A stretch of 64,000 nucleotides of DNA, taken from contig JAQWSU010000021.1 in assembly GCA_029243025.1 (NCBI GenBank), positions 62,001 through 126,000 on the forward strand, given 5' to 3'. The notes beneath the pieces were generated by a model. That model was given only the letters and a program-made list of their open reading frames with translations, made no database searches and was not told where the DNA came from. The DNA is from Pirellulaceae bacterium (GTDB taxonomy: Bacteria > Planctomycetota > Planctomycetia > Pirellulales > Pirellulaceae). Shown here piece after piece: positions 1 through 64,000 of the stretch; the first letter of the stretch is position 1, and every line of letters begins with the position of its first letter. Both the position numbers and the translations under genes were made by a program.

Positions 1-1
1 G

Positions 2-3000
2 CTCTATGGGGATGATGGCGAACGACAATTCACACGCGGGGGGGAGAATTACATCCCTTTTAAGGCAGAGTGGCGAAAGCTGTTGCCTTTGATTGATCAG
101 GCCGAACAACGAGTCTGGCAGGTTGCGAGTGACGGCGAGGATCTTGGGCTTAAGCGACCAACGCCGGAAGTGTTGCATGGTGCTGCAGATGCGGATATCG
201 ATGTTGAACTGTCGTCGTTCTCGACGATCGCAGGATTAAAAGTCAATCTGTTCGCGTCCGAACGCGAAGGGTTGACGTCGCCACTTGCGTTGCGTTGGGA
301 CCCACAAGGTCGCATGTATGTAACCGTTACCACGACTTATCCTCATGTGTTCCCGGGAGATTTGCCCAACGACAAAATTATCATGTTGGAGGACACGAAT
401 GGTGACGGCAAAGCGGATCGTTCGATCGTGTTTGCGGAAGGCTTGAACATTCCCACGGGTTTGGAATTTGGAGACGGAGGCGTTTACGTTGGTCAAAATA
501 CCGAATTGCTTTTTTTGAAAGACCATGACGGTGATGGAAAGGCGGATGAGCGACGTCGGCTGCTGGGTGGTTTTGGCAATGGCGATTCTCATCAAACGAT
601 CAATTCATTCATCTGGAGTCCGGGTGGTGAATTGTTCTTTGGACAGGGGGATGGCTGCGAATCACGTGTGGAAACCCCTTGGGGCTCAAGCGATCTTTAT
701 CAGGCAGGTTTTTATCGTTTCCGTCCCAAGCGATTGCAGTTGGACCCGCTTTTGGATGATTTCATGGGGCCCGGTAATCCGTGGGGAGTTGCCTTTGACG
801 CTTGGGGACAAATCTTCAGTGTTGATGGTGCCGGGGGCGTGACCTTTCTTTCACCCGGACAGGTTTCCACCTCACACCGATTGAGAATTCGCACGATCGG
901 GAAACCAGGAGGCTATTGCGGGATTGGCTATCTCGATGGGCGTCATCTTCCCCCAGCTTTACGTGGTAGTTTTGCCATCGGCGATTACAAAGCGAATCGC
1001 ATCAAACGATTTACGGTAGCAAGCCAACAAGCCGGTTTTAAACTCGAATGGCAGCCCCCTTTACTTCATTCGAAGCATCGTAATTTTCGCCCGATTGATG
1101 TGAAGGTTGGCCCTGATGGAGCGATCTACGTCGTGGATTGGTACAATCCGATCGCCTGTCATCAAGATGATGCTTATCGTGATCCAACGCGTGACAAAGC
1201 GCATGGACGGATCTGGCGAATCTCGACGCAAGAACCGACGATTCAGCCACCAAAACTGAGCCAGATTTCGACGGCTGAAGTTCTCGATGGATTGATGGCG
1301 CCCGAACATTGGACTCGTTATCAGGCGAAACGGACGCTCACCGAACGTGACGTTAACGAGGTGGCAACTGAACTCAATCGATGGGTTCGTGAGCTCGATC
1401 CGCAGCAACCTGCTTATGAGCATCATCTGTACGAAGCTTTGGGGGCCTACGAGACAATTGAGGTGGTCGAACCCTCGCTCTTGACGCGTTTACTCCATGC
1501 GCGTGAACCCATGGCACGAGCCTATGCGACTCGTGTAGTCGGTCGTTGGCATGATCGATTGGAGAGCCCATTGACCTTGCTGGCGGAACGCGTTCGAGAT
1601 GAGCATCCACTTGTCCGAATGGAGGCGGTGATCGCCTGCTCAGCAATCAATTCACCCTTGTCGATGGTTGTCGCTGCCTGTGTCAGCGACCAACCTCGAG
1701 ACGAATGGATTGAATATGCGTTCAAGCAAACGATCCATCAATTACGCCCCTCGTGGTTTCCTGCTTTCCAACGGGGGGAACTGAATTTTGAACAACCGAA
1801 ACATTTGATTGCGGTGTTAAACGAGGTAGGCGGCCAGGAGGTCGTAGAAAGCCTCAAGCAACTGGTTGGCTCCCAGGAGCTGTCTCGTGACGCCCGGGCT
1901 ACTGCTTCCGCTGCAATTTTTGCGGTGGGTGCTCCGCAGGATTTGTGCGATTTTGGCCTTGATGTGTCGCAATTCGAAGAAGCCGAGGTTTATCAGGCTG
2001 CCTTTCACGCGGAGGTCCTTTCGCGTTTGGTGGAGGTCGCTCGCTTTCGAGACGTTCGGCCTGCAGGTGATTTGGCCGATCTCCTACTGCCCTTTTTGAG
2101 CGATGGGAATGACTCTTCACTTCAAGCTCAAACCTTGACGCTGATTGGCATTTGGGGCGTGGTTGAATTGGGGGAACGTGTCTCGGAGATGGCTCAAGAT
2201 AATCGTTTGCCATCGGCCACACGGACGGCTGCTTTGCATGCGATGGGACAGATGAAGCTGCCAGGCTCTGAAGCTGTCTTGGTCAAAGTCGCCACTTCGA
2301 ATGTAGCCTTCTCAATTCGCGCCGCAGCGGTGCAGGCACTCATCGGAAGAAACGTGTCGTTGGCGGCCGAGCTGGCAGGCCAGCTTTTTCGGGATCTCGA
2401 TCAGCCGGATGCCGTCGAAACCGAATCCGTTTTGCAGGCGTTTCTTGATCAGCAGGGAGGCGCAGAGGCTCTCGCGATGTCATTGCGCGAAACGCCACTT
2501 TCCCTTCACCGTGCCAAACAAATGTTACGATCACTGTTTTCCACCGGTCGTTCGGACCAAGTTTTGTTGGATGTCTTAAATCGCTCTGCGGGGACGGCCT
2601 CGATATTACCGGAATTCAGTGAGGCGGAGGTGGCGCAACTTGTGACGGAGGCGGCCCAGCGGGGTGTGCCCGCACGTGGTGAAAAATGGTTTCGATCGCT
2701 GGCCTGCATTTCCTGCCATCAAGTGGGGGGGGAAGGTGACACGCAAATTGGCCCTGATCTGACCTCAATCGGTACAACCCTCGCGCCTGAACGAATTACC
2801 GAAGAGTTACTCTGGCCAAATCGGCAAGTCAAAGAGGGCTACTCAGTGGTCCAGGTGATTACCCATCAAGGCAAGATTTATCAGGGGTATGAACGTAACT
2901 CAAAGAAAAATCGATCATCCGGTGAGTTGTTGTTGCAAAAGATTGGTTCGTCCGAAACGGTCTCTATCAAACGAGAGGACATTGACGAGCTAGTGACAAC

Positions 3001-3097
3001 AGGAAGCCCGATGCCTCGCGGACTGACCTCGGTACTTTCCCGTCCGCAATTGTTGGACCTCATTCAATACCTTTCAGATCTTGGGGAAATCAAATGA
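2..3097 (+). CDS. PVC-type propeller/HEAT/cytochrome c protein (5' end outside window)
   Basis: The reading frame is open from base 2, so the gene is cut by the left edge; an apparent TTG start at 83 is internal. About 1031 residues are visible. The first ~370 form a glucose/sorbosone dehydrogenase-like beta-propeller (repeated DxNGDGKAD-type calcium-like loops, 'IYVVDWYNP'). The middle is helical and repetitive, in the style of HEAT repeats. The C-terminus is a c-type cytochrome domain with a CISCH haem site coded at 2704-2718 and a distal 'MPRG' methionine. This architecture is typical of planctomycetes and is annotated there as a PVC-type haem-binding CxxCH protein, probably a periplasmic oxidoreductase of sugars or polyols. 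The substrate is unknown. It overlaps the next gene by 4 bp (ATGA), so the two are translationally coupled. Confidence 0.9.
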   Translation, partial: LYGDDGERQFTRGGENYIPFKAEWRKLLPLIDQAEQRVWQVASDGEDLGLKRPTPEVLHGAADADIDVELSSFSTIAGLKVNLFASEREGLTSPLALRWDPQGRMYVTVTTTYPHVFPGDLPNDKIIMLEDTNGDGKADRSIVFAEGLNIPTGLEFGDGGVYVGQNTELLFLKDHDGDGKADERRRLLGGFGNGDSHQTINSFIWSPGGELFFGQGDGCESRVETPWGSSDLYQAGFYRFRPKRLQLDPLLDDFMGPGNPWGVAFDAWGQIFSVDGAGGVTFLSPGQVSTSHRLRIRTIGKPGGYCGIGYLDGRHLPPALRGSFAIGDYKANRIKRFTVASQQAGFKLEWQPPLLHSKHRNFRPIDVKVGPDGAIYVVDWYNPIACHQDDAYRDPTRDKAHGRIWRISTQEPTIQPPKLSQISTAEVLDGLMAPEHWTRYQAKRTLTERDVNEVATELNRWVRELDPQQPAYEHHLYEALGAYETIEVVEPSLLTRLLHAREPMARAYATRVVGRWHDRLESPLTLLAERVRDEHPLVRMEAVIACSAINSPLSMVVAACVSDQPRDEWIEYAFKQTIHQLRPSWFPAFQRGELNFEQPKHLIAVLNEVGGQEVVESLKQLVGSQELSRDARATASAAIFAVGAPQDLCDFGLDVSQFEEAEVYQAAFHAEVLSRLVEVARFRDVRPAGDLADLLLPFLSDGNDSSLQAQTLTLIGIWGVVELGERVSEMAQDNRLPSATRTAALHAMGQMKLPGSEAVLVKVATSNVAFSIRAAAVQALIGRNVSLAAELAGQLFRDLDQPDAVETESVLQAFLDQQGGAEALAMSLRETPLSLHRAKQMLRSLFSTGRSDQVLLDVLNRSAGTASILPEFSEAEVAQLVTEAAQRGVPARGEKWFRSLACISCHQVGGEGDTQIGPDLTSIGTTLAPERITEELLWPNRQVKEGYSVVQVITHQGKIYQGYERNSKKNRSSGELLLQKIGSSETVSIKREDIDELVTTGSPMPRGLTSVLSRPQLLDLIQYLSDLGEIK

Positions 3098-3813
3098 ACT
3101 GTCGCTGCCGAATTCTGTTTCTTTTCGCCCTGATCCTCACGGTGCCCAGCATCGGGTCCGCGGCGGAATCGGACGTCGAAGCCGGTTTTGTCTCAATCTT
3201 CGACGGCAAGACTCTTGACGGTTGGACAGTGATGCCGGCAAAGGCTGTAAAGGCTTGGCAAGTTGAAAAGGGTGCCATTGTTGGCAATGGTGACAAGGGT
3301 CGAAGTTATTTAGTTTACGACAAGCACGACATTGCTGATTTTGAACTCAAGCTCAGTTATCGCTTTCCAGGGAAAGGAAATAGTGGGGTGAGTATTCGCG
3401 CCCGTGAAGATGAAACCGGAAAGCGCGGCTTTCAGAGTTACCACGCCGATTTTGGTCATGTGGGAATTGGTCGACAGGTTCTCGGTGCATGGGATTTTCA
3501 TACGCCAGGTCGCACCGAGCACGCTTGCTTTCGAGGCGATCGGCTGGTGATTGATGAAAATGACCAACCCGCGATCACAAAAATTGATGGAGCCGTGACT
3601 TTAGACGATATTCATCGTGGTGGGTGGAATGATGTTCGAGTCGTTGCTCAGGGCAACCAATTCCGTTTTTATATCAATGGCAAGCTGTCATCGGAGTTTA
3701 TCGAACATTTGGAGGCGAAACGCCGCCTACATAAGGGGATGATTCAGCTTCAATTGCACGACCCTGGGATGATTGTGGAGTTTAAGAATCTGCAGCTCAA
3801 AATTCTCAAATGA
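3094..3813 (+). CDS. Secreted DUF1080 (3-keto-disaccharide hydrolase-like) protein
   Basis: 239 residues. A clear Sec signal peptide (MNCRCRILFLFALILTVPS, cleavage near GSAA) is followed by a single DUF1080 concanavalin-like fold starting 'FVSIFDGKTLDGW'. The conserved 'GNSGVSIRARED' and 'GWNDVRVVAQGNQFRFYINGKL' blocks are present. The family is greatly expanded in planctomycetes and is assigned to glycan binding or hydrolysis of 3-keto sugars. The start codon overlaps the stop of the upstream propeller/cytochrome gene (ATGA), which implies an operon and a shared role in extracytoplasmic carbohydrate oxidation. That role is inferred from context. A second DUF1080 gene lies at 57592-58281. Confidence 0.88.
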   Translation: MNCRCRILFLFALILTVPSIGSAAESDVEAGFVSIFDGKTLDGWTVMPAKAVKAWQVEKGAIVGNGDKGRSYLVYDKHDIADFELKLSYRFPGKGNSGVSIRAREDETGKRGFQSYHADFGHVGIGRQVLGAWDFHTPGRTEHACFRGDRLVIDENDQPAITKIDGAVTLDDIHRGGWNDVRVVAQGNQFRFYINGKLSSEFIEHLEAKRRLHKGMIQLQLHDPGMIVEFKNLQLKILK

Positions 3814-4018
3814 AACGTAAGTGAAAGAGAGTCTGTCGAGAATCGGCTGTCTTTCGGGCGTAAAATGCCGCAGAGTTGTCTGTAACTCATTTTGGCTGAG
3901 TTGATTGCGGGAAATCGTGCAGGCAAGTTGATGATTGCATCCGCTTGAACTGCGTAAGACAATGGGAAACGTCGTTTTTTGAACTGGGCAAGTGGAAGGT
4001 TCAAAAGAGAACATTGAC

Positions 4019-5335
4019 ATGGATGATTTGCTGGTTAATCGACGAGAGCTCCTACGTATTGGCGGTGTCTCTATCTTGGGCGGGCTTGTGTCGCAACACG
4101 GCGAAGCGGCCTCCGTGGCACCGCAAGCGGAGAGCTGTATTTTTATCTTGTTGCAAGGTGGTCCGAGTCATATCGATTTATGGGATCCAAAACCGAAGGC
4201 ACCGCCGGAAATTCGAGGCCCCTACCAGACCATTCGGACCTCCGTGCCCGGTGTCGAATTTGGTGAACCTCTTTCTCACACGGCTCGGGTGGCTCATCAT
4301 TTGTCCGTGGTGCGATCAATGACTCATCGATTCACCAATCATATTGCGGGTACATATGTCACTTTAACAGGCTCAGTGAATCAACCCGACCAGGATCGGG
4401 AAGCCCATGTTAACGATTTTCCGGGGCCTGGCGCGGTCTTGAATCATCTAACTCGAAGCGTGGGATCCGTGCCTTGTAGCGTTTCGCTCCCCAATTGGTT
4501 GAGCATTCCCGGGCCTTCCAATCGTATGCCGGGACAGTACGGCGGATTTCTAGGAGCGGTTTCTGACCCGCTCGTGATCGAGGGTGATCCCAATCGCAAC
4601 ACGTATCAGCCACTTCAACTCGCCATGCAGGCGGGGATGACGAAGATGCGATTGAACAATCGATTGCAACTGATGAAACAACTCGATCAGATGGCTCGTC
4701 GCCTCGAAGTGGAGCTACGCCGTAAGCACGATGCGTTGCAACAGTCTGCCTACGATTTGGTGATTGATGGGAGAGTCCGAGAAGCGCTCGACCTTTCCAA
4801 GGAATCGACTCATGTGCGAGATCGCTATGGCCGCAACAAGTGTGGTCAGTCATTGTTGGTGGCTCGTCGACTGGTAGAAGCGGGAGTCAAATTCGTCGCT
4901 TACAATGCGTTCAATCAGGAATGGGACACGCATGGGAATCTAGAGCCGCGCTACAAACAAATTGTCCCACCGATTGATCAGGGTTTCGCCGCCTTAATTG
5001 AAGATCTTGCCAATCGCGGCCTCTTGGACAAAACGCTCGTGATTAATTCAGGAGAATTTGGGCGTACGCCTGTCATCAACAAACAAGCAGGTCGTGATCA
5101 TTGGCCCAATGTCTATTCCACAACGCTTGCTGGAGGTGGAATCAAGTCAGGGCAAACGGTGGGAGCCAGTGATTGGAAGGGCGGTGAAGTGGCGGATCAG
5201 CCTATTTCTCCAGCTGATTTGCTTGCCACCATGTGGCACCAACTTGGGATTTCTCACCAAACAGAGATCCGAGATTCGTTGAATCGTCCCTTTGTGCTGT
5301 CGCGAGGGAGTGTTGTTCGCGACTTGATTGCATAG
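4019..5335 (+). CDS. DUF1501 family protein with Tat-like leader
   Basis: 438 residues from ATG 4019; a GTG at 3992 would add nine residues, but the Tat-like leader 'NRRELLRIGG' followed by a hydrophobic run fits the later start. DUF1501 proteins belong to the alkaline phosphatase/sulfatase-like superfamily. Typical blocks are visible: 'LLQGGPSHIDLWDPKP' near the N-terminus, 'FNQEWDTHGN', 'VINSGEFGRTP' and 'GRDHWPN' with candidate metal-binding Asp/His residues. In planctomycetes these genes usually pair with DUF1549/DUF1553 cytochrome genes; here the neighbour is a propeller/cytochrome and DUF1080 pair. The enzymatic function of the family is not established. The protein is probably exported folded. 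Confidence 0.9.
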   Translation: MDDLLVNRRELLRIGGVSILGGLVSQHGEAASVAPQAESCIFILLQGGPSHIDLWDPKPKAPPEIRGPYQTIRTSVPGVEFGEPLSHTARVAHHLSVVRSMTHRFTNHIAGTYVTLTGSVNQPDQDREAHVNDFPGPGAVLNHLTRSVGSVPCSVSLPNWLSIPGPSNRMPGQYGGFLGAVSDPLVIEGDPNRNTYQPLQLAMQAGMTKMRLNNRLQLMKQLDQMARRLEVELRRKHDALQQSAYDLVIDGRVREALDLSKESTHVRDRYGRNKCGQSLLVARRLVEAGVKFVAYNAFNQEWDTHGNLEPRYKQIVPPIDQGFAALIEDLANRGLLDKTLVINSGEFGRTPVINKQAGRDHWPNVYSTTLAGGGIKSGQTVGASDWKGGEVADQPISPADLLATMWHQLGISHQTEIRDSLNRPFVLSRGSVVRDLIA

Positions 5336-5980
5336 CTCAGGCTCGACGATTGTGAGCGGAATGTTCGGATGTCCAAGAACGAACCGAGTTTGGCAAAGGG
5401 CTGGATGAAAGCACGGATCCTTTTTCGCTGCCGGTGAATTTCTCCAGAAACGCCGCCAGGCGATGGGAACCGGTGTCCCAAGGCACGGAGCGAGTTGGCC
5501 GGATGCGTGATGATGGCTGACTGGAGCTTCCGCTGACTGAGGCGACAAACGGATTCCTTCTCTGCGCTTTTTAGATTTGCTTTGGTTCTTTCTTGCGCCT
5601 CAGGGGGGCGAGGTTCAAAATGAGAAGCAATGCGAGTCGCTAAGGTAACCGCCGTTCCGATTCTTAAACGGTTGTTGAATTTTTGAAGGCATGCTTATCG
5701 GCTTCACGTTTCAGCCCTTTCTTGGCTTAAAAGCGTCTTCTTCACAAGCTTCCAAGAATTTCTGTGAGCAAGCACGGAGGTGCGGTTGCATTATAGGATT
5801 TGTCGATTAGGTTAGGGAAACTGACAGATCTAAATGCTTTGGTTGTACCGACCGTAGCCTTCCTTGTGGCGTTCGATCCACTTGGCTGCGATGAACTCGC
5901 TGGTAGTGAGTTTGGCGGAATTTAGTTACGCAACCTTGATCGTTATTGTTTTGCCACGTTTTTTTCGAGCGGGGACGAAA
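5336..5980. other. Spacer with no supported gene
   Basis: About 645 bp between the DUF1501 stop and the chosen start of the PEP-CTERM gene. Open frames on either strand here lack family features and Shine-Dalgarno support. I see no strong hairpin terminator or tRNA. The last 117 bp are an in-frame extension of the next gene that I regard as untranslated leader. Confidence 0.5.
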
Positions 5981-8236
5981 ATGAAAGTTTGGAATTTTAA
6001 GTATCTTGTTGCGGGGCTGATGTTAGCCCTCTGTTGTACATCGGTGAAAGCCGATGTCTTTGACCTTGATTTCGAAACCGATCCGGAAGACATGGGCATC
6101 GAATTTTTCGGCACATCGGAGTGGCGTGAAGATGATGGGTTTGATGACACCGGATATTTGAGCATTACCGATGCTCTGAATGGCCAACGTGGTGCTATTG
6201 TTTTCCCCGACTTGGCAAATGGGGAATCTCTGAAGGCTTTCAGTATCGAAGCTGACTTGCGTGTGGGTGGTGGTACGAGTCGACCTGCGGATGGTTTCAG
6301 TTTCAATTTTGCTCGTCCTGGTGACCCTGTCTTAGACGACGGTGAAGGTTGGGCTTCGAGCCCCACCAACGAAGGTAATCTTCCTGAAGAGGGAACAACC
6401 ACAGGTTTGGCCATCGGCTTTGATGAATGGTTCAGCGGTGGTTCCGACGTTGTTGGCATGAGCATTCGACTCGACAACGATCTCGTCGATCAATACGAAT
6501 TTCCTTTGTTGAACGGCGAAGTTGACGACCAAGATTCGTTGCAAACGGGCCCTGAAGGGGTTTTCGACGACGAATTACAGGACATGATGGATTGGGCTCA
6601 TCTTTCGATCGAGCTTTGTGCAAACAACCTGAGTGTTAAATACAAAGACGTCGAAGTGTTCGACCAAGTGGTTGAATACGATCCAACACCTGGTTTGCTT
6701 GTTTTCGGTGGTCGAACGGGTGGAGCAAACGCTTATCACCATATCGACAATATCCAGGTCAAGACCGGAACGGATGTTGGCGAAGGTTGTGTCATTATTC
6801 CTCCGTCGTACGTCGCAGGCGAAAATGTGATTGGTACGCGAACTTTCGATGCCACCGTGTCGAACCAAGTGTTTGGCCCTGAGCAGCCTGGTGTTTCCGG
6901 ACACTCCGGCCGTATTGTGACCGACACGGGACTAACGATCGACAGCATGACAGTCGCTGAAGAAATTCTCGAAGACGAAGAAGGCGATGTCGGATCTTAC
7001 CCGGTTGTTGACATGGCAGGTGGCGGCGGAACGTTCCCCGTGAATCTCCCTTACCCGAACGGTGTCGCCGGTACCGGTCAAGAAGATTTTGCGGTTGAGA
7101 CCGTCGCGGAAGTAGTGATTCCCGCCGGCACATGGACGGTTGGATTCGGTTCTGATGACGGTGGTGCACTCACGATTCCTGGTGTTGAGTTCACTGTGAC
7201 TTCTGACACCAACGATAGCTTTGACGATGACCAGATTCGCTTCGAAGGAACTCGTGGTCATGGTTGGACCGTTGGTACTTTCACCTTGGACGAACCGCTA
7301 GAAACAGCGATCATCGGACAATTCTTCGAGCGAGGTGGCGGCGACAGTTTTGAAATCGCTGTCATCGAAGGCGAAGTGATTGAGGATGCTAGTCCTGACA
7401 ATGGTTGGGAATTGCTTGGTGACGGTACGCTCGATTGGTCTGTGAAGCACACGGGTGTGCCTCTCGTCAGTGCCGACTTGAATGCTTCAGTCGTCGCAGA
7501 GCGTCCGTTGGAATTTGATGTCAATGGAGACTCCGGATCGGCTGATCAATTGGCGATCGAGAATCCTGACTCAGAAGTTTATACGACGATCTTGGATGTG
7601 GATGGTGTGACCTTCCAGATCAAGGGCGTTGGATCGTTCAGCACGGGTGAAAGCTTCAGCATCGTTGATGCGGATCAGATCACGGGAACGCCTATCTTGT
7701 CCTCGCTTGATCCTTCCCAGACTTGGGCATTTGATGCTGAGAATGGTTTGCTTTGTTACGAAGTTTGTGCCGGTACTTTGGTCGGCGATTACAACGGTAA
7801 TGGCCTGCTTGACGCTGAAGACCTGGACTTGAACGCTGCTGTTGGTATCCCAAGCCAGGACTTGGCTTACGACCTCAACAACGATGGTTTGGTCAATACG
7901 GCTGATCGCAAGATCTGGGTGAACGACCTGAAGAACACCTGGATGGGTGATGCTGACTTGAACGGCGTCTTCGACAGTGGTGACTTGGTAACCGTCTTCG
8001 CAGCAGCGAAGTACGAAACAGGCCAAGCTGCAAGCTGGGGACAAGGCGACTGGAATGGCGACCAAAAGTTCGATTCTGGTGACTTGGTCGAAGCTTTCAG
8101 CAACGCTGGTTACAATGCGGGTCAGCGACCTGGTGGTCCTAATCCGGCAACAGCTGCTGTGCCTGAACCCTCCAGCCTCGTATTGGCGATGTTGAGCCTC
8201 TTCGGCTTGGTTGGATTCGCTCGTCGACGTAAGTAA
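5981..8236 (+). CDS. Secreted lectin/PA14-like protein with dockerin-like repeats and PEP-CTERM tail
   Basis: 751 residues from ATG 5981, which places the signal peptide (MKVWNFKYLVAGLMLALCC) at the N-terminus; an in-frame ATG at 5864 would bury it. Residues ~25-260 resemble a bacterial L-type lectin/concanavalin domain ('FSIEADLRVGGGTSRPADGF'). The next ~150 include a PA14-like stretch ('GFGSDDGGALTIPG'). The C-terminal ~170 carry several dockerin-like calcium loops (DYNGNGLLDAEDLD, DLNNDGLVNTADR, DADLNGVFDSGDL, DWNGDQKFDSGDL). It ends in a PEP-CTERM sorting signal: VPEPSS, a hydrophobic helix, then RRRK. This predicts a surface or exopolysaccharide-associated protein processed by an exosortase. 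The same C-terminal module recurs in the gene at 18366-19625. A strong terminator follows. Confidence 0.88.
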   Translation: MKVWNFKYLVAGLMLALCCTSVKADVFDLDFETDPEDMGIEFFGTSEWREDDGFDDTGYLSITDALNGQRGAIVFPDLANGESLKAFSIEADLRVGGGTSRPADGFSFNFARPGDPVLDDGEGWASSPTNEGNLPEEGTTTGLAIGFDEWFSGGSDVVGMSIRLDNDLVDQYEFPLLNGEVDDQDSLQTGPEGVFDDELQDMMDWAHLSIELCANNLSVKYKDVEVFDQVVEYDPTPGLLVFGGRTGGANAYHHIDNIQVKTGTDVGEGCVIIPPSYVAGENVIGTRTFDATVSNQVFGPEQPGVSGHSGRIVTDTGLTIDSMTVAEEILEDEEGDVGSYPVVDMAGGGGTFPVNLPYPNGVAGTGQEDFAVETVAEVVIPAGTWTVGFGSDDGGALTIPGVEFTVTSDTNDSFDDDQIRFEGTRGHGWTVGTFTLDEPLETAIIGQFFERGGGDSFEIAVIEGEVIEDASPDNGWELLGDGTLDWSVKHTGVPLVSADLNASVVAERPLEFDVNGDSGSADQLAIENPDSEVYTTILDVDGVTFQIKGVGSFSTGESFSIVDADQITGTPILSSLDPSQTWAFDAENGLLCYEVCAGTLVGDYNGNGLLDAEDLDLNAAVGIPSQDLAYDLNNDGLVNTADRKIWVNDLKNTWMGDADLNGVFDSGDLVTVFAAAKYETGQAASWGQGDWNGDQKFDSGDLVEAFSNAGYNAGQRPGGPNPATAAVPEPSSLVLAMLSLFGLVGFARRRK

Positions 8237-8277
8237 CCAACGATCGATTTGTTGGCTAACGTTTGATTAATCAAAAA

Positions 8278-8311
8278 AGGCTTCTTGGGAAACCAAGAGG
8301 CCTTTTTTTTT
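8278..8311 (+). terminator. Rho-independent terminator after PEP-CTERM gene
   Basis: AGGCTTCTTGG and CCAAGAGGCCT pair with one wobble/mismatch around a GAAA tetraloop, and the hairpin is followed by a run of nine T. It starts 41 bp after the stop codon at 8236. Confidence 0.88.
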
Positions 8312-8357
8312 GCGCTGCAAGCGGGCCCGAGAACCGGGGTTCTTCATGTTGTCCCCG

Positions 8358-8398
8358 ATGAAAAGTTGCCAATCCCGACACGGGATGTGACTTTTCAT
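8358..8398. repeat. Imperfect 41-nt hairpin
   Basis: ATGAAAAGT at 8358 pairs with ACTTTTCAT ending at 8398. An inner ATCCCG/CGGGAT stem closes an ACA loop, and a small asymmetric internal loop separates the two stems. It is not followed by a T-run on either side. It could be a processed RNA, a regulatory structure or the residue of a mobile element. Confidence 0.5.
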
Positions 8399-8424
8399 GA
8401 CCCACTCTTTGTTACGCCTCCTCT

Positions 8425-8652
8425 TCAACCGCCTTCAAAAGAGTTGAGATGAGCGTGGAAGCGAGATGAGGAGATTTGGGTGTAGCGGTAGGTATAGTTT
8501 CGCTGGCCGACCCGGTGAGTGAACGTCTTCGAGTCGGGAAAGACGTCCGTGCGGACGCGGGCGCCATCAAGAGGCCCACCGTAAAAGACGATGTCGAATT
8601 CGTCAGACGGGCATCCGTAAGCGACGAACAATTGACGATTCTTGCGACTCAC
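8425..8652 (-). CDS. Small hypothetical protein with GGPLDG motif
   Basis: 75 residues if started at GTG 8652. The protein contains 'VFYGGPLDGARVRTD', a motif I recognise from small uncharacterised bacterial and phage proteins of similar size, followed by 'RNYTYRYTQ'. The reading frame stays open upstream to a stop at 8743-8745 and still reads protein-like ('SFVSRLDWSKAV') but offers no ATG. The true start is therefore uncertain, and the gene may be a 3' remnant. It stands alone in an accessory region. Confidence 0.4.
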   Translation of the reverse strand: MSRKNRQLFVAYGCPSDEFDIVFYGGPLDGARVRTDVFPDSKTFTHRVGQRNYTYRYTQISSSRFHAHLNSFEGG

Positions 8653-9472
8653 AGCTTTGCTCCAATCTAAACGCGATACGAAGGAAACCGTGGCATCGGT
8701 GGAAAGATTAACTTCGGGCTCGGCTGGATTAGCTGGAAGTGCTCACGATTTGAGGACGTAAACGGGAACCCGGTGGACTACCCAACACAGCATCATCTCC
8801 GGGGAGAGAATTATAGTGGCCGGCAGCGAATTGGCATTTGTAGAGTCAGGAAATCGTGCATTTCGTCTGTTTTGACGCGATATCTGCTCAGCGCAGTCAG
8901 ACGGGAGTCGCATGAAAAAAACACTCTGACGTCATGGTCAAAGGACTGGGTTGTTGAGGAGATTCGGGGTGACAGGACGGCTATTGAATTTTTTGCTCGC
9001 CCAGTTTCACCTTGGCCTGAATTCATCGCTCGACTGTCTCAGCAAGTTCTCCGTGAGCGCCGAGTGTGCGTGTTGGTACTCTGGCCGTTTCAAATTGAAG
9101 TCGGTCTTCTTCACCTACGTCAGTGGGCCGCGAATCGTAAATGCTGAAGTTGACGCATCCTGCGCGAATTTTGTCGAGGTCGAATTAACAGGGGTGGGTT
9201 CACAAGGCGCGCTATATGGCTGGCTTCAAATTCTCTGGCAGGATGTCACACTTGGCCGCGCACGGACAATTATCAATAGAGAGCAAGAGAGGCAGCTTGA
9301 GCAAGCACTCGTACGTGTACCGTTTCGACGGAATGTGGAGGTGTGTCGCAGAGTGAATCTCGTAACACGCACGTTCCGTTCGTTGGCTCTCCGATCGTGA
9401 CAGATTCGCACCTGATCTGAGAGCGAATTGTCTGAGCATCCTGTCTGAGCATCCTTATCTGGAGAAAAACAC
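8653..9472. other. Spacer without a supported gene; short tandem duplication
   Basis: About 820 bp. Plus-strand open frames at 8773-9147 and 8951-9400 are arginine/cysteine rich, overlap each other and show no family features, so I do not call them. Near the end, the 13-bp unit TGTCTGAGCATCC is repeated perfectly at 9429-9441 and 9442-9454, just before the leader of the EF-hand gene. Confidence 0.5.
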
Positions 9473-10138
9473 ATGAAATCAAAGACTAGGTCATTCCGCA
9501 AGCTGCGGTCGGAATCACTTGAATCGCGACAACTGCTCCACGGTGGCGCTTTGGTCGGTGAACCACCGTCAGCGCCAGATATTGCTGAGAGCGTTTTCAC
9601 GCGATTGAACACCAACGACGACACTGTCCTTACAGCGGATGACGGCATCGCAGGAAGAGTCTTGGAGCGACTCGCGGATGCTGATACTGACGGCAACGGA
9701 ATCTCTCAAGCTGAACTAACCTCGCATATCGAGACCCGCATAGCTGAACGATCCGCCGGACATGCCGAAAGATTTGATGCAGCATTCGAGCGTCTCGATA
9801 AGAATGATGACGGAAGCGTGACAGCCGACGAAGTCTCAAACCGACGGTGGGAACGCATTTCCGAAGCGGCCGGCAATGACGACGCTGTGACTCAGGATGA
9901 ACTAAGCGAACACCTGGAGGTGAAACGTGCCGAGCGACAAGTGGGCAACGGCGACACCCGCGCTGAAGCACGTGCAGCACGACAAGAAGCACGGGAAGCG
10001 CGACAAGAAGCACGTGCAGCACGACAGGAAGCACGACAGGAAGCACGTGCTGAGGCGGCTCAAGCAGAAACGCCAATCGGTTCACGCATGTCGAACGTGA
10101 TCCAGAGAGTCCGCAGCCTTGGCCGCTTCCGTCGTTGA
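9473..10138 (+). CDS. EF-hand protein with LEPR-XLL-like N-terminus and repetitive helical tail
   Basis: 221 residues; ATG 9473 is preceded by GGAGAAAAACAC. The N-terminus 'RKLRSESLESRQLLHG' resembles the LEPR-XLL motif found at the start of many planctomycete surface proteins. Three or four EF-hand loops follow (LNTNDDTVLTADD, DADTDGNGISQAE, LDKNDDGSVTADE, and a weaker AGNDDAVTQDE). From about residue 160 the chain becomes an Arg/Glu/Ala/Gln polyampholyte built of QEARxAR-type repeats, predicted to be one long charged helix. It ends 'RVRSLGRFRR'. It is probably a secreted or surface calcium-binding protein; its function is unknown. A palindromic hairpin follows. Confidence 0.82.
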   Translation: MKSKTRSFRKLRSESLESRQLLHGGALVGEPPSAPDIAESVFTRLNTNDDTVLTADDGIAGRVLERLADADTDGNGISQAELTSHIETRIAERSAGHAERFDAAFERLDKNDDGSVTADEVSNRRWERISEAAGNDDAVTQDELSEHLEVKRAERQVGNGDTRAEARAARQEAREARQEARAARQEARQEARAEAAQAETPIGSRMSNVIQRVRSLGRFRR

Positions 10139-10193
10139 TAGAGCGATCCTTGGTTGCGCGGAGCGGCCTGTTTAGAGACGAAGCGAAATCGAC

Positions 10194-10229
10194 AAATCAG
10201 CCGCTGAGCGTTAACGCACGGCGGCTGAT
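10194..10229. repeat. REP-like palindrome (copy 1)
   Basis: ATCAGCCGC (10196) and GCGGCTGAT (ending 10229) form perfect arms around an inner palindrome GCGTTAACGC. A shorter relative of this sequence (AAATCAGCCGC..GCGTTAGCG) occurs at 13125-13147. It lies 58 bp after the EF-hand stop, so it could also act as a terminator, although no T-run follows. Confidence 0.6.
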
Positions 10230-10363
10230 GATCATGTCGGAATCGAACCTGCTTCAGCGGAAAACGAATGGCCGCTGGATGGCGAGCAAACCATTGTTTG
10301 ACCCTTTCAACAACCTATGCAAACGACCCCTGGCTATCGATTCTTCATAGGAGGCTGATTAGC

Positions 10364-11329
10364 GTGAGCCCTACCTCAAATCGCCGGTCGGTTGACGGAT
10401 TCACACTTGTTGAACTTTTAGTTGTAATTGCAATTATCGGACTATTGGTGGCCATTTTGCTACCGGCCGTGAATGCTGCCAGATCAGCAGCCCGTCGCAC
10501 GCAATGTATCAACAACACAAAACAGATTTGTCTGGCCATTGTCGCGTTTGAATCGGCACGTGGTCACTTACCCCAGCGTCCTTTCTTCAACAATAGGGCG
10601 ATCTATCTTCAAGACGGCGAAATGAATGGCAAGAAAACAACTTCGACTCAGTTACTACCGTACATCGAAGGCACCACAGGCGTTGCGATTCGTCGTGACT
10701 CTGGCCTTTCCGGATCGAGTGTGCTTAGCGAACCCAGTTTCGCCTGCCCCTCCGACGTCGAGCAGATAATTACCGTATCGGCACGAGGAAAGACGTTTGC
10801 CGAACAGAAAGGGAATTACGGATTCAACTGGGGGTTTGCCGACTTTCGCAGGCCCGACAAAAATACACAGGGACCTTTCGCAGCCTATGCGGGGAAAACA
10901 ACGTCCAAGATAAAATTCCAACACATCAGCGACGGGGCGAGCAAGACAATGGCCATAATTGAAATGCGAAAGGCTCCATTTCGATCGACTCAACCTACCC
11001 GACTCGTAGACGTACGTGGACGGATTTGGCGAAGCAAGGCGATTGGTGCCTACCACGTGTCTACGCGACAGACGCCCAACTCCGTCGAACCTGATCGAAT
11101 TGTCCTTTGTTTGGATCGCCCCGACATCGGAATGCCGTGCGACAGGGTGCGGCTAAGAGCAGTTGGACAGGACTCCTACGTGACCGCGCGGAGTGCGCAT
11201 GCAGGACTTGTCAACGTAGGAATGTGTGACGGATCAGTCCGTTCAATTCCCGATGAGATTGATGTGGCTGTGTGGCGCGCGATGTCGACAATGCGTGGCG
11301 GCGAAATTGGCACTCAATCCGATTTGTAA
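10364..11329 (+). CDS. DUF1559 pseudopilin-like protein
   Basis: 321 residues from GTG 10364, chosen because AGGAGG lies 9 bp upstream (10349-10354); an upstream frame extension has no such signal. The N-terminus carries a type IV pilin/type II secretion prepilin motif, '[20 protein letters not shown]', after a short charged leader. The C-terminus has the H-X9-DG signature ([12 protein letters not shown]) that defines DUF1559. The family is massively expanded in planctomycetes. Proteins are cleaved by a prepilin peptidase and are presumed to form or sit on pseudopilus-like structures, but the role is unproven. An ECF sigma gene follows 84 bp downstream. Confidence 0.92.
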
Positions 11330-11413
11330 TTGGTCAACGATCCAAAGTCACACTTCCCAGATTTCGTACGATAGAAGATAGTAGCAACAAGTTTCAATCA
11401 CAGAGGTTATCAA

Positions 11414-11956
11414 TTGCGCGAAAAACGAGATCGTTGCGAAATCTTGTTTGAGACGCTCGTGCGTGAGAACGAACGTGCGGTGACAGCGTATTTGCGGACG
11501 ATGGTCCGCGACCCGGGGCTGGTCGACGACCTTTTTCAAGAAACGCTGATTACGGCTTGGAACAAGTTCGGCGAGTTCGATCCGACTCAGCCATTGGGCC
11601 CGTGGCTACGAGGAATTGCCTTCAACTTGGTGCGCAATGCGGCTCGTTCGAGGCGCCGCGACTGCCTAGTATTTGGTCCGACGGCTGAGGAAGCGATCGA
11701 GTCAATCTTTAGGAAATTCGACGGTATCAACGAAGCGTGGGAGGAGCAGGTTAGTGCAATTCGCGGCTGCGTCAATGAGTTGCCAGAGCGGTCTCGCAGG
11801 ATCGTGGAATTGCGATATGAGCGAAACTCGAACGCGGCACAAATCGCTCAGTGCGAGTCAAGTTCACCGGCGGCGATACGCAAACAGTTGCAGCGGATAC
11901 GACAACTGTTGGCCGAATGCATACAGCGAAAGACGGAGCGTTCGGCACCCGCTTGA
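11414..11956 (+). CDS. ECF-type RNA polymerase sigma factor
   Basis: 180 residues. The start is a TTG at 11414 with GAGG 8 bp upstream. Region 2 reads 'NERAVTAYLRTMVRDPGLVDDLFQETLITAW', with the conserved D-D-x-x-Q-E-T core. Region 4 reads 'LPERSRRIVELRYERNSNAAQIA' followed by a recognition helix 'SSSPAAIRKQLQRIRQLL'. The sequence fits the Rhodopirellula/Verrucomicrobium sigma-70 family (TIGR02989 type). It is followed 65 bp later by a membrane protein with a cytoplasmic N-terminus, the usual position for an anti-sigma partner. The regulon is unknown; the downstream monooxygenase and redoxin genes are candidates by proximity only. Confidence 0.92.
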   Translation: MREKRDRCEILFETLVRENERAVTAYLRTMVRDPGLVDDLFQETLITAWNKFGEFDPTQPLGPWLRGIAFNLVRNAARSRRRDCLVFGPTAEEAIESIFRKFDGINEAWEEQVSAIRGCVNELPERSRRIVELRYERNSNAAQIAQCESSSPAAIRKQLQRIRQLLAECIQRKTERSAPA

Positions 11957-12021
11957 GCATTCGATGAAGACGTTTCGATAAATCACAATACGCTTGCGTG
12001 CAAAGTTATGTAAGGGTGAAT

Positions 12022-13095
12022 ATGAGCGACGACCAAGATAACAATCGCCGGACGAACTCAATCGACGAGTGGCTTGACGGAGACGACGACGGACAGGCAA
12101 GCCGGGCCGATTCTGTTGAGGCAGCACTCACCAGCTCGGAACTCGAACAGCTGCTAATGCATAGCATGCTCGCCGGACAATTTGAGCCTGAAGAAGATCG
12201 TCAGCGGCGCGTGGAATCGACATTGCATGCGCGTGATCGTGCCCACTCTACCGGGCCGCGCATTGACGGTTCCGATTCATCAGCGGGCGGTCTTGATGAC
12301 GAATCGAAGACGAATGGGGTGCGAGAGACCGGGCATGTCGGTGTGGATCGCAGTCAATTGGCCCCTGTTGCCAAGCCTTCACCAACGGATAGAACTCGCT
12401 TTCGGTGGGTGTCGGCCGTCATGGTAACTGCTGCCTCAATCGCCGTTTTCGCTGTGGTCAGTTTTTTATTGGCGACGCCCAAAAGTGCTCATGCCGCAAT
12501 GGAACAAGTGATCGCTGCGCTGCGACTTCCGATAACCCGCGTTTATGACGTGCAAGTTACGACGACTTTCGCCGGACGTGAACGAGAACTAGGCGGCACG
12601 CTTTATACGCGCTCAACTGATCAATTCGTGGCGACGTTTCCGGACACTCAGCTCTATCCGACGACGATCGGCTCCGATGGCACGAATCGCTGGTGGATTC
12701 GTGGCAAAAAAAAATGGAGTTCGAGCGACAGTTGGCAACATGCGGTAAACCGGCGGGAAGCCGTAATTGACCGTCTTACGACGCTGCAATTGCAAATGAA
12801 TGTGTTCCTCACGGAGTTACCACAGCAATACGAGCTGCGGCTTTTGGCGGAAGAACCGCTGCCGGGTGACCCAGCGGTCATGTGCCGTCCGATTGAGGCC
12901 ACGCGATCGGAAAACGACATCAACCTACCGCAGACGGTGCGGATTTGGGCTCATCCGGAAACGGGCGTTGTCGTGCGGATGCACTTGTTGCGGGAAAAGT
13001 TCAGTCCCGTTGCCGAGAGCCGAGTCGAATTGAATTTGCGCGAAGTCACCGAGGTGCCGGACACGTTTTTTATGGCCGACCATCACGAGCCATAG
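12022..13095 (+). CDS. Single-pass membrane protein with LolA/MucB-like domain, probable anti-sigma partner
   Basis: 357 residues from ATG 12022, with AAGGGTG just upstream; a GTG at 11998 is in frame but less well placed. Residues ~1-130 are acidic, Ser/Asp-rich and presumably cytoplasmic. A transmembrane helix lies at about 134-158 ('VMVTAASIAVFAVVSFLLAT'). The rest is a periplasmic beta-rich domain resembling the LolA/LolB/MucB fold ('VYDVQVTTTFAGRERELGGTLY', 'TDQFVATFPD', 'GVVVRMHLLREKFSP'). No zinc-binding H-x3-C-x2-C anti-sigma motif is seen. Position directly after the ECF gene suggests a sigma-regulating sensor, which is inference. The gene ends just before a spacer rich in inverted repeats. 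Confidence 0.75.
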   Translation: MSDDQDNNRRTNSIDEWLDGDDDGQASRADSVEAALTSSELEQLLMHSMLAGQFEPEEDRQRRVESTLHARDRAHSTGPRIDGSDSSAGGLDDESKTNGVRETGHVGVDRSQLAPVAKPSPTDRTRFRWVSAVMVTAASIAVFAVVSFLLATPKSAHAAMEQVIAALRLPITRVYDVQVTTTFAGRERELGGTLYTRSTDQFVATFPDTQLYPTTIGSDGTNRWWIRGKKKWSSSDSWQHAVNRREAVIDRLTTLQLQMNVFLTELPQQYELRLLAEEPLPGDPAVMCRPIEATRSENDINLPQTVRIWAHPETGVVVRMHLLREKFSPVAESRVELNLREVTEVPDTFFMADHHEP

Positions 13096-13124
13096 AGTGG
13101 CGAATTCTTTCTCGCCAAATTATC

Positions 13125-13147
13125 AAATCAGCCGCGCGTTAGCGTCC
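13125..13147. repeat. REP-like palindromic fragment (copy 2)
   Basis: AAATCAGCCGCGCGTTAGCG matches the left half of the palindrome at 10194-10229, apart from a 2-bp gap and one change. It follows a short hairpin TGGCGA/TCGCCA at 13098-13117 after the membrane-protein stop. Confidence 0.5.
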
Positions 13148-13280
13148 AGTTTATCTCATCCAAGAACCGGACTCTAGCAAGTGGTGGCTGATGTATCGGA
13201 CAGCCAATACTCGAACATCCGATTTCGTCTTCCAGCCAATTGATTCACTTGGGAGTCACACTCGTCTGCAATCGGACAAA

Positions 13281-13415
13281 TACTAGTAGTGTGGCACAGC
13301 CAAATTTTTTGGTAGCTGGATTCGCAAGAATTCAGTTGGATCGACAAAACTGAACTTTGCGAGTCCAGCGACAAAGTGCCGAACCCGAGAATAGTGTCGT
13401 GACTGACTACTAGTA
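13281..13415. mobile_element. MITE-like non-coding inverted-repeat element
   Basis: A 135-bp segment bounded by perfect 10-bp terminal inverted repeats, TACTAGTAGT (13281-13290) and ACTACTAGTA (13406-13415). Inside is a long hairpin: GCTGGATTCGCAAGAATTCAGTT (13315-13337, arm 1) pairs with 13348-13369 (arm 2, AACTGAACTTTGCGAGTCCAGC) with only a few mismatches and a ~10-nt loop. No protein is encoded. It lies 46 bp upstream of the monooxygenase gene and may influence its expression. No second copy is visible in this window. Confidence 0.65.
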
Positions 13416-13460
13416 GAGGGCGGCAGCTAGCCGTTTCGGAACGCAATCCATAGTAAGGAA

Positions 13461-15077
13461 ATGACCATGTTACGATTCACCAAGTCAGTTTTTGGAGCAG
13501 TGCTGTTTGTCAGCGCTGTCGGAACCGCACAAGGGCAACAACAAGTTACCTTCTCCGATCACATTGCGAAGATCATCTACGCGAAGTGCAGTTCATGCCA
13601 TCGTCCGGGACAAGCGGGGCCATTCGATTTGTTAACGTACGATGACATAGCGGAACGAGCTGATACGATCAAAGCGGTTGTCGATGACGGGTATATGCCA
13701 CCGTGGAAAAACATGACCGACGACGTCTCGTTTCAACATGACCGGCGGCTTACGAGAGACGAGTTTCAGCTGATCCAACGCTGGGTCGCAGCCGGCGCCC
13801 CACAAGGCAACCCGCGAACCGCGCCGCCGCTGCCTAAGTTTCCCACTGAGTGGCAACTCGGTCGGCCCGATGTGGTAGTCGAAATGAACGGTAGCTTTGA
13901 CGTTCCCGCGAGTGGTCCCGACGTCTATCGCTCGTTTGTCTTTCAGCTTGATTTGCCCGAACACAAATGGGTGAAGGCGGTCGAGGTTAAGTCGCAAGCA
14001 AAATCTGCGTTGCATCACGCGCTCTTCTTTGTGGATGCAGCCAAGTCGTCGCGATCCGAAGACGGCAAAGACGGCAAGCCGGGGATGTCAGGAATGGGCT
14101 TTCTTGGACGGGCCGCGATGGCATCCGCCAACGCCCGGAACAAGGACGCGTCAATTCAGCCGTCGATTTCACTGGGCGGATACGTACCGGGAACGACGCC
14201 CATGCTACTGCCCGGAGACAATGCCATGCTGCTTCCCAAGGGATCGGACATTGTGATGCAGGTACACTTCCATCCAACTGGCAAACACGAAACCGAACAC
14301 GCCAAACTGGCGTTGTACTTGGCTGATCGACCGCCGTCACGACAACTGACCACGATTAAGATTCCACCGCTGTTTGGACGGTTCTCCAACATCGACATTC
14401 CTGCTGGCAAGACAGACTATGCGCTGATCGATTCGTTTACCTTGCCGGTCGATGTGAATGCAATTCGCGCGTCGGGGCACGCTCATTATCTCGGCAAGGA
14501 AATGTGCATGACCGCAAGACTGCCAAGTGGCAAGATGCTTGACCTGTTGCAGATTCACGAATGGGACTTGGACTGGCAGGACATGTATCAGTTCTCAAGT
14601 CCTGTCGCACTGCCTGCGGGAACTGTCATCCATGGAAAGGTCCTTTACGACAACTCGAAAGCGAATCCGTCGAACCCAAGCAATCCGCCAAAACGAGTGG
14701 CATGGGGCCGCGAGTCATTCGACGAGATGGGTAGTGTTAGTCTACAAGTCGTCGCCAAAAACGCGAGCGATCAGGCTCGGCTCAACGAGGCCGTTCGCGG
14801 GAAAATGCGTCGTGCATTCGTGACTGCCGCGCGCAATGGTCAACTTGGAGGAGGCAACCGCGAAAGTGGACCGGCACAATCGATCGCCGATGACCGTCTG
14901 GACGCGAATCGTGATGGTCGTATTCAACGTTCAGAATTAGCGGGGCAGTTCCCTCGCGGCGAACAGATCTTCAATCGCCTCGATGAAAACAAAGACGGCG
15001 TGCTGGATAAAGTCGAACTGGAAGCAGCTCGCGGCAGGATGAACCGATTGCGTAACTTCCGAGGAGGTCGGCGATGA
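13461..15077 (+). CDS. Cytochrome c / PHM-like copper monooxygenase fusion with C-terminal EF-hands
   Basis: 538 residues with a Sec signal peptide (cleavage near QGQQ). A haem-binding CSSCH is at residues 43-47. Residues ~135-435 resemble the copper type II ascorbate-dependent monooxygenase (PHM/DBM) fold. All six expected copper ligands can be matched: H185-H186 (ALHHAL) and H269 (QVHFH) for one site, and H340 and H342 (GHAHYLGKEM) plus M423 (FDEMG) for the other. Two EF-hand loops (DANRDGRIQRSE, LDENKDGVLDKVE) lie at about 481-520. The fusion suggests an extracytoplasmic copper oxygenase with a built-in electron-transfer haem and calcium-binding tail; the substrate is unknown. ATG 13467 is an alternative start. 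It overlaps the redoxin gene by 4 bp (ATGA). Confidence 0.85.
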   Translation: MTMLRFTKSVFGAVLFVSAVGTAQGQQQVTFSDHIAKIIYAKCSSCHRPGQAGPFDLLTYDDIAERADTIKAVVDDGYMPPWKNMTDDVSFQHDRRLTRDEFQLIQRWVAAGAPQGNPRTAPPLPKFPTEWQLGRPDVVVEMNGSFDVPASGPDVYRSFVFQLDLPEHKWVKAVEVKSQAKSALHHALFFVDAAKSSRSEDGKDGKPGMSGMGFLGRAAMASANARNKDASIQPSISLGGYVPGTTPMLLPGDNAMLLPKGSDIVMQVHFHPTGKHETEHAKLALYLADRPPSRQLTTIKIPPLFGRFSNIDIPAGKTDYALIDSFTLPVDVNAIRASGHAHYLGKEMCMTARLPSGKMLDLLQIHEWDLDWQDMYQFSSPVALPAGTVIHGKVLYDNSKANPSNPSNPPKRVAWGRESFDEMGSVSLQVVAKNASDQARLNEAVRGKMRRAFVTAARNGQLGGGNRESGPAQSIADDRLDANRDGRIQRSELAGQFPRGEQIFNRLDENKDGVLDKVELEAARGRMNRLRNFRGGRR

Positions 15078-15715
15078 TTAAGCCCGTTTTCCGTTCGCTG
15101 TCGTATTGCCTCCTGATGGTTGGTTTCGTTGGCTGCGTCGAGCAGGACAGCGAGTTAACGTTAAGTGCGTCAGGACGCAGCGAGGTACGCGACTCTGATG
15201 AGCGAGCCGAAAAGTGGACCGATATTGACGGTAACGCGCACCAACTATTTGCACCCGGCGCGGATCGACTTTGCGTCTTGGTCTTCGTCACCACAGATTG
15301 TCCGGTCGCCAACGCATACCAGCCAACGCTGCGCGAGATCGTCAAAGAGTTTGCCGAGGCGGATGTCGACTTCTACCAAATCAACCCAACGAAGTCGGCG
15401 ACGATTGGGAAAGCAAAACAACACGTAGCGGACTTCGAAATCGCTTCGCCGATGATCCTCGATCCGAACCAAACGATTGCACGGCGTGTTGGCGCAGAGG
15501 TAACACCCGAATCGTTTTTAATCTCGCCGCAGGAAGAAATCTTGTATCGGGGCCGCATCGATGACTTGTACGTCGGCTTCGGCAAGAGGAGGCAATCGCC
15601 AACGTCACACGACTTGCGAGACGCAATCACCACGGCGCTCGCAGCCAAGCCGATTTCGATATCCGTGACGAAACCCACCGGTTGCCTCATTCAATATGAC
15701 GAAGGATCACTCTAA
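15074..15715 (+). CDS. Thioredoxin-like (redoxin) lipoprotein
   Basis: 213 residues. The leader 'SYCLLMVGFVGC' is a lipobox-type signal with the lipidated Cys at 21. The AhpC/TSA-redoxin fold is recognisable from 'LCVLVFVTTDCPVANAYQPTL', with a single active-site Cys at 76 and no CxxC, followed by 'IASPMILDPNQTIARRVGAEVTPESFLI' and 'LYRGRIDD'. Such single-cysteine redoxins often sit next to cytochrome/PHM-like genes. The ATGA overlap with the upstream gene shows translational coupling. The likely role is thiol or peroxide redox chemistry on the outer face of the membrane supporting the monooxygenase, which is inferred. Confidence 0.85.
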   Translation: MIKPVFRSLSYCLLMVGFVGCVEQDSELTLSASGRSEVRDSDERAEKWTDIDGNAHQLFAPGADRLCVLVFVTTDCPVANAYQPTLREIVKEFAEADVDFYQINPTKSATIGKAKQHVADFEIASPMILDPNQTIARRVGAEVTPESFLISPQEEILYRGRIDDLYVGFGKRRQSPTSHDLRDAITTALAAKPISISVTKPTGCLIQYDEGSL

Positions 15716-15721
15716 TTACCC

Positions 15722-15759
15722 AACAGAAGTACAATCGAGGTTGATCAGCCGCATCGTCG
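15722..15759 (+). repeat. 38-bp direct repeat, left copy
   Basis: Begins AACAGAAGTACAATCGAGG and ends GCATCGTCG. It matches 17217-17254 at 36 of 38 positions. It starts 6 bp after the redoxin stop codon. The two copies bracket a ~1.5-kb block. Confidence 0.8.
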
Positions 15760-15828
15760 CGAACTTACGATTCCGCCAGGTGATTGTTGGACTTTACAAA
15801 ACGGCAATGTTTCAGCTGTTCTTCGTGG

Positions 15829-16181
15829 ATGCTCAATCTCGTCACCCGTATATTCCTACTGAGTGTGTTGGGGTGCTTGGTCTCCAGTTTGTTGGTCTCC
15901 AGTTTGTTGGTCGTTGTTCGCATGTGCCAACGTGACGATAGGCTACTCATCGCAAAGGTTTTTTCTTCTTCCTGGCCTGTCCGGTTGCGTTCTGGGCGGT
16001 CGGAGGCATTTTCGGGCTGACGATCGCGATTTGCATTTGGGCAACTGTGGCCAGTGTCGTAATTGCGTTCTCGCTACTCTATCTCAGGGGCTGGATGGAT
16101 CGACTTGGCAAAGTATTGTGGATCTGGACCGCCTGCATCGATGTTGCGGCGAGGAGTGGCCTTCTCCTGAATTCGAAGTAG
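15829..16181 (+). pseudogene. Small membrane protein gene split by a frameshift in a T-run
   Basis: Frame 1 from ATG 15829 reads 'MLNLVTRIFLLSVLGCLVSS' and continues to 'DRLLIAKV' at 15952-15960. At the six-T run 15959-15964, the reading resumes in another frame as 'FFFFLACPVAFWAVGGIFGL' and continues hydrophobically ('ICIWATVASVVIAFSLLYL') to a TAG at 16179-16181. One additional T would join the two into a protein of about 117 residues with three hydrophobic segments. A 15-bp tandem duplication (15879-15908) encodes the repeated 'LVSSLLVSSLLV'. It is either a pseudogene or a slippage-decoded gene, or there is an error in the run. The family is not recognised. Confidence 0.5.
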
Positions 16182-16230
16182 GCCACCGCCATCACTTCGA
16201 TCTGAAAGGTGCCGCTATGGCTCGGCGGCA

Positions 16231-16602
16231 TTAAGAAACTTGGCAGACCGCTGTAGTCTCAAAAGACGAGTTGTTGAGCCAGCGGATACTCAAGGAGATC
16301 GACGAGTCGACGAGTCGGCGACCGCTCGTAATAACACGGAGCTTCGCGACTGGATTGCCAAGCTCAGAATCGACATGTGCGAGTAGCTGCTGACACCAAA
16401 GACTATGCCTGACGCTTAGCGAACAAAAGCCGACAACGTTTGAGTCGATGGTGGCACAATGTAAGCGTTGTTGAGCTGTTTGGAGCGCGAGTTGAAAGGT
16501 GTCCTTGAGTCGCTGGGAATCAAGATATCGGTCGGGCCAAAGCTGATGGAGAAGCTGAATCACCGCACTGAAATCTTCCATCGAACACGGACGAGTTTTC
16601 AT
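16231..16602 (-). pseudogene. Truncated GNAT acetyltransferase
   Basis: 123 residues. The N-terminal ~78 residues are a convincing GNAT start (MKTRPCSMEDFSAVIQLLHQ, 'NVVGFCSLSVRHSLWCQQLLAHVD'). After 'AHVD' the expected acetyl-CoA motif A (R/Q-x-x-G-x-G/A) and the C-terminal 'FYE..GF' region are missing, and the remaining ~45 residues do not resemble the family. An 8-bp tandem duplication (GACGAGTC twice, near 16301-16316) lies in the divergent part. It starts 25 bp after the stop of the cupin gene on the same strand, so the pair was probably an operon. Confidence 0.6.
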
Positions 16603-16627
16603 GGTCTGGTCCGAAGTTCTTCAGCTT

Positions 16628-16996
16628 TCATATCTTGATACCCCCAGGGGCAGTGAAATCATCGTCGATAATGTCACCTGTGTTCCTTGTGTTCGAAGGC
16701 TCAAATACAAGTACCTCTGCCTCGCTATCCGCCAGTGTCCTGTGCTCGATACCTCGAGGCACAACACACAGCTCTCCCGACGTTAGCTCAACAACTTTAT
16801 CTCTGAACTCGATACGCATCGAACCCCTCCAAACCAGAAAGAGCTCGTCTTCGGATTCATGGCGATGCCAGGGAAACATTCCGTGAAACTTGACCAGCTT
16901 TAGTTCTTGGCCATTAAGCTCGGCAACGATTTTGGGCCGCCAATGTTCGGTGATTTTGGAGAACTTCTCGGAAAGCTTGATTCGTTTCAATTGCAC
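16628..16996 (-). CDS. Cupin-domain protein
   Basis: 122 residues from GTG 16996. The frame is open to 17188, but the upstream part is Cys/Arg-rich and lies over an inverted repeat, while the cupin family typically starts 'xQLKRIKLSEKFSKI'. Cupin motif 1 is visible as 'WHRHESEDELFLVWRGSMRIEF' (His, His, Glu metal ligands) and motif 2 as 'LCVVPRGIEHRTLAD'. It is an intact small single-cupin protein with an unknown ligand. It is the only undamaged gene inside the block bounded by the 38-bp direct repeats. Confidence 0.82.
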   Translation of the reverse strand: MQLKRIKLSEKFSKITEHWRPKIVAELNGQELKLVKFHGMFPWHRHESEDELFLVWRGSMRIEFRDKVVELTSGELCVVPRGIEHRTLADSEAEVLVFEPSNTRNTGDIIDDDFTAPGGIKI

Positions 16997-17110
16997 GGTC
17001 CCAACACTTACATTCGTTGTGAAATAGTAAGAACTGTTTTCGCACATTTGGCCCTGAAAACAAACACTGCAGGACGGGTTGTCAACACAATAGAAATTGC
17101 CGGACAGCCG

Positions 17111-17142
17111 CCTGTCTCGTTGCCTTATGGCAACGAGACAGG
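17111..17142. repeat. Perfect 14-bp hairpin with 4-nt loop
   Basis: CCTGTCTCGTTGCC, loop TTAT, GGCAACGAGACAGG. It lies 115 bp upstream of the cupin start. TTT follows on the plus strand, so it could be a terminator for transcription entering from the left, or an end structure of a mobile element. No mismatches are present. Confidence 0.7.
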
Positions 17143-17216
17143 TTTGAACTTTTCGCAAGCTGTTGTGTGGAAAGAGGTTCCGAAACACTCTTGCCTGAAA
17201 AAGTCGGGGCGACTGG

Positions 17217-17254
17217 AACAGAAGTACAATCTAGGCTGATCAGCCGCATCGTCG
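17217..17254 (+). repeat. 38-bp direct repeat, right copy
   Basis: Begins AACAGAAGTACAATCTAGG and ends GCATCGTCG; differs from the left copy (15722-15759) at two positions. Similarity may extend weakly into the following AAC..ATTCCGCC / AACAATCCGCC. Confidence 0.8.
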
Positions 17255-17261
17255 AACAATC

Positions 17262-17552
17262 CGCCGCGCGTTTCTTCGATCGAATTCGACGAGAAACTGG
17301 TGCTGATGCCGAAGCCAACATACTTGCCGATCCCAAGGCGTATCCCATTCTTCCGCGTCAAGGTTACGAGTCGGTGTACGATACCTGTCGCCGACCACGC
17401 CGGTGCAACCTGAGAAAGTGGAAGTGACGCAGGACATTCCCGCCCTCGAAGGTTGGGCGTACTCGATTGCAATCCATCCGACCGACGGTCGGATCGTCGT
17501 GGGAGGAGTCGCTGCTGGACTCCGTCAGATCCGGATTCAGACGGACCAGTGA
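17262..17552 (+). pseudogene. Remnant of a protein gene, at least one frameshift
   Basis: Two adjoining frames read like protein but have no start. The first (about 17262-17411) gives 'SSIEFDEKLVLMPKPTYLP' and stops with TGA. The second, in another frame (about 17364-17552), gives 'PVQPEKVEVTQDIPALEGW' and then 'AYSIAIHPTDGRIVVGG', ending at TGA 17550-17552. The last part resembles a WD40/propeller blade as found at the C-terminus of planctomycete propeller proteins. I interpret it as a decayed 3' end of such a gene, but the family match is tentative. Confidence 0.4.
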
Positions 17553-17787
17553 CACGATCTGGAGCAGTGGTCGGCACATGAGGTTTCGGAGTGAGACCTG
17601 AAGTTCCTCAGATAGGACTCGAATCCGAGTGACGAACGCCGAGAGTGGCGACGGAACTTGAACTCGGTAACTCTCTATTTGACATAAGTTTAGAGTGATT
17701 TTTCTTTGCCTGGCCTGAAATGTACCGCCTGTTTGAACCGACCCACATGGGCTTCATGGATCGTGCAAGTTGCTGCAACCAAACGAG

Positions 17788-17823
17788 AAACAGCTCGCCG
17801 CGAATGAACGCGATGAGCTGTTT
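17788..17823 (-). terminator. Possible terminator downstream of tRNA-Pro
   Basis: On the minus strand AAACAGCTC-ATCGCG pairs with CGCGGC-GAGCTGTTT (15 bp with one mismatch and one wobble) around a short loop. It starts about 10 nt after the tRNA 3' end, where a terminator is expected. The following T-tract is poor. Confidence 0.5.
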
Positions 17824-17833
17824 TGATTTCAAG

Positions 17834-17908
17834 TCGGGGTGAAAGGATTCGAACCTTCGACCTTTTGACCCCCAGTCAAACGCGCTAACCAGGCTGCGCT
17901 ACACCCCG
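17834..17908 (-). tRNA. tRNA-Pro (anticodon GGG)
   Basis: 75 nt. The acceptor stem is CGGGGTG/CACCCCG with discriminator A. The D-arm is followed by a five-pair anticodon stem TTTGA/TCAAA enclosing the loop CTGGGGG, so the anticodon is GGG. The T-arm contains GGTTCGAATCC. CCA is not encoded. It lies at the right border of the accessory stretch, but no attachment-site duplication of its 3' end is visible nearby. Confidence 0.95.
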
Positions 17909-18365
17909 AGCCACCCTTTTGACAAGGGCCGCAATCCTCCGAGCCTACTCAGTCTCTCGGCCCACGTCAATTGCATCCTTGAACACGTGTGAGTCGGAAG
18001 CGTCTGTAGACGCCGAAGAACGGGTAAGTTGACCGGATAGATGCCAAAGCGTCAAGTCCGACTCTTGATGCTGCACGCCAGCTTTCACAAAGGACAAAGC
18101 GTTGGTTTACGGACAGCACCTCCCTCGATGAGAAGAGGGCGGAGAGGGCCGGTATCGAGGAATCAAAGAGCAAAAGTCGACAAAATAGCTGCATAATCGC
18201 TCTCGGCACTGGAGAGGGGAATCAGACATTCGTTCGGAACAGTTGCCCCACGCTTTTTTGTTGATTGGCCTGCTGGTTTGGTATACGTTCGATGCCGTGC
18301 TGAACGTTTTTTTTGCTGCACTTTCACTGAGACGGTGTGGTTTTCTGTATGTCGAGGAGATAACG
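17909..18365. other. Spacer with no supported gene
   Basis: Holds the promoter region of the minus-strand tRNA and the leader of the next plus-strand gene. The in-frame extension from 18243 (hydrophobic, Phe/Leu-rich) is not supported by a ribosome-binding site. No repeats or strong hairpins noticed. Confidence 0.45.
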
Positions 18366-19625
18366 ATGCGCTCCATCCGAAAAGTTCAACTGGATCGTCT
18401 GGTTTTTGTGCAAACTGTCCTTTGCTGCGTTTTTTGCACAAGTTGGACTTTTCTTGCGAATGGGGCAATTACGGATGGTTTAGTCGCTTATTATCCGTTC
18501 GACGATGGTGCCGGTTTGACGCTCACCGAGGTCACGGGACTGTCGTCAGATGGGGAACTGTATGAATTTCCCGATGACGATTCGCAGTGGGTTGCCGGGC
18601 AGATTGGTGGGGCTCTTGAGTATGACGGGATCGATGATTTTGTGATTGCTGCCGAACATCCCCTAGCTGAGACGGCGTTGTCGGTCTCAATTTGGGGATA
18701 TGCAAACGAAGCTCCCACCTGGGCTTCGCTTGTCAAAAACTGGGGGCAAGGATCCGTAGGGCAGTTTCATTTTGGGCTCGGGGTTGGAGATGCGGATACG
18801 CTCAACATCTTCATTACCACGGAGTCGGGTGCCGCCAATGTGGGTACCGATGTGGATGACATTGAATTTGAAGAATGGCAGCACTTTGCTTTTGTCGTCG
18901 ACCCAATCGAAGAAACGGTGTTTCTCTATCGCAATGGTGAAGTCGTTGATGATCAACTCTATGATGGGACTGAATTCACGGATGCACCCAATAGTGAAGC
19001 ACTTGGAATTGGTGTGAAGACCAACAACTTCGGCGATGCGGCTGATCCGGGAGGATGTTGTCCTGGGTATTGGGACGGTCGGCTAGATGATCTTGGGATT
19101 TGGCATCGAGCTCTCACCAGTGAGGAAGTCTCCAAGATTTATCAAGACGGCTTGTTGGGAAAGCCGTTGTTGCCGGGCGCTGGAATCCGTGGTGATTTTA
19201 ATGGCGATGGTCAATTGGATGCGATGGATATCGATTTGCTGAGTGCAGAGGTTCGATTCGGTAACAATCCTGCGAGCTTTGATTTAACAGCTGACGGACG
19301 GGTCGACTCGAAAGATCGGATCGAGTGGGTTGAGGTTGTTGCGAATACCTATTTTGGTGACTCAAATCTTGACGGAGAGTTCAACAGCTCGGATTTTGTT
19401 GCTGTATTTGCAGCAGGTGAATACGAAGATAACGTCGACGATAATTCAAGCTGGTCGACGGGAGACTGGAATGGTGACACCGAATTTGATAGCTCGGATT
19501 TTGTCACCGCATTTACCGCCGGCGGGTATGAAGTGGGAGCTCGTGTTTTCGCTGTTCCAGAACCGAGTAGCCTTATTATCTTACTGATTGGACTGGTCGG
19601 TCTGGCGTGTCGATTGCGCCGATAA
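18366..19625 (+). CDS. LamG-domain protein with dockerin-like repeats and PEP-CTERM tail
   Basis: 419 residues from ATG 18366, preceded by AGGAG at 18355-18359. A signal peptide ('LVFVQTVLCCVFCTSWTFLA') is followed by a LamG/concanavalin domain ('GLVAYYPFDDGAGLTLTEVT', 'DGIDDFVIAAEHPL', 'DGRLDDLGIWHRAL'). The C-terminal ~130 residues have dockerin-like calcium loops (DFNGDGQLDAMDID, DLTADGRVDSKDR, DSNLDGEFNSSDF, DWNGDTEFDSSDF). The tail is PEP-CTERM: VPEPSS, a hydrophobic helix, then RLRR. The order and wording of the C-terminal module match the protein at 5981-8236, so the two are likely paralogous surface proteins sorted by the same exosortase system. Confidence 0.88.
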   Translation: MRSIRKVQLDRLVFVQTVLCCVFCTSWTFLANGAITDGLVAYYPFDDGAGLTLTEVTGLSSDGELYEFPDDDSQWVAGQIGGALEYDGIDDFVIAAEHPLAETALSVSIWGYANEAPTWASLVKNWGQGSVGQFHFGLGVGDADTLNIFITTESGAANVGTDVDDIEFEEWQHFAFVVDPIEETVFLYRNGEVVDDQLYDGTEFTDAPNSEALGIGVKTNNFGDAADPGGCCPGYWDGRLDDLGIWHRALTSEEVSKIYQDGLLGKPLLPGAGIRGDFNGDGQLDAMDIDLLSAEVRFGNNPASFDLTADGRVDSKDRIEWVEVVANTYFGDSNLDGEFNSSDFVAVFAAGEYEDNVDDNSSWSTGDWNGDTEFDSSDFVTAFTAGGYEVGARVFAVPEPSSLIILLIGLVGLACRLRR

Positions 19626-20022
19626 TTGGAACATCGTTGCTGCTCACTTCCTGGTTCAATTCGGCCGGAAGATTCGAGGCGTTGTTTGCCTGGATCCGCT
19701 GGCTTGAGTAGCAGGCGACGTAAGGTTTCGCGAGCCGTGGAAGACGGAGCGACGATCAATCATAAGCTGCTTTGGCTGCACAACATCTTTTTGGTCGTGC
19801 AAGATCTTATTGGTCGTGCAAGTCGACAACCGGAATGGCTGATGCGTCTTCACCTGCCAACCAACTCTTGACGGCGGGAAATATCAAATCCAGCGAAGCG
19901 GCCAATGCTCGAAGGGTGTGTCGTTGTGGCATTCGTGTTTTCTTTTTAGGATGGGGGACAGTTAGCCACGTCACGTCGTGGCCCTAGATTTCGGGTTTGC
20001 TCGGAAAGGAAAAGGAACTCTC
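19626..20022. other. Spacer with a 19-bp tandem duplication
   Basis: No supported gene. A 19-bp unit ending TTGGTCGTGCAAG is duplicated at 19785-19803 and 19804-19822 with a single mismatch. Confidence 0.5.
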
Positions 20023-20919
20023 GTGCCGTTCTCCGATCGTCTCGCCGATGCGATTTTGCAGCGAAAGAATCCCGTGGTTGTTGGTCTTGATCCAAGATTG
20101 GGGCAATTGCCGGAGGCAATCTTCCCGGGGGAAGATGCCGATTTTCCGACTCAGTCAAAAGCCTATGCGTTGTTTTGCAAAGAGATCATCGATGTGGTCT
20201 CCGGTCGGGTACCCGCCGTGAAGCCTCAGATGGCCTTCTTTGAAGCGCTTGGGCCTTGCGGGCTCCAAGCCTTGGCGGAAGTCATCGCTTACGCGCGGCA
20301 GCGAGATTTGCTGGTAATTCTCGATGGAAAACGAAATGACATTGGTTCAACTGCCACAGCTTATGCCGAGGCCTACTTGGGAGCCGATTCACCGTGGGGG
20401 GCAGATGCCTTAACGGTGAGCCCTTACCTAGGAGACGATAGCCTGACGCCCTTCGTGGAAGCTGGTTTGTCGAAGGATGCGGGTATTTTTGTTTTGGTAA
20501 AGACGTCGAACCCGGGAGGGAAGACCTTTCAGGATCAATTAATTGATGGCCAGCCTTTATACCGACATGTTGCTCAGCTTGTGGAAACGTTGGCAACAGA
20601 GACCCAAGGAACCCACGGTTATGGAGCCGTTGGTGCTGTGGTAGGTGCGACGTATCCCGAGCAACTTGTTGAGTTACGCGCCGCAATGCCTCATAGTTGG
20701 TTTCTGGTTCCTGGTTTCGGTGCGCAGGGAGGAACTGCAGAGAGTGTTCGGCACGCCATGGATGAACGCGGACTCGGGGCGATCATCAACAGTTCTCGAG
20801 GAATCATTTTTGCCCACGCGCGACCCGAATATGAATCGCTTGCAAGTTCAAGCTGGCTTGCAGCCGTTGAGCAAGCGACTCGCGACATGATTGACCAGTT
20901 GGCAGTGCCGGTCCGCTGA
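20023..20919 (+). CDS. pyrF: Orotidine 5'-phosphate decarboxylase
   Basis: 298 residues from GTG 20023, chosen because AAAGGA lies 6-7 bp upstream and the family begins near 'FSDRLADAI'; a GTG at 19978 is the alternative. It catalyses the last step of UMP synthesis. Visible motifs are 'VVVGLDPRLGQLP' at the phosphate/uracil-binding start, the catalytic D-x-K-x-x-D array as DGKRND (residues 101-106), 'DALTVSPYLG' and a phosphate-binding C-terminal 'GFGAQGGT'. Length and wording fit the longer subfamily 2 type. Convergent with ndk. Confidence 0.95.
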   Translation: MPFSDRLADAILQRKNPVVVGLDPRLGQLPEAIFPGEDADFPTQSKAYALFCKEIIDVVSGRVPAVKPQMAFFEALGPCGLQALAEVIAYARQRDLLVILDGKRNDIGSTATAYAEAYLGADSPWGADALTVSPYLGDDSLTPFVEAGLSKDAGIFVLVKTSNPGGKTFQDQLIDGQPLYRHVAQLVETLATETQGTHGYGAVGAVVGATYPEQLVELRAAMPHSWFLVPGFGAQGGTAESVRHAMDERGLGAIINSSRGIIFAHARPEYESLASSSWLAAVEQATRDMIDQLAVPVR

Positions 20920-20931
20920 TTGATTCAGCGA

Positions 20932-20955
20932 GGCAGCTGCTATTCGTCAGCTGCC
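20932..20955. terminator. Convergent hairpin between pyrF and ndk
   Basis: GGCAGCTG (20932-20939) pairs with CAGCTGCC (20948-20955) around an 8-nt loop. It lies just past pyrF and overlaps the last codons of ndk. No clear T-run, so termination is only probable. Confidence 0.4.
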
Positions 20956-21398
20956 TTCATCCATGGTGTAAGGGTCGGCTCGTAGTCGCAGACTTCGTTT
21001 GGCGAGAAGTAGAGTCCGATTTCCCGTTCGGCTGCCTCGGTACCGTCCGATGCATGCACTAAATTCATTTGGCGACTACTGCTCAAGTCACCGCGAATTG
21101 TTCCTGCTGCTGCTTTGAGACCACTGGTCGCTCCAAGCATGTCTCGCACCACTTGGATCACTTCCAGGCCCTCGATGATCATGGCGACAACCGGAGCACC
21201 GGTGATGAATGCTTCGAGACCTGGGTAAAATGGCTTGCTGACATGTTCGGCGTAATGCTGTTTCGCCAGTTCGGGTGTGACTTGCAGCATCTTCATCGCG
21301 ATGATGTTCAGGCCTTTTTCTTCGAAGCGGGAAATCACCTCTCCCATGAGGCGGCGTTGAACACAGTCAGGTTTCAGTAATACGAGTGATCGTTCCAT
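20940..21398 (-). CDS. ndk: Nucleoside diphosphate kinase
   Basis: 152 residues, the usual length. The protein starts 'MERSLVLLKPDCVQRRLMGE' and carries the active-site histidine in 'NLVHASDG' (H115), with 'IRGDLSSSR' just before it. It transfers the gamma phosphate between nucleoside triphosphates and diphosphates. One small departure: many orthologues read NxxHGSD where this has NLVHASD. The ATG is preceded by a GGAGCCTCC-type purine-rich stretch on the minus strand. Confidence 0.96.
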   Translation of the reverse strand: MERSLVLLKPDCVQRRLMGEVISRFEEKGLNIIAMKMLQVTPELAKQHYAEHVSKPFYPGLEAFITGAPVVAMIIEGLEVIQVVRDMLGATSGLKAAAGTIRGDLSSSRQMNLVHASDGTEAAEREIGLYFSPNEVCDYEPTLTPWMKAADE

Positions 21399-21641
21399 GA
21401 GGAGGCTCCAGAGACGGATAGCGAAACGCGGATTCTAGGGAATCACCGCAGAAGGCTCAAGCGGTATCTGGCTAGGGCATTCACGCGGCTGCGGTCTCTT
21501 AAGCCGTGCTTTGGAACTCCGTTGGGTGGCGGGTTTGGGGCCGAGCAGATCGCAGGCAAAGCGAGTTTTCGAGAGAAGTTTTGGCGATCCGCCCCCAGGC
21601 CTGTCGATGAGGCCTGTCGATGGAAGCAGCTGAGGCTGCCG
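21399..21641. other. Spacer with 13-bp tandem duplication
   Basis: Between ndk and the M16 operon end. AGGCCTGTCGATG occurs twice in perfect tandem at 21597-21609 and 21610-21622. Confidence 0.6.
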
Positions 21642-22880
21642 TTAAGAGGGGGCTGCGAACTGGTTGAGGGGTCCAACGGCCACCGTTGTATTGGTAGACA
21701 TTGGATATTTTTGCAGAATTCGTTCGATGTCAGCGATGTTCACTTTTTGGTAAGCCGCCAATCTTTCTTGGACGGATTGGTAGCTGTGGCGTTGAATCCA
21801 ACCATTCCCTACGCCAAAAAGGCGATTACTTGGACGTTCGCTTTGTCGGACGACATGCGAGCAAATTTTGTTTTTGGCGATTTCGAGCTCGGAATCCGTG
21901 ATTCCTCCCGTTTCCAACTGCCGTTGAATTTGCAGAATTCGTTCCAGGTTCTGTTCTGCGTTTGCGGGGTCGCAGCAGAGGTAGGTCATCAGAATTCCAG
22001 CTCCTTGGAATTCGTACGGTCCGACACCCGCATATTCAGCCAGTCCTGTTTCAATCAACTCCCAATAAAATCGGCTGCCTGTGTCATCGCCCAAAATGGT
22101 GCACAGAATACGACTGGCGTATCGTTCCATTTCATCAGCGGATGGGCCGCAGGCAACCTGCACGACGTATTCTTGAGTCGCAGATTCTTTTTGCAGCGCT
22201 TCGAAATGCTTGCGACCGACCACTTTGGCGGTTTCGCGAGACGTTTCGCAGGCAGGCCAATCACCGCACCATTTTTTCGCGTCCTCAACCAGTGCGTCGA
22301 AGTCAACACGCCCAGCTGCCGCCAGCGTCATGTTGCCAGGGCTGTAGCGTTGTTGAAAGTAGGTTTTCATGGCTGCTGCACTGAGATTGTCGACGCTTTC
22401 CACCGTTCCGAGAATACTATTTCCCAAGGGATGATCCTGGAAAAATGCAGCCATGCATTTTTCATGTGCGCCGAACGGTGGCTGATCATCGTATTTGTGA
22501 ATCTCTTCGATGATTACTTGCTTCTCGGTTTCGAAGTCGTCCAATCGTAATGAAGGACGCATGATGTCGGCGAGGAGATCCAAGGCATGTCCCTGATACT
22601 CCGGTAGAACCGTTGCATAATAAACCGTTTGCTCTTCACTTGTGAATGCATTCGAATTTGAGCCAATCTCATCAAGCTCACGATTTACATCAGCGGCGCT
22701 GCGACGGGGTGTACCTTTGAAGGTCATATGCTCAAGAAAGTGGCTGACTCCAGCGATCTCAGCTGTTTCATCACGTGAGCCAGTTTTGACAAAAAAGGCC
22801 AGACCTGTCGTGTACGCACGCGGATTGCATTCGGCTACGATCTCAAGGCCGTTCGGTAACGTCGCTTCACGAAATTCCAA
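21642..22880 (-). CDS. M16 family zinc metallopeptidase (catalytic member)
   Basis: 412 residues. I start it at TTG 22880 because GGAGG lies 6 bp upstream inside the end of the preceding gene and the protein then begins 'EFREATLPNGLEIVAE', the usual M16 start. The inverted zinc motif is HFLEH (47-51), with the third ligand in 'VIIEEI' (E125/E126) at the expected ~75-residue spacing. A second M16 C-terminal domain follows ('ILCTILGDDTGSRFYWELIE'). It overlaps the upstream non-catalytic partner by 14 bp, so the two are coupled and probably form a heterodimer like PqqF/PqqG-type or mitochondrial-type peptidases. Confidence 0.92.
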   Translation of the reverse strand: MEFREATLPNGLEIVAECNPRAYTTGLAFFVKTGSRDETAEIAGVSHFLEHMTFKGTPRRSAADVNRELDEIGSNSNAFTSEEQTVYYATVLPEYQGHALDLLADIMRPSLRLDDFETEKQVIIEEIHKYDDQPPFGAHEKCMAAFFQDHPLGNSILGTVESVDNLSAAAMKTYFQQRYSPGNMTLAAAGRVDFDALVEDAKKWCGDWPACETSRETAKVVGRKHFEALQKESATQEYVVQVACGPSADEMERYASRILCTILGDDTGSRFYWELIETGLAEYAGVGPYEFQGAGILMTYLCCDPANAEQNLERILQIQRQLETGGITDSELEIAKNKICSHVVRQSERPSNRLFGVGNGWIQRHSYQSVQERLAAYQKVNIADIERILQKYPMSTNTTVAVGPLNQFAAPS

Positions 22881-24111
22881 TCGGCACCTCCAGCTTCTTC
22901 TCACCAAGAGTTACGACGGTAAATGTCTCGGGGGCATTTTTCTCCAAGAATGCGTTGATCGAATCGCAGCTCAATTCATCGATGATCTTTCCCACTTCAT
23001 CCATGGCCATCACGCGTCCGAGGTGGAACCAATCGGCAGCCATGGAGGAACTACGAGCCGAACTCGATTCCTGTTGCATGATTAAGGAACTTTTGAGTCG
23101 AGCCTTAAGGCGGTCGAGTTCGTCTTTTCGCACACCATCCTTCATCCGCTTTAACTCTGACAGCATCACATCCAGGGTCTCTTGCGAACGTTCTGTACTG
23201 GTGGCCGCATAGCACAAGACACTGCCGCGGCTTCGGAGTGAATGACAGGAAGCATAAACCGAATAACAAAGGCCTCGATTTTCACGAATCTCCGTGAACA
23301 ACCTCGAGCTCATGCCGTCGCTTAGAATGCCTACGGCCGCTCGGGCTTGAAAGTAGTCTGGGTGGGCATAGGGAACACTTTCGTAAGCCACGCCAATTTG
23401 AGTTTGACTTGAATCAAACGAGACGTGTTCGTAGCCTCGAGTCGCAGGTGATTCAGGAATTGGATGACTGGTGCGGCTGCTCCAATCCCCAAATAATCCC
23501 TCGATTTGATCCCGCAAATGTTCCCAGTCCACTTTGCCGGCAACACTGAGGATCGCGCCGGAAGGCTGGTAGCATTGTTGGGTGTGCTCGACAATCTGTT
23601 CGATGGAAATGGCTTCCAGATGATCACGTGTACCGTATGATGATCGGCCCCATGGGGCGCCATAAAAACGCTCTTTGAGACGCATCATGGTTTTTCTGGC
23701 GAGATCATCCTCCAGCGACCACAGCTCTTGAAAACAGACTTGTCGGCCTTCCTCGAGTTGATCGGGCGGGAGAATGGGTTTTCGAACCAGATCTGCGTAT
23801 ATCGACAACGAATCAAATAAATTGTCAGCGAGTGTTGCACCACCAAAACTCGTGTGGGCAGCCGCAACCGAGACGCTCCGGTCGACTCCCAGACGATCCA
23901 GATCTTCGACAAACTGGTGACTGTCACGGTCACCACAGCCTCGCTGAACCATCTCGCAAGTGAAATTTGCCACACCTAATTGGTGGGCTGGATCGTGGAC
24001 GTAGCCTGCGGGTAAAAGCAAGGCAAAGGCTGCAGATTCGACCCAATCCATGGTCTCCGCCAACAGCACTAATCCGTTTTCGTAAGTGTGCGAATGAATC
24101 GAGTTTGTCAC
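22867..24111 (-). CDS. M16 family non-catalytic partner
   Basis: 414 residues. It has the two-domain M16 layout ('YENGLVLLAETMDWVESAAF', 'GVANFTCEMVQRG') but the zinc motif HxxEH is absent: the place reads FTCEM. It retains the R/Y element 'SRLFTEIRENRGLCYSVYA' typical of the non-catalytic subunit that helps bind substrate. It is first in a two-gene operon with the catalytic partner, whose ribosome-binding site lies within its last codons. The substrate, probably a peptide, is unknown. Confidence 0.92.
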   Translation of the reverse strand: MTNSIHSHTYENGLVLLAETMDWVESAAFALLLPAGYVHDPAHQLGVANFTCEMVQRGCGDRDSHQFVEDLDRLGVDRSVSVAAAHTSFGGATLADNLFDSLSIYADLVRKPILPPDQLEEGRQVCFQELWSLEDDLARKTMMRLKERFYGAPWGRSSYGTRDHLEAISIEQIVEHTQQCYQPSGAILSVAGKVDWEHLRDQIEGLFGDWSSRTSHPIPESPATRGYEHVSFDSSQTQIGVAYESVPYAHPDYFQARAAVGILSDGMSSRLFTEIRENRGLCYSVYASCHSLRSRGSVLCYAATSTERSQETLDVMLSELKRMKDGVRKDELDRLKARLKSSLIMQQESSSARSSSMAADWFHLGRVMAMDEVGKIIDELSCDSINAFLEKNAPETFTVVTLGEKKLEVPIGIS

Positions 24112-24191
24112 GAGCAGGGTTCTTGAACGAGCCAGTCCGCCGGTTGCTGCAAGACATGGAAAGCAGCGACTTGGGGATTAAACGAACCAGC

Positions 24192-24752
24192 CTAAGAATA
24201 GGCTACTTCTACCGCTTTGTATACGGTCTTGACGCGACGAAATCCCAGACGTTGGTAAAGACGGACTGCCTCCACGTTTTGTGCGGTGACTTCCAACGAT
24301 GCTCGATGAAGTCCCTGACGCCGGAAACCGTCAAGCGCTTTCAACAACAGAAATGAGCCAATCCCCAAGCCTCGATGTTCTGGGATGACCCCCAGATTTT
24401 GGATGCTTCCGCAGCCTCGGTGGTCACCAATTCCTTGGATCGTGGCGCAGGCATCAATCGTTTTTTCCAACGGGTCTCGGTAGATCACGAGCCAAGTTGC
24501 TTCGGGTGTAAAGCCATTCTTTTCCGAAATTTCGCCCATCAAGCGTAGGCAGCCAGAAAGATCACCCAAGCAAGGAAAAACGTCGGCGTCGATTTCGTTA
24601 CAAAAGCTGCGGTACTTCGCATCCGCATGGTGGGGAATCAGAGAAACGTCCCACCGAATAAGCTGGTAATTCTTCGGTAGACGCGGGGGGTGGAACGTTG
24701 CCGCTCGAAGCGGGATTTCCATACGAAATCGTTTGAAATAGGTGACGCCCAT
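24192..24752 (-). CDS. GNAT family N-acetyltransferase
   Basis: 186 residues. The acetyl-CoA pyrophosphate-binding motif reads 'LGVIPEHRGLGIGSFLLLKA' (R127 to G132). The C-terminal 'NVEAVRLYQRLGFRRVKTVY' is the expected motif B. The N-terminal ~90 residues are less conserved and may hold the acceptor site. It is 80 bp downstream of the M16 operon start on the same strand but transcribed from its own position. The substrate is not predictable. Confidence 0.88.
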   Translation of the reverse strand: MGVTYFKRFRMEIPLRAATFHPPRLPKNYQLIRWDVSLIPHHADAKYRSFCNEIDADVFPCLGDLSGCLRLMGEISEKNGFTPEATWLVIYRDPLEKTIDACATIQGIGDHRGCGSIQNLGVIPEHRGLGIGSFLLLKALDGFRRQGLHRASLEVTAQNVEAVRLYQRLGFRRVKTVYKAVEVAYS

Positions 24753-25108
24753 GAACGAAAACGCTTGGGGTGATTCGGCTGATCTTAATCGCGTAACTTA
24801 TTCTCTCAGCTTAATTTATCCCTCGTTTCACAAACGGTCAACTTTTCTAGGCGGAAAAGTAATCCAGAAGCGGTCTGCGGCTGGTTGGATCCGTTGGGGA
24901 CGTTCCTGCATCGGCCTTTGGGGGCCTGGAGGCGAATTTACCGATTGTGACGGTGGTATGGGCGGGATTGGTGATCAAGGCGGTAACTCCTTGCGCTTGC
25001 CTAAATTCCACCGTTGCCACTTGTCGAATAAATAGATTGTGCGGATTTTTACGCAGATACGGGTTCTGCACGAGAGCTACCCGTTTGACGTTGCAGTCAG
25101 GAAAAAAA
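24753..25108. other. Divergent intergenic region
   Basis: 356 bp between the divergent GNAT and outer-membrane protein genes; both promoters should lie here. Open frames across it are not supported. No strong hairpin noticed. Confidence 0.5.
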
Positions 25109-26008
25109 ATGATCGATCGGATTGTATTTCTGAGCTTTTATGCGAAATCACTCGTTTTTTTACTTCTGGCGCTCTGCCTCTCGCCAAGGTTTGTTAACGC
25201 GGACTGTAATTCGTGTGATTTGCCGACCTTATTTGCTTGGGCCGGAACTCAGGTCCAACCGAGAGGCAACGTCTTTGCGGAGCCACTGCAGACGGACCGA
25301 CCCGATTTCACGGAAGCGTCAAGTACCGTAGGGCGGGGCGTTTTGCAGCTGGAGATGGGATATCTCTATGTCGAAGACGAAAATTTTGGTGGTGAACGTC
25401 TGTCGGGGCATGCCTACCCGAATAGTTTGCTGCGAGTCGGATTGTTCCGTGACTGGTTCGAGTTGCGAGTCGGTTGGACTGTGTTGGATGAGAGTTTGAG
25501 GGGGCAAGGGATACGGGAAAGTGCTGTCGGCTCTGATGATTTACAGCTTGGCACTAAGTTAGCCCTTACCCAACAGTGTGGACTTCGCCCGGAAATGGCA
25601 TTGATTCTTCAGATGACTTTGCCGACCGGCAGTCCTGAATTTACCGCCGACAAAGTGTTAGCGGGTGGAATTCTGATTTACAAGCTGGATCTTAACGACT
25701 GGTGTTCGGTTGCTGGCCAAACGCAGTTGTTGGGTGAAGTCGATGATTTAGGGCACGATTTCAACGAGTTCGGACAGAGCGCTGTTGTCAATTTGAGCCT
25801 GACCGAACAGTGGGGCACCTATGTCGAGTGGTTTGGGTTGATGCCTGACAGTGCCATTTCGCCGACCGCCAAGCCGACTTATTACATGGATGGTGGTTTT
25901 ACCTACTTGGTCAACGACAACTTGCAACTCGACATTTTAGCTATCCTTGGCTTGAATGAGGCAGCAGTTGATTACGGGCTTGGCGCGGGTATTGCCGCAC
26001 GCTTCTAG
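25109..26008 (+). CDS. Outer-membrane beta-barrel protein, MetA-pathway-of-phenol-degradation-like family
   Basis: 299 residues from ATG 25109, which follows an A-rich AGGAAAAAAA stretch and gives a proper signal peptide ('SLVFLLLALCLSPRFVNAD'). The mature part begins with 'LQTDRPDFTEASSTVGRG', the hallmark of the PF13557-like transporter/barrel family, and continues with alternating hydrophobic strands ('LLRVGLFRDWFELRVGW', 'GGFTYLVNDNLQLDI') to a terminal aromatic residue (ARF), as for a barrel. The function in planctomycetes is unknown, possibly a transport pore. Confidence 0.82.
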   Translation: MIDRIVFLSFYAKSLVFLLLALCLSPRFVNADCNSCDLPTLFAWAGTQVQPRGNVFAEPLQTDRPDFTEASSTVGRGVLQLEMGYLYVEDENFGGERLSGHAYPNSLLRVGLFRDWFELRVGWTVLDESLRGQGIRESAVGSDDLQLGTKLALTQQCGLRPEMALILQMTLPTGSPEFTADKVLAGGILIYKLDLNDWCSVAGQTQLLGEVDDLGHDFNEFGQSAVVNLSLTEQWGTYVEWFGLMPDSAISPTAKPTYYMDGGFTYLVNDNLQLDILAILGLNEAAVDYGLGAGIAARF

Positions 26009-26196
26009 ACGCTCATTCTGTTCGTTGGAGTCCCCAATCGCTCTTTTTGCAATAGTTTTATCGCGATCCGTGATTCGGACCGAATTCCGACCCGCTTCTG
26101 AACTTTAGCGGATCACTGCAGAGTCTGTTGTTGGCGGCCACCACGTTGACGATCAAGGGGGAACTTCGTACAAAACAGAGTCTTCTGCTGGACAAA

Positions 26197-26302
26197 CCGG
26201 GTGCTGAGCGACCCCTGCGAGGGGGAGCCGCGAACCGGGTCAGGCCTTAACCGGAGCAGCCCTAAGTGGGGTACTCTTGTGCGGGGGTCGCTCTGTGCTC
26301 GG
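26197..26302 (+). ncRNA. ffs: Signal recognition particle RNA (small, 4.5S-like)
   Basis: About 106 nt. The ends pair over more than 20 bp: CCGGGTGCTGAGCGACCCC (from 26197) with GGGGTCGCTCTGTGCTCGG (to 26302), with G-U wobbles. The apical domain has the conserved SRP signature GGTCAGGCC..CCGGAGCAGCCC at about 26237-26262, which binds Ffh. It lies 95 bp upstream of dnaX, a common arrangement in bacteria. Confidence 0.88.
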
Positions 26303-26397
26303 TTGTGCCCGCAGTTGAATGTCATCCGCTGTTTTGTCGATGCCAGCTCGGTGTTCGGGGCTGCCGAACGAAGTCTCCACCCTGGATTGTCGCAACT

Positions 26398-28203
26398 ATG
26401 TCCGGCTCTGAAGATCGATCGAATCAAACTGGCGAGTACGTTGTTGTCGCCAGGCGGTATCGCCCGCAGTCGTTCGAAGACTTAGTGGGACAAGGAACGG
26501 TTTCTCAGGCGCTCTGCAACGCGATCACGACGGATCGCGTTGGTCACGCCTATCTTTTTACGGGCGCTCGCGGTGTTGGGAAGACATCGACAGCTCGCAT
26601 TCTTTCCAAGGCGTTGAATTGTCAAACCGGGCCGACGCCAACACCCTGTGGTCGCTGTGATATTTGTTTACAAGTTGCCAATGGTGACGATGTCGACGTT
26701 TTGGAAATTGATGGAGCGAGCAATCGGGGCATTGATGAGATTCGTCAATTGCGGTCGAACGTTGGGATCCGCCCGAGTCGAGCTCGCTTCAAGGTTTACA
26801 TCATCGATGAAGTGCACATGTTGACGAAAGAGGCCTTCAATGCGTTGTTGAAGACGCTGGAAGAGCCCCCGGAGCATGTAAAGTTTATCTTCTGCACCAC
26901 GGAGCCTGGGAAGATTCCGATCACGGTTTTGTCTCGCTGTCAGCGTTTTGACTTTTCGCCTGTATCGGCGGAAGAAATAGTCGCACGTTTGCAGCAAATT
27001 ATCGAGCAAGAAGGAGCGCAGGCGGACCCCGCCGCGTTGCAGCTTCTCGCTCGACGAGCTGCGGGTTCCATGCGTGACAGTCAATCACTGCTCGAGCAAC
27101 TGCTGTCATTTGTTGGGGATCATATCTCAGTTGACGATGTTCACACCATGTTGGGAACGGCCCGTGATGAACGCTTGCGTGATTTGGTCCAACCGTTGGC
27201 CGATCGCGATGCAGCAGGGGCGTTGAATGGGCTGGGACGGGCACTGGCTGAAGGCGTTGATGCTGGGCAGTTGGCCGAACAGATCGTCGGTTGTCTTCGG
27301 GATATGATGGCAGCTCATGTCGGCTGCTCTCCCGATATACTCATGTATCATGCTCCCTCTGAATTCAATTCGCTGCGTGAACGCGCCGAGAGTTGGGGCA
27401 TGGAGTCGTTGCTGGCGGCCGTGCAGATTATCGATCAAACAATTTCGAGGATGAAACAAAGTGTCCACAGCCGAATTTTGCTGGAATTGTCCCTGGTGAG
27501 GATTGCTCAGCTCGAACAATTGGATGATCTGTCTGAATTGATCCAAAGATTAGATTGCAGTGATTCTGCTTCTGCGATCAGTCCGGTGCCGAATTCGAAA
27601 AAAAAAACAGCTCCCGCCAAAAGAAGCCCTGACGCGAGCGGACCCCGTTCTAGCAGGGAATCCGCTCCCATTCCCTCAACCGCCCCAGCCCTGAATGCTT
27701 CGGCGGAGCCGGCTGACGAGGAGAGTGATTCGACTCCCCCTACTGAAGCGAAGGTGGATGATTCAGAGCCTGTGGAGACAGGCAACCATCCTCCGCTTAC
27801 CGAGTCCCAGGCCCGAGAGGCTTGGCATGCCGCCTTAGGTTCGCTTGACGACATGACCGCTGATTGTGCGTCGCATGCTGACAGTGTAGCAATTTCCGGG
27901 CCAAATCGACTGGTCGTGCGATTTCGGGGGATGTATAATTCGAGCAAATCATTCTGTGAGCGGCCGGCTCGGAAAGAAACTCTTGAAAAAGCCTTGTCCG
28001 TAGCAGCAGGACGTCCACTTCGCCTTGACTTTCACGTCCTGAAAGAAGACCGCGCTCACCCGACTCCGCCGAAACCGGTCATGTCGCGACAGCAACTCAA
28101 ACAGCAAGCTGCGAGCCATCCTTGGGTCGCCCTTGCTGTGGAATTGTTCGATGCCGAGGTGACGTCGGTTGAGCTGGGGCAGGATGAAAAGAAGTCGTCC
28201 TGA
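26398..28203 (+). CDS. dnaX: DNA polymerase III subunit gamma/tau
   Basis: 601 residues from ATG 26398; the frame is open from 26266, but that part overlaps the SRP RNA. AAA+ clamp-loader motifs: Walker A GARGVGKT (56-63), a Cys4 zinc site C75/C84/C87/C90, Walker B DEVH (137-140), and the SRC sensor 'VLSRCQRF' (178-183). Residues ~390-500 are a Ser/Ala/Pro/Glu-rich linker. A C-terminal tau-like domain follows ('TESQAREAWHAALGSL..'). The run of A at 27598-27606 within the coding sequence could in principle promote frameshifting, as in E. coli, but no stop-proximal signal was confirmed. It is followed 32 bp later by ybaB and then recR. Confidence 0.95.
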   Translation: MSGSEDRSNQTGEYVVVARRYRPQSFEDLVGQGTVSQALCNAITTDRVGHAYLFTGARGVGKTSTARILSKALNCQTGPTPTPCGRCDICLQVANGDDVDVLEIDGASNRGIDEIRQLRSNVGIRPSRARFKVYIIDEVHMLTKEAFNALLKTLEEPPEHVKFIFCTTEPGKIPITVLSRCQRFDFSPVSAEEIVARLQQIIEQEGAQADPAALQLLARRAAGSMRDSQSLLEQLLSFVGDHISVDDVHTMLGTARDERLRDLVQPLADRDAAGALNGLGRALAEGVDAGQLAEQIVGCLRDMMAAHVGCSPDILMYHAPSEFNSLRERAESWGMESLLAAVQIIDQTISRMKQSVHSRILLELSLVRIAQLEQLDDLSELIQRLDCSDSASAISPVPNSKKKTAPAKRSPDASGPRSSRESAPIPSTAPALNASAEPADEESDSTPPTEAKVDDSEPVETGNHPPLTESQAREAWHAALGSLDDMTADCASHADSVAISGPNRLVVRFRGMYNSSKSFCERPARKETLEKALSVAAGRPLRLDFHVLKEDRAHPTPPKPVMSRQQLKQQAASHPWVALAVELFDAEVTSVELGQDEKKSS

Positions 28204-28235
28204 GCAAAGAAACAAGACTTTTAAAGGAGTTCGTC

Positions 28236-28583
28236 GTGTTAAAAGGACTCGCGAACATTGGTAATCTGATGCGCCAAGCTCAAGAAATGGGTGGACGCAT
28301 GCAAGACATCAATGAACAACTCAAGCTGAAGCGCGTTGAAGGTTCGGCCGGGGGGGGAATGGTCCAGGTCGAGGCCAATGGTTTGGGGGAGATCACTAAG
28401 GTGAAGATTGAGGCCTCGCTGGTCGCAAGCGGTGAAACCGAAATGATCGAAGATCTGGTTCCGGCCGCAGTCAATCAAGCCCTGCGGAATGCGAAGGAAT
28501 TGCATGCTGAGGCTGTCAAGTCGCTCACGGACGGTATGGAGCTGCCCGGATTGGATGAAGCATTGGGGAAGTTCACGGGTTAA
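28236..28583 (+). CDS. ybaB: YbaB/EbfC nucleoid-associated protein
   Basis: 115 residues from GTG 28236, with AAAGGAG 6 bp upstream. The protein begins 'LKGLANIGNLMRQAQEMGGR', with the typical Met/Gln-rich amphipathic helix, then 'GGGMVQVEANGLGEITKVKI' and 'LVPAAVNQALRNAKELHAEA'. It forms DNA-binding dimers. The conserved dnaX-ybaB-recR order is intact here. Confidence 0.94.
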   Translation: MLKGLANIGNLMRQAQEMGGRMQDINEQLKLKRVEGSAGGGMVQVEANGLGEITKVKIEASLVASGETEMIEDLVPAAVNQALRNAKELHAEAVKSLTDGMELPGLDEALGKFTG

Positions 28584-28634
28584 GGGAACCAAGCGGTTTG
28601 ACGCTTCGTAGATTCCAACAAGGATTGAAAGTAG

Positions 28635-29234
28635 ATGGCGCACCTCACCGAATCCGTCACTCGGATGGTCGACGAATTCGCCAAGTTGCCCGGCATTGGT
28701 CGTAAGTCGGCGGAACGCTTGGCCTATCACATCTTGCGGATTAACAAGCCGGATGCCTTAGCACTCGCCGACGCGATTCGCAACGTGAAGGAAAACGTCC
28801 GTTACTGTGAGACCTGCTATCACTTAGCGGAGCAGCAGCATTGTGAGATTTGTCTCGATCCGGCTCGGGATCAAACGAAGATTTGCGTGGTGGAGCAGCC
28901 TCGTGATCTGATCCAGTTGGAAGCGGCTGGTGTCTATCGGGGGTTGTACCATGTACTGCTTGGACGGATTGCGCCGCTCGAGGGGGTAGGGCCGGATCAG
29001 CTCACGATTGATGCACTTGTGCAGCGTGTGCGAAGCGGCGTGTTTCGAGAAGTCATCATGGCGACAAATCCCACAGTGGAAGGGGATGGGACGGCGCTGC
29101 ATATTTCAAATTTATTGGAAGAGTTGCCGGTTGAGGTTACGCAACTCGCACGTGGAATTACCTCTGGCAGTGTGTTGGAGTTCACGAACAAAGAGATTTT
29201 GGCGGATGCGATGAGTGGACGACAAAAACTCTAG
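28635..29234 (+). CDS. recR: Recombination mediator RecR
   Basis: 199 residues, normal length. Helix-hairpin-helix '[20 protein letters not shown]' at the N-terminus, a Cys4 zinc finger (CETC..CEIC), then a Toprim domain beginning '[15 protein letters not shown]', with '[16 protein letters not shown]' further on. It acts with RecF/RecO to load RecA on gapped DNA. Third gene of the dnaX-ybaB-recR operon, 51 bp after ybaB. Confidence 0.96.
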
Positions 29235-29364
29235 CGATCTGCTGGGCGTTTTCAAGATTCATGCCAAGTTTTCGGAGGAGCCGGATGCGTTTTACTGGCT
29301 TCAAGGTACGTTTATCGGATAAGTCATTTTAAATCGTAATGAGGAACGGATAGCGACTTTCAAC

Positions 29365-30891
29365 ATGCGTCTTTCACTCGGACTCGAACAAAAACTCGTT
29401 CAGAAGCAAGTGCTGGCCCCGCGAATGATCCAGTCTATGGAGATTTTGCAGTTGCCGGTGCTCGCTTTAGAAGAGCGAATCGAGCAAGAGATGAATGAGA
29501 ATCCGATGTTGGAGACGGGCGACCAGGATCCGGATTCGCCGGAAGAGCCGGTTGAACGCGAAAATCCTGATGCGCCTGCGGACAGTGAAAAAGAGCTGGT
29601 CGTCGATGAGAACAAAGATAATAAGGACGATTTTGAACGTCTGATCGAAATGGACCGGGAGTTTCCCGATGCATTTGACGATTCACCGCGGCGATCCGCG
29701 AATCGCATGGAGGAGATGGCCAGCCGCAAACACGATGCGATGGCCAACATTGCAGCTCGCGCTGAAACACTTCAGCATTATCTCGAAATGCAACTCGGCG
29801 AAATGGACTTGGGGGATGAACTACTGGGAATGGCTGAGCGAGTCGTGACCAGCCTCGACACGAATGGGTATCTCACGACGAATTTAGACGATTTGCTGCC
29901 GTCCGACGCGAGCGAGGAAACGCGTCTGTTGGCGCGTCGAGCTTTGGAAGCGGTTCAGTCGCTCGAACCTAAGGGGGTTGGTGCACGCGATTTGCGTGAA
30001 TGTTTGCTGCTGCAACTGCAGCCTCGCATGGCAATGTACGACGAAGTCAAAACCCTGATATCAGGCCATCTAGAAGATCTGCGGGATAACCGCTTGCCGG
30101 CGATCCAACGAAAGACAGGATATTCCATCCAACGGATTCAAGATGCTTGGGATGAGCTGAAAAAACTGAATCCGAAACCGGGAGCGGACTTTACTTCCAC
30201 GATCGCTCCCACCGTGACCCCTGACGTGTTTCTCGAACGCCAAGACGATGGCAGCTATAAGGTTTATCTCGAAGAAGGACACACACCCAGTCTGCGTATC
30301 AGCAACTATTACCGTCAGCGACTGATGAACGGAGAAGCGACTCCGGAAGAACGTGAGTTCATTAAGCGAAAAATCAACGCAGCTCAGTGGCTGATCGAAT
30401 CGATCGAGCAACGTCGAAACACGCTGACGCGTGTTTCGCAGGCGATCGTCGATCATCAGACGCGTTTTATCCAAGATGGGACGGATGCGCTTGAACCGTT
30501 GAAAATGCAGCAAATCGCCGATAAGGTCGGGGTGCATGTGACGACGGTAAGCCGAGCTGTAGACGACAAATGGATACAGACTTCACGCGGGATTTTCCCA
30601 TTGAAGCGATTCTTTGTCGGGGGAACGAAGAGTGACGATGGCGAAGATGTAGCTTGGGATGCGATTCGTATCAAGTTACAGGAGGTCATCGACCAAGAGG
30701 ACAAAACCAAACCCTACAGCGACGACGAATTAGTGCGGCAACTGAAAAAACATGGGCTCAACGTTGCCCGTCGCACAATCACCAAGTATCGCCGGAAAAT
30801 GTCGATCCCCAGCTCCCGACAACGTCGCGACTGGACAAAGATCGAAGACGCTAAGGCTTCTGCCGGCGATGCGATTATTCGAAAATCCTAG
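29365..30891 (+). CDS. rpoN: RNA polymerase sigma-54 factor
   Basis: 508 residues. Region I is Gln/Leu-rich ('LEQKLVQKQVLAPRMIQSME' and onward), the activator-contact segment. It is followed by an unusually acidic region II (~45-110). The core-binding domain, a helix-turn-helix ('KMQQIADKVGVHVTTVSRAV') and the C-terminal RpoN box 'VARRTITKYRRKMSIPSSRQ' are all present. It directs transcription from -24/-12 promoters with enhancer-binding ATPases, none of which is encoded in this window. Confidence 0.96.
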   Translation: MRLSLGLEQKLVQKQVLAPRMIQSMEILQLPVLALEERIEQEMNENPMLETGDQDPDSPEEPVERENPDAPADSEKELVVDENKDNKDDFERLIEMDREFPDAFDDSPRRSANRMEEMASRKHDAMANIAARAETLQHYLEMQLGEMDLGDELLGMAERVVTSLDTNGYLTTNLDDLLPSDASEETRLLARRALEAVQSLEPKGVGARDLRECLLLQLQPRMAMYDEVKTLISGHLEDLRDNRLPAIQRKTGYSIQRIQDAWDELKKLNPKPGADFTSTIAPTVTPDVFLERQDDGSYKVYLEEGHTPSLRISNYYRQRLMNGEATPEEREFIKRKINAAQWLIESIEQRRNTLTRVSQAIVDHQTRFIQDGTDALEPLKMQQIADKVGVHVTTVSRAVDDKWIQTSRGIFPLKRFFVGGTKSDDGEDVAWDAIRIKLQEVIDQEDKTKPYSDDELVRQLKKHGLNVARRTITKYRRKMSIPSSRQRRDWTKIEDAKASAGDAIIRKS

Positions 30892-31144
30892 CTCTCTAAC
30901 GAGATGTGGATTCACTCTTTGAACGGCCTGTTGGCCGGCTTTGAACCGCTTGTTGCTCTTCTATTCAGCCGCAACTCGACACTTCTTGTCAGATAAACTG
31001 GGGAGCTTAGGGAGAAACTGCCGATAGGAGACATCGTCACGCCTTCTTGCGATCATTGTCCGTAGGAAGCTCGGTTCGACCTCATCCGGTGAGAATCGAC
31101 CCACCCCACTCCGGTATTAGCTTGCAGCACAGGATCGATGAGCC

Positions 31145-31708
31145 ATGGTTGCAAAACAGCCTCATTTCTTGCTCTTTTCAGAAGCCCAGGAAGCCACCGA
31201 TTCACCCTCGGAGGGCCGTTGGCACTTTCTGCTCGAATCGCTCCAGGGCGAAACCGTTGTGGAAGCTGCTGACGACGAGCCGGGTATGCAGGGCGAAAGG
31301 TTGGAATTGTTGGCGGTGATCCGTGGTTTGGAAGCCTTGGAGCAACCGTCGCGCGTGACACTGGTGACCTCGAGTCGTCAAGTCAGCCGGGGATTCCGAT
31401 TCGGAATTTCAGAGTGGCGGAACAACAATTGGCAGTGGGAGCGTTACGGTCGCCGTGTTCCCGTGAAGAACAGCGATCTATGGAAACGCATTGATCAAGC
31501 CTTGAAGTTCCATCGTGTGGAGTGTCGGACTTGGCGAATTGACTCCGCTCACGCTACTCAGGAGAACTCAGCTGTCTTGTCGGGTGAACAAGCAGATGTC
31601 ACGGTTTCGCAACGCGTGCGTCTGCTTGCCAAATTCGTGACGCGGGGTGCAAGAGCACTGATGCAGGGGGCACCAGCAGCTGATCGCGGAATGCAATCGG
31701 CAAGCTAG
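31145..31708 (+). CDS. RNase HI-fold protein with missing catalytic residues
   Basis: 187 residues. Residues ~55-125 follow RNase HI closely: '[14 protein letters not shown]' (retaining the E48-equivalent Glu), '[14 protein letters not shown]', '[20 protein letters not shown]'. The catalytic Asp of the TDSQ motif is replaced by Ser (TSSR), and the N-terminal TDGS motif with the first Asp is not present (LFSEAQ). The last Asp is not evident. Hydrolysis of RNA/DNA hybrids by the usual mechanism is therefore unlikely; a nucleic-acid-binding or alternative role is inferred. It lies 98 bp upstream of glgB. Confidence 0.75.
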
Positions 31709-31805
31709 GCATTATTTGGGTCGGAAATCCGATCTGCGGCCTTCAGATTTAAAAATTGAAGCAATTGGAACAGAATTACGACTGTGGGAAACAGAGGAGA
31801 ATCTG

Positions 31806-34016
31806 GTGCGAACAAGTGTTAAATTAGATAGTGTTGGTGCTTTAATCGAAGGGCGTCACGAAGACCCATTTGAACTGTTAGGGCCGCACGAAGTCGAACA
31901 CGATGGTGGGCGCGCACTGGCGGTTCGTGCCTATCTACCTCAGTCGAAGCAAGTTTGGATCGATCATGGGGCTGATGCGGCACGGTTACCCATGAGACGG
32001 ATTCATCCTTCAGGGTTGTATGAAGCGATCTGCCCGTGGCCGGGGCATGAAGGCATGAATCGTTATCAATTGCACATTGAAGACTCAGCTGGACGAAAAA
32101 CAACGATGCATGATCCGTATGCCTTCTCTCCGCTATTGAGTGAGTTTGACTTGCATTTGTTGGGTGAAGGTCAGCATTGGCAGTCTTACGACAAGCTGGG
32201 GGCTCACCCTCGGACCATCGAGGGTGTCTCAGGAATCAACTTTGCTGTGTGGGCTCCCAACGCAACGGGAATCAGCGTTGTTGGTGACTTCAATGAATGG
32301 GACGGCCGCAGGCATGCGATGCGCAAGCGAGTCCCTAGTGGTGTCTGGGAGTTGTTCGTACCTGGCTTAACGCATGGCACGAAGTACAAGTACCAGGTCA
32401 ATCAGCATGGACACAATGTGGATAAGTGTGATCCGTACGGCTTTGCGGCTGAGGTGCCACCTCGAACTGCCAGCATCGTAACTGACCTCACTCGCTATCA
32501 GTGGACGGATCAAGAATGGCTCGATCGGCGTAAAGCGACGAACGCGCTTGAACAACCGATGAGTGTGTACGAAGTTCATCTAGGTAGCTGGCGACGCAAC
32601 GGGACAGATCCCACCGATTGGATTGGCTATCGTGAATTAGCCCATGAGCTAGTCAAATATTGTCAAGAAATCGGCTACACCCACGTGCAACTGCTTCCGA
32701 TCAGTGAGCATCCTTTCACGGGGAGTTGGGGATATCAGACCGTCGGTTACTATGCAGCGACCAGTCGGTATGGTTCACCGGAAGACTTCATGTACTTTGT
32801 GGACTACCTCCACAAACACGACCTGGGTGTTCTCTTAGATTGGGTACCGGCTCACTTCCCGCGAGATGATCACGGTTTGCGACGATTCGACGGGACCGCT
32901 CTGTATGAACATGCCGACCCCCGACAAGGTGAACATCCGGATTGGGGAACACTCATTTTTAATTACAGTCGCAACGAAGTTCGTAACTTCTTGTTGTCGA
33001 ATGCTTTGTTCTGGCTGGACAAATATCACATCGATGGTCTTCGCGTTGATGCGGTTGCATCGATGCTGTACCTCGATTACAGCCGGGAAAATGGTGAATG
33101 GGTTCCGAATCAATACGGGGGTCGAGAAAATCTGGAAGCGATTACCCTATTGAAGCAGTTTAACGAGCAAACCCACGAACAATTTCCCGGTGTTGTAACC
33201 GTGGCGGAAGAATCCACAGCTTGGGGCGGAGTTTCTCGCCCGACGTCGTCCGGTGGTTTGGGCTTCTCGTTGAAGTGGAATATGGGTTGGATGAATGATA
33301 CCGTGCGTTACATGCGAAATGATCCAATTCATCGTCGACATCACCACGATGAGTTGACCTTCAGCATGATCTACGCCTTCACCGAGAATTTCACCTTGCC
33401 CCTGTCGCATGACGAAGTCGTGCACGGGAAGGGATCCTTACTGGATCAAATGCCGGGAGATATTTGGCAGAAATTTGCCAACCTTCGACTGCTGTACGGC
33501 TACATGTGGACGCATCCCGGAAAAAAACTGCTGTTCATGGGAAATGATATCGCCCAATGGAATGAATGGAACTGTGATGAGAGTTTGCAGTGGCATCTGC
33601 TCCAATGGAAATCTCACCAAGGTATGCAGAATCTCATTCGTGATTTGAATCACACACTACGTAACGAACCGGCCCTCTACCAGCGAGACTTTACATCCGA
33701 CGGATTCGAGTGGCTTGACTGTCAAAGTGCCGATGACAGTGTACTGGCGTTCCTACGGCGTGGTGCTGATCCAAACGATGAACTGCTCGTTTGCTGTAAC
33801 TTCACACCCGTGGCGCGGCCCAATCATCGAGTGGGAGTGCATCGCAGTGGATGGTATCAAGAGATCCTCAATACTGACTCCGAACATTACGGTGGCAGCA
33901 ATATCGGGACCTATCCTGGCGTGAATGCTGAGGCCAGTGAGTGGCATGGACGGCCTTGGTCGATCGGCATCAACTTGCCCCCGCTCGGTATTGTGATTCT
34001 CAAACCCCAGGGTTAG
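31806..34016 (+). CDS. glgB: 1,4-alpha-glucan branching enzyme
   Basis: 736 residues from GTG 31806, supported by GAGGAG 6-7 bp upstream; a TTG at 31716 would add 30 atypical residues. Order of domains: N-terminal GlgB N domain ('[18 protein letters not shown]'), CBM48 ('[20 protein letters not shown]'), GH13 catalytic barrel, and a C-terminal beta domain. Catalytic residues can be assigned: nucleophile D415 (GLRVDAV), acid/base E468 (VAEESTAW) and D536 ([11 protein letters not shown]). It forms alpha-1,6 branches in glycogen. No other glycogen gene is adjacent. A strong terminator follows. Confidence 0.96.
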
Positions 34017-34070
34017 CCTCTGCTCGGCCGCTGCAGAACCTCAACGGAAAAGAGGGAATCCGCCCAAAAA

Positions 34071-34096
34071 AAGAGCCCGGATCATTCCGGGCTCTT
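34071..34096. terminator. Bidirectional terminator between glgB and the SurA/PpiD-like gene
   Basis: Perfect 11-bp stem AAGAGCCCGGA/TCCGGGCTCTT with loop TCAT. A-rich (AAAAA upstream) and T-rich flanks allow termination in both directions of the convergent genes. Confidence 0.88.
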
Positions 34097-34117
34097 CTCA
34101 TTCTTACCAGGGCTTGC

Positions 34118-36517
34118 TTAGCGTAGGCGACCGTCCGTCTCCGGGTTCCGCAGCCACTCAACTTCTAGCTGCTTCTCGTACTTGTTGTACCACTCACGTA
34201 GCATTTCCCGACTTTCGCTCAGTCCAAGCTGAACGATCTCCGGTGAAAAGCCGGTGCGGAAAAATGTATCTCGGAGCTGATTTGGATTGGAGACATCTGC
34301 CTTAAGGTAAACTAGGTAGGCGGTCGTTTCAGGGTTGTTGACTGCAACACTTGACTCACCTTGTTTCAGTTGAAAGACGTCTCTCATGAATGCATTGCCC
34401 GCGAAGTCAATTCCTTCAATGCGACTGATTTGCGGAGGCTGATTTGGAAAACTGCCTCGTGACATCCACGAGAAAGGGCCTGCCTCAACCACCTTGCGGT
34501 TGGGTGAGTTGCGGAAGAAATCTTCCGGCGTGCGATTGCTGTCTCGAATTTGCTTCGCAGCAGTTTCGGCGGCTTCCTTTGCCTTCGTCAAAGCTTCTTT
34601 CATTTTAAGATAGCGCTCAACCTCAGCTTTGCATTCCTCCAGGGTTGGCGTTTTTTCCGCTAATTCCGACGTTTTCCAATACAGGTAGGTTTGATCGCGA
34701 ACGTATCCCCTAATCTCGCGGGGTTTGTAGTTGATCAAATTATCGGAAAATGCAAGTTGGGCGAACGGTACGAAGTTCGCATTGAACGCCTGGGCAATGG
34801 GATAACGAGGGTCACCGGTGAGCGGGTCGATTTCCTGCATTTGAACTACATCCATCAGTGGAATTTCACCACTCGTTAGACCTTGCTCAGAAGCGATCTG
34901 TTGCAAATTGGGCGGAGTCGGTTGGGCTCCCTTTTTCTCCATGGCCGTCCAACCCTCGTAGGCCGCACTGTAATCTTCCATCTTGATCCGGATTGCGCTG
35001 ATGGCTTCTGTTTGTTTCTCGAACGCTCGCGGGGTGGCCAGTTCTGTGCGGATCTGATCAGAAACCTCTTCGAGTGGTTTGAACTCTTCTTTTTCCTCTG
35101 GCTGAACACCGTCTGGTAGGTCGTTCAGATCAACGGTGTCATCGTTTGAGATTTCAGCATTGTTGGGGAGAATGTCACTTAAATCAGAATTACCTGAGGG
35201 ATTTTCTTTGGCTTCTGCCGAGTCGTCTTTGGCCTCTGCCGAGTCGTCTTTGGCTTCTGCCGAGTCGTCTTTGGCTTCTGCCGAGTCGTCTTTGGCCTCT
35301 GCCGAGTCGTCTTTGGCTTCTGCCGGGTCGTCTTTGGCCTCTGCCGAGTCGTCTTTGGCCTCTGCCGAGTCGTCTTTGGCTTCTGCCGGGTCGTCTTTGG
35401 GAAGCTCTGGATCGGTTGGTGCGTTGGTTACGTCAACCGAATCGTCGCTCTCTTGCTGAAATGGGTCACAGTTATTGTCGATCTCTTCTGTCGACTCGTC
35501 TTCGTTCGTCTCTGTACCCGCTGTTGGCAGAGCGTCGGTTGCTTCCGAACTGGCATCGTTTTCGTTGACAGCAGCAGCAGGGGGCGTTTGAATGCCGAAG
35601 TCACTTTCGTTGGGCAGTTGGGTGTTCCGGAAATTTTCTTTGTTCTCGTTGTAGTAGCTCTCGATTTCCTCGGGAGTAATCTGCTTTTTTTCCTCCTCCA
35701 GGAAAGAGTCCAGATTCGCCGTGACGTATTGCAGGCTGATTTTTTTTCGTTGTTTGAAACCGGGGTTTGGCGAGCTTGGGAAAGAATATTGGTCTTTTCC
35801 TGCTTCGTACTCGCTTTTTATTTCGGCCTCAGCCGGTGGATTGATTCGATCCAGGTACTCTGATGCATTGAATGGGACCGCTTCGATGCGGACTTGGCGG
35901 TTTAAGCGTTGGAAATAATCCCAGGATGCGGCGGGAGTTGCCGGGTACAATCCTCGATTAAAGAGCTCGATAAACCTGAGAGCGAGCAATTCCTGTCGCA
36001 TTGCGTTGTAAAAACGGGTTACCGACCACTGACCCTGCGTCAGATTTTTCAGCACCTCTGAGAAATCTTTGGAGACAAGCTGATTTTGCGTATATCTCAG
36101 TAAGAAACCGTTAATCGACTCATTGCTAACCACCAATCCCATTTCTTGGGCTTTTTGCGAAAGAATCAGCGTTTGTAGCAAGGATCTTTCGTCCACACTG
36201 TCCGGAATTCCCAGAGATCTTTGCGGAGTTGCACCGGCTTCTACGGCAAGTCCGTTGATGCGTCGCATAAATTCACGCAAGACAATCCGCGTAGAACGCA
36301 TACTCGTCATGTCCTGTTCGCTTAATGTCTCAGTTGACCGAGCGGACGGATCGGCTTTGAGTTTGACGACAGGATCGCCCTTGGTGGGCCGAGTTCCCCC
36401 CGTGCCCATCCACTGGCTGACGATGCCTCCGACGGTGAAAACAATCATCAAAGCGACACCAAAAACCCCCAAAAGGATTTTTTGATGCTTACGAAATGCT
36501 GCGAGTGGGTTCGACAT
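34118..36517 (-). CDS. SurA/PpiD-like membrane-anchored chaperone with acidic repeat region
   Basis: 799 residues. A single N-terminal transmembrane anchor ('ILLGVFGVALMIVFTVGGIV') follows a short basic cytoplasmic tail. A SurA/PpiD N-terminal-like helical domain comes next ('LLQTLILSQKAQEMGLVVSN'), then an acidic low-complexity region. That region contains nine 7-residue repeats DD(S/P)AEAK coded by a 21-bp minisatellite. The C-terminal ~300 residues are helical and periplasmic. A clear parvulin catalytic domain is not evident. It is likely an envelope-protein folding factor. The ATG (36517) faces a divergent topA. Confidence 0.8.
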   Translation of the reverse strand: MSNPLAAFRKHQKILLGVFGVALMIVFTVGGIVSQWMGTGGTRPTKGDPVVKLKADPSARSTETLSEQDMTSMRSTRIVLREFMRRINGLAVEAGATPQRSLGIPDSVDERSLLQTLILSQKAQEMGLVVSNESINGFLLRYTQNQLVSKDFSEVLKNLTQGQWSVTRFYNAMRQELLALRFIELFNRGLYPATPAASWDYFQRLNRQVRIEAVPFNASEYLDRINPPAEAEIKSEYEAGKDQYSFPSSPNPGFKQRKKISLQYVTANLDSFLEEEKKQITPEEIESYYNENKENFRNTQLPNESDFGIQTPPAAAVNENDASSEATDALPTAGTETNEDESTEEIDNNCDPFQQESDDSVDVTNAPTDPELPKDDPAEAKDDSAEAKDDSAEAKDDPAEAKDDSAEAKDDSAEAKDDSAEAKDDSAEAKDDSAEAKENPSGNSDLSDILPNNAEISNDDTVDLNDLPDGVQPEEKEEFKPLEEVSDQIRTELATPRAFEKQTEAISAIRIKMEDYSAAYEGWTAMEKKGAQPTPPNLQQIASEQGLTSGEIPLMDVVQMQEIDPLTGDPRYPIAQAFNANFVPFAQLAFSDNLINYKPREIRGYVRDQTYLYWKTSELAEKTPTLEECKAEVERYLKMKEALTKAKEAAETAAKQIRDSNRTPEDFFRNSPNRKVVEAGPFSWMSRGSFPNQPPQISRIEGIDFAGNAFMRDVFQLKQGESSVAVNNPETTAYLVYLKADVSNPNQLRDTFFRTGFSPEIVQLGLSESREMLREWYNKYEKQLEVEWLRNPETDGRLR
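35207..35395 (-). repeat. 21-bp minisatellite, nine in-frame copies
   Basis: Units read TTTGGCYTCTGCCGRGTCGTC on the plus strand, differing mainly at a silent C/T and at the A/G that switches Ser/Pro. It encodes (DD[S/P]AEAK)9 inside the SurA/PpiD-like protein. The 21-bp period keeps the frame, so copy number can vary without loss of function. Confidence 0.95.
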
Positions 36518-36882
36518 CGTGGGTCCTCACGGTCTAATCTACGGCCGAGATTGACCGGCATGCCGACTTGACAAGTCGGAGGAGAGCGTATTATTTGATT
36601 TGCCTAGCCCGGCACCCGGGAAGACGGCTGATTGTATGGAGACTGGATGCAAATTCAATCCCAAAAAGGCTTGTCTTGGAAGCAACGTCCGGTAGACACT
36701 TGAGCTATTATACGGATGATCAAGTTGGGATGGACCGATCAGGCCGAAATTATCGTTCGTGCGAAGCGGCGAAAAGGAATGGAATTATCGGCAAAGGTCT
36801 AGCCGATAATGTGAGCAGTTTGCAGTTTTTAGCGGTGGCGAATCACCGTTTTCCCAGGCATTTTTATTCAAGAATTTGAGCT
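36518..36882. promoter_or_regulatory. Divergent spacer upstream of topA with 9-bp inverted repeat
   Basis: 365 bp separating the SurA/PpiD-like gene and topA. At 36784-36810, ATTATCGGC and GCCGATAAT form a perfect inverted repeat with a 9-bp centre, 73 bp before the topA start. It could be an operator for a dimeric regulator or an RNA hairpin in the topA leader. An open frame at 36568-36879 is not supported. Confidence 0.45.
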
Positions 36883-39612
36883 ATGGCTAAGAAATCATCC
36901 GGCGAAAAAAGGAAATCGTTGGTGATCGTTGAGTCACCGGCGAAGGCAAAAACGATTTCAAAATTTCTTGGGAGCGACTACACGGTCGAGGCTAGCATCG
37001 GCCACATTCGTGATTTGCCTCAAGGTTCGAAAGAGGTGCCCGAGGAGTTCAAGAAGGAAGACTGGGCATATTTGGGGGTTAATGTCCAGGAAGATTTTAA
37101 ACCAGTTTATATCGTGCCGCCTGGTAAGAAGCAGCAAGTAACGAAATTACGTAAAGCTCTGAAGGAATCCAAAGACCTCTTTCTGGCGACGGACGAAGAT
37201 CGGGAAGGGGAAGCGATCAGTTGGCATTTGCTGGAGTTGCTCAAGCCGAAGGTGCCAGTCAGGCGCTTGGTGTTTCACGAAATCACGAAGCCTGCCATCG
37301 AAGACGCTTTGGCCCATCCCCGCGAGATCGACGAAGGGCTGGTTCGTGCTCAAGAGACTCGGCGAATTCTTGACCGACTCTATGGCTACGACGTCTCGCA
37401 ATTATTGTGGAAGAAGGTTGGTCCCGGTCTGTCGGCAGGTCGTGTACAGAGTGTGGCGGTTCGCTTGATTGTCGAGCGTGAGCGAGAGCGAATTGCGCAC
37501 GTTTCATCGACCTATTGGGATTTAATCGGTGCGTTTGCCAAGTTGAATGGCGAATCGTTTGAGGCGACCTTAATGTCGGTGGATGGCAAGAAGATTCCAC
37601 GAGCCAAGGACTTCGACACGTCCACGGGTAAGCTAAAGAACGATTCGCTGCATCTGATGGACGAAGCAGCAGCCAACCAGTTGGCCGCGAAACTTGCGAC
37701 GGCCGAATTTCGAATCGCTTCGTTAGAGGTCAAGCCTTTCACGGAAAAACCCAAGGCTCCGTTCACCACCAGCACCATGCAACAAGAGGCGAACCGAAAG
37801 CTCAGTTTCACGGCTCGTCGCACGATGAATGCGGCTCAAAGCCTATACGAAAATGGTTACATCACTTACATGCGTACGGATTCAACGACACTAGCCGACG
37901 TTGCCGTGAATACGGCGAGGAACCTGGTCAAGTCGGAGTACGGTGATGACTATCTTTACGATAAGCCGCGTGTGTACGCATCTAAGGTAAAGAATGCTCA
38001 GGAGGCTCATGAGGCAGTGCGCCCCGCGGGTGCCGATTTTCCGACGCCCCAGTCTTTGAAGAGTAAGCTGAATGCGGATGAATACAAACTCTATGATTTG
38101 ATTTGGAAACGGACTGTAGCAAGCCAAATGTCTGATGCTCGTAAGCGTCGGATTATCATTACGGTGGAAGGTGCGGGCGCGGTTTTCCAAACAAGTGGAA
38201 CCACGATTGACTTCGAAGGATTCTTGCGTGCGTATGTGGAAGGATCTGACGATCCAAAAGCAGAGTTGGCGGACAAAGAAACCTTATTGCCTGCCGTCGT
38301 TGAGGGGGAAGAGATCAAGTGCAATTCGACTGATCCAAAAAGTCATACGACGCAGCCACCAGCGAGATTTACCGAAGCCACATTGACACGGACCTTGGAA
38401 GAGAAGGGCATTGGGCGTCCGAGTACTTACGCGTCGATCATCGACACGATTCAGGCACGTGATTATGTCTTCAAAAAGGGAAATGCACTGGTCCCAAGCT
38501 GGACAGCATTTACGGTGGTTCGTTTGCTTGAAGAGCATTTACCTTCACTCGTTGACTACGAGTTTACAGCGCAAATGGAAGACTTTTTGGATGCAATCAG
38601 TCGACAGGAGACTGAGCACGTTACGTATTTGAAGGAGTTCTATTTTGGGAATGGAAAGCCAGGACTCAAGACGCGTTTGCAATCCAAAGAGAAGGAAATT
38701 GATCCTCGTGTCATGAGTCGCTTCCCAGTCGGGACGCCTGTCGCGGAGGGCGATCCGATTGTGTTGCGAGTTGGTAAGTATGGGCCGTTTCTAGAGCAAG
38801 GTGAGAATAAGGCCTCTTTGCCCGACGGAATGGCGCCCGATGAACTGACTCTTGAGCGGGCTATTGATTTACTTGAGAAAGCTGCCAAGGACGATGAACC
38901 GCTTGGGGTTTGTCCGGACACTCACAAACCGGTCTTCATGAAGCAGGGGCGATTTGGGCCCTATATTCAGCTTGGTTTGCCGGAAGACGGTGAAAAACCG
39001 AAGAATGCCTCCTTGCTGAAAGAGATGAAGCCGGAGGATGTGGATCTGGGAATTGCTCTGAAGCTGCTGTCGTTGCCCAGGGACTTGGGCGAGCACCCTG
39101 AGTCGAAAGAATCGGTCATGGCCTTCAACGGTCGATATGGACCGTACGTCAAATGCGATAAGGAGACGCGATCGTTGCCGGCTGACGTTTCACCGTTGGA
39201 GGTAACGTTGGAGCAGGCTTTGCATTTACTCGCGCAGCCGAAGACGCGAGGTCGCGGACGTGGTGCACCCAAAGAACCGATTAAGACATTCGACAATTCT
39301 CCCGTCACCGAGGAGCCCATCAAATTGCTCGAGGGGCGATATGGCCCGTATGTAACTGACGGAACGACCAATGCGTCGCTGCCGAAGGGCACGTCTCCGG
39401 AAGAGACCACCTTTGAAGTTGCCGTCCAATTGTTAGCCGAACGAGCGGCTCGTGCGCCGAAGAAGAAGGCGAAAAAGAAAAAAGCGGCCAAGAAGACAGT
39501 GAAGAAGAAAAAGGCCGCTGCAAAGAAAACAACGAAGAAGAAAGTAACCAAAAAGAAGGCTGCTGCCAAAAAAACCACCAAGAAGAAGGCCGCAAAAAAA
39601 ACAGCTAGTTGA
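36883..39612 (+). CDS. topA: DNA topoisomerase I (type IA)
   Basis: 909 residues. The Toprim domain starts 'SLVIVESPAKAKTISKFLG', with DEDREGEAI acidic motif. The active-site tyrosine is Y329 in 'GYITYMRTDSTT'. Instead of classical Cys4 zinc fingers, the C-terminal ~300 residues contain about four repeats with 'GRFGPYIQLG / GRYGPYVKC / GRYGPYVTDG', the topoisomerase C-terminal repeat. The last ~45 residues are a lysine/alanine histone H1-like tail (KKKAAKKTVKKKKAAAKK and similar). It relaxes negative supercoils; the tail presumably strengthens DNA binding. Extended Lys-rich tails occur in several actinobacterial and planctomycete enzymes. Confidence 0.96.
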   Translation: MAKKSSGEKRKSLVIVESPAKAKTISKFLGSDYTVEASIGHIRDLPQGSKEVPEEFKKEDWAYLGVNVQEDFKPVYIVPPGKKQQVTKLRKALKESKDLFLATDEDREGEAISWHLLELLKPKVPVRRLVFHEITKPAIEDALAHPREIDEGLVRAQETRRILDRLYGYDVSQLLWKKVGPGLSAGRVQSVAVRLIVERERERIAHVSSTYWDLIGAFAKLNGESFEATLMSVDGKKIPRAKDFDTSTGKLKNDSLHLMDEAAANQLAAKLATAEFRIASLEVKPFTEKPKAPFTTSTMQQEANRKLSFTARRTMNAAQSLYENGYITYMRTDSTTLADVAVNTARNLVKSEYGDDYLYDKPRVYASKVKNAQEAHEAVRPAGADFPTPQSLKSKLNADEYKLYDLIWKRTVASQMSDARKRRIIITVEGAGAVFQTSGTTIDFEGFLRAYVEGSDDPKAELADKETLLPAVVEGEEIKCNSTDPKSHTTQPPARFTEATLTRTLEEKGIGRPSTYASIIDTIQARDYVFKKGNALVPSWTAFTVVRLLEEHLPSLVDYEFTAQMEDFLDAISRQETEHVTYLKEFYFGNGKPGLKTRLQSKEKEIDPRVMSRFPVGTPVAEGDPIVLRVGKYGPFLEQGENKASLPDGMAPDELTLERAIDLLEKAAKDDEPLGVCPDTHKPVFMKQGRFGPYIQLGLPEDGEKPKNASLLKEMKPEDVDLGIALKLLSLPRDLGEHPESKESVMAFNGRYGPYVKCDKETRSLPADVSPLEVTLEQALHLLAQPKTRGRGRGAPKEPIKTFDNSPVTEEPIKLLEGRYGPYVTDGTTNASLPKGTSPEETTFEVAVQLLAERAARAPKKKAKKKKAAKKTVKKKKAAAKKTTKKKVTKKKAAAKKTTKKKAAKKTAS

Positions 39613-39744
39613 GAGGGTGGCTTTCTGACCTGATGCGGTCCGACTCCACACACTCTCTCTTGCACTCAATTCCGCGAAGGGTGGTTTGTTTTGCCACCGA
39701 TCGCTGTCGCGGATGGCCCGTTAATATTGGGTGCTCAGGTCGTT

Positions 39745-40017
39745 ATGCCGCGCTGGACAAGTTCAACACGAATACGTGTCTGGGGACGGAAGAATGCCTG
39801 GAGCTCATCGCCGGATTCCGGGTATCGTGGGCCTGGCAGCGAGTGTGACATCAAACTCGAAATAGAAGGTGACGACAAAAACGGTTACCATCTTATAATG
39901 TCACCCGACGGTTTCTTCACTGCCGATACGTGGATTCAGACCTTGGAAGAAGCAATTCGGGATGGGGAGGAACGGTTTGGTATTGCGCCCCAGGATTGGA
40001 AGCGACGCGAGGTCTAG
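39745..40017 (+). CDS. Small conserved-looking hypothetical protein
   Basis: 90 residues from ATG 39745 (a TTG at 39691 is another possible start). The C-terminal ~55 residues, 'CDIKLEIEGDDKNGYHLIMS' followed by 'PDGFFTADTWIQTLEEAIRD', read like a compact alpha/beta domain of the kind seen in small planctomycete proteins, while the N-terminal ~30 are basic and poorly conserved-looking, so the true start may be later. It sits between topA and the MoxR cluster. The function is unknown. Confidence 0.5.
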   Translation: MPRWTSSTRIRVWGRKNAWSSSPDSGYRGPGSECDIKLEIEGDDKNGYHLIMSPDGFFTADTWIQTLEEAIRDGEERFGIAPQDWKRREV

Positions 40018-40153
40018 CTTATCCTGATGTCGCAAACGTATCGATCGAAGTGAGAATTGCCTGTCTGGCTTGTTTCGCTTGGCAGTCTCGGTTGCTTGGT
40101 GTTTTCTCCTGCGTATTGTCATTTCGCTGGCCCGAAATTTGAGGATGATATTT

Positions 40154-41164
40154 GTGTCAGATTGCCAGGATTTGAAAGACGAACTGCTCGGGTTTCGCGA
40201 CGACTACGCCAAACTCAAAGCCGAAGTCGCGAAGGTGGTTGTTGGTCAGGATGAAATCGTCGAGGCGACATTGACCGCATTGATTGCCGGAGGTCACGTG
40301 CTGTTAGAAGGCGTCCCCGGGCTCGGGAAAACCTTGTTGGTGCGAACGCTTGCCGACGTATTGGAAAGCCATTTTTCCCGTATCCAATTCACACCCGATC
40401 TGATGCCTGCTGACCTGATTGGCACCAATGTTTTGTTGGAGGCAGCAGGCGGGGATCGACAGTTCGAGTTTCAGAAAGGGCCGATCTTCACGAATGTTTT
40501 GCTGGCTGACGAGATTAATCGAGCTACGCCCAAGACTCAGTCCGCGTTGTTGGAGGCCATGCAAGAACACGCAGTAACGGTTGCCGGTAAACGTTACTCG
40601 CTCGACGGGTTGTTTTTTGTGATGGCGACCCAAAATCCGTTGGAAATGGAAGGTACCTATCCGTTGCCCGAAGCTCAGCTCGATCGATTTCTCTTTAAGT
40701 TGCTTGTGAAGTTTCCCACGACAGAACAGATCGAAACGATCTTGGATCGCACCACCGAAACCGATCAACCGGTCGCCAACTCAGTTTTGGATTCGCAACG
40801 CGTGGTCGCCATGTGTCGGTTGGCGCGGCAGGTTCCCATTGCTGATCCGATTCGCCGTTACGGTATTTCATTGGTGATGGCGACCCATCCGGAACAAGCA
40901 GAGGCCTCGGAGTTAACCAAGCGATACGTGCGGTACGGTTCGAGTCCACGTGGTGCACAATCTCTGATTCTGGCCGCTAAGATACGAGCCATCTTGGATG
41001 GTCGCCTAAATGTGGCTCAAGATGATCTGCAAAAGGTTGTGCACAATGTGTTGCGACATCGTCTTATTTTGAATTTTGAGGGGCAAGCCGAAGGCATTCA
41101 GCCAGACGATGTCATCGATGATATATTGAAACACGTCACCCAATCCACTTCGATCGCGGACTAA
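40154..41164 (+). CDS. MoxR-family AAA+ ATPase
   Basis: 336 residues from GTG 40154, which has GAGG 9 bp upstream; the ATG at 40145 directly abuts that GAGG and is less likely. Walker A 'LLEGVPGLGKTLLVRTLAD', Walker B region 'VLLADEINRATPKTQSALLE', sensor 'VMATQNPLEMEGTYPLPEAQ', and the C-terminal lid 'RYVRYGSSPRGAQSL' are all present. MoxR ATPases act as chaperones for VWA-domain partners; here DUF58 and two VWA membrane proteins follow immediately, the standard arrangement. Confidence 0.95.
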   Translation: MSDCQDLKDELLGFRDDYAKLKAEVAKVVVGQDEIVEATLTALIAGGHVLLEGVPGLGKTLLVRTLADVLESHFSRIQFTPDLMPADLIGTNVLLEAAGGDRQFEFQKGPIFTNVLLADEINRATPKTQSALLEAMQEHAVTVAGKRYSLDGLFFVMATQNPLEMEGTYPLPEAQLDRFLFKLLVKFPTTEQIETILDRTTETDQPVANSVLDSQRVVAMCRLARQVPIADPIRRYGISLVMATHPEQAEASELTKRYVRYGSSPRGAQSLILAAKIRAILDGRLNVAQDDLQKVVHNVLRHRLILNFEGQAEGIQPDDVIDDILKHVTQSTSIAD

Positions 41165-41198
41165 TTTAACTAGGCGACTGTTCGCTACGGGTGATTTT

Positions 41199-42077
41199 AT
41201 GGCGTTATTTGACTCTGATTTTCTGAGCAAGTTGGAATACCTTTCGCTGGTGTCTAAACGCGTCTTTCGCGGGCAACTCCTGGCACAACGCCGGACAAAA
41301 CAGCTGGGCGCTGGAGTTGAGTTCTCAGAACATCGGGAATATACCACCGGAGATGATTTGCGATATCTGGACTGGAGTGTACTGGCACGACACGACGAGC
41401 TGTTATTAAAACGTTTTCAAGAAGAGCAGGACTTGCATGTCTATCTGTTCCTCGACTGTTCCCAAAGTATGCGGTTTGGCGAGCCTCAAAAGTTTGATTA
41501 CGCAAGACAGATCACTGCAGCGCTCGCCTATATTGCCCTTGCCGACTTAGATCGAGTTTCCATTAATGCATTCGCGGGTGAGATCTTGGCAACCTACCCA
41601 CTTACTCGTGGTAAGGATTGTGTGCTCTCGTTGCTGAGTTTTCTGGAAGAGCTAGAGCCAGTGGGACAGGATACGAATCTCGAGCGTTGTGCCACGGATT
41701 TCGTGCATCGACAGAGCAGGTCTGGATTGGCCATTGTGGTGAGCGACTTGATGGACCCTCATGGCTATCGAGAGGGGCTTGATCGCTTAAGATTTCATCG
41801 TTTTGAACCCTATCTGGTCCACCTTTATCATCAAAATGAGGCTAATCCTCAGCTTCGCGGTGATGTCGAACTGGTCGATGCCGAAACGAGGGAGAGAAAA
41901 AAGGTTACGGTCAATGAACGTGGCTTAGCACGTTATCGCCAAGTATTCCAGCAATTTCTCGAATCCTCGCAGGATTACGCCGCTCGATATGGCATGGGAT
42001 ACGTACAGAGTTCAACCGAGTTGCCGTTTGACGAATTGGTATTGCGAATGATGCGTCACTCCGGAACTGTGTCCTGA
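41199..42077 (+). CDS. DUF58 (VWA-like) protein
   Basis: 292 residues. The DUF58 signature is clear: 'GAGVEFSEHREYTTGDDLRY' and 'LDWSVLARHDELLLKRFQEE', then a degenerate VWA core starting 'HVYLFLDCSQSMRFG' (a D-x-S-x-S MIDAS: DCSQS). No transmembrane segment, so it is cytoplasmic and probably peripheral. It is the usual partner of MoxR ATPases, which lie 34 bp upstream here. It is 9 bp before the BatA-like gene. Confidence 0.93.
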   Translation: MALFDSDFLSKLEYLSLVSKRVFRGQLLAQRRTKQLGAGVEFSEHREYTTGDDLRYLDWSVLARHDELLLKRFQEEQDLHVYLFLDCSQSMRFGEPQKFDYARQITAALAYIALADLDRVSINAFAGEILATYPLTRGKDCVLSLLSFLEELEPVGQDTNLERCATDFVHRQSRSGLAIVVSDLMDPHGYREGLDRLRFHRFEPYLVHLYHQNEANPQLRGDVELVDAETRERKKVTVNERGLARYRQVFQQFLESSQDYAARYGMGYVQSSTELPFDELVLRMMRHSGTVS

Positions 42078-42086
42078 GGTGTTTTC

Positions 42087-43919
42087 ATGCAGTTGGCTGT
42101 TCCTAACGCTTTGTTATGGCTACTGCTGGCGTTGCCGATCCTCGCCCTTTACCTCTTGAAGGTGCAGTTGCGCCGAGAGTCCGTATCTACGACTATGTTT
42201 TGGGAACAGGTCTTTGAGGAGCAAACGCCTCGCGCCATCTGGCAACGCTTACGGCAAATTGTTTCGTTGCTGTTGCAATTGCTATTCCTGGCTCTCGTGG
42301 TTTTCGCACTTGCCAATCCCTTGTTTATCTCGCAATTAGATCAAGCGCGGCGGATCGTCGTTGTTGTCGATGATTCTGCCAGTATGTCAGCAACTGATGT
42401 GAGTCCGTCTCGTTTTGAATGGGCCAGGCAGCAAGCGGAACGGTTGATCGAGGAATTACGTGTAGGTGATCAGATGGCGATCATATCCACTGCAAACGCC
42501 GCTGTTGAGATCGGCTTGACCGACCATCGACGTAGTTTGCGCCATGCATTATCTGAGTTGAATCCAACCGATGCTCCAGCCCACCTGGATCAGGCTCTGA
42601 ACGTCGCGCGACGTCTTGTTGCCGATCATGGGAACGTCAAAATTATTTTGCTGACCGATCAGGAAATCGCTTTGAGCGAAGCCGAACACGTGGTGGAGCT
42701 TCGCACTTGTGGCGGATCGGCCGTAAATCGAGGGATTACCCAGCTGCAAGTGCGGCGGAATCTTGATGATCTGGTGGGATTTCAAACACTGGTCGAAGTG
42801 GGTAACTTTTCCGATGAGCCAGCCTCGCTACGACTGGAAATGAGTCTTGAAAATCGATTGCTTGATGTAATCCCATTGGAACTTAAAGCAGATGAGGTGC
42901 GCACCTTGGTGCTCGATTATGCGAGTGCTGAGGGCGGAAGATTGGTGGCGCGTTTGGATCAAAAGGATCTCCTCGCATGTGACAATCAAGCTTTTGCCGT
43001 CGTGGTGCCTCGACCCGTGCAGCCGGTGATACTGGTGACTCCCGGGAGTGTGTTTCTGGAAAGCGTTTTGTCGGTTATCCCTCAATTAGAAGTTGTCGTG
43101 ACTCCCGATTTGCCTGGAGAAATTCCGGAAGGGTCGATCTTGATTCTGCACCGCACTCGTCTGGAACAGGTGCCATCCGGAAATGTGTTTGTGATTGACC
43201 CAATTACGGATTCAGATTGGTGGGAGTTGCAAGCTGCGATACGTGATCCCATCGTCGTGTCGCAGGATTCAGTAAGTCCTCTCATGACCCATGTAAATCT
43301 TGAAAATGTGGTTTTTCCCGGCGCCCGCAAGTTGCGGTTCACGACAGAGTATCAAACGCTTGCAGAGTCATTGGATGGAAACCCGCTCTACCTGGCAAGT
43401 CAGCGAAACGGCACTCGTCTCTTGTTGCTGACGACCGAGTTACTGCGAGGTGATTTACCTTTGCGGACGGCTTTCCCGATTCTGATGTCGAACGCGATTG
43501 CTTGGTTTCAAGATGGGAATGCTGACCTGCAGAGTGCAATTGCGACGGGGCGGACGGCGCAAATCACTTTGCCGCATCTTGCTGCCGGTGAGCAAGCCGA
43601 TTGGCAAATCAGCGATCCCCAGGGAGAGACCCGACCTGTGCAGGCTGGTAAAGTTGTCATTGGGCCTTTGGATCACGTCGGTTTTTACGAACTGGAACCA
43701 ATGGAGGAAGCCGGCACAGAAACAGAGATTGAGACGGTCACATTGGCCTGTAACCTTGCAAGTCAGACGGAGAGTGATATTCGGACAACAACGAATGTCT
43801 CCCATTGGAGTGAGCTCGGCGGTTGGGGACACTATCCGATCTGGTTTTACCTGACGTTTGCTGCTCTGCTGTTAAGCGCAATCGAATGGTACCTTTATCA
43901 GCGGAGGTGGGTCGGCTGA
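42087..43919 (+). CDS. BatA-like VWA membrane protein
   Basis: 610 residues. N-terminal BatA domain with two membrane helices ('ALLWLLLALPILALYLLKVQ', 'IVSLLLQLLFLALVVFALAN'), followed by a VWA domain with MIDAS DDSAS ('RIVVVVDDSASMSATDVSPS'). A large extracytoplasmic part follows, and a C-terminal transmembrane helix ('WFYLTFAALLLSAIEWYLY'). BatA/BatB proteins act with MoxR ATPases in envelope stress functions. Its stop overlaps the next start (TGATG). Confidence 0.9.
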   Translation: MQLAVPNALLWLLLALPILALYLLKVQLRRESVSTTMFWEQVFEEQTPRAIWQRLRQIVSLLLQLLFLALVVFALANPLFISQLDQARRIVVVVDDSASMSATDVSPSRFEWARQQAERLIEELRVGDQMAIISTANAAVEIGLTDHRRSLRHALSELNPTDAPAHLDQALNVARRLVADHGNVKIILLTDQEIALSEAEHVVELRTCGGSAVNRGITQLQVRRNLDDLVGFQTLVEVGNFSDEPASLRLEMSLENRLLDVIPLELKADEVRTLVLDYASAEGGRLVARLDQKDLLACDNQAFAVVVPRPVQPVILVTPGSVFLESVLSVIPQLEVVVTPDLPGEIPEGSILILHRTRLEQVPSGNVFVIDPITDSDWWELQAAIRDPIVVSQDSVSPLMTHVNLENVVFPGARKLRFTTEYQTLAESLDGNPLYLASQRNGTRLLLLTTELLRGDLPLRTAFPILMSNAIAWFQDGNADLQSAIATGRTAQITLPHLAAGEQADWQISDPQGETRPVQAGKVVIGPLDHVGFYELEPMEEAGTETEIETVTLACNLASQTESDIRTTTNVSHWSELGGWGHYPIWFYLTFAALLLSAIEWYLYQRRWVG

Positions 43920-46507
43920 TGCTTGATTCTCTGCCGCTTGAATTTGCGCGACCAACGATGTTGGTGTTTGCGGTGTTCTTGATTCCCTGGCTCGCTTTCG
44001 GCGCCTGGCGAAGCCTCGTTGATCTGCCCAACGCCCAACGGCATCTGCTGTTTGGGGTTCGACTTGTGCTAGGGATGCTATTGGTTTGTGCCATGGCAGG
44101 ATTAGTTTGGTTGCGAACGACGAACCAACGGTTTGTTGTTGTCGCGATTGATCAAAGTCGTAGCGTTGGCGAGGAAGGCCAACAGTTGATTCGTGACTGG
44201 ATTGCAAACGCCCAGGCGGCTGCGGGCGATGCTCGAGTCGTTTTTCTGCCCTTTGCAGCGACGCCGGGAAATGTGAGCGAGGACTTTTTAGCGGCGAACG
44301 ACAGGGCCGGGATTCGCCCAGCGGGTTGGAGTGATTTGGCGTCGAATCTAGCTGCTGCTGTGGAGACTGCGAGGGCGGTTATTCCGCCGAATTATGTGCC
44401 CGAAGTGGTTCTCTTGTCGGACGGCAATCAAACCGTGGCCGATGTTCATCGCATTGCTTCGCTAGGCGAGATTCCAATATCGACCATTCCCTTGCCTGAT
44501 CCCCGTGATCCGGAAGTGCAGCTGTCAGCGGTCGACGTGCCCACTCAAGTGCGGGAAGGTGAACCGTTTAATCTGGAAGTGGTGATTGATAGTACGCGGC
44601 AACAATCTGCCGAACTTAATCTCTTTCGCGATGATCTTAAGATTGATACGAAAACGGTTCGCTTGCAAATTGGCGAAAATCGATACTTGGTGCCGCAGCA
44701 AGTGGCGGGGCAAAGGAAAGTAGTCTACACCGTACGCGTTGGGGCGATTGAGGATACTTTCCTAAACAACAATCAAGCATCCGGGTCTGTTAACGCGACG
44801 GGAAAGCCACGAGTGTTGTTAATCGATAGCGATCCCGCGACAACAGACGTGCTGCGTTGGGCACTTGAAGAACAACAGATCCACGTTGATTTGCGCCCGC
44901 CCCAGGGGCTGCCCCAAAAACTTGATGCGCTCCAGACTTACGACGCGGTTCTGCTCTCTAACGTACCTGCGACGGAGATTTCACTGCGACAGATGCAGAA
45001 TTTACGCAGCTATGTCTATGATTTTGGAGGTGGGCTGTTGGTTGTAGGAGGCGATCAGGCGTTTGGGCTCGGAGGTTATTATCGCACGCCACTTGAAGAA
45101 ATGCTCCCCGTCCGCAGTGACTCCAAAAAGGATAAAGAAAAGCCTAGCTTGGCGATTGTTTTGATTATCGATCGATCAGGTTCGATGGCAAAGGATAAGC
45201 TGGAATTAGCTAAAGATGCTGCCCGCGGCGCGGTCGAATTGTTGGGGCCACGTGATCAGGTTGGTGTGATTGCTTTCGACAATAGCTCTCATTGGATCAG
45301 TGAATTGCATTCTGCATCTGACAAGGAATTTATCGTTAACCGCATTCGTACACTGGCGACAGGCGGTGGAACCAATATGTACCCGGCGTTGGCAGATGCA
45401 TATCGGGCGTTGCAGACAGCGGTCGCAAAGCTGAAACACGTGATTATTCTGACGGACGGGATTTCAGCACCGGGAGATTTTGCCGGAGTGACTGCCGACA
45501 TGGTCGCACAGCGCATCACTGTGTCCACCGTGGCAGTGGGGGACGGTGCCGATGAGAAAACTCTGCGAGATATTGCCGAAATCGGCAGCGGACGTTTCTA
45601 TCTTTGTGATGATCCGCAAGCCGTGCCACAGATCTTTGCTAAAGAAACGGTGACAGCAAGTCGATCTGCCATCAACGAACTGCCTTTCCTGCCTCAACAG
45701 GCCCGCGTGACGCGAATTCTGGATGGCGTTGATCTCGAAAACTCGCCTCCACTGCTTGGTTTTGTTGCCACGCGAGCGAAACCGACGAGTGAGATTGTGC
45801 TGACGACGGAGGAGGGAGACCCTCTCTTGGCATGGTGGCGATATGGACTCGGTAAGACGATGGTCTTTACCTCGGATGCAAAAAGTCGTTGGGCATCCGA
45901 GTGGATGTCGTGGCCTGACTTTCCCGCCTTTTGGGCTCAGTTGACGCGAAGCGTGATGCGAAATCGCGACGTTCAGCAAGGCGAGTTGAATTTGAGGCAA
46001 CTGGACGACGCGCTGGAGGTGACGCTGGACGTTGTTGATTCAAACGGGCAATTTCAAAATCAACTTGTTACGCAGTTAACTCTGGTGCGACCAGCTGATC
46101 AGGTTGAAAAAGAGACCTATGTCGTGCCGCAGACCGCACCAGGGCGATACTCAATTCGCATCCCGATAAAAGATGAGGGTGCTTATTTTGTTGATCTTAC
46201 GCAAACTGAAAACAATCAAGTTGTACTTCAGACCTCACAAGGTTTTGATGTGGGCTACCCAGCCGAATTGCGACTGAAACCCACCGATTCCGACTTGTTA
46301 CGGCGAGTTTCCGATGCCTCGGGGGGCCAGTTCAATCCCACGGCGGCCGAGTTTTTTCAGAAAACGATGCCGCCGGCTTCACGTGCGGAACCTTTGTGGC
46401 CCTGGTTGCTCTCGTTTTCACTGTTCTTGTTGGTGATTGACATTGCTTTACGTCGGACCGACCTTTCCAGCTGGGGATTAGGTCGATCGAAGCGGCCGGT
46501 TCGTTGA
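43919..46507 (+). CDS. Large VWA / glutamine-amidotransferase-like membrane protein
   Basis: 862 residues from ATG 43919, overlapping the previous stop by one base (TGATG). Two N-terminal helices precede a first VWA-like domain without a full MIDAS ('VAIDQSRSVGEEGQQLIRDW'). A class I GATase-like domain follows ('DFGGGLLVVGGDQAFGLGGY'). A canonical VWA comes next with MIDAS DRSGS ('LAIVLIIDRSGSMAKDKLEL') and 'ILTDGISAPGDF'. A C-terminal helix ('WPWLLSFSLFLLVIDIAL') returns to the membrane. This layout is common in planctomycetes and bacteroidetes beside MoxR. The GATase-like part lacks an obvious catalytic Cys, so it is presumably non-enzymatic. Confidence 0.9.
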   Translation: MLDSLPLEFARPTMLVFAVFLIPWLAFGAWRSLVDLPNAQRHLLFGVRLVLGMLLVCAMAGLVWLRTTNQRFVVVAIDQSRSVGEEGQQLIRDWIANAQAAAGDARVVFLPFAATPGNVSEDFLAANDRAGIRPAGWSDLASNLAAAVETARAVIPPNYVPEVVLLSDGNQTVADVHRIASLGEIPISTIPLPDPRDPEVQLSAVDVPTQVREGEPFNLEVVIDSTRQQSAELNLFRDDLKIDTKTVRLQIGENRYLVPQQVAGQRKVVYTVRVGAIEDTFLNNNQASGSVNATGKPRVLLIDSDPATTDVLRWALEEQQIHVDLRPPQGLPQKLDALQTYDAVLLSNVPATEISLRQMQNLRSYVYDFGGGLLVVGGDQAFGLGGYYRTPLEEMLPVRSDSKKDKEKPSLAIVLIIDRSGSMAKDKLELAKDAARGAVELLGPRDQVGVIAFDNSSHWISELHSASDKEFIVNRIRTLATGGGTNMYPALADAYRALQTAVAKLKHVIILTDGISAPGDFAGVTADMVAQRITVSTVAVGDGADEKTLRDIAEIGSGRFYLCDDPQAVPQIFAKETVTASRSAINELPFLPQQARVTRILDGVDLENSPPLLGFVATRAKPTSEIVLTTEEGDPLLAWWRYGLGKTMVFTSDAKSRWASEWMSWPDFPAFWAQLTRSVMRNRDVQQGELNLRQLDDALEVTLDVVDSNGQFQNQLVTQLTLVRPADQVEKETYVVPQTAPGRYSIRIPIKDEGAYFVDLTQTENNQVVLQTSQGFDVGYPAELRLKPTDSDLLRRVSDASGGQFNPTAAEFFQKTMPPASRAEPLWPWLLSFSLFLLVIDIALRRTDLSSWGLGRSKRPVR

Positions 46508-46558
46508 GTTGAGCATGTCATCCGTGTTAGAAATCTTGTAGGCTGAACGATCAGCAGT

Positions 46559-46602
46559 TCGTCGGAGTAGGCTATGCAACTCGTCGGAGTAGGCTATGCA
46601 AC
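46559..46602 (+). repeat. 22-bp tandem duplication covering RBS and start codon
   Basis: TCGTCGGAGTAGGCTATGCAAC occurs twice in perfect tandem (46559-46580, 46581-46602). Each copy contains GGAG..ATG. The second ATG (46596) starts the downstream 504-residue protein. The first ATG (46574) starts an 11-codon peptide that ends at TGA 46607-46609, overlapping the second start in another frame. Confidence 0.92.
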
Positions 46603-48110
46603 ACAGTGAGTTGCACAAACGATTGCGCCCCATTCAAAAACGCATGCACCGTTTTGCGGTACTTCGATCTGCGATTCATGCGCTTTTGGTTGGGTCTGCG
46701 TTGGCATTGCTGCTTGCCGTTCTGAGACTCGCTGGCGTTCCGCTCCTAGTTTGGGTTGCATCCATCATTCCACTCTTGGTGGTGAGTGTTGGGATAGCTC
46801 TTGCCTTTCTTGAAAAACCATCCTGGATGAATGTGGCACGTGAAGTGGATCAGGTTTACGTGCTGAAAGATCGCGCTCTGACCGCGGTCTGCCTGACTGA
46901 AAAAAGTGATTTGGTTCCATTACAACAGTTGCAAATCGACGATGCGCTTCTCCATCTTCAAGCGGTTTCAGCAAATCGGGTTATTCCGCGAGTCATGCCC
47001 CAGGTGTTCCCTTTTGCCTGTCTGTTGTTGCTTACCGCTTGGCTACTGCTTACCTTGCCCTTTGCATCAGGCAAGGGCGACACGGGACCAAAATCCGTTC
47101 GCCCCGAATTGGTACGCTTGGCCGAAGAACTTGAGCTGGAATTGGTCGACCCTTTACGTCAGCTGTCTCAACCTGACCGAAAGAAGGATGCGGACAAGGA
47201 AGAAACCAAGTGGGATGCGAAAGAGCGAGAAACGTTGAACGATTTGACAGCCGACCTTGATCGGATGGTCAAGCAAATGAAGTTGCCTGGTGTTGACTCG
47301 CGAGAGGCGCTTGCCACGCTGTCCGAAATGCAAACTAGAATTGCTGATGCCCAAAAAGAATGGGATCTCTCACATCTCAATCCCAGCATGCAAGAATTGG
47401 GCCAGGCGCTACAGCAAGCGGATGCGATGAAAAGTGCCGGTAGGGCTCTCGAGGACCTGGACTATTTGGCGGCAGCGAATGATCTTAATCAGTTTGAACC
47501 TGAAAAGGTCACGTCTCGAGAAAAGGCCGAACTGTTCGGGGAACTTGCACAACTGGCGGATGATTTTCGTGACCAAGACCAAGCCAAGTTGGCGAAGCTT
47601 ACCGACGAGTTGGCCAATTCTTCAAAAGCGGATGATGATTCGGCGGCTATCAACAACCTCGCCAAGCAAAAATCGTCCGCCTCAAGTCTGGCCGATTTCT
47701 CGAGACAATTGGCAGCGAGAAAAGCACTGCTGAGCAGTTTGGCGAAACAAAAATCGAAAATCAATGAGGCGAAGGGCGTTGCTCGGAGTGGTGGAACAAG
47801 CGAAAGGCCCACAAAACAACCGAGACGGACGTGGGGCAGAGGCTCCTCACCTGAATCCTTGCAGCAGCCGGCTACTGCAGATCTGGCTTCACAACGAAAA
47901 CGCGAAACGATCTCCGGGATCGCCGGCGAAGGGCCTGCTGAGAAAGAGTTAGCCGGTTCAGCTCCGACGGATGAGACAAAACGAGTTGAATACGAGCAAC
48001 GGTTTAAGCAGTTCGAGCGGGCGGCCGAAGGCGTCCTGGAGCAAGAGGCTTTGCCGCTGGGCCACCGGGAAACAATTCGGAAGTACTTTCATGCGATTAA
48101 GCCGGAATGA
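46596..48110 (+). CDS. Membrane protein with long coiled-coil region, end of MoxR/VWA cluster
   Basis: 504 residues. Two adjacent membrane helices at about 24-70 ('HALLVGSALALLLAVLRLAG', 'WVASIIPLLVVSVGIALAFL') and a third near 136-158 ('FPFACLLLLTAWLLLTLPFA'). They are followed by ~300 residues of charged, heptad-like helix ('LVRLAEELELELVDPLRQLS', 'KAELFGELAQLADDFRDQDQ', and further). No catalytic motif is recognised. The order after MoxR, DUF58 and two VWA proteins suggests an envelope-spanning structural subunit of the same system. Its initiation region is duplicated in tandem. Confidence 0.82.
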   Translation: MQHSELHKRLRPIQKRMHRFAVLRSAIHALLVGSALALLLAVLRLAGVPLLVWVASIIPLLVVSVGIALAFLEKPSWMNVAREVDQVYVLKDRALTAVCLTEKSDLVPLQQLQIDDALLHLQAVSANRVIPRVMPQVFPFACLLLLTAWLLLTLPFASGKGDTGPKSVRPELVRLAEELELELVDPLRQLSQPDRKKDADKEETKWDAKERETLNDLTADLDRMVKQMKLPGVDSREALATLSEMQTRIADAQKEWDLSHLNPSMQELGQALQQADAMKSAGRALEDLDYLAAANDLNQFEPEKVTSREKAELFGELAQLADDFRDQDQAKLAKLTDELANSSKADDDSAAINNLAKQKSSASSLADFSRQLAARKALLSSLAKQKSKINEAKGVARSGGTSERPTKQPRRTWGRGSSPESLQQPATADLASQRKRETISGIAGEGPAEKELAGSAPTDETKRVEYEQRFKQFERAAEGVLEQEALPLGHRETIRKYFHAIKPE

Positions 48111-48136
48111 CCTCGTCGTTTCGAACTCTTCGCCTC

Positions 48137-49375
48137 TCAGGTGCTCGCAGTGTCTTCCGATTGTGACACCATCGGATCCATGTCATTGAAGATCTTTCCT
48201 ACACCCTCGTGCCAAACACGGCCAATCAGAAGATCGGTCAAGTTGCCCTGATGCTCTGGATGTGCCTTCATGAACTGACCGAAACTGAAATCGTCCGTGT
48301 AGAAGGCGTGGACGAGCTTTCGGATCCATTGGGCCCCCTTCTTGAAGTCTTCTGCCCAGCCGCCGAGCTGTTGCCCGGAAAGATCATTCTTTTCAAAACC
48401 CGCGACAATTGCATCTGCGGCCAGCTCACCCGACTTCAACGCGAGGTAGACGCCGGAAGAGTAGACTGGATCAATAAAACCGAACGCATCACCGACCAAG
48501 ACCCAACCATTGCCAGCATGCTTGTGACTCCAATAAGAAAACTCTTTGGCGACGTGAAATGAGCCTTCTTGTCGGCCAGGTTGGATCCGTCTCGCGACGG
48601 CTTCGCACTTTTCTAGCTCCTCTTGAAACGTGTCTTCGGGAGTCCCACGTCCCTTCAACAAATGATCGTTATCGCCCACGACTCCAACGCTGACGATGTC
48701 GTCTGCCAGCGGGATGTACCAAAACCATGCCTTCTTGTCGCTCGTGAGTAGAATCAAGGTCGTGTTCTTGCTTGGGACTTCCGCTCTCGCGGCTCCGCGG
48801 TAGTAGGTCCAGATCGATGCCTTCCTGAGACGGCGATTAAATTCTTGAAGCCCAAGCCGGCTGGCAATCATGGCGGATTGCCCCGAACCATCGACAAGAA
48901 CTTTTGCTTCGATGTCGTACGAACTGCCGTCCGTTCGCCGCATTTGAACCCGATGCGGACCTTGCTCTCGAAATTCGATCGCGGTGACGCGAGTTTCATC
49001 GCGGCAGACCGCTCCTTTTTCTGCCGCGTTGTCGAACAACATCTGGTCAAAACGGGCACGCTCGACGTGCCAGGTCGTTGATGATTCCCGATCATCGTGT
49101 TCGCGGAAAAAAAAGGGCTGCGATTCTTTTCCCGATTGGGTGACAAATTGGACACCTGACTTGGGGACGAAGCCCGACCGCTTCATTTTATCGAGAACAC
49201 CCAAGCGTTGGAGCGTCCAGTAAGTCTCTGGCATTAACGACTCACCCACGTGGAATCGAGGCACTTTTTCTCTCTCGACGACGAGTGTCGAGTGGCCGGA
49301 CTCGGCAACGAGAGCGCCCGTGGTGCAACCGCCGGGGCCGCCTCCAATAACAACGCAGTCAAATTGATCGGTCAT
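48137..49375 (-). CDS. FAD-dependent oxidoreductase related to tryptophan halogenases
   Basis: 412 residues. N-terminal FAD-binding GxGxxG motif as 'CVVIGGGPGGCTTGALVAES', then 'RFHVGESLMPETYWTLQRLG' as in halogenase/geranylgeranyl-reductase-like proteins. A WxWxIP-like element is present ('KAWFWYIPLADDIVSVG'), which is the hallmark of flavin-dependent halogenases. A third FAD block reads 'VLVGDAFGFIDPVYSSGVYL'. Shorter than classical tryptophan halogenases (~500+), it fits the NAD(P)/FAD-dependent oxidoreductase group annotated in planctomycetes. Whether it halogenates is undetermined. Convergent with the coiled-coil gene. Confidence 0.85.
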   Translation of the reverse strand: MTDQFDCVVIGGGPGGCTTGALVAESGHSTLVVEREKVPRFHVGESLMPETYWTLQRLGVLDKMKRSGFVPKSGVQFVTQSGKESQPFFFREHDDRESSTTWHVERARFDQMLFDNAAEKGAVCRDETRVTAIEFREQGPHRVQMRRTDGSSYDIEAKVLVDGSGQSAMIASRLGLQEFNRRLRKASIWTYYRGAARAEVPSKNTTLILLTSDKKAWFWYIPLADDIVSVGVVGDNDHLLKGRGTPEDTFQEELEKCEAVARRIQPGRQEGSFHVAKEFSYWSHKHAGNGWVLVGDAFGFIDPVYSSGVYLALKSGELAADAIVAGFEKNDLSGQQLGGWAEDFKKGAQWIRKLVHAFYTDDFSFGQFMKAHPEHQGNLTDLLIGRVWHEGVGKIFNDMDPMVSQSEDTAST

Positions 49376-49413
49376 AAATTTTCCGCTGATAATTCGTCGT
49401 GCGGGGAGCTAAC

Positions 49414-50370
49414 TCAGCCAAGCAAACTCTGCAGAGCGATAGCAAGATTAGGATGTTGGAAGGTGTAACCGGTAGCTTGTAGTTTCTGGGGGTAGACTCG
49501 GGCACTGCTTAAAAGCAGTGCGTCTGCCATCTCGCCCAGGGCCATTTTCGCAGCAACTGCGGGCATTGGGAAGATTGTCGGTCGTTTTAACACTCCACCC
49601 AGGGCTTTCGTGAACTCGAGATTCGTAGCAGGTTCCGGAGCGACTGCGTTGACAGGCCCTACTAATTCAGCGTGCGAAATCGAGTGCTCGATGGAGCCCA
49701 CGGCGTCAGCAAGGGAGATCCAACTCCAGTACTGGCGGCCGTTCCCGACTCGCCCTCCTGCTCCAAAGCGGAACGGCAAAAGCATATTTTTCAACGCGCC
49801 ACCCTTTGGACTCAGAATAATCCCAAAACGCAGGTTGATGACGCGAATTCCTGCGTCTTTCGCCGGTTGTGTCGCGGCTTCCCACTCGCGACACACCTCA
49901 GCAAGGTAGGTGGATCCATTGGAGGCCTCCTCGACCAGTTTTTCGTCGCCCCGATTCCCATAAAAACCGATTGCTGAGGCAGAAACCAACACTTTTGGTT
50001 TAATTTCGAGCTCTGCGAGTGCCTTCGAGAGCAGAGTGGTTCCGTTGACCCGACTATCCCGAATTCGGGCTTTTTTGGCTGCCGTCCAGCGACCGTCTGC
50101 GATGTTGTCGCCGGCCAGGTGGACAACCGCATCAAATCCGGTCATTTGATCGAGCGGCAGCAGACCCTGCTCGGGCGACCAGTGGATCGAGTCCTCTGAC
50201 CCTTCGGAGCGCGTCAGCGTGGTGATTTGACAGGAATCTGACGACATTTGCCGCCGCAACGCAGTCCCCACGAGACCGCTTCCCCCGGATACGAGTAATT
50301 TCATTGAAGCTGCCTTTGGAGTATATTCGGGGCTCGTTTCCGATCGATCGTTCGGAGCTATGGAAGTCAT
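49414..50370 (-). CDS. TIGR01777-family NAD(P)-dependent epimerase
   Basis: 318 residues from ATG 50370, which has GAGGTG 7 bp upstream; ATG 50304 (MKLLVSGGSGLVG) is the alternative and matches family start better. The NAD(P) motif is 'LLVSGGSGLVGTALRRQ'. Other family blocks are 'FDAVVHLAGDNIADGRWTAA', 'KVLVSASAIGFYGNRGD' and 'FRFGAGGRVGNGRQYWSWIS', followed by a C-terminal DUF1731-like part. Orthologues (YfcH/SDR39U1) are of unknown physiological role. Same strand as the flavoprotein gene 38 bp downstream. Confidence 0.88.
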   Translation of the reverse strand: MTSIAPNDRSETSPEYTPKAASMKLLVSGGSGLVGTALRRQMSSDSCQITTLTRSEGSEDSIHWSPEQGLLPLDQMTGFDAVVHLAGDNIADGRWTAAKKARIRDSRVNGTTLLSKALAELEIKPKVLVSASAIGFYGNRGDEKLVEEASNGSTYLAEVCREWEAATQPAKDAGIRVINLRFGIILSPKGGALKNMLLPFRFGAGGRVGNGRQYWSWISLADAVGSIEHSISHAELVGPVNAVAPEPATNLEFTKALGGVLKRPTIFPMPAVAAKMALGEMADALLLSSARVYPQKLQATGYTFQHPNLAIALQSLLG

Positions 50371-50631
50371 CTTAACTCACCTCATGGACGTATCTCGGGT
50401 TGCGGGCCAAATCGCGGGCCGGCGGACATAACCGATAAAAGGAGACGAAAAATAACTCGAGCTTTCTTGAATGCAAATGGTTCATGCGTTAAGTCTTTGC
50501 TACCCAACAGGTTGTGTTTTTTTGAGTTGGCGAAATTGAGCAAGGTTCTATAGTGGCGCTTGATTCATAGCGATGCGGCGACCGAACGATGGTTGACGCG
50601 TGATGGAAACCCTCGATGGAGCTGGCTTAGC

Positions 50632-51882
50632 ATGAGAAAAAAAAACCTCCTTACGATCGCCGTCTGGGCACTCACCATCAGTTTCGGCTTGCACGCCGGC
50701 GCGGCGGAGTCCGAGTGGAGCCAGTGGCGGGGACCTCAGCGCGATGGGCATGCGTCAGGGCCCGTCTGGCCCGATAAACTGGATGACACATCGCTGGTAA
50801 AGCAGTGGGAAGTGAAGCTGGGGCCGAGTTATTCGGGGCCGATTGTTCGCGGTGATCGGGTGTTTGTGACCGAAACGATAGATAAAAAGTCGGAGCGGGT
50901 GACCGCCTTCGATCGCAACACTGGCGAACAATTGTGGTCCCAGGAATGGGAAGGTGCTGTGAGCGTTCCCTTCTTTGCTCGATCGAACGGGAGTTGGATT
51001 CGCGCGACACCGGCCACTGATGAAGAGACGCTTTATGTGGCAGGGATCCGTGATGTGTTGGTGGCGCTCGACATCGAAACGGGAACGGAGAAGTGGCGTA
51101 TTGATTTCGTCGAGGAACTGGAGACTCCAGTACCGACTTTCGGGTACGTTTCATCGCCATTAATCGATGGAGAATACATTTACGTTCAGGCAGGGGCGTC
51201 GGTAATCAAAATCGACAAGCAGAGCGGAGACATTGTCTGGCGGTCGATGAACGATGGTGGTGGCATGAACGGTAGCGCCTTTTCCTCGCCGGTCATCGAG
51301 ACCATGGGAGGCGAACGGCAATTGTTGGTGCAGAGTCGAACGACACTCGCCGGACTGTCGCTGGAGACGGGCGAACTTCTTTGGAGTCAGGATATCCCCG
51401 CTTTTCGTGGCATGAACATCGTGACACCGACGAAGATTGGTGAGCGGTTGTTCACGAGCAGTTACGGCGGTAAGTCTTTCATGTTCGGAATTGACAAGAC
51501 GCCGGAAGGATTTTCTGTTTCGGAAAGATGGGAAAACAAAGTACAGGGCTATATGTCTTCGCCGGTGGTGGTCGACAATCACATCTATCTTCATCTCCGA
51601 AATCGGCGCTTTGCGTGTCTCGATGCGGAGACCGGTGAGGACAAATGGATCACCAAGCCGTTCGGTCAGTACTGGAGTCTGTTGGCTCAGGGGGACCGCA
51701 TTCTGGCTTTGGATGAACGAGGCGAATTGTTGTTGATCGCGGCAAACCCGATCGAATTTGAGATTCTCGATCGGAAGAAGGTCAGCGAGGAGTCGACTTG
51801 GGCTCATCTCGCTTTCGATCGTGGGCAACTATTCGTTCGAGACCTGAAGGGACTAACTGCCTATCGCTGGGCGAAAGATTGA
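50632..51882 (+). CDS. Secreted PQQ-like beta-propeller (BamB-type) protein
   Basis: 416 residues from ATG 50632, with GGAG about 10 bp upstream and a clean signal peptide ('LLTIAVWALTISFGLHAGAA'); the frame is open from 50560. The mature part begins 'WSQWRGPQRDGHASG', which planctomycete outer-membrane PQQ-propeller proteins share. It then shows repeated PQQ/quinoprotein blades ('VTAFDRNTGEQLWSQEWEGA', 'LVALDIETGTEKWRIDF', 'LSLETGELLWSQDIP', 'FACLDAETGEDKW'). It probably does not bind PQQ; propellers of this type bind proteins or sugars. Confidence 0.9.
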   Translation: MRKKNLLTIAVWALTISFGLHAGAAESEWSQWRGPQRDGHASGPVWPDKLDDTSLVKQWEVKLGPSYSGPIVRGDRVFVTETIDKKSERVTAFDRNTGEQLWSQEWEGAVSVPFFARSNGSWIRATPATDEETLYVAGIRDVLVALDIETGTEKWRIDFVEELETPVPTFGYVSSPLIDGEYIYVQAGASVIKIDKQSGDIVWRSMNDGGGMNGSAFSSPVIETMGGERQLLVQSRTTLAGLSLETGELLWSQDIPAFRGMNIVTPTKIGERLFTSSYGGKSFMFGIDKTPEGFSVSERWENKVQGYMSSPVVVDNHIYLHLRNRRFACLDAETGEDKWITKPFGQYWSLLAQGDRILALDERGELLLIAANPIEFEILDRKKVSEESTWAHLAFDRGQLFVRDLKGLTAYRWAKD

Positions 51883-51938
51883 CAGGCGTTCGCGTCGTGA
51901 ACAGTTCGCTGTCAATGGATGGGAAGAGGTAAACTGCT

Positions 51939-52862
51939 TTGGAAAATTCCATGAAGATGTCTGCAGCTGCTTCGCGGTTTGAGAAGGGAGATCTGGTTCG
52001 AATCATTCCCTTTTCGTTGATGCACATCGGCTGCCTTGCCGTTTTCCTGGTGGGTGTAAGTTGGATCGCCGTCATTGTGGCAATGTTGGTTTATTTTGTT
52101 CGCGTCTTTGCACTAACGGCTTTCTATCATCGTTATTTCTCGCATCGGGCTTTCAAGACTTCTCGCTGGTTTCAGTTCGTGGGAGCATTACTCGGCAACG
52201 CAGCCGTCCAGCGTGGGCCCATTTGGTGGGCAGCTCATCATCGCGACCATCATCGGCACTCCGATCGTATCGCCGACGTGCATTCACCGCACGTTCATGG
52301 GTTTTGGTGGAGTCATACGTGCTGGTTTTTGTGTCGCGAGAATTACGACCTTGAACGTCGTGGTTTGAAGGATTTGTGGCGGTTTCCCGAGTTACGTTTT
52401 CTTGATCGCTTTGAATTTTTTTCGCCGATCGTGCTCGCTATTTCCATGTTTGCTCTCGGAGCGGCATTGGAGGTTTGGATACCACAGTTGGGGACTAACG
52501 GATGGCAAATGTTTGTTTGGGCCTTTCTCGTTTCGACGGTTTTGCTGTATCACGTGACCTATGCCATCAATTCCCTTGCCCACACGTTGGGCAGCCGTCG
52601 TTTCCCGACAGGTGACGAAAGTCGCAATAACTTTTGGCTGGCGTTGTTGACGTTTGGTGAGGGTTGGCACAACAATCATCACTACTTTTCGTCCTCGGCG
52701 CGACAAGGATTCTACTGGTGGGAAATCGATATCACTTATTACGTTCTACTTCTGTTGTCGTGGCTTGGGATCGTCTGGGATCTGCGACCGGTACCCCAAC
52801 GTGTGTTGGACGAGGGGCGAGATTTCACTTTGTCAGCGCGAGCTGAGCAGCGTTCCCCTTGA
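51939..52862 (+). CDS. Acyl-CoA desaturase (stearoyl-CoA type)
   Basis: 307 residues from TTG 51939, which has AGAGG 8 bp upstream; ATG 51951 is an alternative. It is a membrane di-iron desaturase with three histidine boxes: HRYFSHR (H64-H69 region), HHRDHH (100-105) and HNNHH (244-248). Four to five hydrophobic segments are present. It introduces a double bond into fatty-acyl chains. It lies 21 bp upstream of an FAD protein, DUF1365 and cyclopropane synthase, forming a lipid-modification operon. Confidence 0.92.
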   Translation: MENSMKMSAAASRFEKGDLVRIIPFSLMHIGCLAVFLVGVSWIAVIVAMLVYFVRVFALTAFYHRYFSHRAFKTSRWFQFVGALLGNAAVQRGPIWWAAHHRDHHRHSDRIADVHSPHVHGFWWSHTCWFLCRENYDLERRGLKDLWRFPELRFLDRFEFFSPIVLAISMFALGAALEVWIPQLGTNGWQMFVWAFLVSTVLLYHVTYAINSLAHTLGSRRFPTGDESRNNFWLALLTFGEGWHNNHHYFSSSARQGFYWWEIDITYYVLLLLSWLGIVWDLRPVPQRVLDEGRDFTLSARAEQRSP

Positions 52863-52883
52863 TCTGTACGGACGGATGTTTGA

Positions 52884-54185
52884 ATGCGTATAGCGATTGT
52901 CGGCGGTGGTGTCAGCGGGAATGTCTGTGCTTGGTTATTGCATCCGGATCATGATGTCACCCTATTTGAGGCAGCCGATTATCTGGGGGGGCACACGAAC
53001 ACGATCGAGGTACAGACGTTTGACGCGGAGTACACCGTCGATACCGGTTTCATGGTCTTCAATAACCAGACTTATCCGCAGTTCATTCGACTCTTGGAAT
53101 TGTTGGGCGTGCCGCATCAACTAAGTGATATGAGCTTCAGTGTCCGCTGTGAACGATCCGGTCTGGAGTATCAAGGTAGCTCTCTCAATGGTCTGTTCGC
53201 GCAGCGATTGAACCTGTTCAATCCTCGCTTTTATTGGATGTTGAAGGATGTGCTGCGTTTCAATCGGCAAGCTCCTAGGTTTTTACGGCTTGAGGATGAT
53301 GTTACGACTTTAGGTGAATATTTAACGGCTAAGAAATACGGCTCGGCGTTTATCCAAAACTATCTGATACCGATGACCGCCGCCATTTGGTCCGCTCGCC
53401 CACATGCTGTGTTGGAGATGCCGGCTCGTTTCCTCATCGCATTCTTTTTGAATCACGGGCTGCTGCAAGCTGCAAACCATCCTCCTTGGCGAACCATATC
53501 GGGGGGGGCGCGTACCTATGTCAAGGCGATTGCCGATTTGATGCCGGGGCGGATTCGATTGAATTCGCCGATTGAAAGTGTGCGTCGGCACTCCGAACAT
53601 GTGGTGGTGAAACCGGTGGGTAGTCAGGAAGAGACCTTCGACGAAGTCATCTTTGCGACCCACGCAGATCAGACGCTACGCATGTTGTCAGATGCGACCG
53701 ACCAAGAGAAATCCGTCTTGGGAAGTTTCGACTACCAGCGAAATATGGCCGTGCTTCACACGGATTCGTCGCTACTTCCCCTGCGAAAGCGAGCCTGGGC
53801 GAGTTGGAACTATCACATTCCTCAGTCGGAAGACCAGCCCGTAGCCGTGACTTATGACTTGAATCGTCTCCAGTCCCTTGGTGCACCTGCACCCATTTGC
53901 GTCACGCTGAATCATGTCGACCAGATTGATCCATCCTTAATTCTGGGGCAGATGGAATATGAACATCCAGTCTTCGGATCGGGGACCATTGAAGCGCAAC
54001 GCGCCCACCGAGAGCTAAACGGACGTCACCGGACCCATTTTTGCGGAGCTTATTGGGGTTATGGATTTCATGAAGACGGCGTTCGCAGTGCACTAGTTGT
54101 TGGGGAGTCTTTTGGGAAAACACTTGAATCATGCACAGTTGCATCTACGACGGGTTCGTGCGACACCGTCGTTTCCAGCCAATAA
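52884..54185 (+). CDS. FAD-dependent amine oxidase-like protein
   Basis: 433 residues. Rossmann motif 'RIAIVGGGVSGNVCAWLL' at the extreme N-terminus, then 'FEAADYLGGHTNTIEV', the flavin amine oxidase/phytoene-desaturase signature. C-terminal 'FCGAYWGYGFHEDGVRSALV' is the FAD-binding end. Orthologues are always near DUF1365 and CFA synthase and are proposed to act on cyclopropane or branched-chain fatty acids. It overlaps the next gene by 55 bp. Confidence 0.9.
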   Translation: MRIAIVGGGVSGNVCAWLLHPDHDVTLFEAADYLGGHTNTIEVQTFDAEYTVDTGFMVFNNQTYPQFIRLLELLGVPHQLSDMSFSVRCERSGLEYQGSSLNGLFAQRLNLFNPRFYWMLKDVLRFNRQAPRFLRLEDDVTTLGEYLTAKKYGSAFIQNYLIPMTAAIWSARPHAVLEMPARFLIAFFLNHGLLQAANHPPWRTISGGARTYVKAIADLMPGRIRLNSPIESVRRHSEHVVVKPVGSQEETFDEVIFATHADQTLRMLSDATDQEKSVLGSFDYQRNMAVLHTDSSLLPLRKRAWASWNYHIPQSEDQPVAVTYDLNRLQSLGAPAPICVTLNHVDQIDPSLILGQMEYEHPVFGSGTIEAQRAHRELNGRHRTHFCGAYWGYGFHEDGVRSALVVGESFGKTLESCTVASTTGSCDTVVSSQ

Positions 54186-54934
54186 GGCGGGATTTCCAAT
54201 ATCGAATTACTTACCTTTATCTTGATCTTGCCGAGCTGGATCAGGTTTTTGAGCGATTGTCGCTATTGGGAAATGGTCGTTTTTCGCTGACGTCGATTTA
54301 CCGACCTGACCACCTGGGCAGCCACGAGAGTAGCCTCGATGATGCCGTCCGAAATCTGGTTGCCGAACGCACAAATGTCCGACCAACGGGCGCCATCCGG
54401 ATGATGACCCAATGGCGAACATTCGGCTTCTATTTTAGCCCTATTAACTTGTTTTTCTGTTTTGATGAATCTGAAACGCTCGAGACGGTTGTCGCTGAAG
54501 TCAGCAACACTCCCTGGCGGGAACAGCACAGTTACGTGCTTTGGTCAGGAAACCAGGCGGGCCGTCAGGCGTTGGCCTATCGGCATCCGAAGGATTTTCA
54601 CGTTTCCCCTTTTCTGGAGATGGGGCTTGAGTACGATTGGCGGATGGCGGTCCCGAACGAACAGTTCTCTGTTGATCTGAAGACGTTGCGTGATTCGAAA
54701 TGCCTGTTCGATGCGTCGATGCAGGTGAATCGACGTGAACTGTCGAATCGTAATTGGCTCAAAACTTTAGTGCGATATCCCGTTCCAGCAGCACGGATTC
54801 TTACTGCCATTTATTACGAGGCCTTACGAATATGGCTCAGAAAATGCCCGTACTACCCCCATCCCAAAACGAAGGATCCGTCCGATCGACTTCCGAACGA
54901 AAATTTGGACAAGGCAGCGACCAAGGCTGGTTGA
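54131..54934 (+). CDS. DUF1365 protein
   Basis: 267 residues. Starts 'SCIYDGFVRHRRFQPIRRDF', the family signature, and contains 'NPINLFFCFDESETLE' and 'KDFHVSPFLEMGLEYDWRM'. No transmembrane helix. The function is unknown, but the gene is almost always linked to an FAD amine oxidase and a cyclopropane-type methyltransferase. Its first 55 bp lie within the FAD gene and its last ~103 bp within the methyltransferase gene, so translation of all three is tightly linked. Confidence 0.92.
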   Translation: MHSCIYDGFVRHRRFQPIRRDFQYRITYLYLDLAELDQVFERLSLLGNGRFSLTSIYRPDHLGSHESSLDDAVRNLVAERTNVRPTGAIRMMTQWRTFGFYFSPINLFFCFDESETLETVVAEVSNTPWREQHSYVLWSGNQAGRQALAYRHPKDFHVSPFLEMGLEYDWRMAVPNEQFSVDLKTLRDSKCLFDASMQVNRRELSNRNWLKTLVRYPVPAARILTAIYYEALRIWLRKCPYYPHPKTKDPSDRLPNENLDKAATKAG

Positions 54935-56145
54935 CCGATTGGTCACGTCAGTTGCTATTTCAGCGTTTGGGATCGTTGGGATTTGGACAGCTTGAGATTG
55001 TCGAGGGCGGCGACCGACATGTTTTTGGCAGTGATGCTAATCGGTTGGCTCGATTAGAGGTTAACGACAGTTCTTTTTACAGACATGTGGTGATGGGAGG
55101 AGCGCTTGGCGCGGCCGAGTCGTTTCTGCAAGGCCATTGGGTGTCGGATGATTTGGTTGCCGTTTTTCGTTTGTTAGCGATCAATTCCACCACCTTTCAA
55201 AACGTGAATTCCAGTGGGCGTCTGCTACTCGCACCCGTTAATTTGATCCGTCGTTTGATCACTCGTAATTCGCAATCGGGTAGCCGCAAAAATATCCATG
55301 CCCATTACGATCTGGGAAATGAATTTTTTAAGCTGTTTCTCGATTCAACAATGACTTACTCCTCGGGAATCTTTGTGTCGCCACAGAGTTCCTTACGAGA
55401 ATCGTCGATCGAGAAATACGATCTGATATGCCGTAAGCTGCGGCTGGAACATCATCACCAGTTGGTCGAAATTGGAACCGGCTGGGGCGGATTTGCCATT
55501 CATGCTGCCGCGGAATACGGTTGCCGCGTCACCACCACAACCATCTCTCAGGAACAATTTCAGTATGCCAGGGCGGCTGTCGAAAAAGCGGGGGTGGCGG
55601 ATCGGGTTGAGATTGTTTGCAAAGACTATCGTAATCTTCAAGGCCAATACGATCGGCTCGTTTCCATTGAGATGATCGAAGCCGTTGGCCACCAGTTCTT
55701 GCCAGCTTACTTCCAACAATGCAGTCGCTTACTGAAAAATAACGGTGAAATGTTGATTCAGGCGATCACGATTCCTGATCAGTTTTATGACGATTACCGA
55801 AAGTCGATCGACTTTATTCAACGCTATATTTTTCCGGGTGGTTGCTTGCCTTGCCTCTCCGCGATAACCGATGCAGTTAAGAGAAAGACCGATTTGCAAC
55901 TGGTGGGACTTGACGACTACACGCCACACTACGCAAGAACATTACAGCTTTGGCGAGAAAGGTTTCTCGGACAGCTGGATTCAATTCACGCGCTTGGCCT
56001 GGATGATCGTTTTATTCGGATGTGGGATTACTATCTCGCTTATTGCGAAGCCGGATTTCGAGAACGTATGACAGCTCTTTTGCAGCTGCATTTCGCCAAA
56101 CCGAATGCTCATGGATTTGGGCTGACGTTCGGATCATCCTCCTAA
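54832..56145 (+). CDS. Cyclopropane-fatty-acyl-phospholipid synthase-like methyltransferase
   Basis: 437 residues from ATG 54832, preceded by GAGG about 10 bp upstream; the frame is open from 54754. The SAM-binding motif is 'EIGTGWGGFAIHAA' (213 onward). Family blocks include 'HYDLGNEFFKLFLDSTMTYS', 'TTTISQEQFQYARAA', 'SIEMIEAVGHQFLPAYFQ' and 'YIFPGGCLP'. It methylenates double bonds of phospholipid acyl chains, with the upstream desaturase a likely source of substrate. It overlaps DUF1365 by 103 bp. Confidence 0.93.
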   Translation: MAQKMPVLPPSQNEGSVRSTSERKFGQGSDQGWLTDWSRQLLFQRLGSLGFGQLEIVEGGDRHVFGSDANRLARLEVNDSSFYRHVVMGGALGAAESFLQGHWVSDDLVAVFRLLAINSTTFQNVNSSGRLLLAPVNLIRRLITRNSQSGSRKNIHAHYDLGNEFFKLFLDSTMTYSSGIFVSPQSSLRESSIEKYDLICRKLRLEHHHQLVEIGTGWGGFAIHAAAEYGCRVTTTTISQEQFQYARAAVEKAGVADRVEIVCKDYRNLQGQYDRLVSIEMIEAVGHQFLPAYFQQCSRLLKNNGEMLIQAITIPDQFYDDYRKSIDFIQRYIFPGGCLPCLSAITDAVKRKTDLQLVGLDDYTPHYARTLQLWRERFLGQLDSIHALGLDDRFIRMWDYYLAYCEAGFRERMTALLQLHFAKPNAHGFGLTFGSSS

Positions 56146-56191
56146 TCCCCAAGAGGTTGCCAGGCTGTTTAGATTGCTTTGACAGACGCAG

Positions 56192-57511
56192 CTAAGCGTG
56201 CTGTTTTTGCAGGAAATAGACTGGGAGTCCAAGCAAAATGATTAGGAAAGCGACGCCTGAAACCATCGGTTTGTAGAGGATGGCGCTGTACGTCATGAAG
56301 CCGCAAGCGATCGCAAACACGAACACGCTCCACGGAAAGAATGGAATCCGAAATGGACGTTCCACATTAGGCTCTTTCAGCCGTAGCAAGATCACTGATA
56401 GGCTTGTGAAGAGGTAGAACAGATAGACAGCGGCCGCGGTGTAGAGCAATGTTCGGGTGAAAGTCTCGAGCAAATTGATCAGAATAAGTGCAATGCATGC
56501 TTGCAACACCAAAGCTCGGGTGGGGGTTCCAAGCTTTTGGTTCCAAAGACCGACGGTTTTAAATAAGCGATGCTCGGTACCAACCGCATAGGAGATTCTT
56601 GCGCCGGTCAGGATCAAGCCGTGCATGGATCCGAGTGCCGAGATCGCGATGAGGATTCCTACGGCCGTCGCGGCAATTCCAGGAAATCTGGCGGCGACAA
56701 CGTCGATGGCCACCGCCTTACTCGCAGAGACTCCTGCCATCCCCAATACGTGTACGAAGGCGAGATTGGCCAACAGGTAAAGCCCTAGAACGACTCCTAG
56801 GCCGAGCGTCATCGCGCGGACAATATTCTGCTGGGGATTTTTGATTTCCGCAGCAACATAAGCCATTTCATTCCAACCCCCAAACGAAAATAAAACCAGC
56901 ACCAATGCGACGCCAACTGGAAAGTTCGCAGCGGTTTCGACCGTATTCGTCTCGCTGGCATGAAATCCGGGCGTGATCAAAGCGATACCGACGATCGACA
57001 ACAACCCAATAGCTTTGACGACGGTGAGGGCATTCTGTGTCCATTTGCCCTCGCGGACTCCAAAGATATTAATCGCGGTGAAAATGATGACTGCAAGGGA
57101 GGCAAATAAGCATTCGATGAATACCGTGTTGCCCGTGGAATTTAACGCGATGCCCGTCACCGCCTGCACATAGCGAGCAAAGACAAACGCCATGACTGCA
57201 ATGTCGCCTGGACGTACAATGGTTAATTGGATCCAGCCAAACAAGAATCCGGCCCAGGGACCATAGGCCTTGCTCAAATAGACGTAATCTCCTCCTTCAC
57301 GCGGGTAAGTGGTAGCCAGTTCGGCATAACAAAGCGAGCCGATAAATGAGATTACACCCCCACAAAGCCAGAGTCCCAGTAAAAAACCAAGTTGGTTCGT
57401 GCTGGTCGCGACGTCAGGGGCCGTCTCATACAAACCGGCTCCAACGATAATGCCGACGATCAGGCAGGTGGTGTCGAACAGCGTCAAGCTTCGTTGGGGT
57501 TGCTCATTCAA
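56192..57511 (-). CDS. Amino acid permease (APC superfamily)
   Basis: 439 residues, starting from TTG 57511 (AGGAC lies about 12 bp upstream). Twelve hydrophobic segments are evident. The N-terminal 'DTTCLIVGIIVGAGLYETAP' carries the Gly-rich substrate-binding helix 1 of APC proteins (IVGAG), and 'FSFGGWNEMAYVAAEIKNPQ' matches helix 6. It imports or exchanges amino acids; specificity cannot be deduced. Convergent with the lipid operon. Confidence 0.92.
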   Translation of the reverse strand: MNEQPQRSLTLFDTTCLIVGIIVGAGLYETAPDVATSTNQLGFLLGLWLCGGVISFIGSLCYAELATTYPREGGDYVYLSKAYGPWAGFLFGWIQLTIVRPGDIAVMAFVFARYVQAVTGIALNSTGNTVFIECLFASLAVIIFTAINIFGVREGKWTQNALTVVKAIGLLSIVGIALITPGFHASETNTVETAANFPVGVALVLVLFSFGGWNEMAYVAAEIKNPQQNIVRAMTLGLGVVLGLYLLANLAFVHVLGMAGVSASKAVAIDVVAARFPGIAATAVGILIAISALGSMHGLILTGARISYAVGTEHRLFKTVGLWNQKLGTPTRALVLQACIALILINLLETFTRTLLYTAAAVYLFYLFTSLSVILLRLKEPNVERPFRIPFFPWSVFVFAIACGFMTYSAILYKPMVSGVAFLIILLGLPVYFLQKQHA

Positions 57512-57591
57512 GAGGTGGAAGTCCTAGCCAAGGGGATTGGTGGCGTGGCATGATCGTGGAGCTTGCCGGTTAGCTTGGGGCAAATTTTCAT

Positions 57592-58281
57592 TCATTTTTT
57601 TGGGGGTGGAGTCAATTGCTTGATGCGAAGATCACGGAACCAGACGGGAGAGCCCGCAGCCTGCAGGACGATGTGTCCCCGCTTGTTCTGGGCGAATTGT
57701 GGCCAAGCGTGAAATTGACTCGCCTCGATCTTCTTGTCCCAGTCTTCGCTGCCGATTTCACAGTCGACAACCTTTTCGCCATTGAGCCAATGCTGAATTC
57801 GCCCTTCCTCGACGACGATGCGACTGCGATTGAATTCACCTTGTGGCTGTAACGTGATTTCGGATTCACCATAGAGCCCGTAAAGTGATCCACAAGCGGT
57901 TGTGGGACGACGCTCAGAATTAACGGGCTTTTGACTGACCAGCTGGTATTCGGGACCTGTCTGGTGCGTTTGTTTATCACTTTCACTGACACGATAGATG
58001 ACGCCGCTGTTACCGGCTTCGCCTAGCTTCCACTGGAATCGTAAGTCAAAGTCGCCGTACACTGACTTTGTCAACAGATCAGGACCTTTTCCAGTGCCAC
58101 GAATCGTGCCGTTTTCAACGAGCCAAGTTGGTGGTACATCGGGTTGTCGATGCCCACGCCAGCCGCTCAGCGTCTTTCCGTCGAATAGAGCTTCGAATTT
58201 CGTTTCTTCATCCGCGAATATGTTCGGCGCACAGATCACCAAGCCGAGGAAGAGTACAACCGTCGTGGCGAAGAGTCTCAT
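57592..58281 (-). CDS. Secreted DUF1080 protein
   Basis: 229 residues. Signal peptide 'LFATTVVLFLGLVICAPNIF', then 'FEALFDGKTLSGWRGH', 'GNSGVIYRVSESDK' and 'IVVEEGRIQHWLNGEKVVDC', as in the 3-keto-disaccharide hydrolase-like family. Longer conserved blocks match the DUF1080 protein at 3094-3813 in layout. It stands 68 bp downstream of the aldo/keto reductase on the same strand, suggesting a co-transcribed sugar-oxidation pair. Confidence 0.88.
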   Translation of the reverse strand: MRLFATTVVLFLGLVICAPNIFADEETKFEALFDGKTLSGWRGHRQPDVPPTWLVENGTIRGTGKGPDLLTKSVYGDFDLRFQWKLGEAGNSGVIYRVSESDKQTHQTGPEYQLVSQKPVNSERRPTTACGSLYGLYGESEITLQPQGEFNRSRIVVEEGRIQHWLNGEKVVDCEIGSEDWDKKIEASQFHAWPQFAQNKRGHIVLQAAGSPVWFRDLRIKQLTPPPKK

Positions 58282-58349
58282 TGTGTGTGGCTTCTTTATT
58301 TTTTTGTCGCAACCGCGTTGTTACCGCGAGTGATGAGGACGACTTCAGG

Positions 58350-59357
58350 TTAAACGCGTCCTGAATCGATCGGCCCTAGTTGGTCAATGGCGGTTTCCCG
58401 CTCGGTCAACAATCGATCAATCTCCTCGATTTCTTCATCTTGCAAGAGCCAATCCCCCGCGGGAGCAGTTCCCCTGATTTGACTCGGATTTCGTGCGCCG
58501 ACGATGGCGGAGGTGACTTCTGGTTTTCGTAAACACCAGGCGATGGCCAATTGTGCGAGAGGTCTTTCCTGACGAGTTGCAATGCTTCGTAGGCCATCAA
58601 CCAATTTTAAGTTGATTCCCAGTAGTGGTTCCTGGAATTTGGGGTCACGCGAGCGATGGTCGCTGTCCGGTAAAGATTCGGCACGAGCCCGATCAAAAGC
58701 TCCGGTCAACAAACCTTTTCCCATTGGACTGTAGCAAATGATGCCGATCTGATGTTGTTTGCAATAGGGCAACGTCTGAGCTTCAATTTGCCGCGTAATC
58801 ATGCTGTACGGCGGCTGTAAGGAGGCGACCGCGTGGAACGGCCTCAGCCTTTCAAGCTGAGCCGGTGAATGGTTGGAAACGCCGATTTCTCGCACTTTAC
58901 CCTGCTCCTTCAATTCGACGAGGGTCTGCCAGGCTTCCTCAATGTCAGCCTCCGGATCGGGCCAATGCAACTGGTATAAGTCGATCACATCGAGATCTAA
59001 ACGTCTCAGACTGGCCTCGCACTCGTTGATGATACTTTCTCGCTTCAAGACCCCCGTGATGTTGCCGTCAGCTTGAACGACGCGGCTGCACTTGGTGGCG
59101 ACCAGGGGACGTTGGTCGGCGGGCAGCGTGGACAACGCTTTGCCGACGATTTCTTCCGATCGACCGTCGCCGTAGACGGCTGCTGTATCGATCCAGTTGA
59201 TACCGCTGTCGAGAATTCCTTGATGGATAGCTGAGATCGCCTCCGACTCGTCTTGTGGACCCCAGCCAAATTTCCAGTCACCTCCGCCAATTGCCCATGT
59301 GCCGATACCTACCGTCGTGAGTTGAAGTGATGAGTTGCCGAGTGAGCGAGTTTGCAT
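58350..59357 (-). CDS. Aldo/keto reductase
   Basis: 335 residues from ATG 59357; the frame is open to 59489, but that part lacks family similarity. Family markers are 'VGIGTWAIGGGDWKFGWGPQ', 'NWIDTAAVYGDGRSEEIVG' (with the catalytic Asp and Tyr), 'DLYQLHWPDPEADIEEAW' (catalytic His) and 'EIGVSNHSPAQLERLR'. The beta-alpha barrel uses NADPH to reduce aldehydes or ketones; the substrate is unknown. It is followed by a DUF1080 gene on the same strand, consistent with keto-sugar metabolism. Confidence 0.93.
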   Translation of the reverse strand: MQTRSLGNSSLQLTTVGIGTWAIGGGDWKFGWGPQDESEAISAIHQGILDSGINWIDTAAVYGDGRSEEIVGKALSTLPADQRPLVATKCSRVVQADGNITGVLKRESIINECEASLRRLDLDVIDLYQLHWPDPEADIEEAWQTLVELKEQGKVREIGVSNHSPAQLERLRPFHAVASLQPPYSMITRQIEAQTLPYCKQHQIGIICYSPMGKGLLTGAFDRARAESLPDSDHRSRDPKFQEPLLGINLKLVDGLRSIATRQERPLAQLAIAWCLRKPEVTSAIVGARNPSQIRGTAPAGDWLLQDEEIEEIDRLLTERETAIDQLGPIDSGRV

Positions 59358-59584
59358 GTTTATCACCAATAAGAATTTTGCTAAGTGGAAGGGGGAGGGC
59401 GAATTGATTTTCGCATCGCCAAGGCTTACCGACTTTGGGCTGACTAATCCAACGCAAGAGCGCACCTGTACAGTTGGTTTGCGGAGCAAAGCAATGGTTG
59501 ACGGTCGAATCCGTGTGGGACTTCATGGGAGCACGTTTGGAAAGACGGGAGCGGCTTAATCAGAATAGTTATATTTTGATGCCA

Positions 59585-60592
59585 CTACATCGATTTCAAT
59601 ACTAAGGCCGCGCTCACTAAAACGGCGACACCAAAGCCCAATAGGGCGACTGTCCGCCAGTCCACCTCGTGAGATTCGGGGGTAGCGCAGATTCGCTCGA
59701 CCAAGGATAATTGTATCGGGCGAACATCAAGAGCGGCTCGGTCTTGTGGGTTGGCAGTGGGTTGATCTTGATTTGGGGTCATGCACAACTCGCCCAAGAT
59801 ACCTTGGACGGTTCGAGCATTAAACGGCCTATCATCGGGCGATTTGGCCAACAGCGCTAGAATCAATTTATCGAGTGATTCGGGGCAGTTTGGGACTAAG
59901 TTTCGGACATGCGGTGGATCGGAATGGAGATGTTGCTCGAAGATTTCAGCAAAATTGTCACCTAGGTAAGGTGGTTGTCCCGTCAGCATTTCATAAAGGA
60001 CACAGCCCAGGGCATAGAGATCGACTTGGCCAGTGATCTCTCGATTGCCTCGGACAAGTTCCGGAGCCATGTAGGCGTACGTACCCACCGTCAGTCCGAC
60101 TTCGGTCAACTCTGTTTCGCGTAGATCTCTGGCAATCCCAAAATCGCCGAGTTTGATGATACCTTTGAGCGTAATGAACACGTTGCCTGGCTTCAAATCA
60201 CGATGAATGATGCCATGATTGTGAGCATGTTGCAGGGCCGAGGCGATTTGTCGCCCACACTCGGCCGCTTCTTTCCAACTGAATGGCCCGCTGTTTTTGA
60301 GCATTTCCTTGAGGTTGCCACCCTCAATCAACTCCATCACGTAAAACAGTTGTCCGTCGCGATCGCCGTCTCCGAAATAGGCCACGATGTTGGGGTGATC
60401 CAGTTTCGAAAGGACCATCATTTCGCGACGGAAACGGGCCACGACCAAGGGGTCGCTGCCGACAGCAGGAGAAAGCAGTTTCAGCGCGTAGATGTCGCCG
60501 GTTGCTCTGTCAGTAACGCGGTAGATGGTTCCGACCGTTCCGAAACCGATCGTCTCGCCGATGTCAAAATCGTCGTACGCGATGCGTGTCAT
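59585..60592 (-). CDS. Ser/Thr protein kinase with C-terminal membrane anchor
   Basis: 335 residues from ATG 60592; an upstream in-frame start at 60715 gives a basic extension without family support. Kinase motifs: G-rich loop 'GETIGFGTVGTIYRVTD', catalytic Lys K38 (YALKLL), HRDLKPGN (130-137) and DFG (150-152). A single C-terminal transmembrane helix ('VALLGFGVAVLVSAALVL') ends the protein. It is a PknB-like kinase with no extracellular sensor domain. Divergent from the second kinase at 60832. Confidence 0.92.
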   Translation of the reverse strand: MTRIAYDDFDIGETIGFGTVGTIYRVTDRATGDIYALKLLSPAVGSDPLVVARFRREMMVLSKLDHPNIVAYFGDGDRDGQLFYVMELIEGGNLKEMLKNSGPFSWKEAAECGRQIASALQHAHNHGIIHRDLKPGNVFITLKGIIKLGDFGIARDLRETELTEVGLTVGTYAYMAPELVRGNREITGQVDLYALGCVLYEMLTGQPPYLGDNFAEIFEQHLHSDPPHVRNLVPNCPESLDKLILALLAKSPDDRPFNARTVQGILGELCMTPNQDQPTANPQDRAALDVRPIQLSLVERICATPESHEVDWRTVALLGFGVAVLVSAALVLKSM

Positions 60593-60831
60593 GTCCCGTA
60601 TTGTAATGAGATTCTTCGCGTGCGGGCCGGCAGCAGGCGTGGCTGCGCGAGAATCGCCGCATTCTCTTCTTCGTAGGGTGTCAGATTTACGGGTAAATCG
60701 TGGGCGGTTTTTCACAAGAGAGGTTGTTGTTTTAGAGGGTCTGGATTATCATAAAGTGTTATGTCTCTATGACTTGCAGTAAGTTCTCGATGAATCCATT
60801 GCGTCTGCCCGCAGGCGGCGACTGACTTGGC

Positions 60832-62367
60832 ATGCCAAAAGTCACCTCGACAGAAAAACTTATCGAACTGATCAAACGCAGCGAGTTGATCGGCAAGGAC
60901 GAGCTGGCGGACTTCCTGGCAACTCGGGCCGCGAAGTCGAAAGGTCTGCTTCCGCCGGATCACCATACGTTGGCGAACGAGTTGATCGGTGCGGGCCTGA
61001 TCACTTCTTGGCAGATGGAGCAGCTACTCAAGGGGAAATATCGCGGGTTTCGTTTGGGTAAATACACCCTCAAGGGCCATCTTGGCACGGGGGGCATGAG
61101 CAGTGTTTACCTTTCTGAGCATCCAATCATGCGCCGGCCGGTTGCGATCAAGGTGCTTCCCAAGAGTCGGGTTTCGAAGTCGAGTTATTTGGAACGTTTT
61201 GAACTTGAAGCTCGCGCTGTCGCGGCTTTGGATCATCCGAATATTGTCCGTGCGTACGACATCGACAACGAGGGCGACACGCATTACATCGTGATGGAAT
61301 ATGTGGAGGGTAAGGACTTCCAACGCATTGTCGAGCAGGAAGGCGTTTTGGCATTCGAGCGAGCTGCCGATTGTATTGCTCAAGCTGCGGCAGGACTTCA
61401 GCACGCTCACGAAGCGGGTGTTGTGCATCGCGATATCAAGCCGGCTAACTGCCTGGTGGATCGGGTCGGTGTCGTCAAGGTACTGGATATGGGCCTGGCA
61501 AAGTTCTCTCAAGACGAAAAGTCACTCAGTTCTGTCCACAAGGATAGCGTTGTTGGCACGGCTGATTACTTAGCGCCTGAGCAGGCGGTCAACAGTAGCA
61601 AAGTTGACGCGCGAGCCGACATTTATGGCTTGGGAGGGACCCTCTATTTCCTCTTAACTGGACATCCACCGTTTCCCGAGGGAACGTTGACGGAACGACT
61701 TCTCAAACATCAGCGCGAGGAACCGGCTAGTATTTTCGAGGATCGGTCGGACGCACCGGCCACGTTAGTCGATGTTTGTCGTCGAATGATGATGAAAAAT
61801 CCGAACGAACGAGTTCAAACTGCCGCTGGCGTGGTTGAGCAGTTGCGTCACTGGTTGGCAGGACGCGGCTATGGCGAGCAGCCGACAGGCAGTACTCCTC
61901 CTCGCATTGGAGCCGGTAATGATGGAGAGACCACCAATCGCTTGGAGCGATTAGTGGCCACATCGGCGCTGCCTGAGACCGAGGAAAAAACGAGTGACAC
62001 CGTTTCGGCGAACACCGGGGATACTGCGGCGATTGGTGGACGGGAAGAAGATCTCACTTTAGCTCCCATTGACGAAGAGGAAGCCCGGCCCGAGGCTGCG
62101 ACGAGTTCGTCGGATGCGATCGATATTGATATCGAGGATCGGCTAGATGAGACGGTCTTGTCACAGATTGAAGAAGAGATTGGAACCCATAATTCGGCCA
62201 GTGGTTCGCTCGTGGATTTATTGGAAAACAATAGTCTTTCGTCTGCCTCAGCGACCGGGATTTTGCTCCGTCGCAAGCGGCCGGCGGTGCCGATTTGGAT
62301 GTGGGGAATCAGTGTCGTTGCTGTGTTGATTGTGGTTTTACTGTTTCTGGCCATTATTGTTTGGTAG
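60832..62367 (+). CDS. Ser/Thr protein kinase with N-terminal helical domain and C-terminal anchor
   Basis: 511 residues. Residues 1-75 are a helical extension ('LIELIKRSELIGKDELADFL', 'ELIGAGLITSWQMEQLLKGK') seen before many planctomycete kinases. The kinase domain follows: GTGGMSSVY loop, K107, HRDIKP (199-204), and DMG (219-221) in place of DFG. An acidic linker and a C-terminal transmembrane helix ('VPIWMWGISVVAVLIVVLLF') follow. The end overlaps the N-terminal extension of the YbaK frame but not its chosen start. Divergent from the kinase at 59585. Confidence 0.93.
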   Translation: MPKVTSTEKLIELIKRSELIGKDELADFLATRAAKSKGLLPPDHHTLANELIGAGLITSWQMEQLLKGKYRGFRLGKYTLKGHLGTGGMSSVYLSEHPIMRRPVAIKVLPKSRVSKSSYLERFELEARAVAALDHPNIVRAYDIDNEGDTHYIVMEYVEGKDFQRIVEQEGVLAFERAADCIAQAAAGLQHAHEAGVVHRDIKPANCLVDRVGVVKVLDMGLAKFSQDEKSLSSVHKDSVVGTADYLAPEQAVNSSKVDARADIYGLGGTLYFLLTGHPPFPEGTLTERLLKHQREEPASIFEDRSDAPATLVDVCRRMMMKNPNERVQTAAGVVEQLRHWLAGRGYGEQPTGSTPPRIGAGNDGETTNRLERLVATSALPETEEKTSDTVSANTGDTAAIGGREEDLTLAPIDEEEARPEAATSSSDAIDIDIEDRLDETVLSQIEEEIGTHNSASGSLVDLLENNSLSSASATGILLRRKRPAVPIWMWGISVVAVLIVVLLFLAIIVW

Positions 62368-62377
62368 CGTGACCGCG

Positions 62378-62845
62378 ATGAGTGAGCTGTCTGTATTGGA
62401 GAGATTGCGAGAACACTTACACCGCTGCGAAGTTCCTTTCAGCGAACTCCAGCATCAGCCGACCCGCACCTCAGAAGAAGCAGCTGAGGCTCGTGGTGAG
62501 GAATTGAAGATTGGTGGTAAGGCACTCGTGCTCAAACTTGATGGCCAGTTTGCTTTGTTTGTCTTGCCCGCAGATCAGAGGTTGGATTCCAAGGCAATCA
62601 AACGACAGTTGTCTGCGAAAAAGTCTCGGTTTGCATCCCAGGAAGAGCTTTGGGAGCTGACAGGGCTTGTGCCTGGTTCGGTACCGCCATTTGGAAGGCC
62701 GGTCTTGCCGTTGCCACTATTTGTTGACCACCGACTGACGGAAAACTCGCGAGTTGCCTTCAATGCCGGGTCGCTTTCGGTGAGCTTTATGATGCAAATG
62801 GCGGACTATTTAAATGCTGCTCAGCCAACCGTACTACAAGTTTGA
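62378..62845 (+). CDS. YbaK/ProX-type aminoacyl-tRNA deacylase
   Basis: 155 residues from ATG 62378, 10 bp after the kinase stop; the frame is open from 62330 but overlaps the kinase end. YbaK/EbsC motifs: 'EVPFSELQHQPTRTSEEAAE', 'IGGKALVLKLDGQFALFVLP' with the conserved Lys, and 'LTGLVPGSVPPFG'. Free-standing editing domains of this type hydrolyse mischarged tRNA-Pro or related species. A co-transcription with the kinase is likely. One tRNA-Pro gene is present at 17.8 kb. Confidence 0.9.
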   Translation: MSELSVLERLREHLHRCEVPFSELQHQPTRTSEEAAEARGEELKIGGKALVLKLDGQFALFVLPADQRLDSKAIKRQLSAKKSRFASQEELWELTGLVPGSVPPFGRPVLPLPLFVDHRLTENSRVAFNAGSLSVSFMMQMADYLNAAQPTVLQV

Positions 62846-62932
62846 ATCTGTTGAATCCAGTCAGAGACTCGTGCTGCGAGGGACTAGAGTGTATCCGTGT
62901 TTCGCCGGTCACGTTTGACTCGTCAGCGAAGA

Positions 62933-64000
62933 TCAGACGAACACCGAAGCCGTATTGCGAGCCAAAATGGAGCTCGTAACGTCATCCAGTTCGAGATCGT
63001 CCAACGCTTGATCCGCCGAGTTGCTGTTTCGCGCCGTTTGCAAGTCGAAGAGCTTGTCAGCTTCTGCGGCGGAAACGAGCTCGATACGCTGAGATGTCGA
63101 CTCTGAATCCATTTTTGTGTTAATTCGACCGGGAGTGCTGCGAGCCAACTGAGAATTCGAATCTTCGGTGCCGCCGATGGGGGATAAACTACCGCCCCAA
63201 GTATCTCTCGTCTCTGTGGTTGGATTGGCTTGGACGGCGGCAACTGCATTCTCATTAAGGACGTTGATGATCAAAATGGCGTCGGCGGGTGCGATGAAGC
63301 CGTCACCGTCGACATCGAAGAAGGCAGGAACCGGATTGGGTGGATCTGACAGTTTTCCGTTGCTCGGATCGTGATAGACGGGGGTATTCAGTTCATTGAT
63401 GATTTTCAAGACGTCCATGGGCGAGACGAATCCGTCGGCATTCACGTCCAATTGGTTGTCTGGATTTTGCCAGCCTGACCCCGCATCCGTCACATCTATC
63501 AGAACGATGGCCTCGTTCGAAAGTTGTCCGTTTGTATCACGAACGGTATATCGAAATTCGTCGGAACCAACGAAGTCATTGGACGGCGTGTAAGTGATTT
63601 CTCCTGATGTTAAATCGACTTCGGTCAGTCCTGAAGTAGCTGGCGAAACAACCTGTACCGATGATTGCTCCAGTTCCGTGTTCACATCTCCGTCATTCGC
63701 CAATACATCGATTACAACTGAGTTGTTAATCGTGGTTGCTACGGAGTCGTCTCGTGCGACAGGCGGTGTTGCCGCGGTCTCAACATTCGCGAAATCAATG
63801 TTGCTGATGTCATTCTCGCCGATTGTGACCTCGTGACTGCCGTCTCCGCCACCATTGGGAACTGTTTGTTGGTAACCTGCAGGAATAACCTGATTAATTC
63901 GATAATTGTCGGCGACGAGGTTGCGGAACTCATACTCGCCCTGGCTGTCCGTGATTGTCCAGGGTTCCGAGCCTGCATCATTGACTCGAAGTGAATCGAA
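62933..64000 (-). CDS. Large surface protein, C-terminal part (5' end outside window)
   Basis: The frame is open to the right edge, so the gene starts beyond the window; 355 residues are visible. In order from the edge: an SdrD B-like prealbumin domain ('GEYEFRNLVADNYRINQV'), a cadherin/Ig-like domain ('PPVARDDSVATTINNSVVID', 'GEITYTPSNDFVGSDEFRYT'), a dockerin-type pair of calcium loops (DVNADGFVSPMDVLKI, DVDGDGFIAPADAILI), and a Ser/Glu/Asp-rich tail without a PEP-CTERM signal. It is a typical planctomycete giant adhesin-like protein. Function unknown. Confidence 0.88.
   Translation of the reverse strand, partial: FDSLRVNDAGSEPWTITDSQGEYEFRNLVADNYRINQVIPAGYQQTVPNGGGDGSHEVTIGENDISNIDFANVETAATPPVARDDSVATTINNSVVIDVLANDGDVNTELEQSSVQVVSPATSGLTEVDLTSGEITYTPSNDFVGSDEFRYTVRDTNGQLSNEAIVLIDVTDAGSGWQNPDNQLDVNADGFVSPMDVLKIINELNTPVYHDPSNGKLSDPPNPVPAFFDVDGDGFIAPADAILIINVLNENAVAAVQANPTTETRDTWGGSLSPIGGTEDSNSQLARSTPGRINTKMDSESTSQRIELVSAAEADKLFDLQTARNSNSADQALDDLELDDVTSSILARNTASVFV

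Follow-up and report, generated by a model that had tools for sequence, protein, structure and literature searches.

Copper enzymes with the fold of peptidylglycine alpha-hydroxylating monooxygenase (PHM) are best known from animals, where they are fed by ascorbate and where their two-copper core serves to complete peptide hormones. What, then, would such a fold be doing in a planctomycete, joined to a c-type heme domain and followed by a redoxin gene? The question is raised by a stretch of 64,000 nt from a Pirellulaceae bacterium (assembly GCA_029243025.1, contig JAQWSU010000021.1, positions 62,001 to 126,000, forward strand), called the window here. As a preliminary description of this DNA had reported, an open reading frame of 538 aa (13461–15077, +) overlaps by 4 bp with one of 213 aa (15074–15715, +) that encodes a redoxin. 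On the same strand, an ECF sigma factor gene (11414–11956) and a membrane-protein gene (11998–13095) come first, and a gap of 365 nt separates them from the pair. The features of the locus are as follows; "invariant" refers to 30 of 30 aligned family members.

11414–11956, + strand: ECF sigma factor of the Rhodopirellula/Verrucomicrobium type (TIGR02989, 148.5 bits against a cut-off of 124.55)
11998–13095, + strand: one-pass membrane protein, 365 aa, candidate anti-sigma factor (homologues stand beside ECF and PHM genes elsewhere)
13461–15077, + strand: predicted exported cytochrome c–PHM-fold protein with an EF-hand tail, 538 aa (from the ORF, its family and its predicted fold)
13587–13601, + strand: c-type heme site C43-S-S-C46-H47 (invariant; Cytochrome_CBB3 of Pfam at 26 bits, just below its cut-off of 27)
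13695–13697, + strand: M79 of the MPP motif, candidate second heme ligand (invariant)
14013–14018, + strand: H185 and H186, two predicted CuH ligands (PHM H107 and H108; invariant, aligned to the HH of PHM)
14265–14267, + strand: H269, third predicted CuH ligand (PHM H172; invariant, profile alignment to PHM)
14478–14486, + strand: H340-A-H342, two predicted CuM ligands (PHM H242 and H244; invariant, profile alignment to PHM)
14727–14729, + strand: M423 of DEM, third predicted CuM ligand (PHM M314; invariant, profile alignment to PHM)
14901–14936, + strand: EF-hand loop 1, residues 481–492 (EF-hand_5 of Pfam, 29.7 bits against a cut-off of 25.9)
14982–15017, + strand: EF-hand loop 2, residues 508–519 (EF-hand_6 of Pfam, 28.3 bits against 25)
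15074–15715, + strand: AhpC/TSA-type redoxin, probable lipoprotein, 213 aa (AhpC-TSA, 46.6 bits against 26)
15299–15301, + strand: conserved redoxin cysteine C76 (present in 78 of 79 family redoxins)
15683–15685, + strand: conserved redoxin cysteine C204 (likewise 78 of 79)

The first ~25 residues of the 538-aa protein, read by eye, resemble a signal peptide that would direct its export. Between 11300 and 15900 a scan for promoters and terminators found no excess over shuffled sequence (3 promoter-like sites against 2.3, and 8 terminator-like sites against 5.9), and GC content runs without a step across 9–18 kb of the window.

The copper core was recognized through the family rather than through the single protein. 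Searched alone against Pfam, the window protein matched the EF-hand models and the sub-threshold cytochrome model and nothing else; no copper-monooxygenase model (Cu2_monooxygen, PF01082, or Cu2_monoox_C, PF03712) appeared at E 0.1. Likewise, an NCBIfam scan of the single sequence did not reveal the copper domain, and phmmer against the PDB returned EF-hand proteins only. The family profile, in turn, reached rat PHM at E 2.6e-9, with the HH, QVH, H-T-H and DEM motifs of PHM aligned to those of the family. Among six relatives compared with Cu2_monoox_C, two passed the cut-off, two fell below it and two gave no match. C43, C46, H47, H185, H186, H269, H340, H342 and M423 all sit at these positions of the 538-aa protein, and the six copper ligands, together with C43, C46, H47 and M79, are the same in every row of an alignment of the window protein with 29 relatives drawn from searches of its own genome and related genomes. 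A second alignment, whose rows had been picked by the heme motif, MPP, HH and DEM, was excluded as evidence for those motifs.

Structure prediction points the same way. A model built from 44 sequences reached middling confidence (pLDDT 69, pTM 0.65), falling below pLDDT 50 in the heme-motif stretches 43–57 and 78–94 and in the loop 416–420 beside M423. Foldseek matched it to PHM (1phm) and to dopamine beta-hydroxylase (DBH, 4zel), each at E 1.3e-11. A second structural comparison aligned 267 residues with PHM (Z 20.2, rmsd 2.9), covering the double-domain, double jelly-roll fold over residues 134–452; its first 26 rows were all PHM or DBH (Z 17.4 to 20.2), and PNGase F came next at Z 8.6, a gap on which membership in the PNGase F family was rejected. 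By predicted fold and by ligand set, the protein is assigned to the fold family of the copper type II monooxygenases (PHM/DBH/MOXD). The PHM-like fold and the six copper ligands, both proposed in the preliminary description with structural superposition as the check, are upheld, the fold by prediction and the ligands by alignment.

Within this family, the protein departs from the architectures of PHM and DBH. It shares with rat PHM (1phm, 1sdw) the double-domain fold, the three histidines of CuH and the two histidines and methionine of CuM, but adds a c-type heme domain, an EF-hand tail and a redoxin partner. PHM carries disulfides; the window protein has three cysteines in total, two of them within CxxCH, so that the disulfides of PHM cannot be present. 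DBH has the same copper core by fold (Z 18.0) and carries a DOMON domain in front of it, whereas the window protein has a c-type cytochrome in that place. The copper core belongs to a known fold family, and the combination of heme domain, redoxin and EF-hand tail is a new variant of it.

Both accessory regions named in the preliminary description, the CSSCH heme site and the two EF-hand loops, hold up. The heme motif and the downstream methionine mark a predicted c-type cytochrome in spite of the marginal Pfam score. Both EF-hand loops are canonical, and the tail may bind calcium. A tree placed the window protein in a supported set of seven (L041, L042, L208, L209, L211, L215 and the window; SH-aLRT 98 by a quick method). 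Loops resembling EF-hands occur in six of the seven; the exception, L042, is redoxin-fused. The layout of the window, an EF-hand tail followed by a downstream redoxin gene, is common to L041 and L208, and EF-hand-like tails are also found outside the set.

The most constant companion of these proteins is the redoxin. It was surveyed in 121 loci, made up of the window and three sets of 20, 60 and 40 regions surrounding matches, which contain 126 PHM genes and, being chosen from the listed matches, are a non-random sample. In 94 of the 126 genes a redoxin is part of the chain as a fusion, preceding the heme domain. Separate redoxin genes stand directly upstream of the PHM gene in 10 cases and directly downstream in four (the window, L041, L052 and L208), bringing the genes with a fused or neighbouring redoxin to 108, of which 14 are neighbouring. 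No redoxin was found at 18, seven of which lie no more than 700 nt from the end of a contig. The five other full-length paralogues in the same genome are all redoxin-fused. A partner joined to the chain in most members and encoded alongside it in others is good evidence for a joint function with the heme–PHM protein, and the coupling suggested in the preliminary description is thereby extended to the family. The real unit is redoxin, cytochrome c and PHM domain, and the window holds its unfused version.

The redoxin itself contains five cysteines (C12, C21, C67, C76 and C204). C21 reads by eye as the cysteine of a lipobox, which makes the protein a probable lipoprotein. C76 lies in a T-x-C-P motif and C204 in a G-C motif, and because both are conserved across the family, the earlier label of a single-Cys redoxin was wrong. 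The Pfam score, together with the conservation of C76 as the predicted active-site cysteine, assigns the protein to the AhpC/TSA redoxins. Against the PDB, the redoxin family profile matched best 2ywi (E 1.1e-23), followed by 3u5r and 2cvb (to E 3.6e-20), all uncharacterised redoxins; 2ywi retains both the C-P motif and the G-C at the C-terminus. These three are stand-alone proteins, whereas at 108 of the 126 PHM genes the redoxin is fused to, or adjoins, the heme–copper protein.

What this partner does is where a competing explanation is strongest. Instead of taking part in turnover, the redoxin could be a dedicated maturation factor of the ResA/CcmG/TlpA kind, reducing the cysteines of CxxCH ahead of heme attachment or preparing the copper sites, and acting in cis where it is fused. 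Below the uncharacterised redoxins, the profile indeed also matches ResA (E 3.3e-9 at best), StoA and further exported thiol-disulfide reductases of the PDB, a CxxCH domain accompanies the redoxin nearly always, and two conserved cysteines would suit such a role. However, the closest structures are the other, uncharacterised redoxins, the family motif is C-P-x-A/S without the CxxC pair of ResA-type proteins, and maturation factors usually serve many clients, for which fusion is not required. We regard this explanation as a serious one that nevertheless probably does not hold.

A different doubt concerns the copper domain. In the peptide-binding columns of PHM, the equivalent of R240 is arginine in none of the 30 aligned members, that of N316 is asparagine in none, and that of Y318 is tyrosine in five. 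In PHM, R240, N316 and Y318 bind the carboxylate of the peptide. Since the R240 and N316 equivalents are never arginine or asparagine, a peptidylglycine is an improbable substrate. The loss of these residues could also be taken to mean that the PHM-fold domain does not hydroxylate at all and serves copper storage, sensing or electron transfer, as a redox sensor or oxidase regulated by copper, for which the heme domain would be the outlet. Among the relatives by fold are non-oxygenases, for example PNGase F and DUF2961 (PMC8812541). Against this stand both copper sites, complete and invariant, and a glutamine two residues before H269 (the Q170 position of PHM) in 26 of 30 members, a pattern beyond the needs of a simple copper binder. 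A non-hydroxylating role is accordingly unlikely in our judgement.

The genes upstream have a weaker hold on the PHM genes than the redoxin does. The ECF sigma factor reported in the preliminary description exceeds the curated TIGR02989 cut-off and is one of 28 TIGR02989 matches in this genome. Its gene order is not unique to the genome, a uniqueness that the preliminary description had named as refuting: L049, L053 and L057 each carry, in line on a single strand, an ECF gene, an anti-sigma-like gene and a PHM gene (L057 has an additional ORF), and in L042 the first two are divergent from the PHM gene. The order thus occurs in three other genera and in divergent form in a fourth, and is absent from most members. 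Counting both strands, an ECF gene lies within 2.5 kb upstream in 10 of 114 PHM genes with enough flank, the window included. With the window excluded, the figure is 9 of 113 against 1.7 expected (Poisson P 8e-5), an expectation taken from the density elsewhere in the loci, where 6 ECF genes in 986 kb form a small background. On the same strand, 4 of 113 have an upstream ECF gene, where 0.86 would be expected (P 0.012). Downstream ECF genes were counted at 4 of 110, and the upstream versus downstream contrast is not significant (P 0.14). L208, the closest relative with an intact upstream flank and the same EF-hand and downstream-redoxin layout, has no ECF gene within 2.5 kb. At best, then, the ECF link is a minority trait of PHM genes, real for a subset.

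The 365-aa membrane protein had been described as a LolA/MucB-like partner. Its position as a one-pass protein beside the ECF gene is borne out, and the pairing recurs elsewhere, with 19 to 24% identity between the anti-sigma-like proteins of those loci and that of the window; the likeness to LolA or MucB is unproven. The protein gave no Pfam match and one weak anti-sigma match (E 0.018), a five-member profile found nothing in the PDB, and NCBIfam returned weak anti-sigma matches for two of the five members and a LolA match for one, all far below cut-off. A model of its periplasmic part from the single sequence was unusable (pLDDT 38). A single-sequence search gave matches in 10 of 60 genomes, its own included; among the matches listed, those known to adjoin a PHM gene are at its own locus and in G019 only. 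The ECF factor and this anti-sigma-like protein probably switch on the PHM and redoxin genes of the window, a role suggested by their position and pairing.

The two further genes named in the preliminary description are present on the same strand: a pseudopilin (PF07596 and PF07963 above cut-off) and a LEPR-XLL EF-hand protein, the latter with a sub-threshold Planc_extracel signal (22.3 bits against 25.5). It had been proposed that the LEPR-XLL protein, pseudopilin, ECF factor, anti-sigma partner, PHM protein and redoxin act together as a single secreted oxidation module responsive to calcium. The genes are neighbours on one strand, and EF-hands occur in both the PHM and the LEPR-XLL proteins, but strand and gene gaps alone weigh little. 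Across 20 neighbour loci the redoxin and ECF queries matched many, whereas the pseudopilin query matched a single one, with the PHM gene about 7 kb away, and the LEPR-XLL query matched no locus. These two genes were therefore dropped as module parts, and the larger module is very improbable. As a whole, the preliminary description was largely right: it is partly confirmed, and its interpretation is partly supported.

A strict peptidylglycine hydroxylase making hydroxyglycine peptides is hardly credible and was dropped, since the R240 and N316 equivalents are absent from all 30 members and the Y318 position is rarely kept, even though PHM is the nearest solved relative and the Q170 position is mostly retained. 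The 538-aa protein, as far as its residues indicate, follows the PHM plan, but hydroxylation of peptidylglycine is probably not its reaction.

The family is widespread in the group. At E 0.001, matches occur in 57 of 60 related genomes (its own included), some of them partial. In a phylum-wide search 57 of 119 genomes gave a match, ~40 over nearly the whole profile (counted by eye) and the rest mostly in the heme domain only. The genome of the window carries six full-length family genes. The one congener examined (G001) reaches 40% identity at its best match, and the three loci taken from it fall outside the seven-member set of the window. A scan of genome contigs gave one distant locus, in an Opitutaceae member (L011, 26% identity). 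The plasmid collection held no match for the window protein. Tandem heme–PHM genes were also observed on phage-like contigs, and one viral-contig PHM protein had no match among the INPHARED phages. Ten neighbour proteins of PHM genes in related loci were scanned and gave no substrate clue. In the open-access literature searched, no bacterial cytochrome c–PHM or redoxin–cytochrome c–PHM protein was recognized.

The reading we prefer, and hold with moderate confidence, is that the gene pair encodes a planctomycete module of three parts in its unfused version: an exported PHM-fold dicopper monooxygenase, a heme electron feed and a two-cysteine redoxin. Once loaded with metal and heme, the module would bind O2 and a substrate, probably not a peptidylglycine, between CuH (H185, H186, H269) and CuM (H340, H342, M423). 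The substrate would bridge the two coppers, and O2 would be activated at CuM. In animal PHM each copper receives one electron from ascorbate, and the coppers stand 11 Å apart (PMC6123673). In the planctomycete protein, a heme with His/Met ligation (H47, M79) would replace ascorbate and hand electrons singly to CuH. The redoxin, probably a membrane-anchored lipoprotein, would maintain or repair the module through the thiols of C76 and C204, either during maturation, as a reductant of cysteines or copper, or by clearing the peroxide that uncoupled turnover yields. The ECF sigma factor and the membrane anti-sigma-like protein upstream would turn the genes on.

More tentatively, these proteins may constitute a bacterial class of their own, dicopper monooxygenases independent of ascorbate, with a built-in cytochrome c, a dedicated redoxin, an expansion in planctomycetes, ECF/anti-sigma pairs of its own in part of the members, and uptake by phages as tandem heme–PHM genes. 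If the proposal is true, planctomycetes would possess a natural, protein-fed version of PHM copper chemistry. It would bear on the origin of the eukaryotic PHM-type enzymes, and it raises the question of heme replacing ascorbate at CuH. Proteins that occur in several copies per genome, with six full-length genes in this one, would thereby gain a likely function class.

Besides the heme-PHM gene itself, the window encodes two proteins with PEP-CTERM or PEP-CTERM-like features, the tail of the first having been recognized by eye:

5864-8236, protein with a PEP-CTERM-like tail at its end
18243-19625, LamG-like, dockerin, PEP-CTERM protein

Elsewhere in the family, some members (those of regions L018, L023, L025, L029, and L031) carry long C-terminal extensions that, by eye, look like TPR repeats. 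In another region (L153 5132-10752), two fused redoxin-cytochrome c-PHM genes stand in tandem, and they share their strand with an ECF gene and a pair of small ORFs. One of the small ORFs showed a weak, below-cut-off resemblance to Metal_resist (20.2 bits against 29.2), and metal-linked regulation of this gene set is conceivable.

Family genes also occur on contigs from viral collections. One contig bears a planctomycete-type fused redoxin-cytochrome c-PHM gene (L061 1104-2993) close to a head protease/major head gene; the site could mark the edge of a prophage, or the fused gene could be phage cargo. Four IMG/VR viral contigs instead carry adjacent pairs encoding proteins of ~410-465 aa each, without a fused redoxin:

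L066 2523-5176, two adjacent CxxCH and PHM-type genes
L075 2288-5164, two adjacent CxxCH and PHM-type genes
L096 2625-5176, two adjacent CxxCH and PHM-type genes
L127 2677-5173, two adjacent CxxCH and PHM-type genes

These pairs adjoin phage-type genes, including those for tail lysozyme-like, thymidylate synthase, dATP/dGTP pyrophosphohydrolase, UV-endonuclease-like, and esterase products. Between the two L075 genes lies a separate small cytochrome c gene (3562-3930; Cytochrom_C, 32.1 bits against a cut-off of 21.3), a placement suggesting that its product may supply electrons to the two heme-PHM proteins. By our own motif pattern, 32 of 75 viral-contig loci hold two CxxCH and PHM-type ORFs, 19 hold one, and 24 none. 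Neither L127 heme-PHM protein matched a PHROG, and one of them, compared with INPHARED phages, found no match. The viral-contig tandem genes may be phage-borne heme-copper oxygenase genes.
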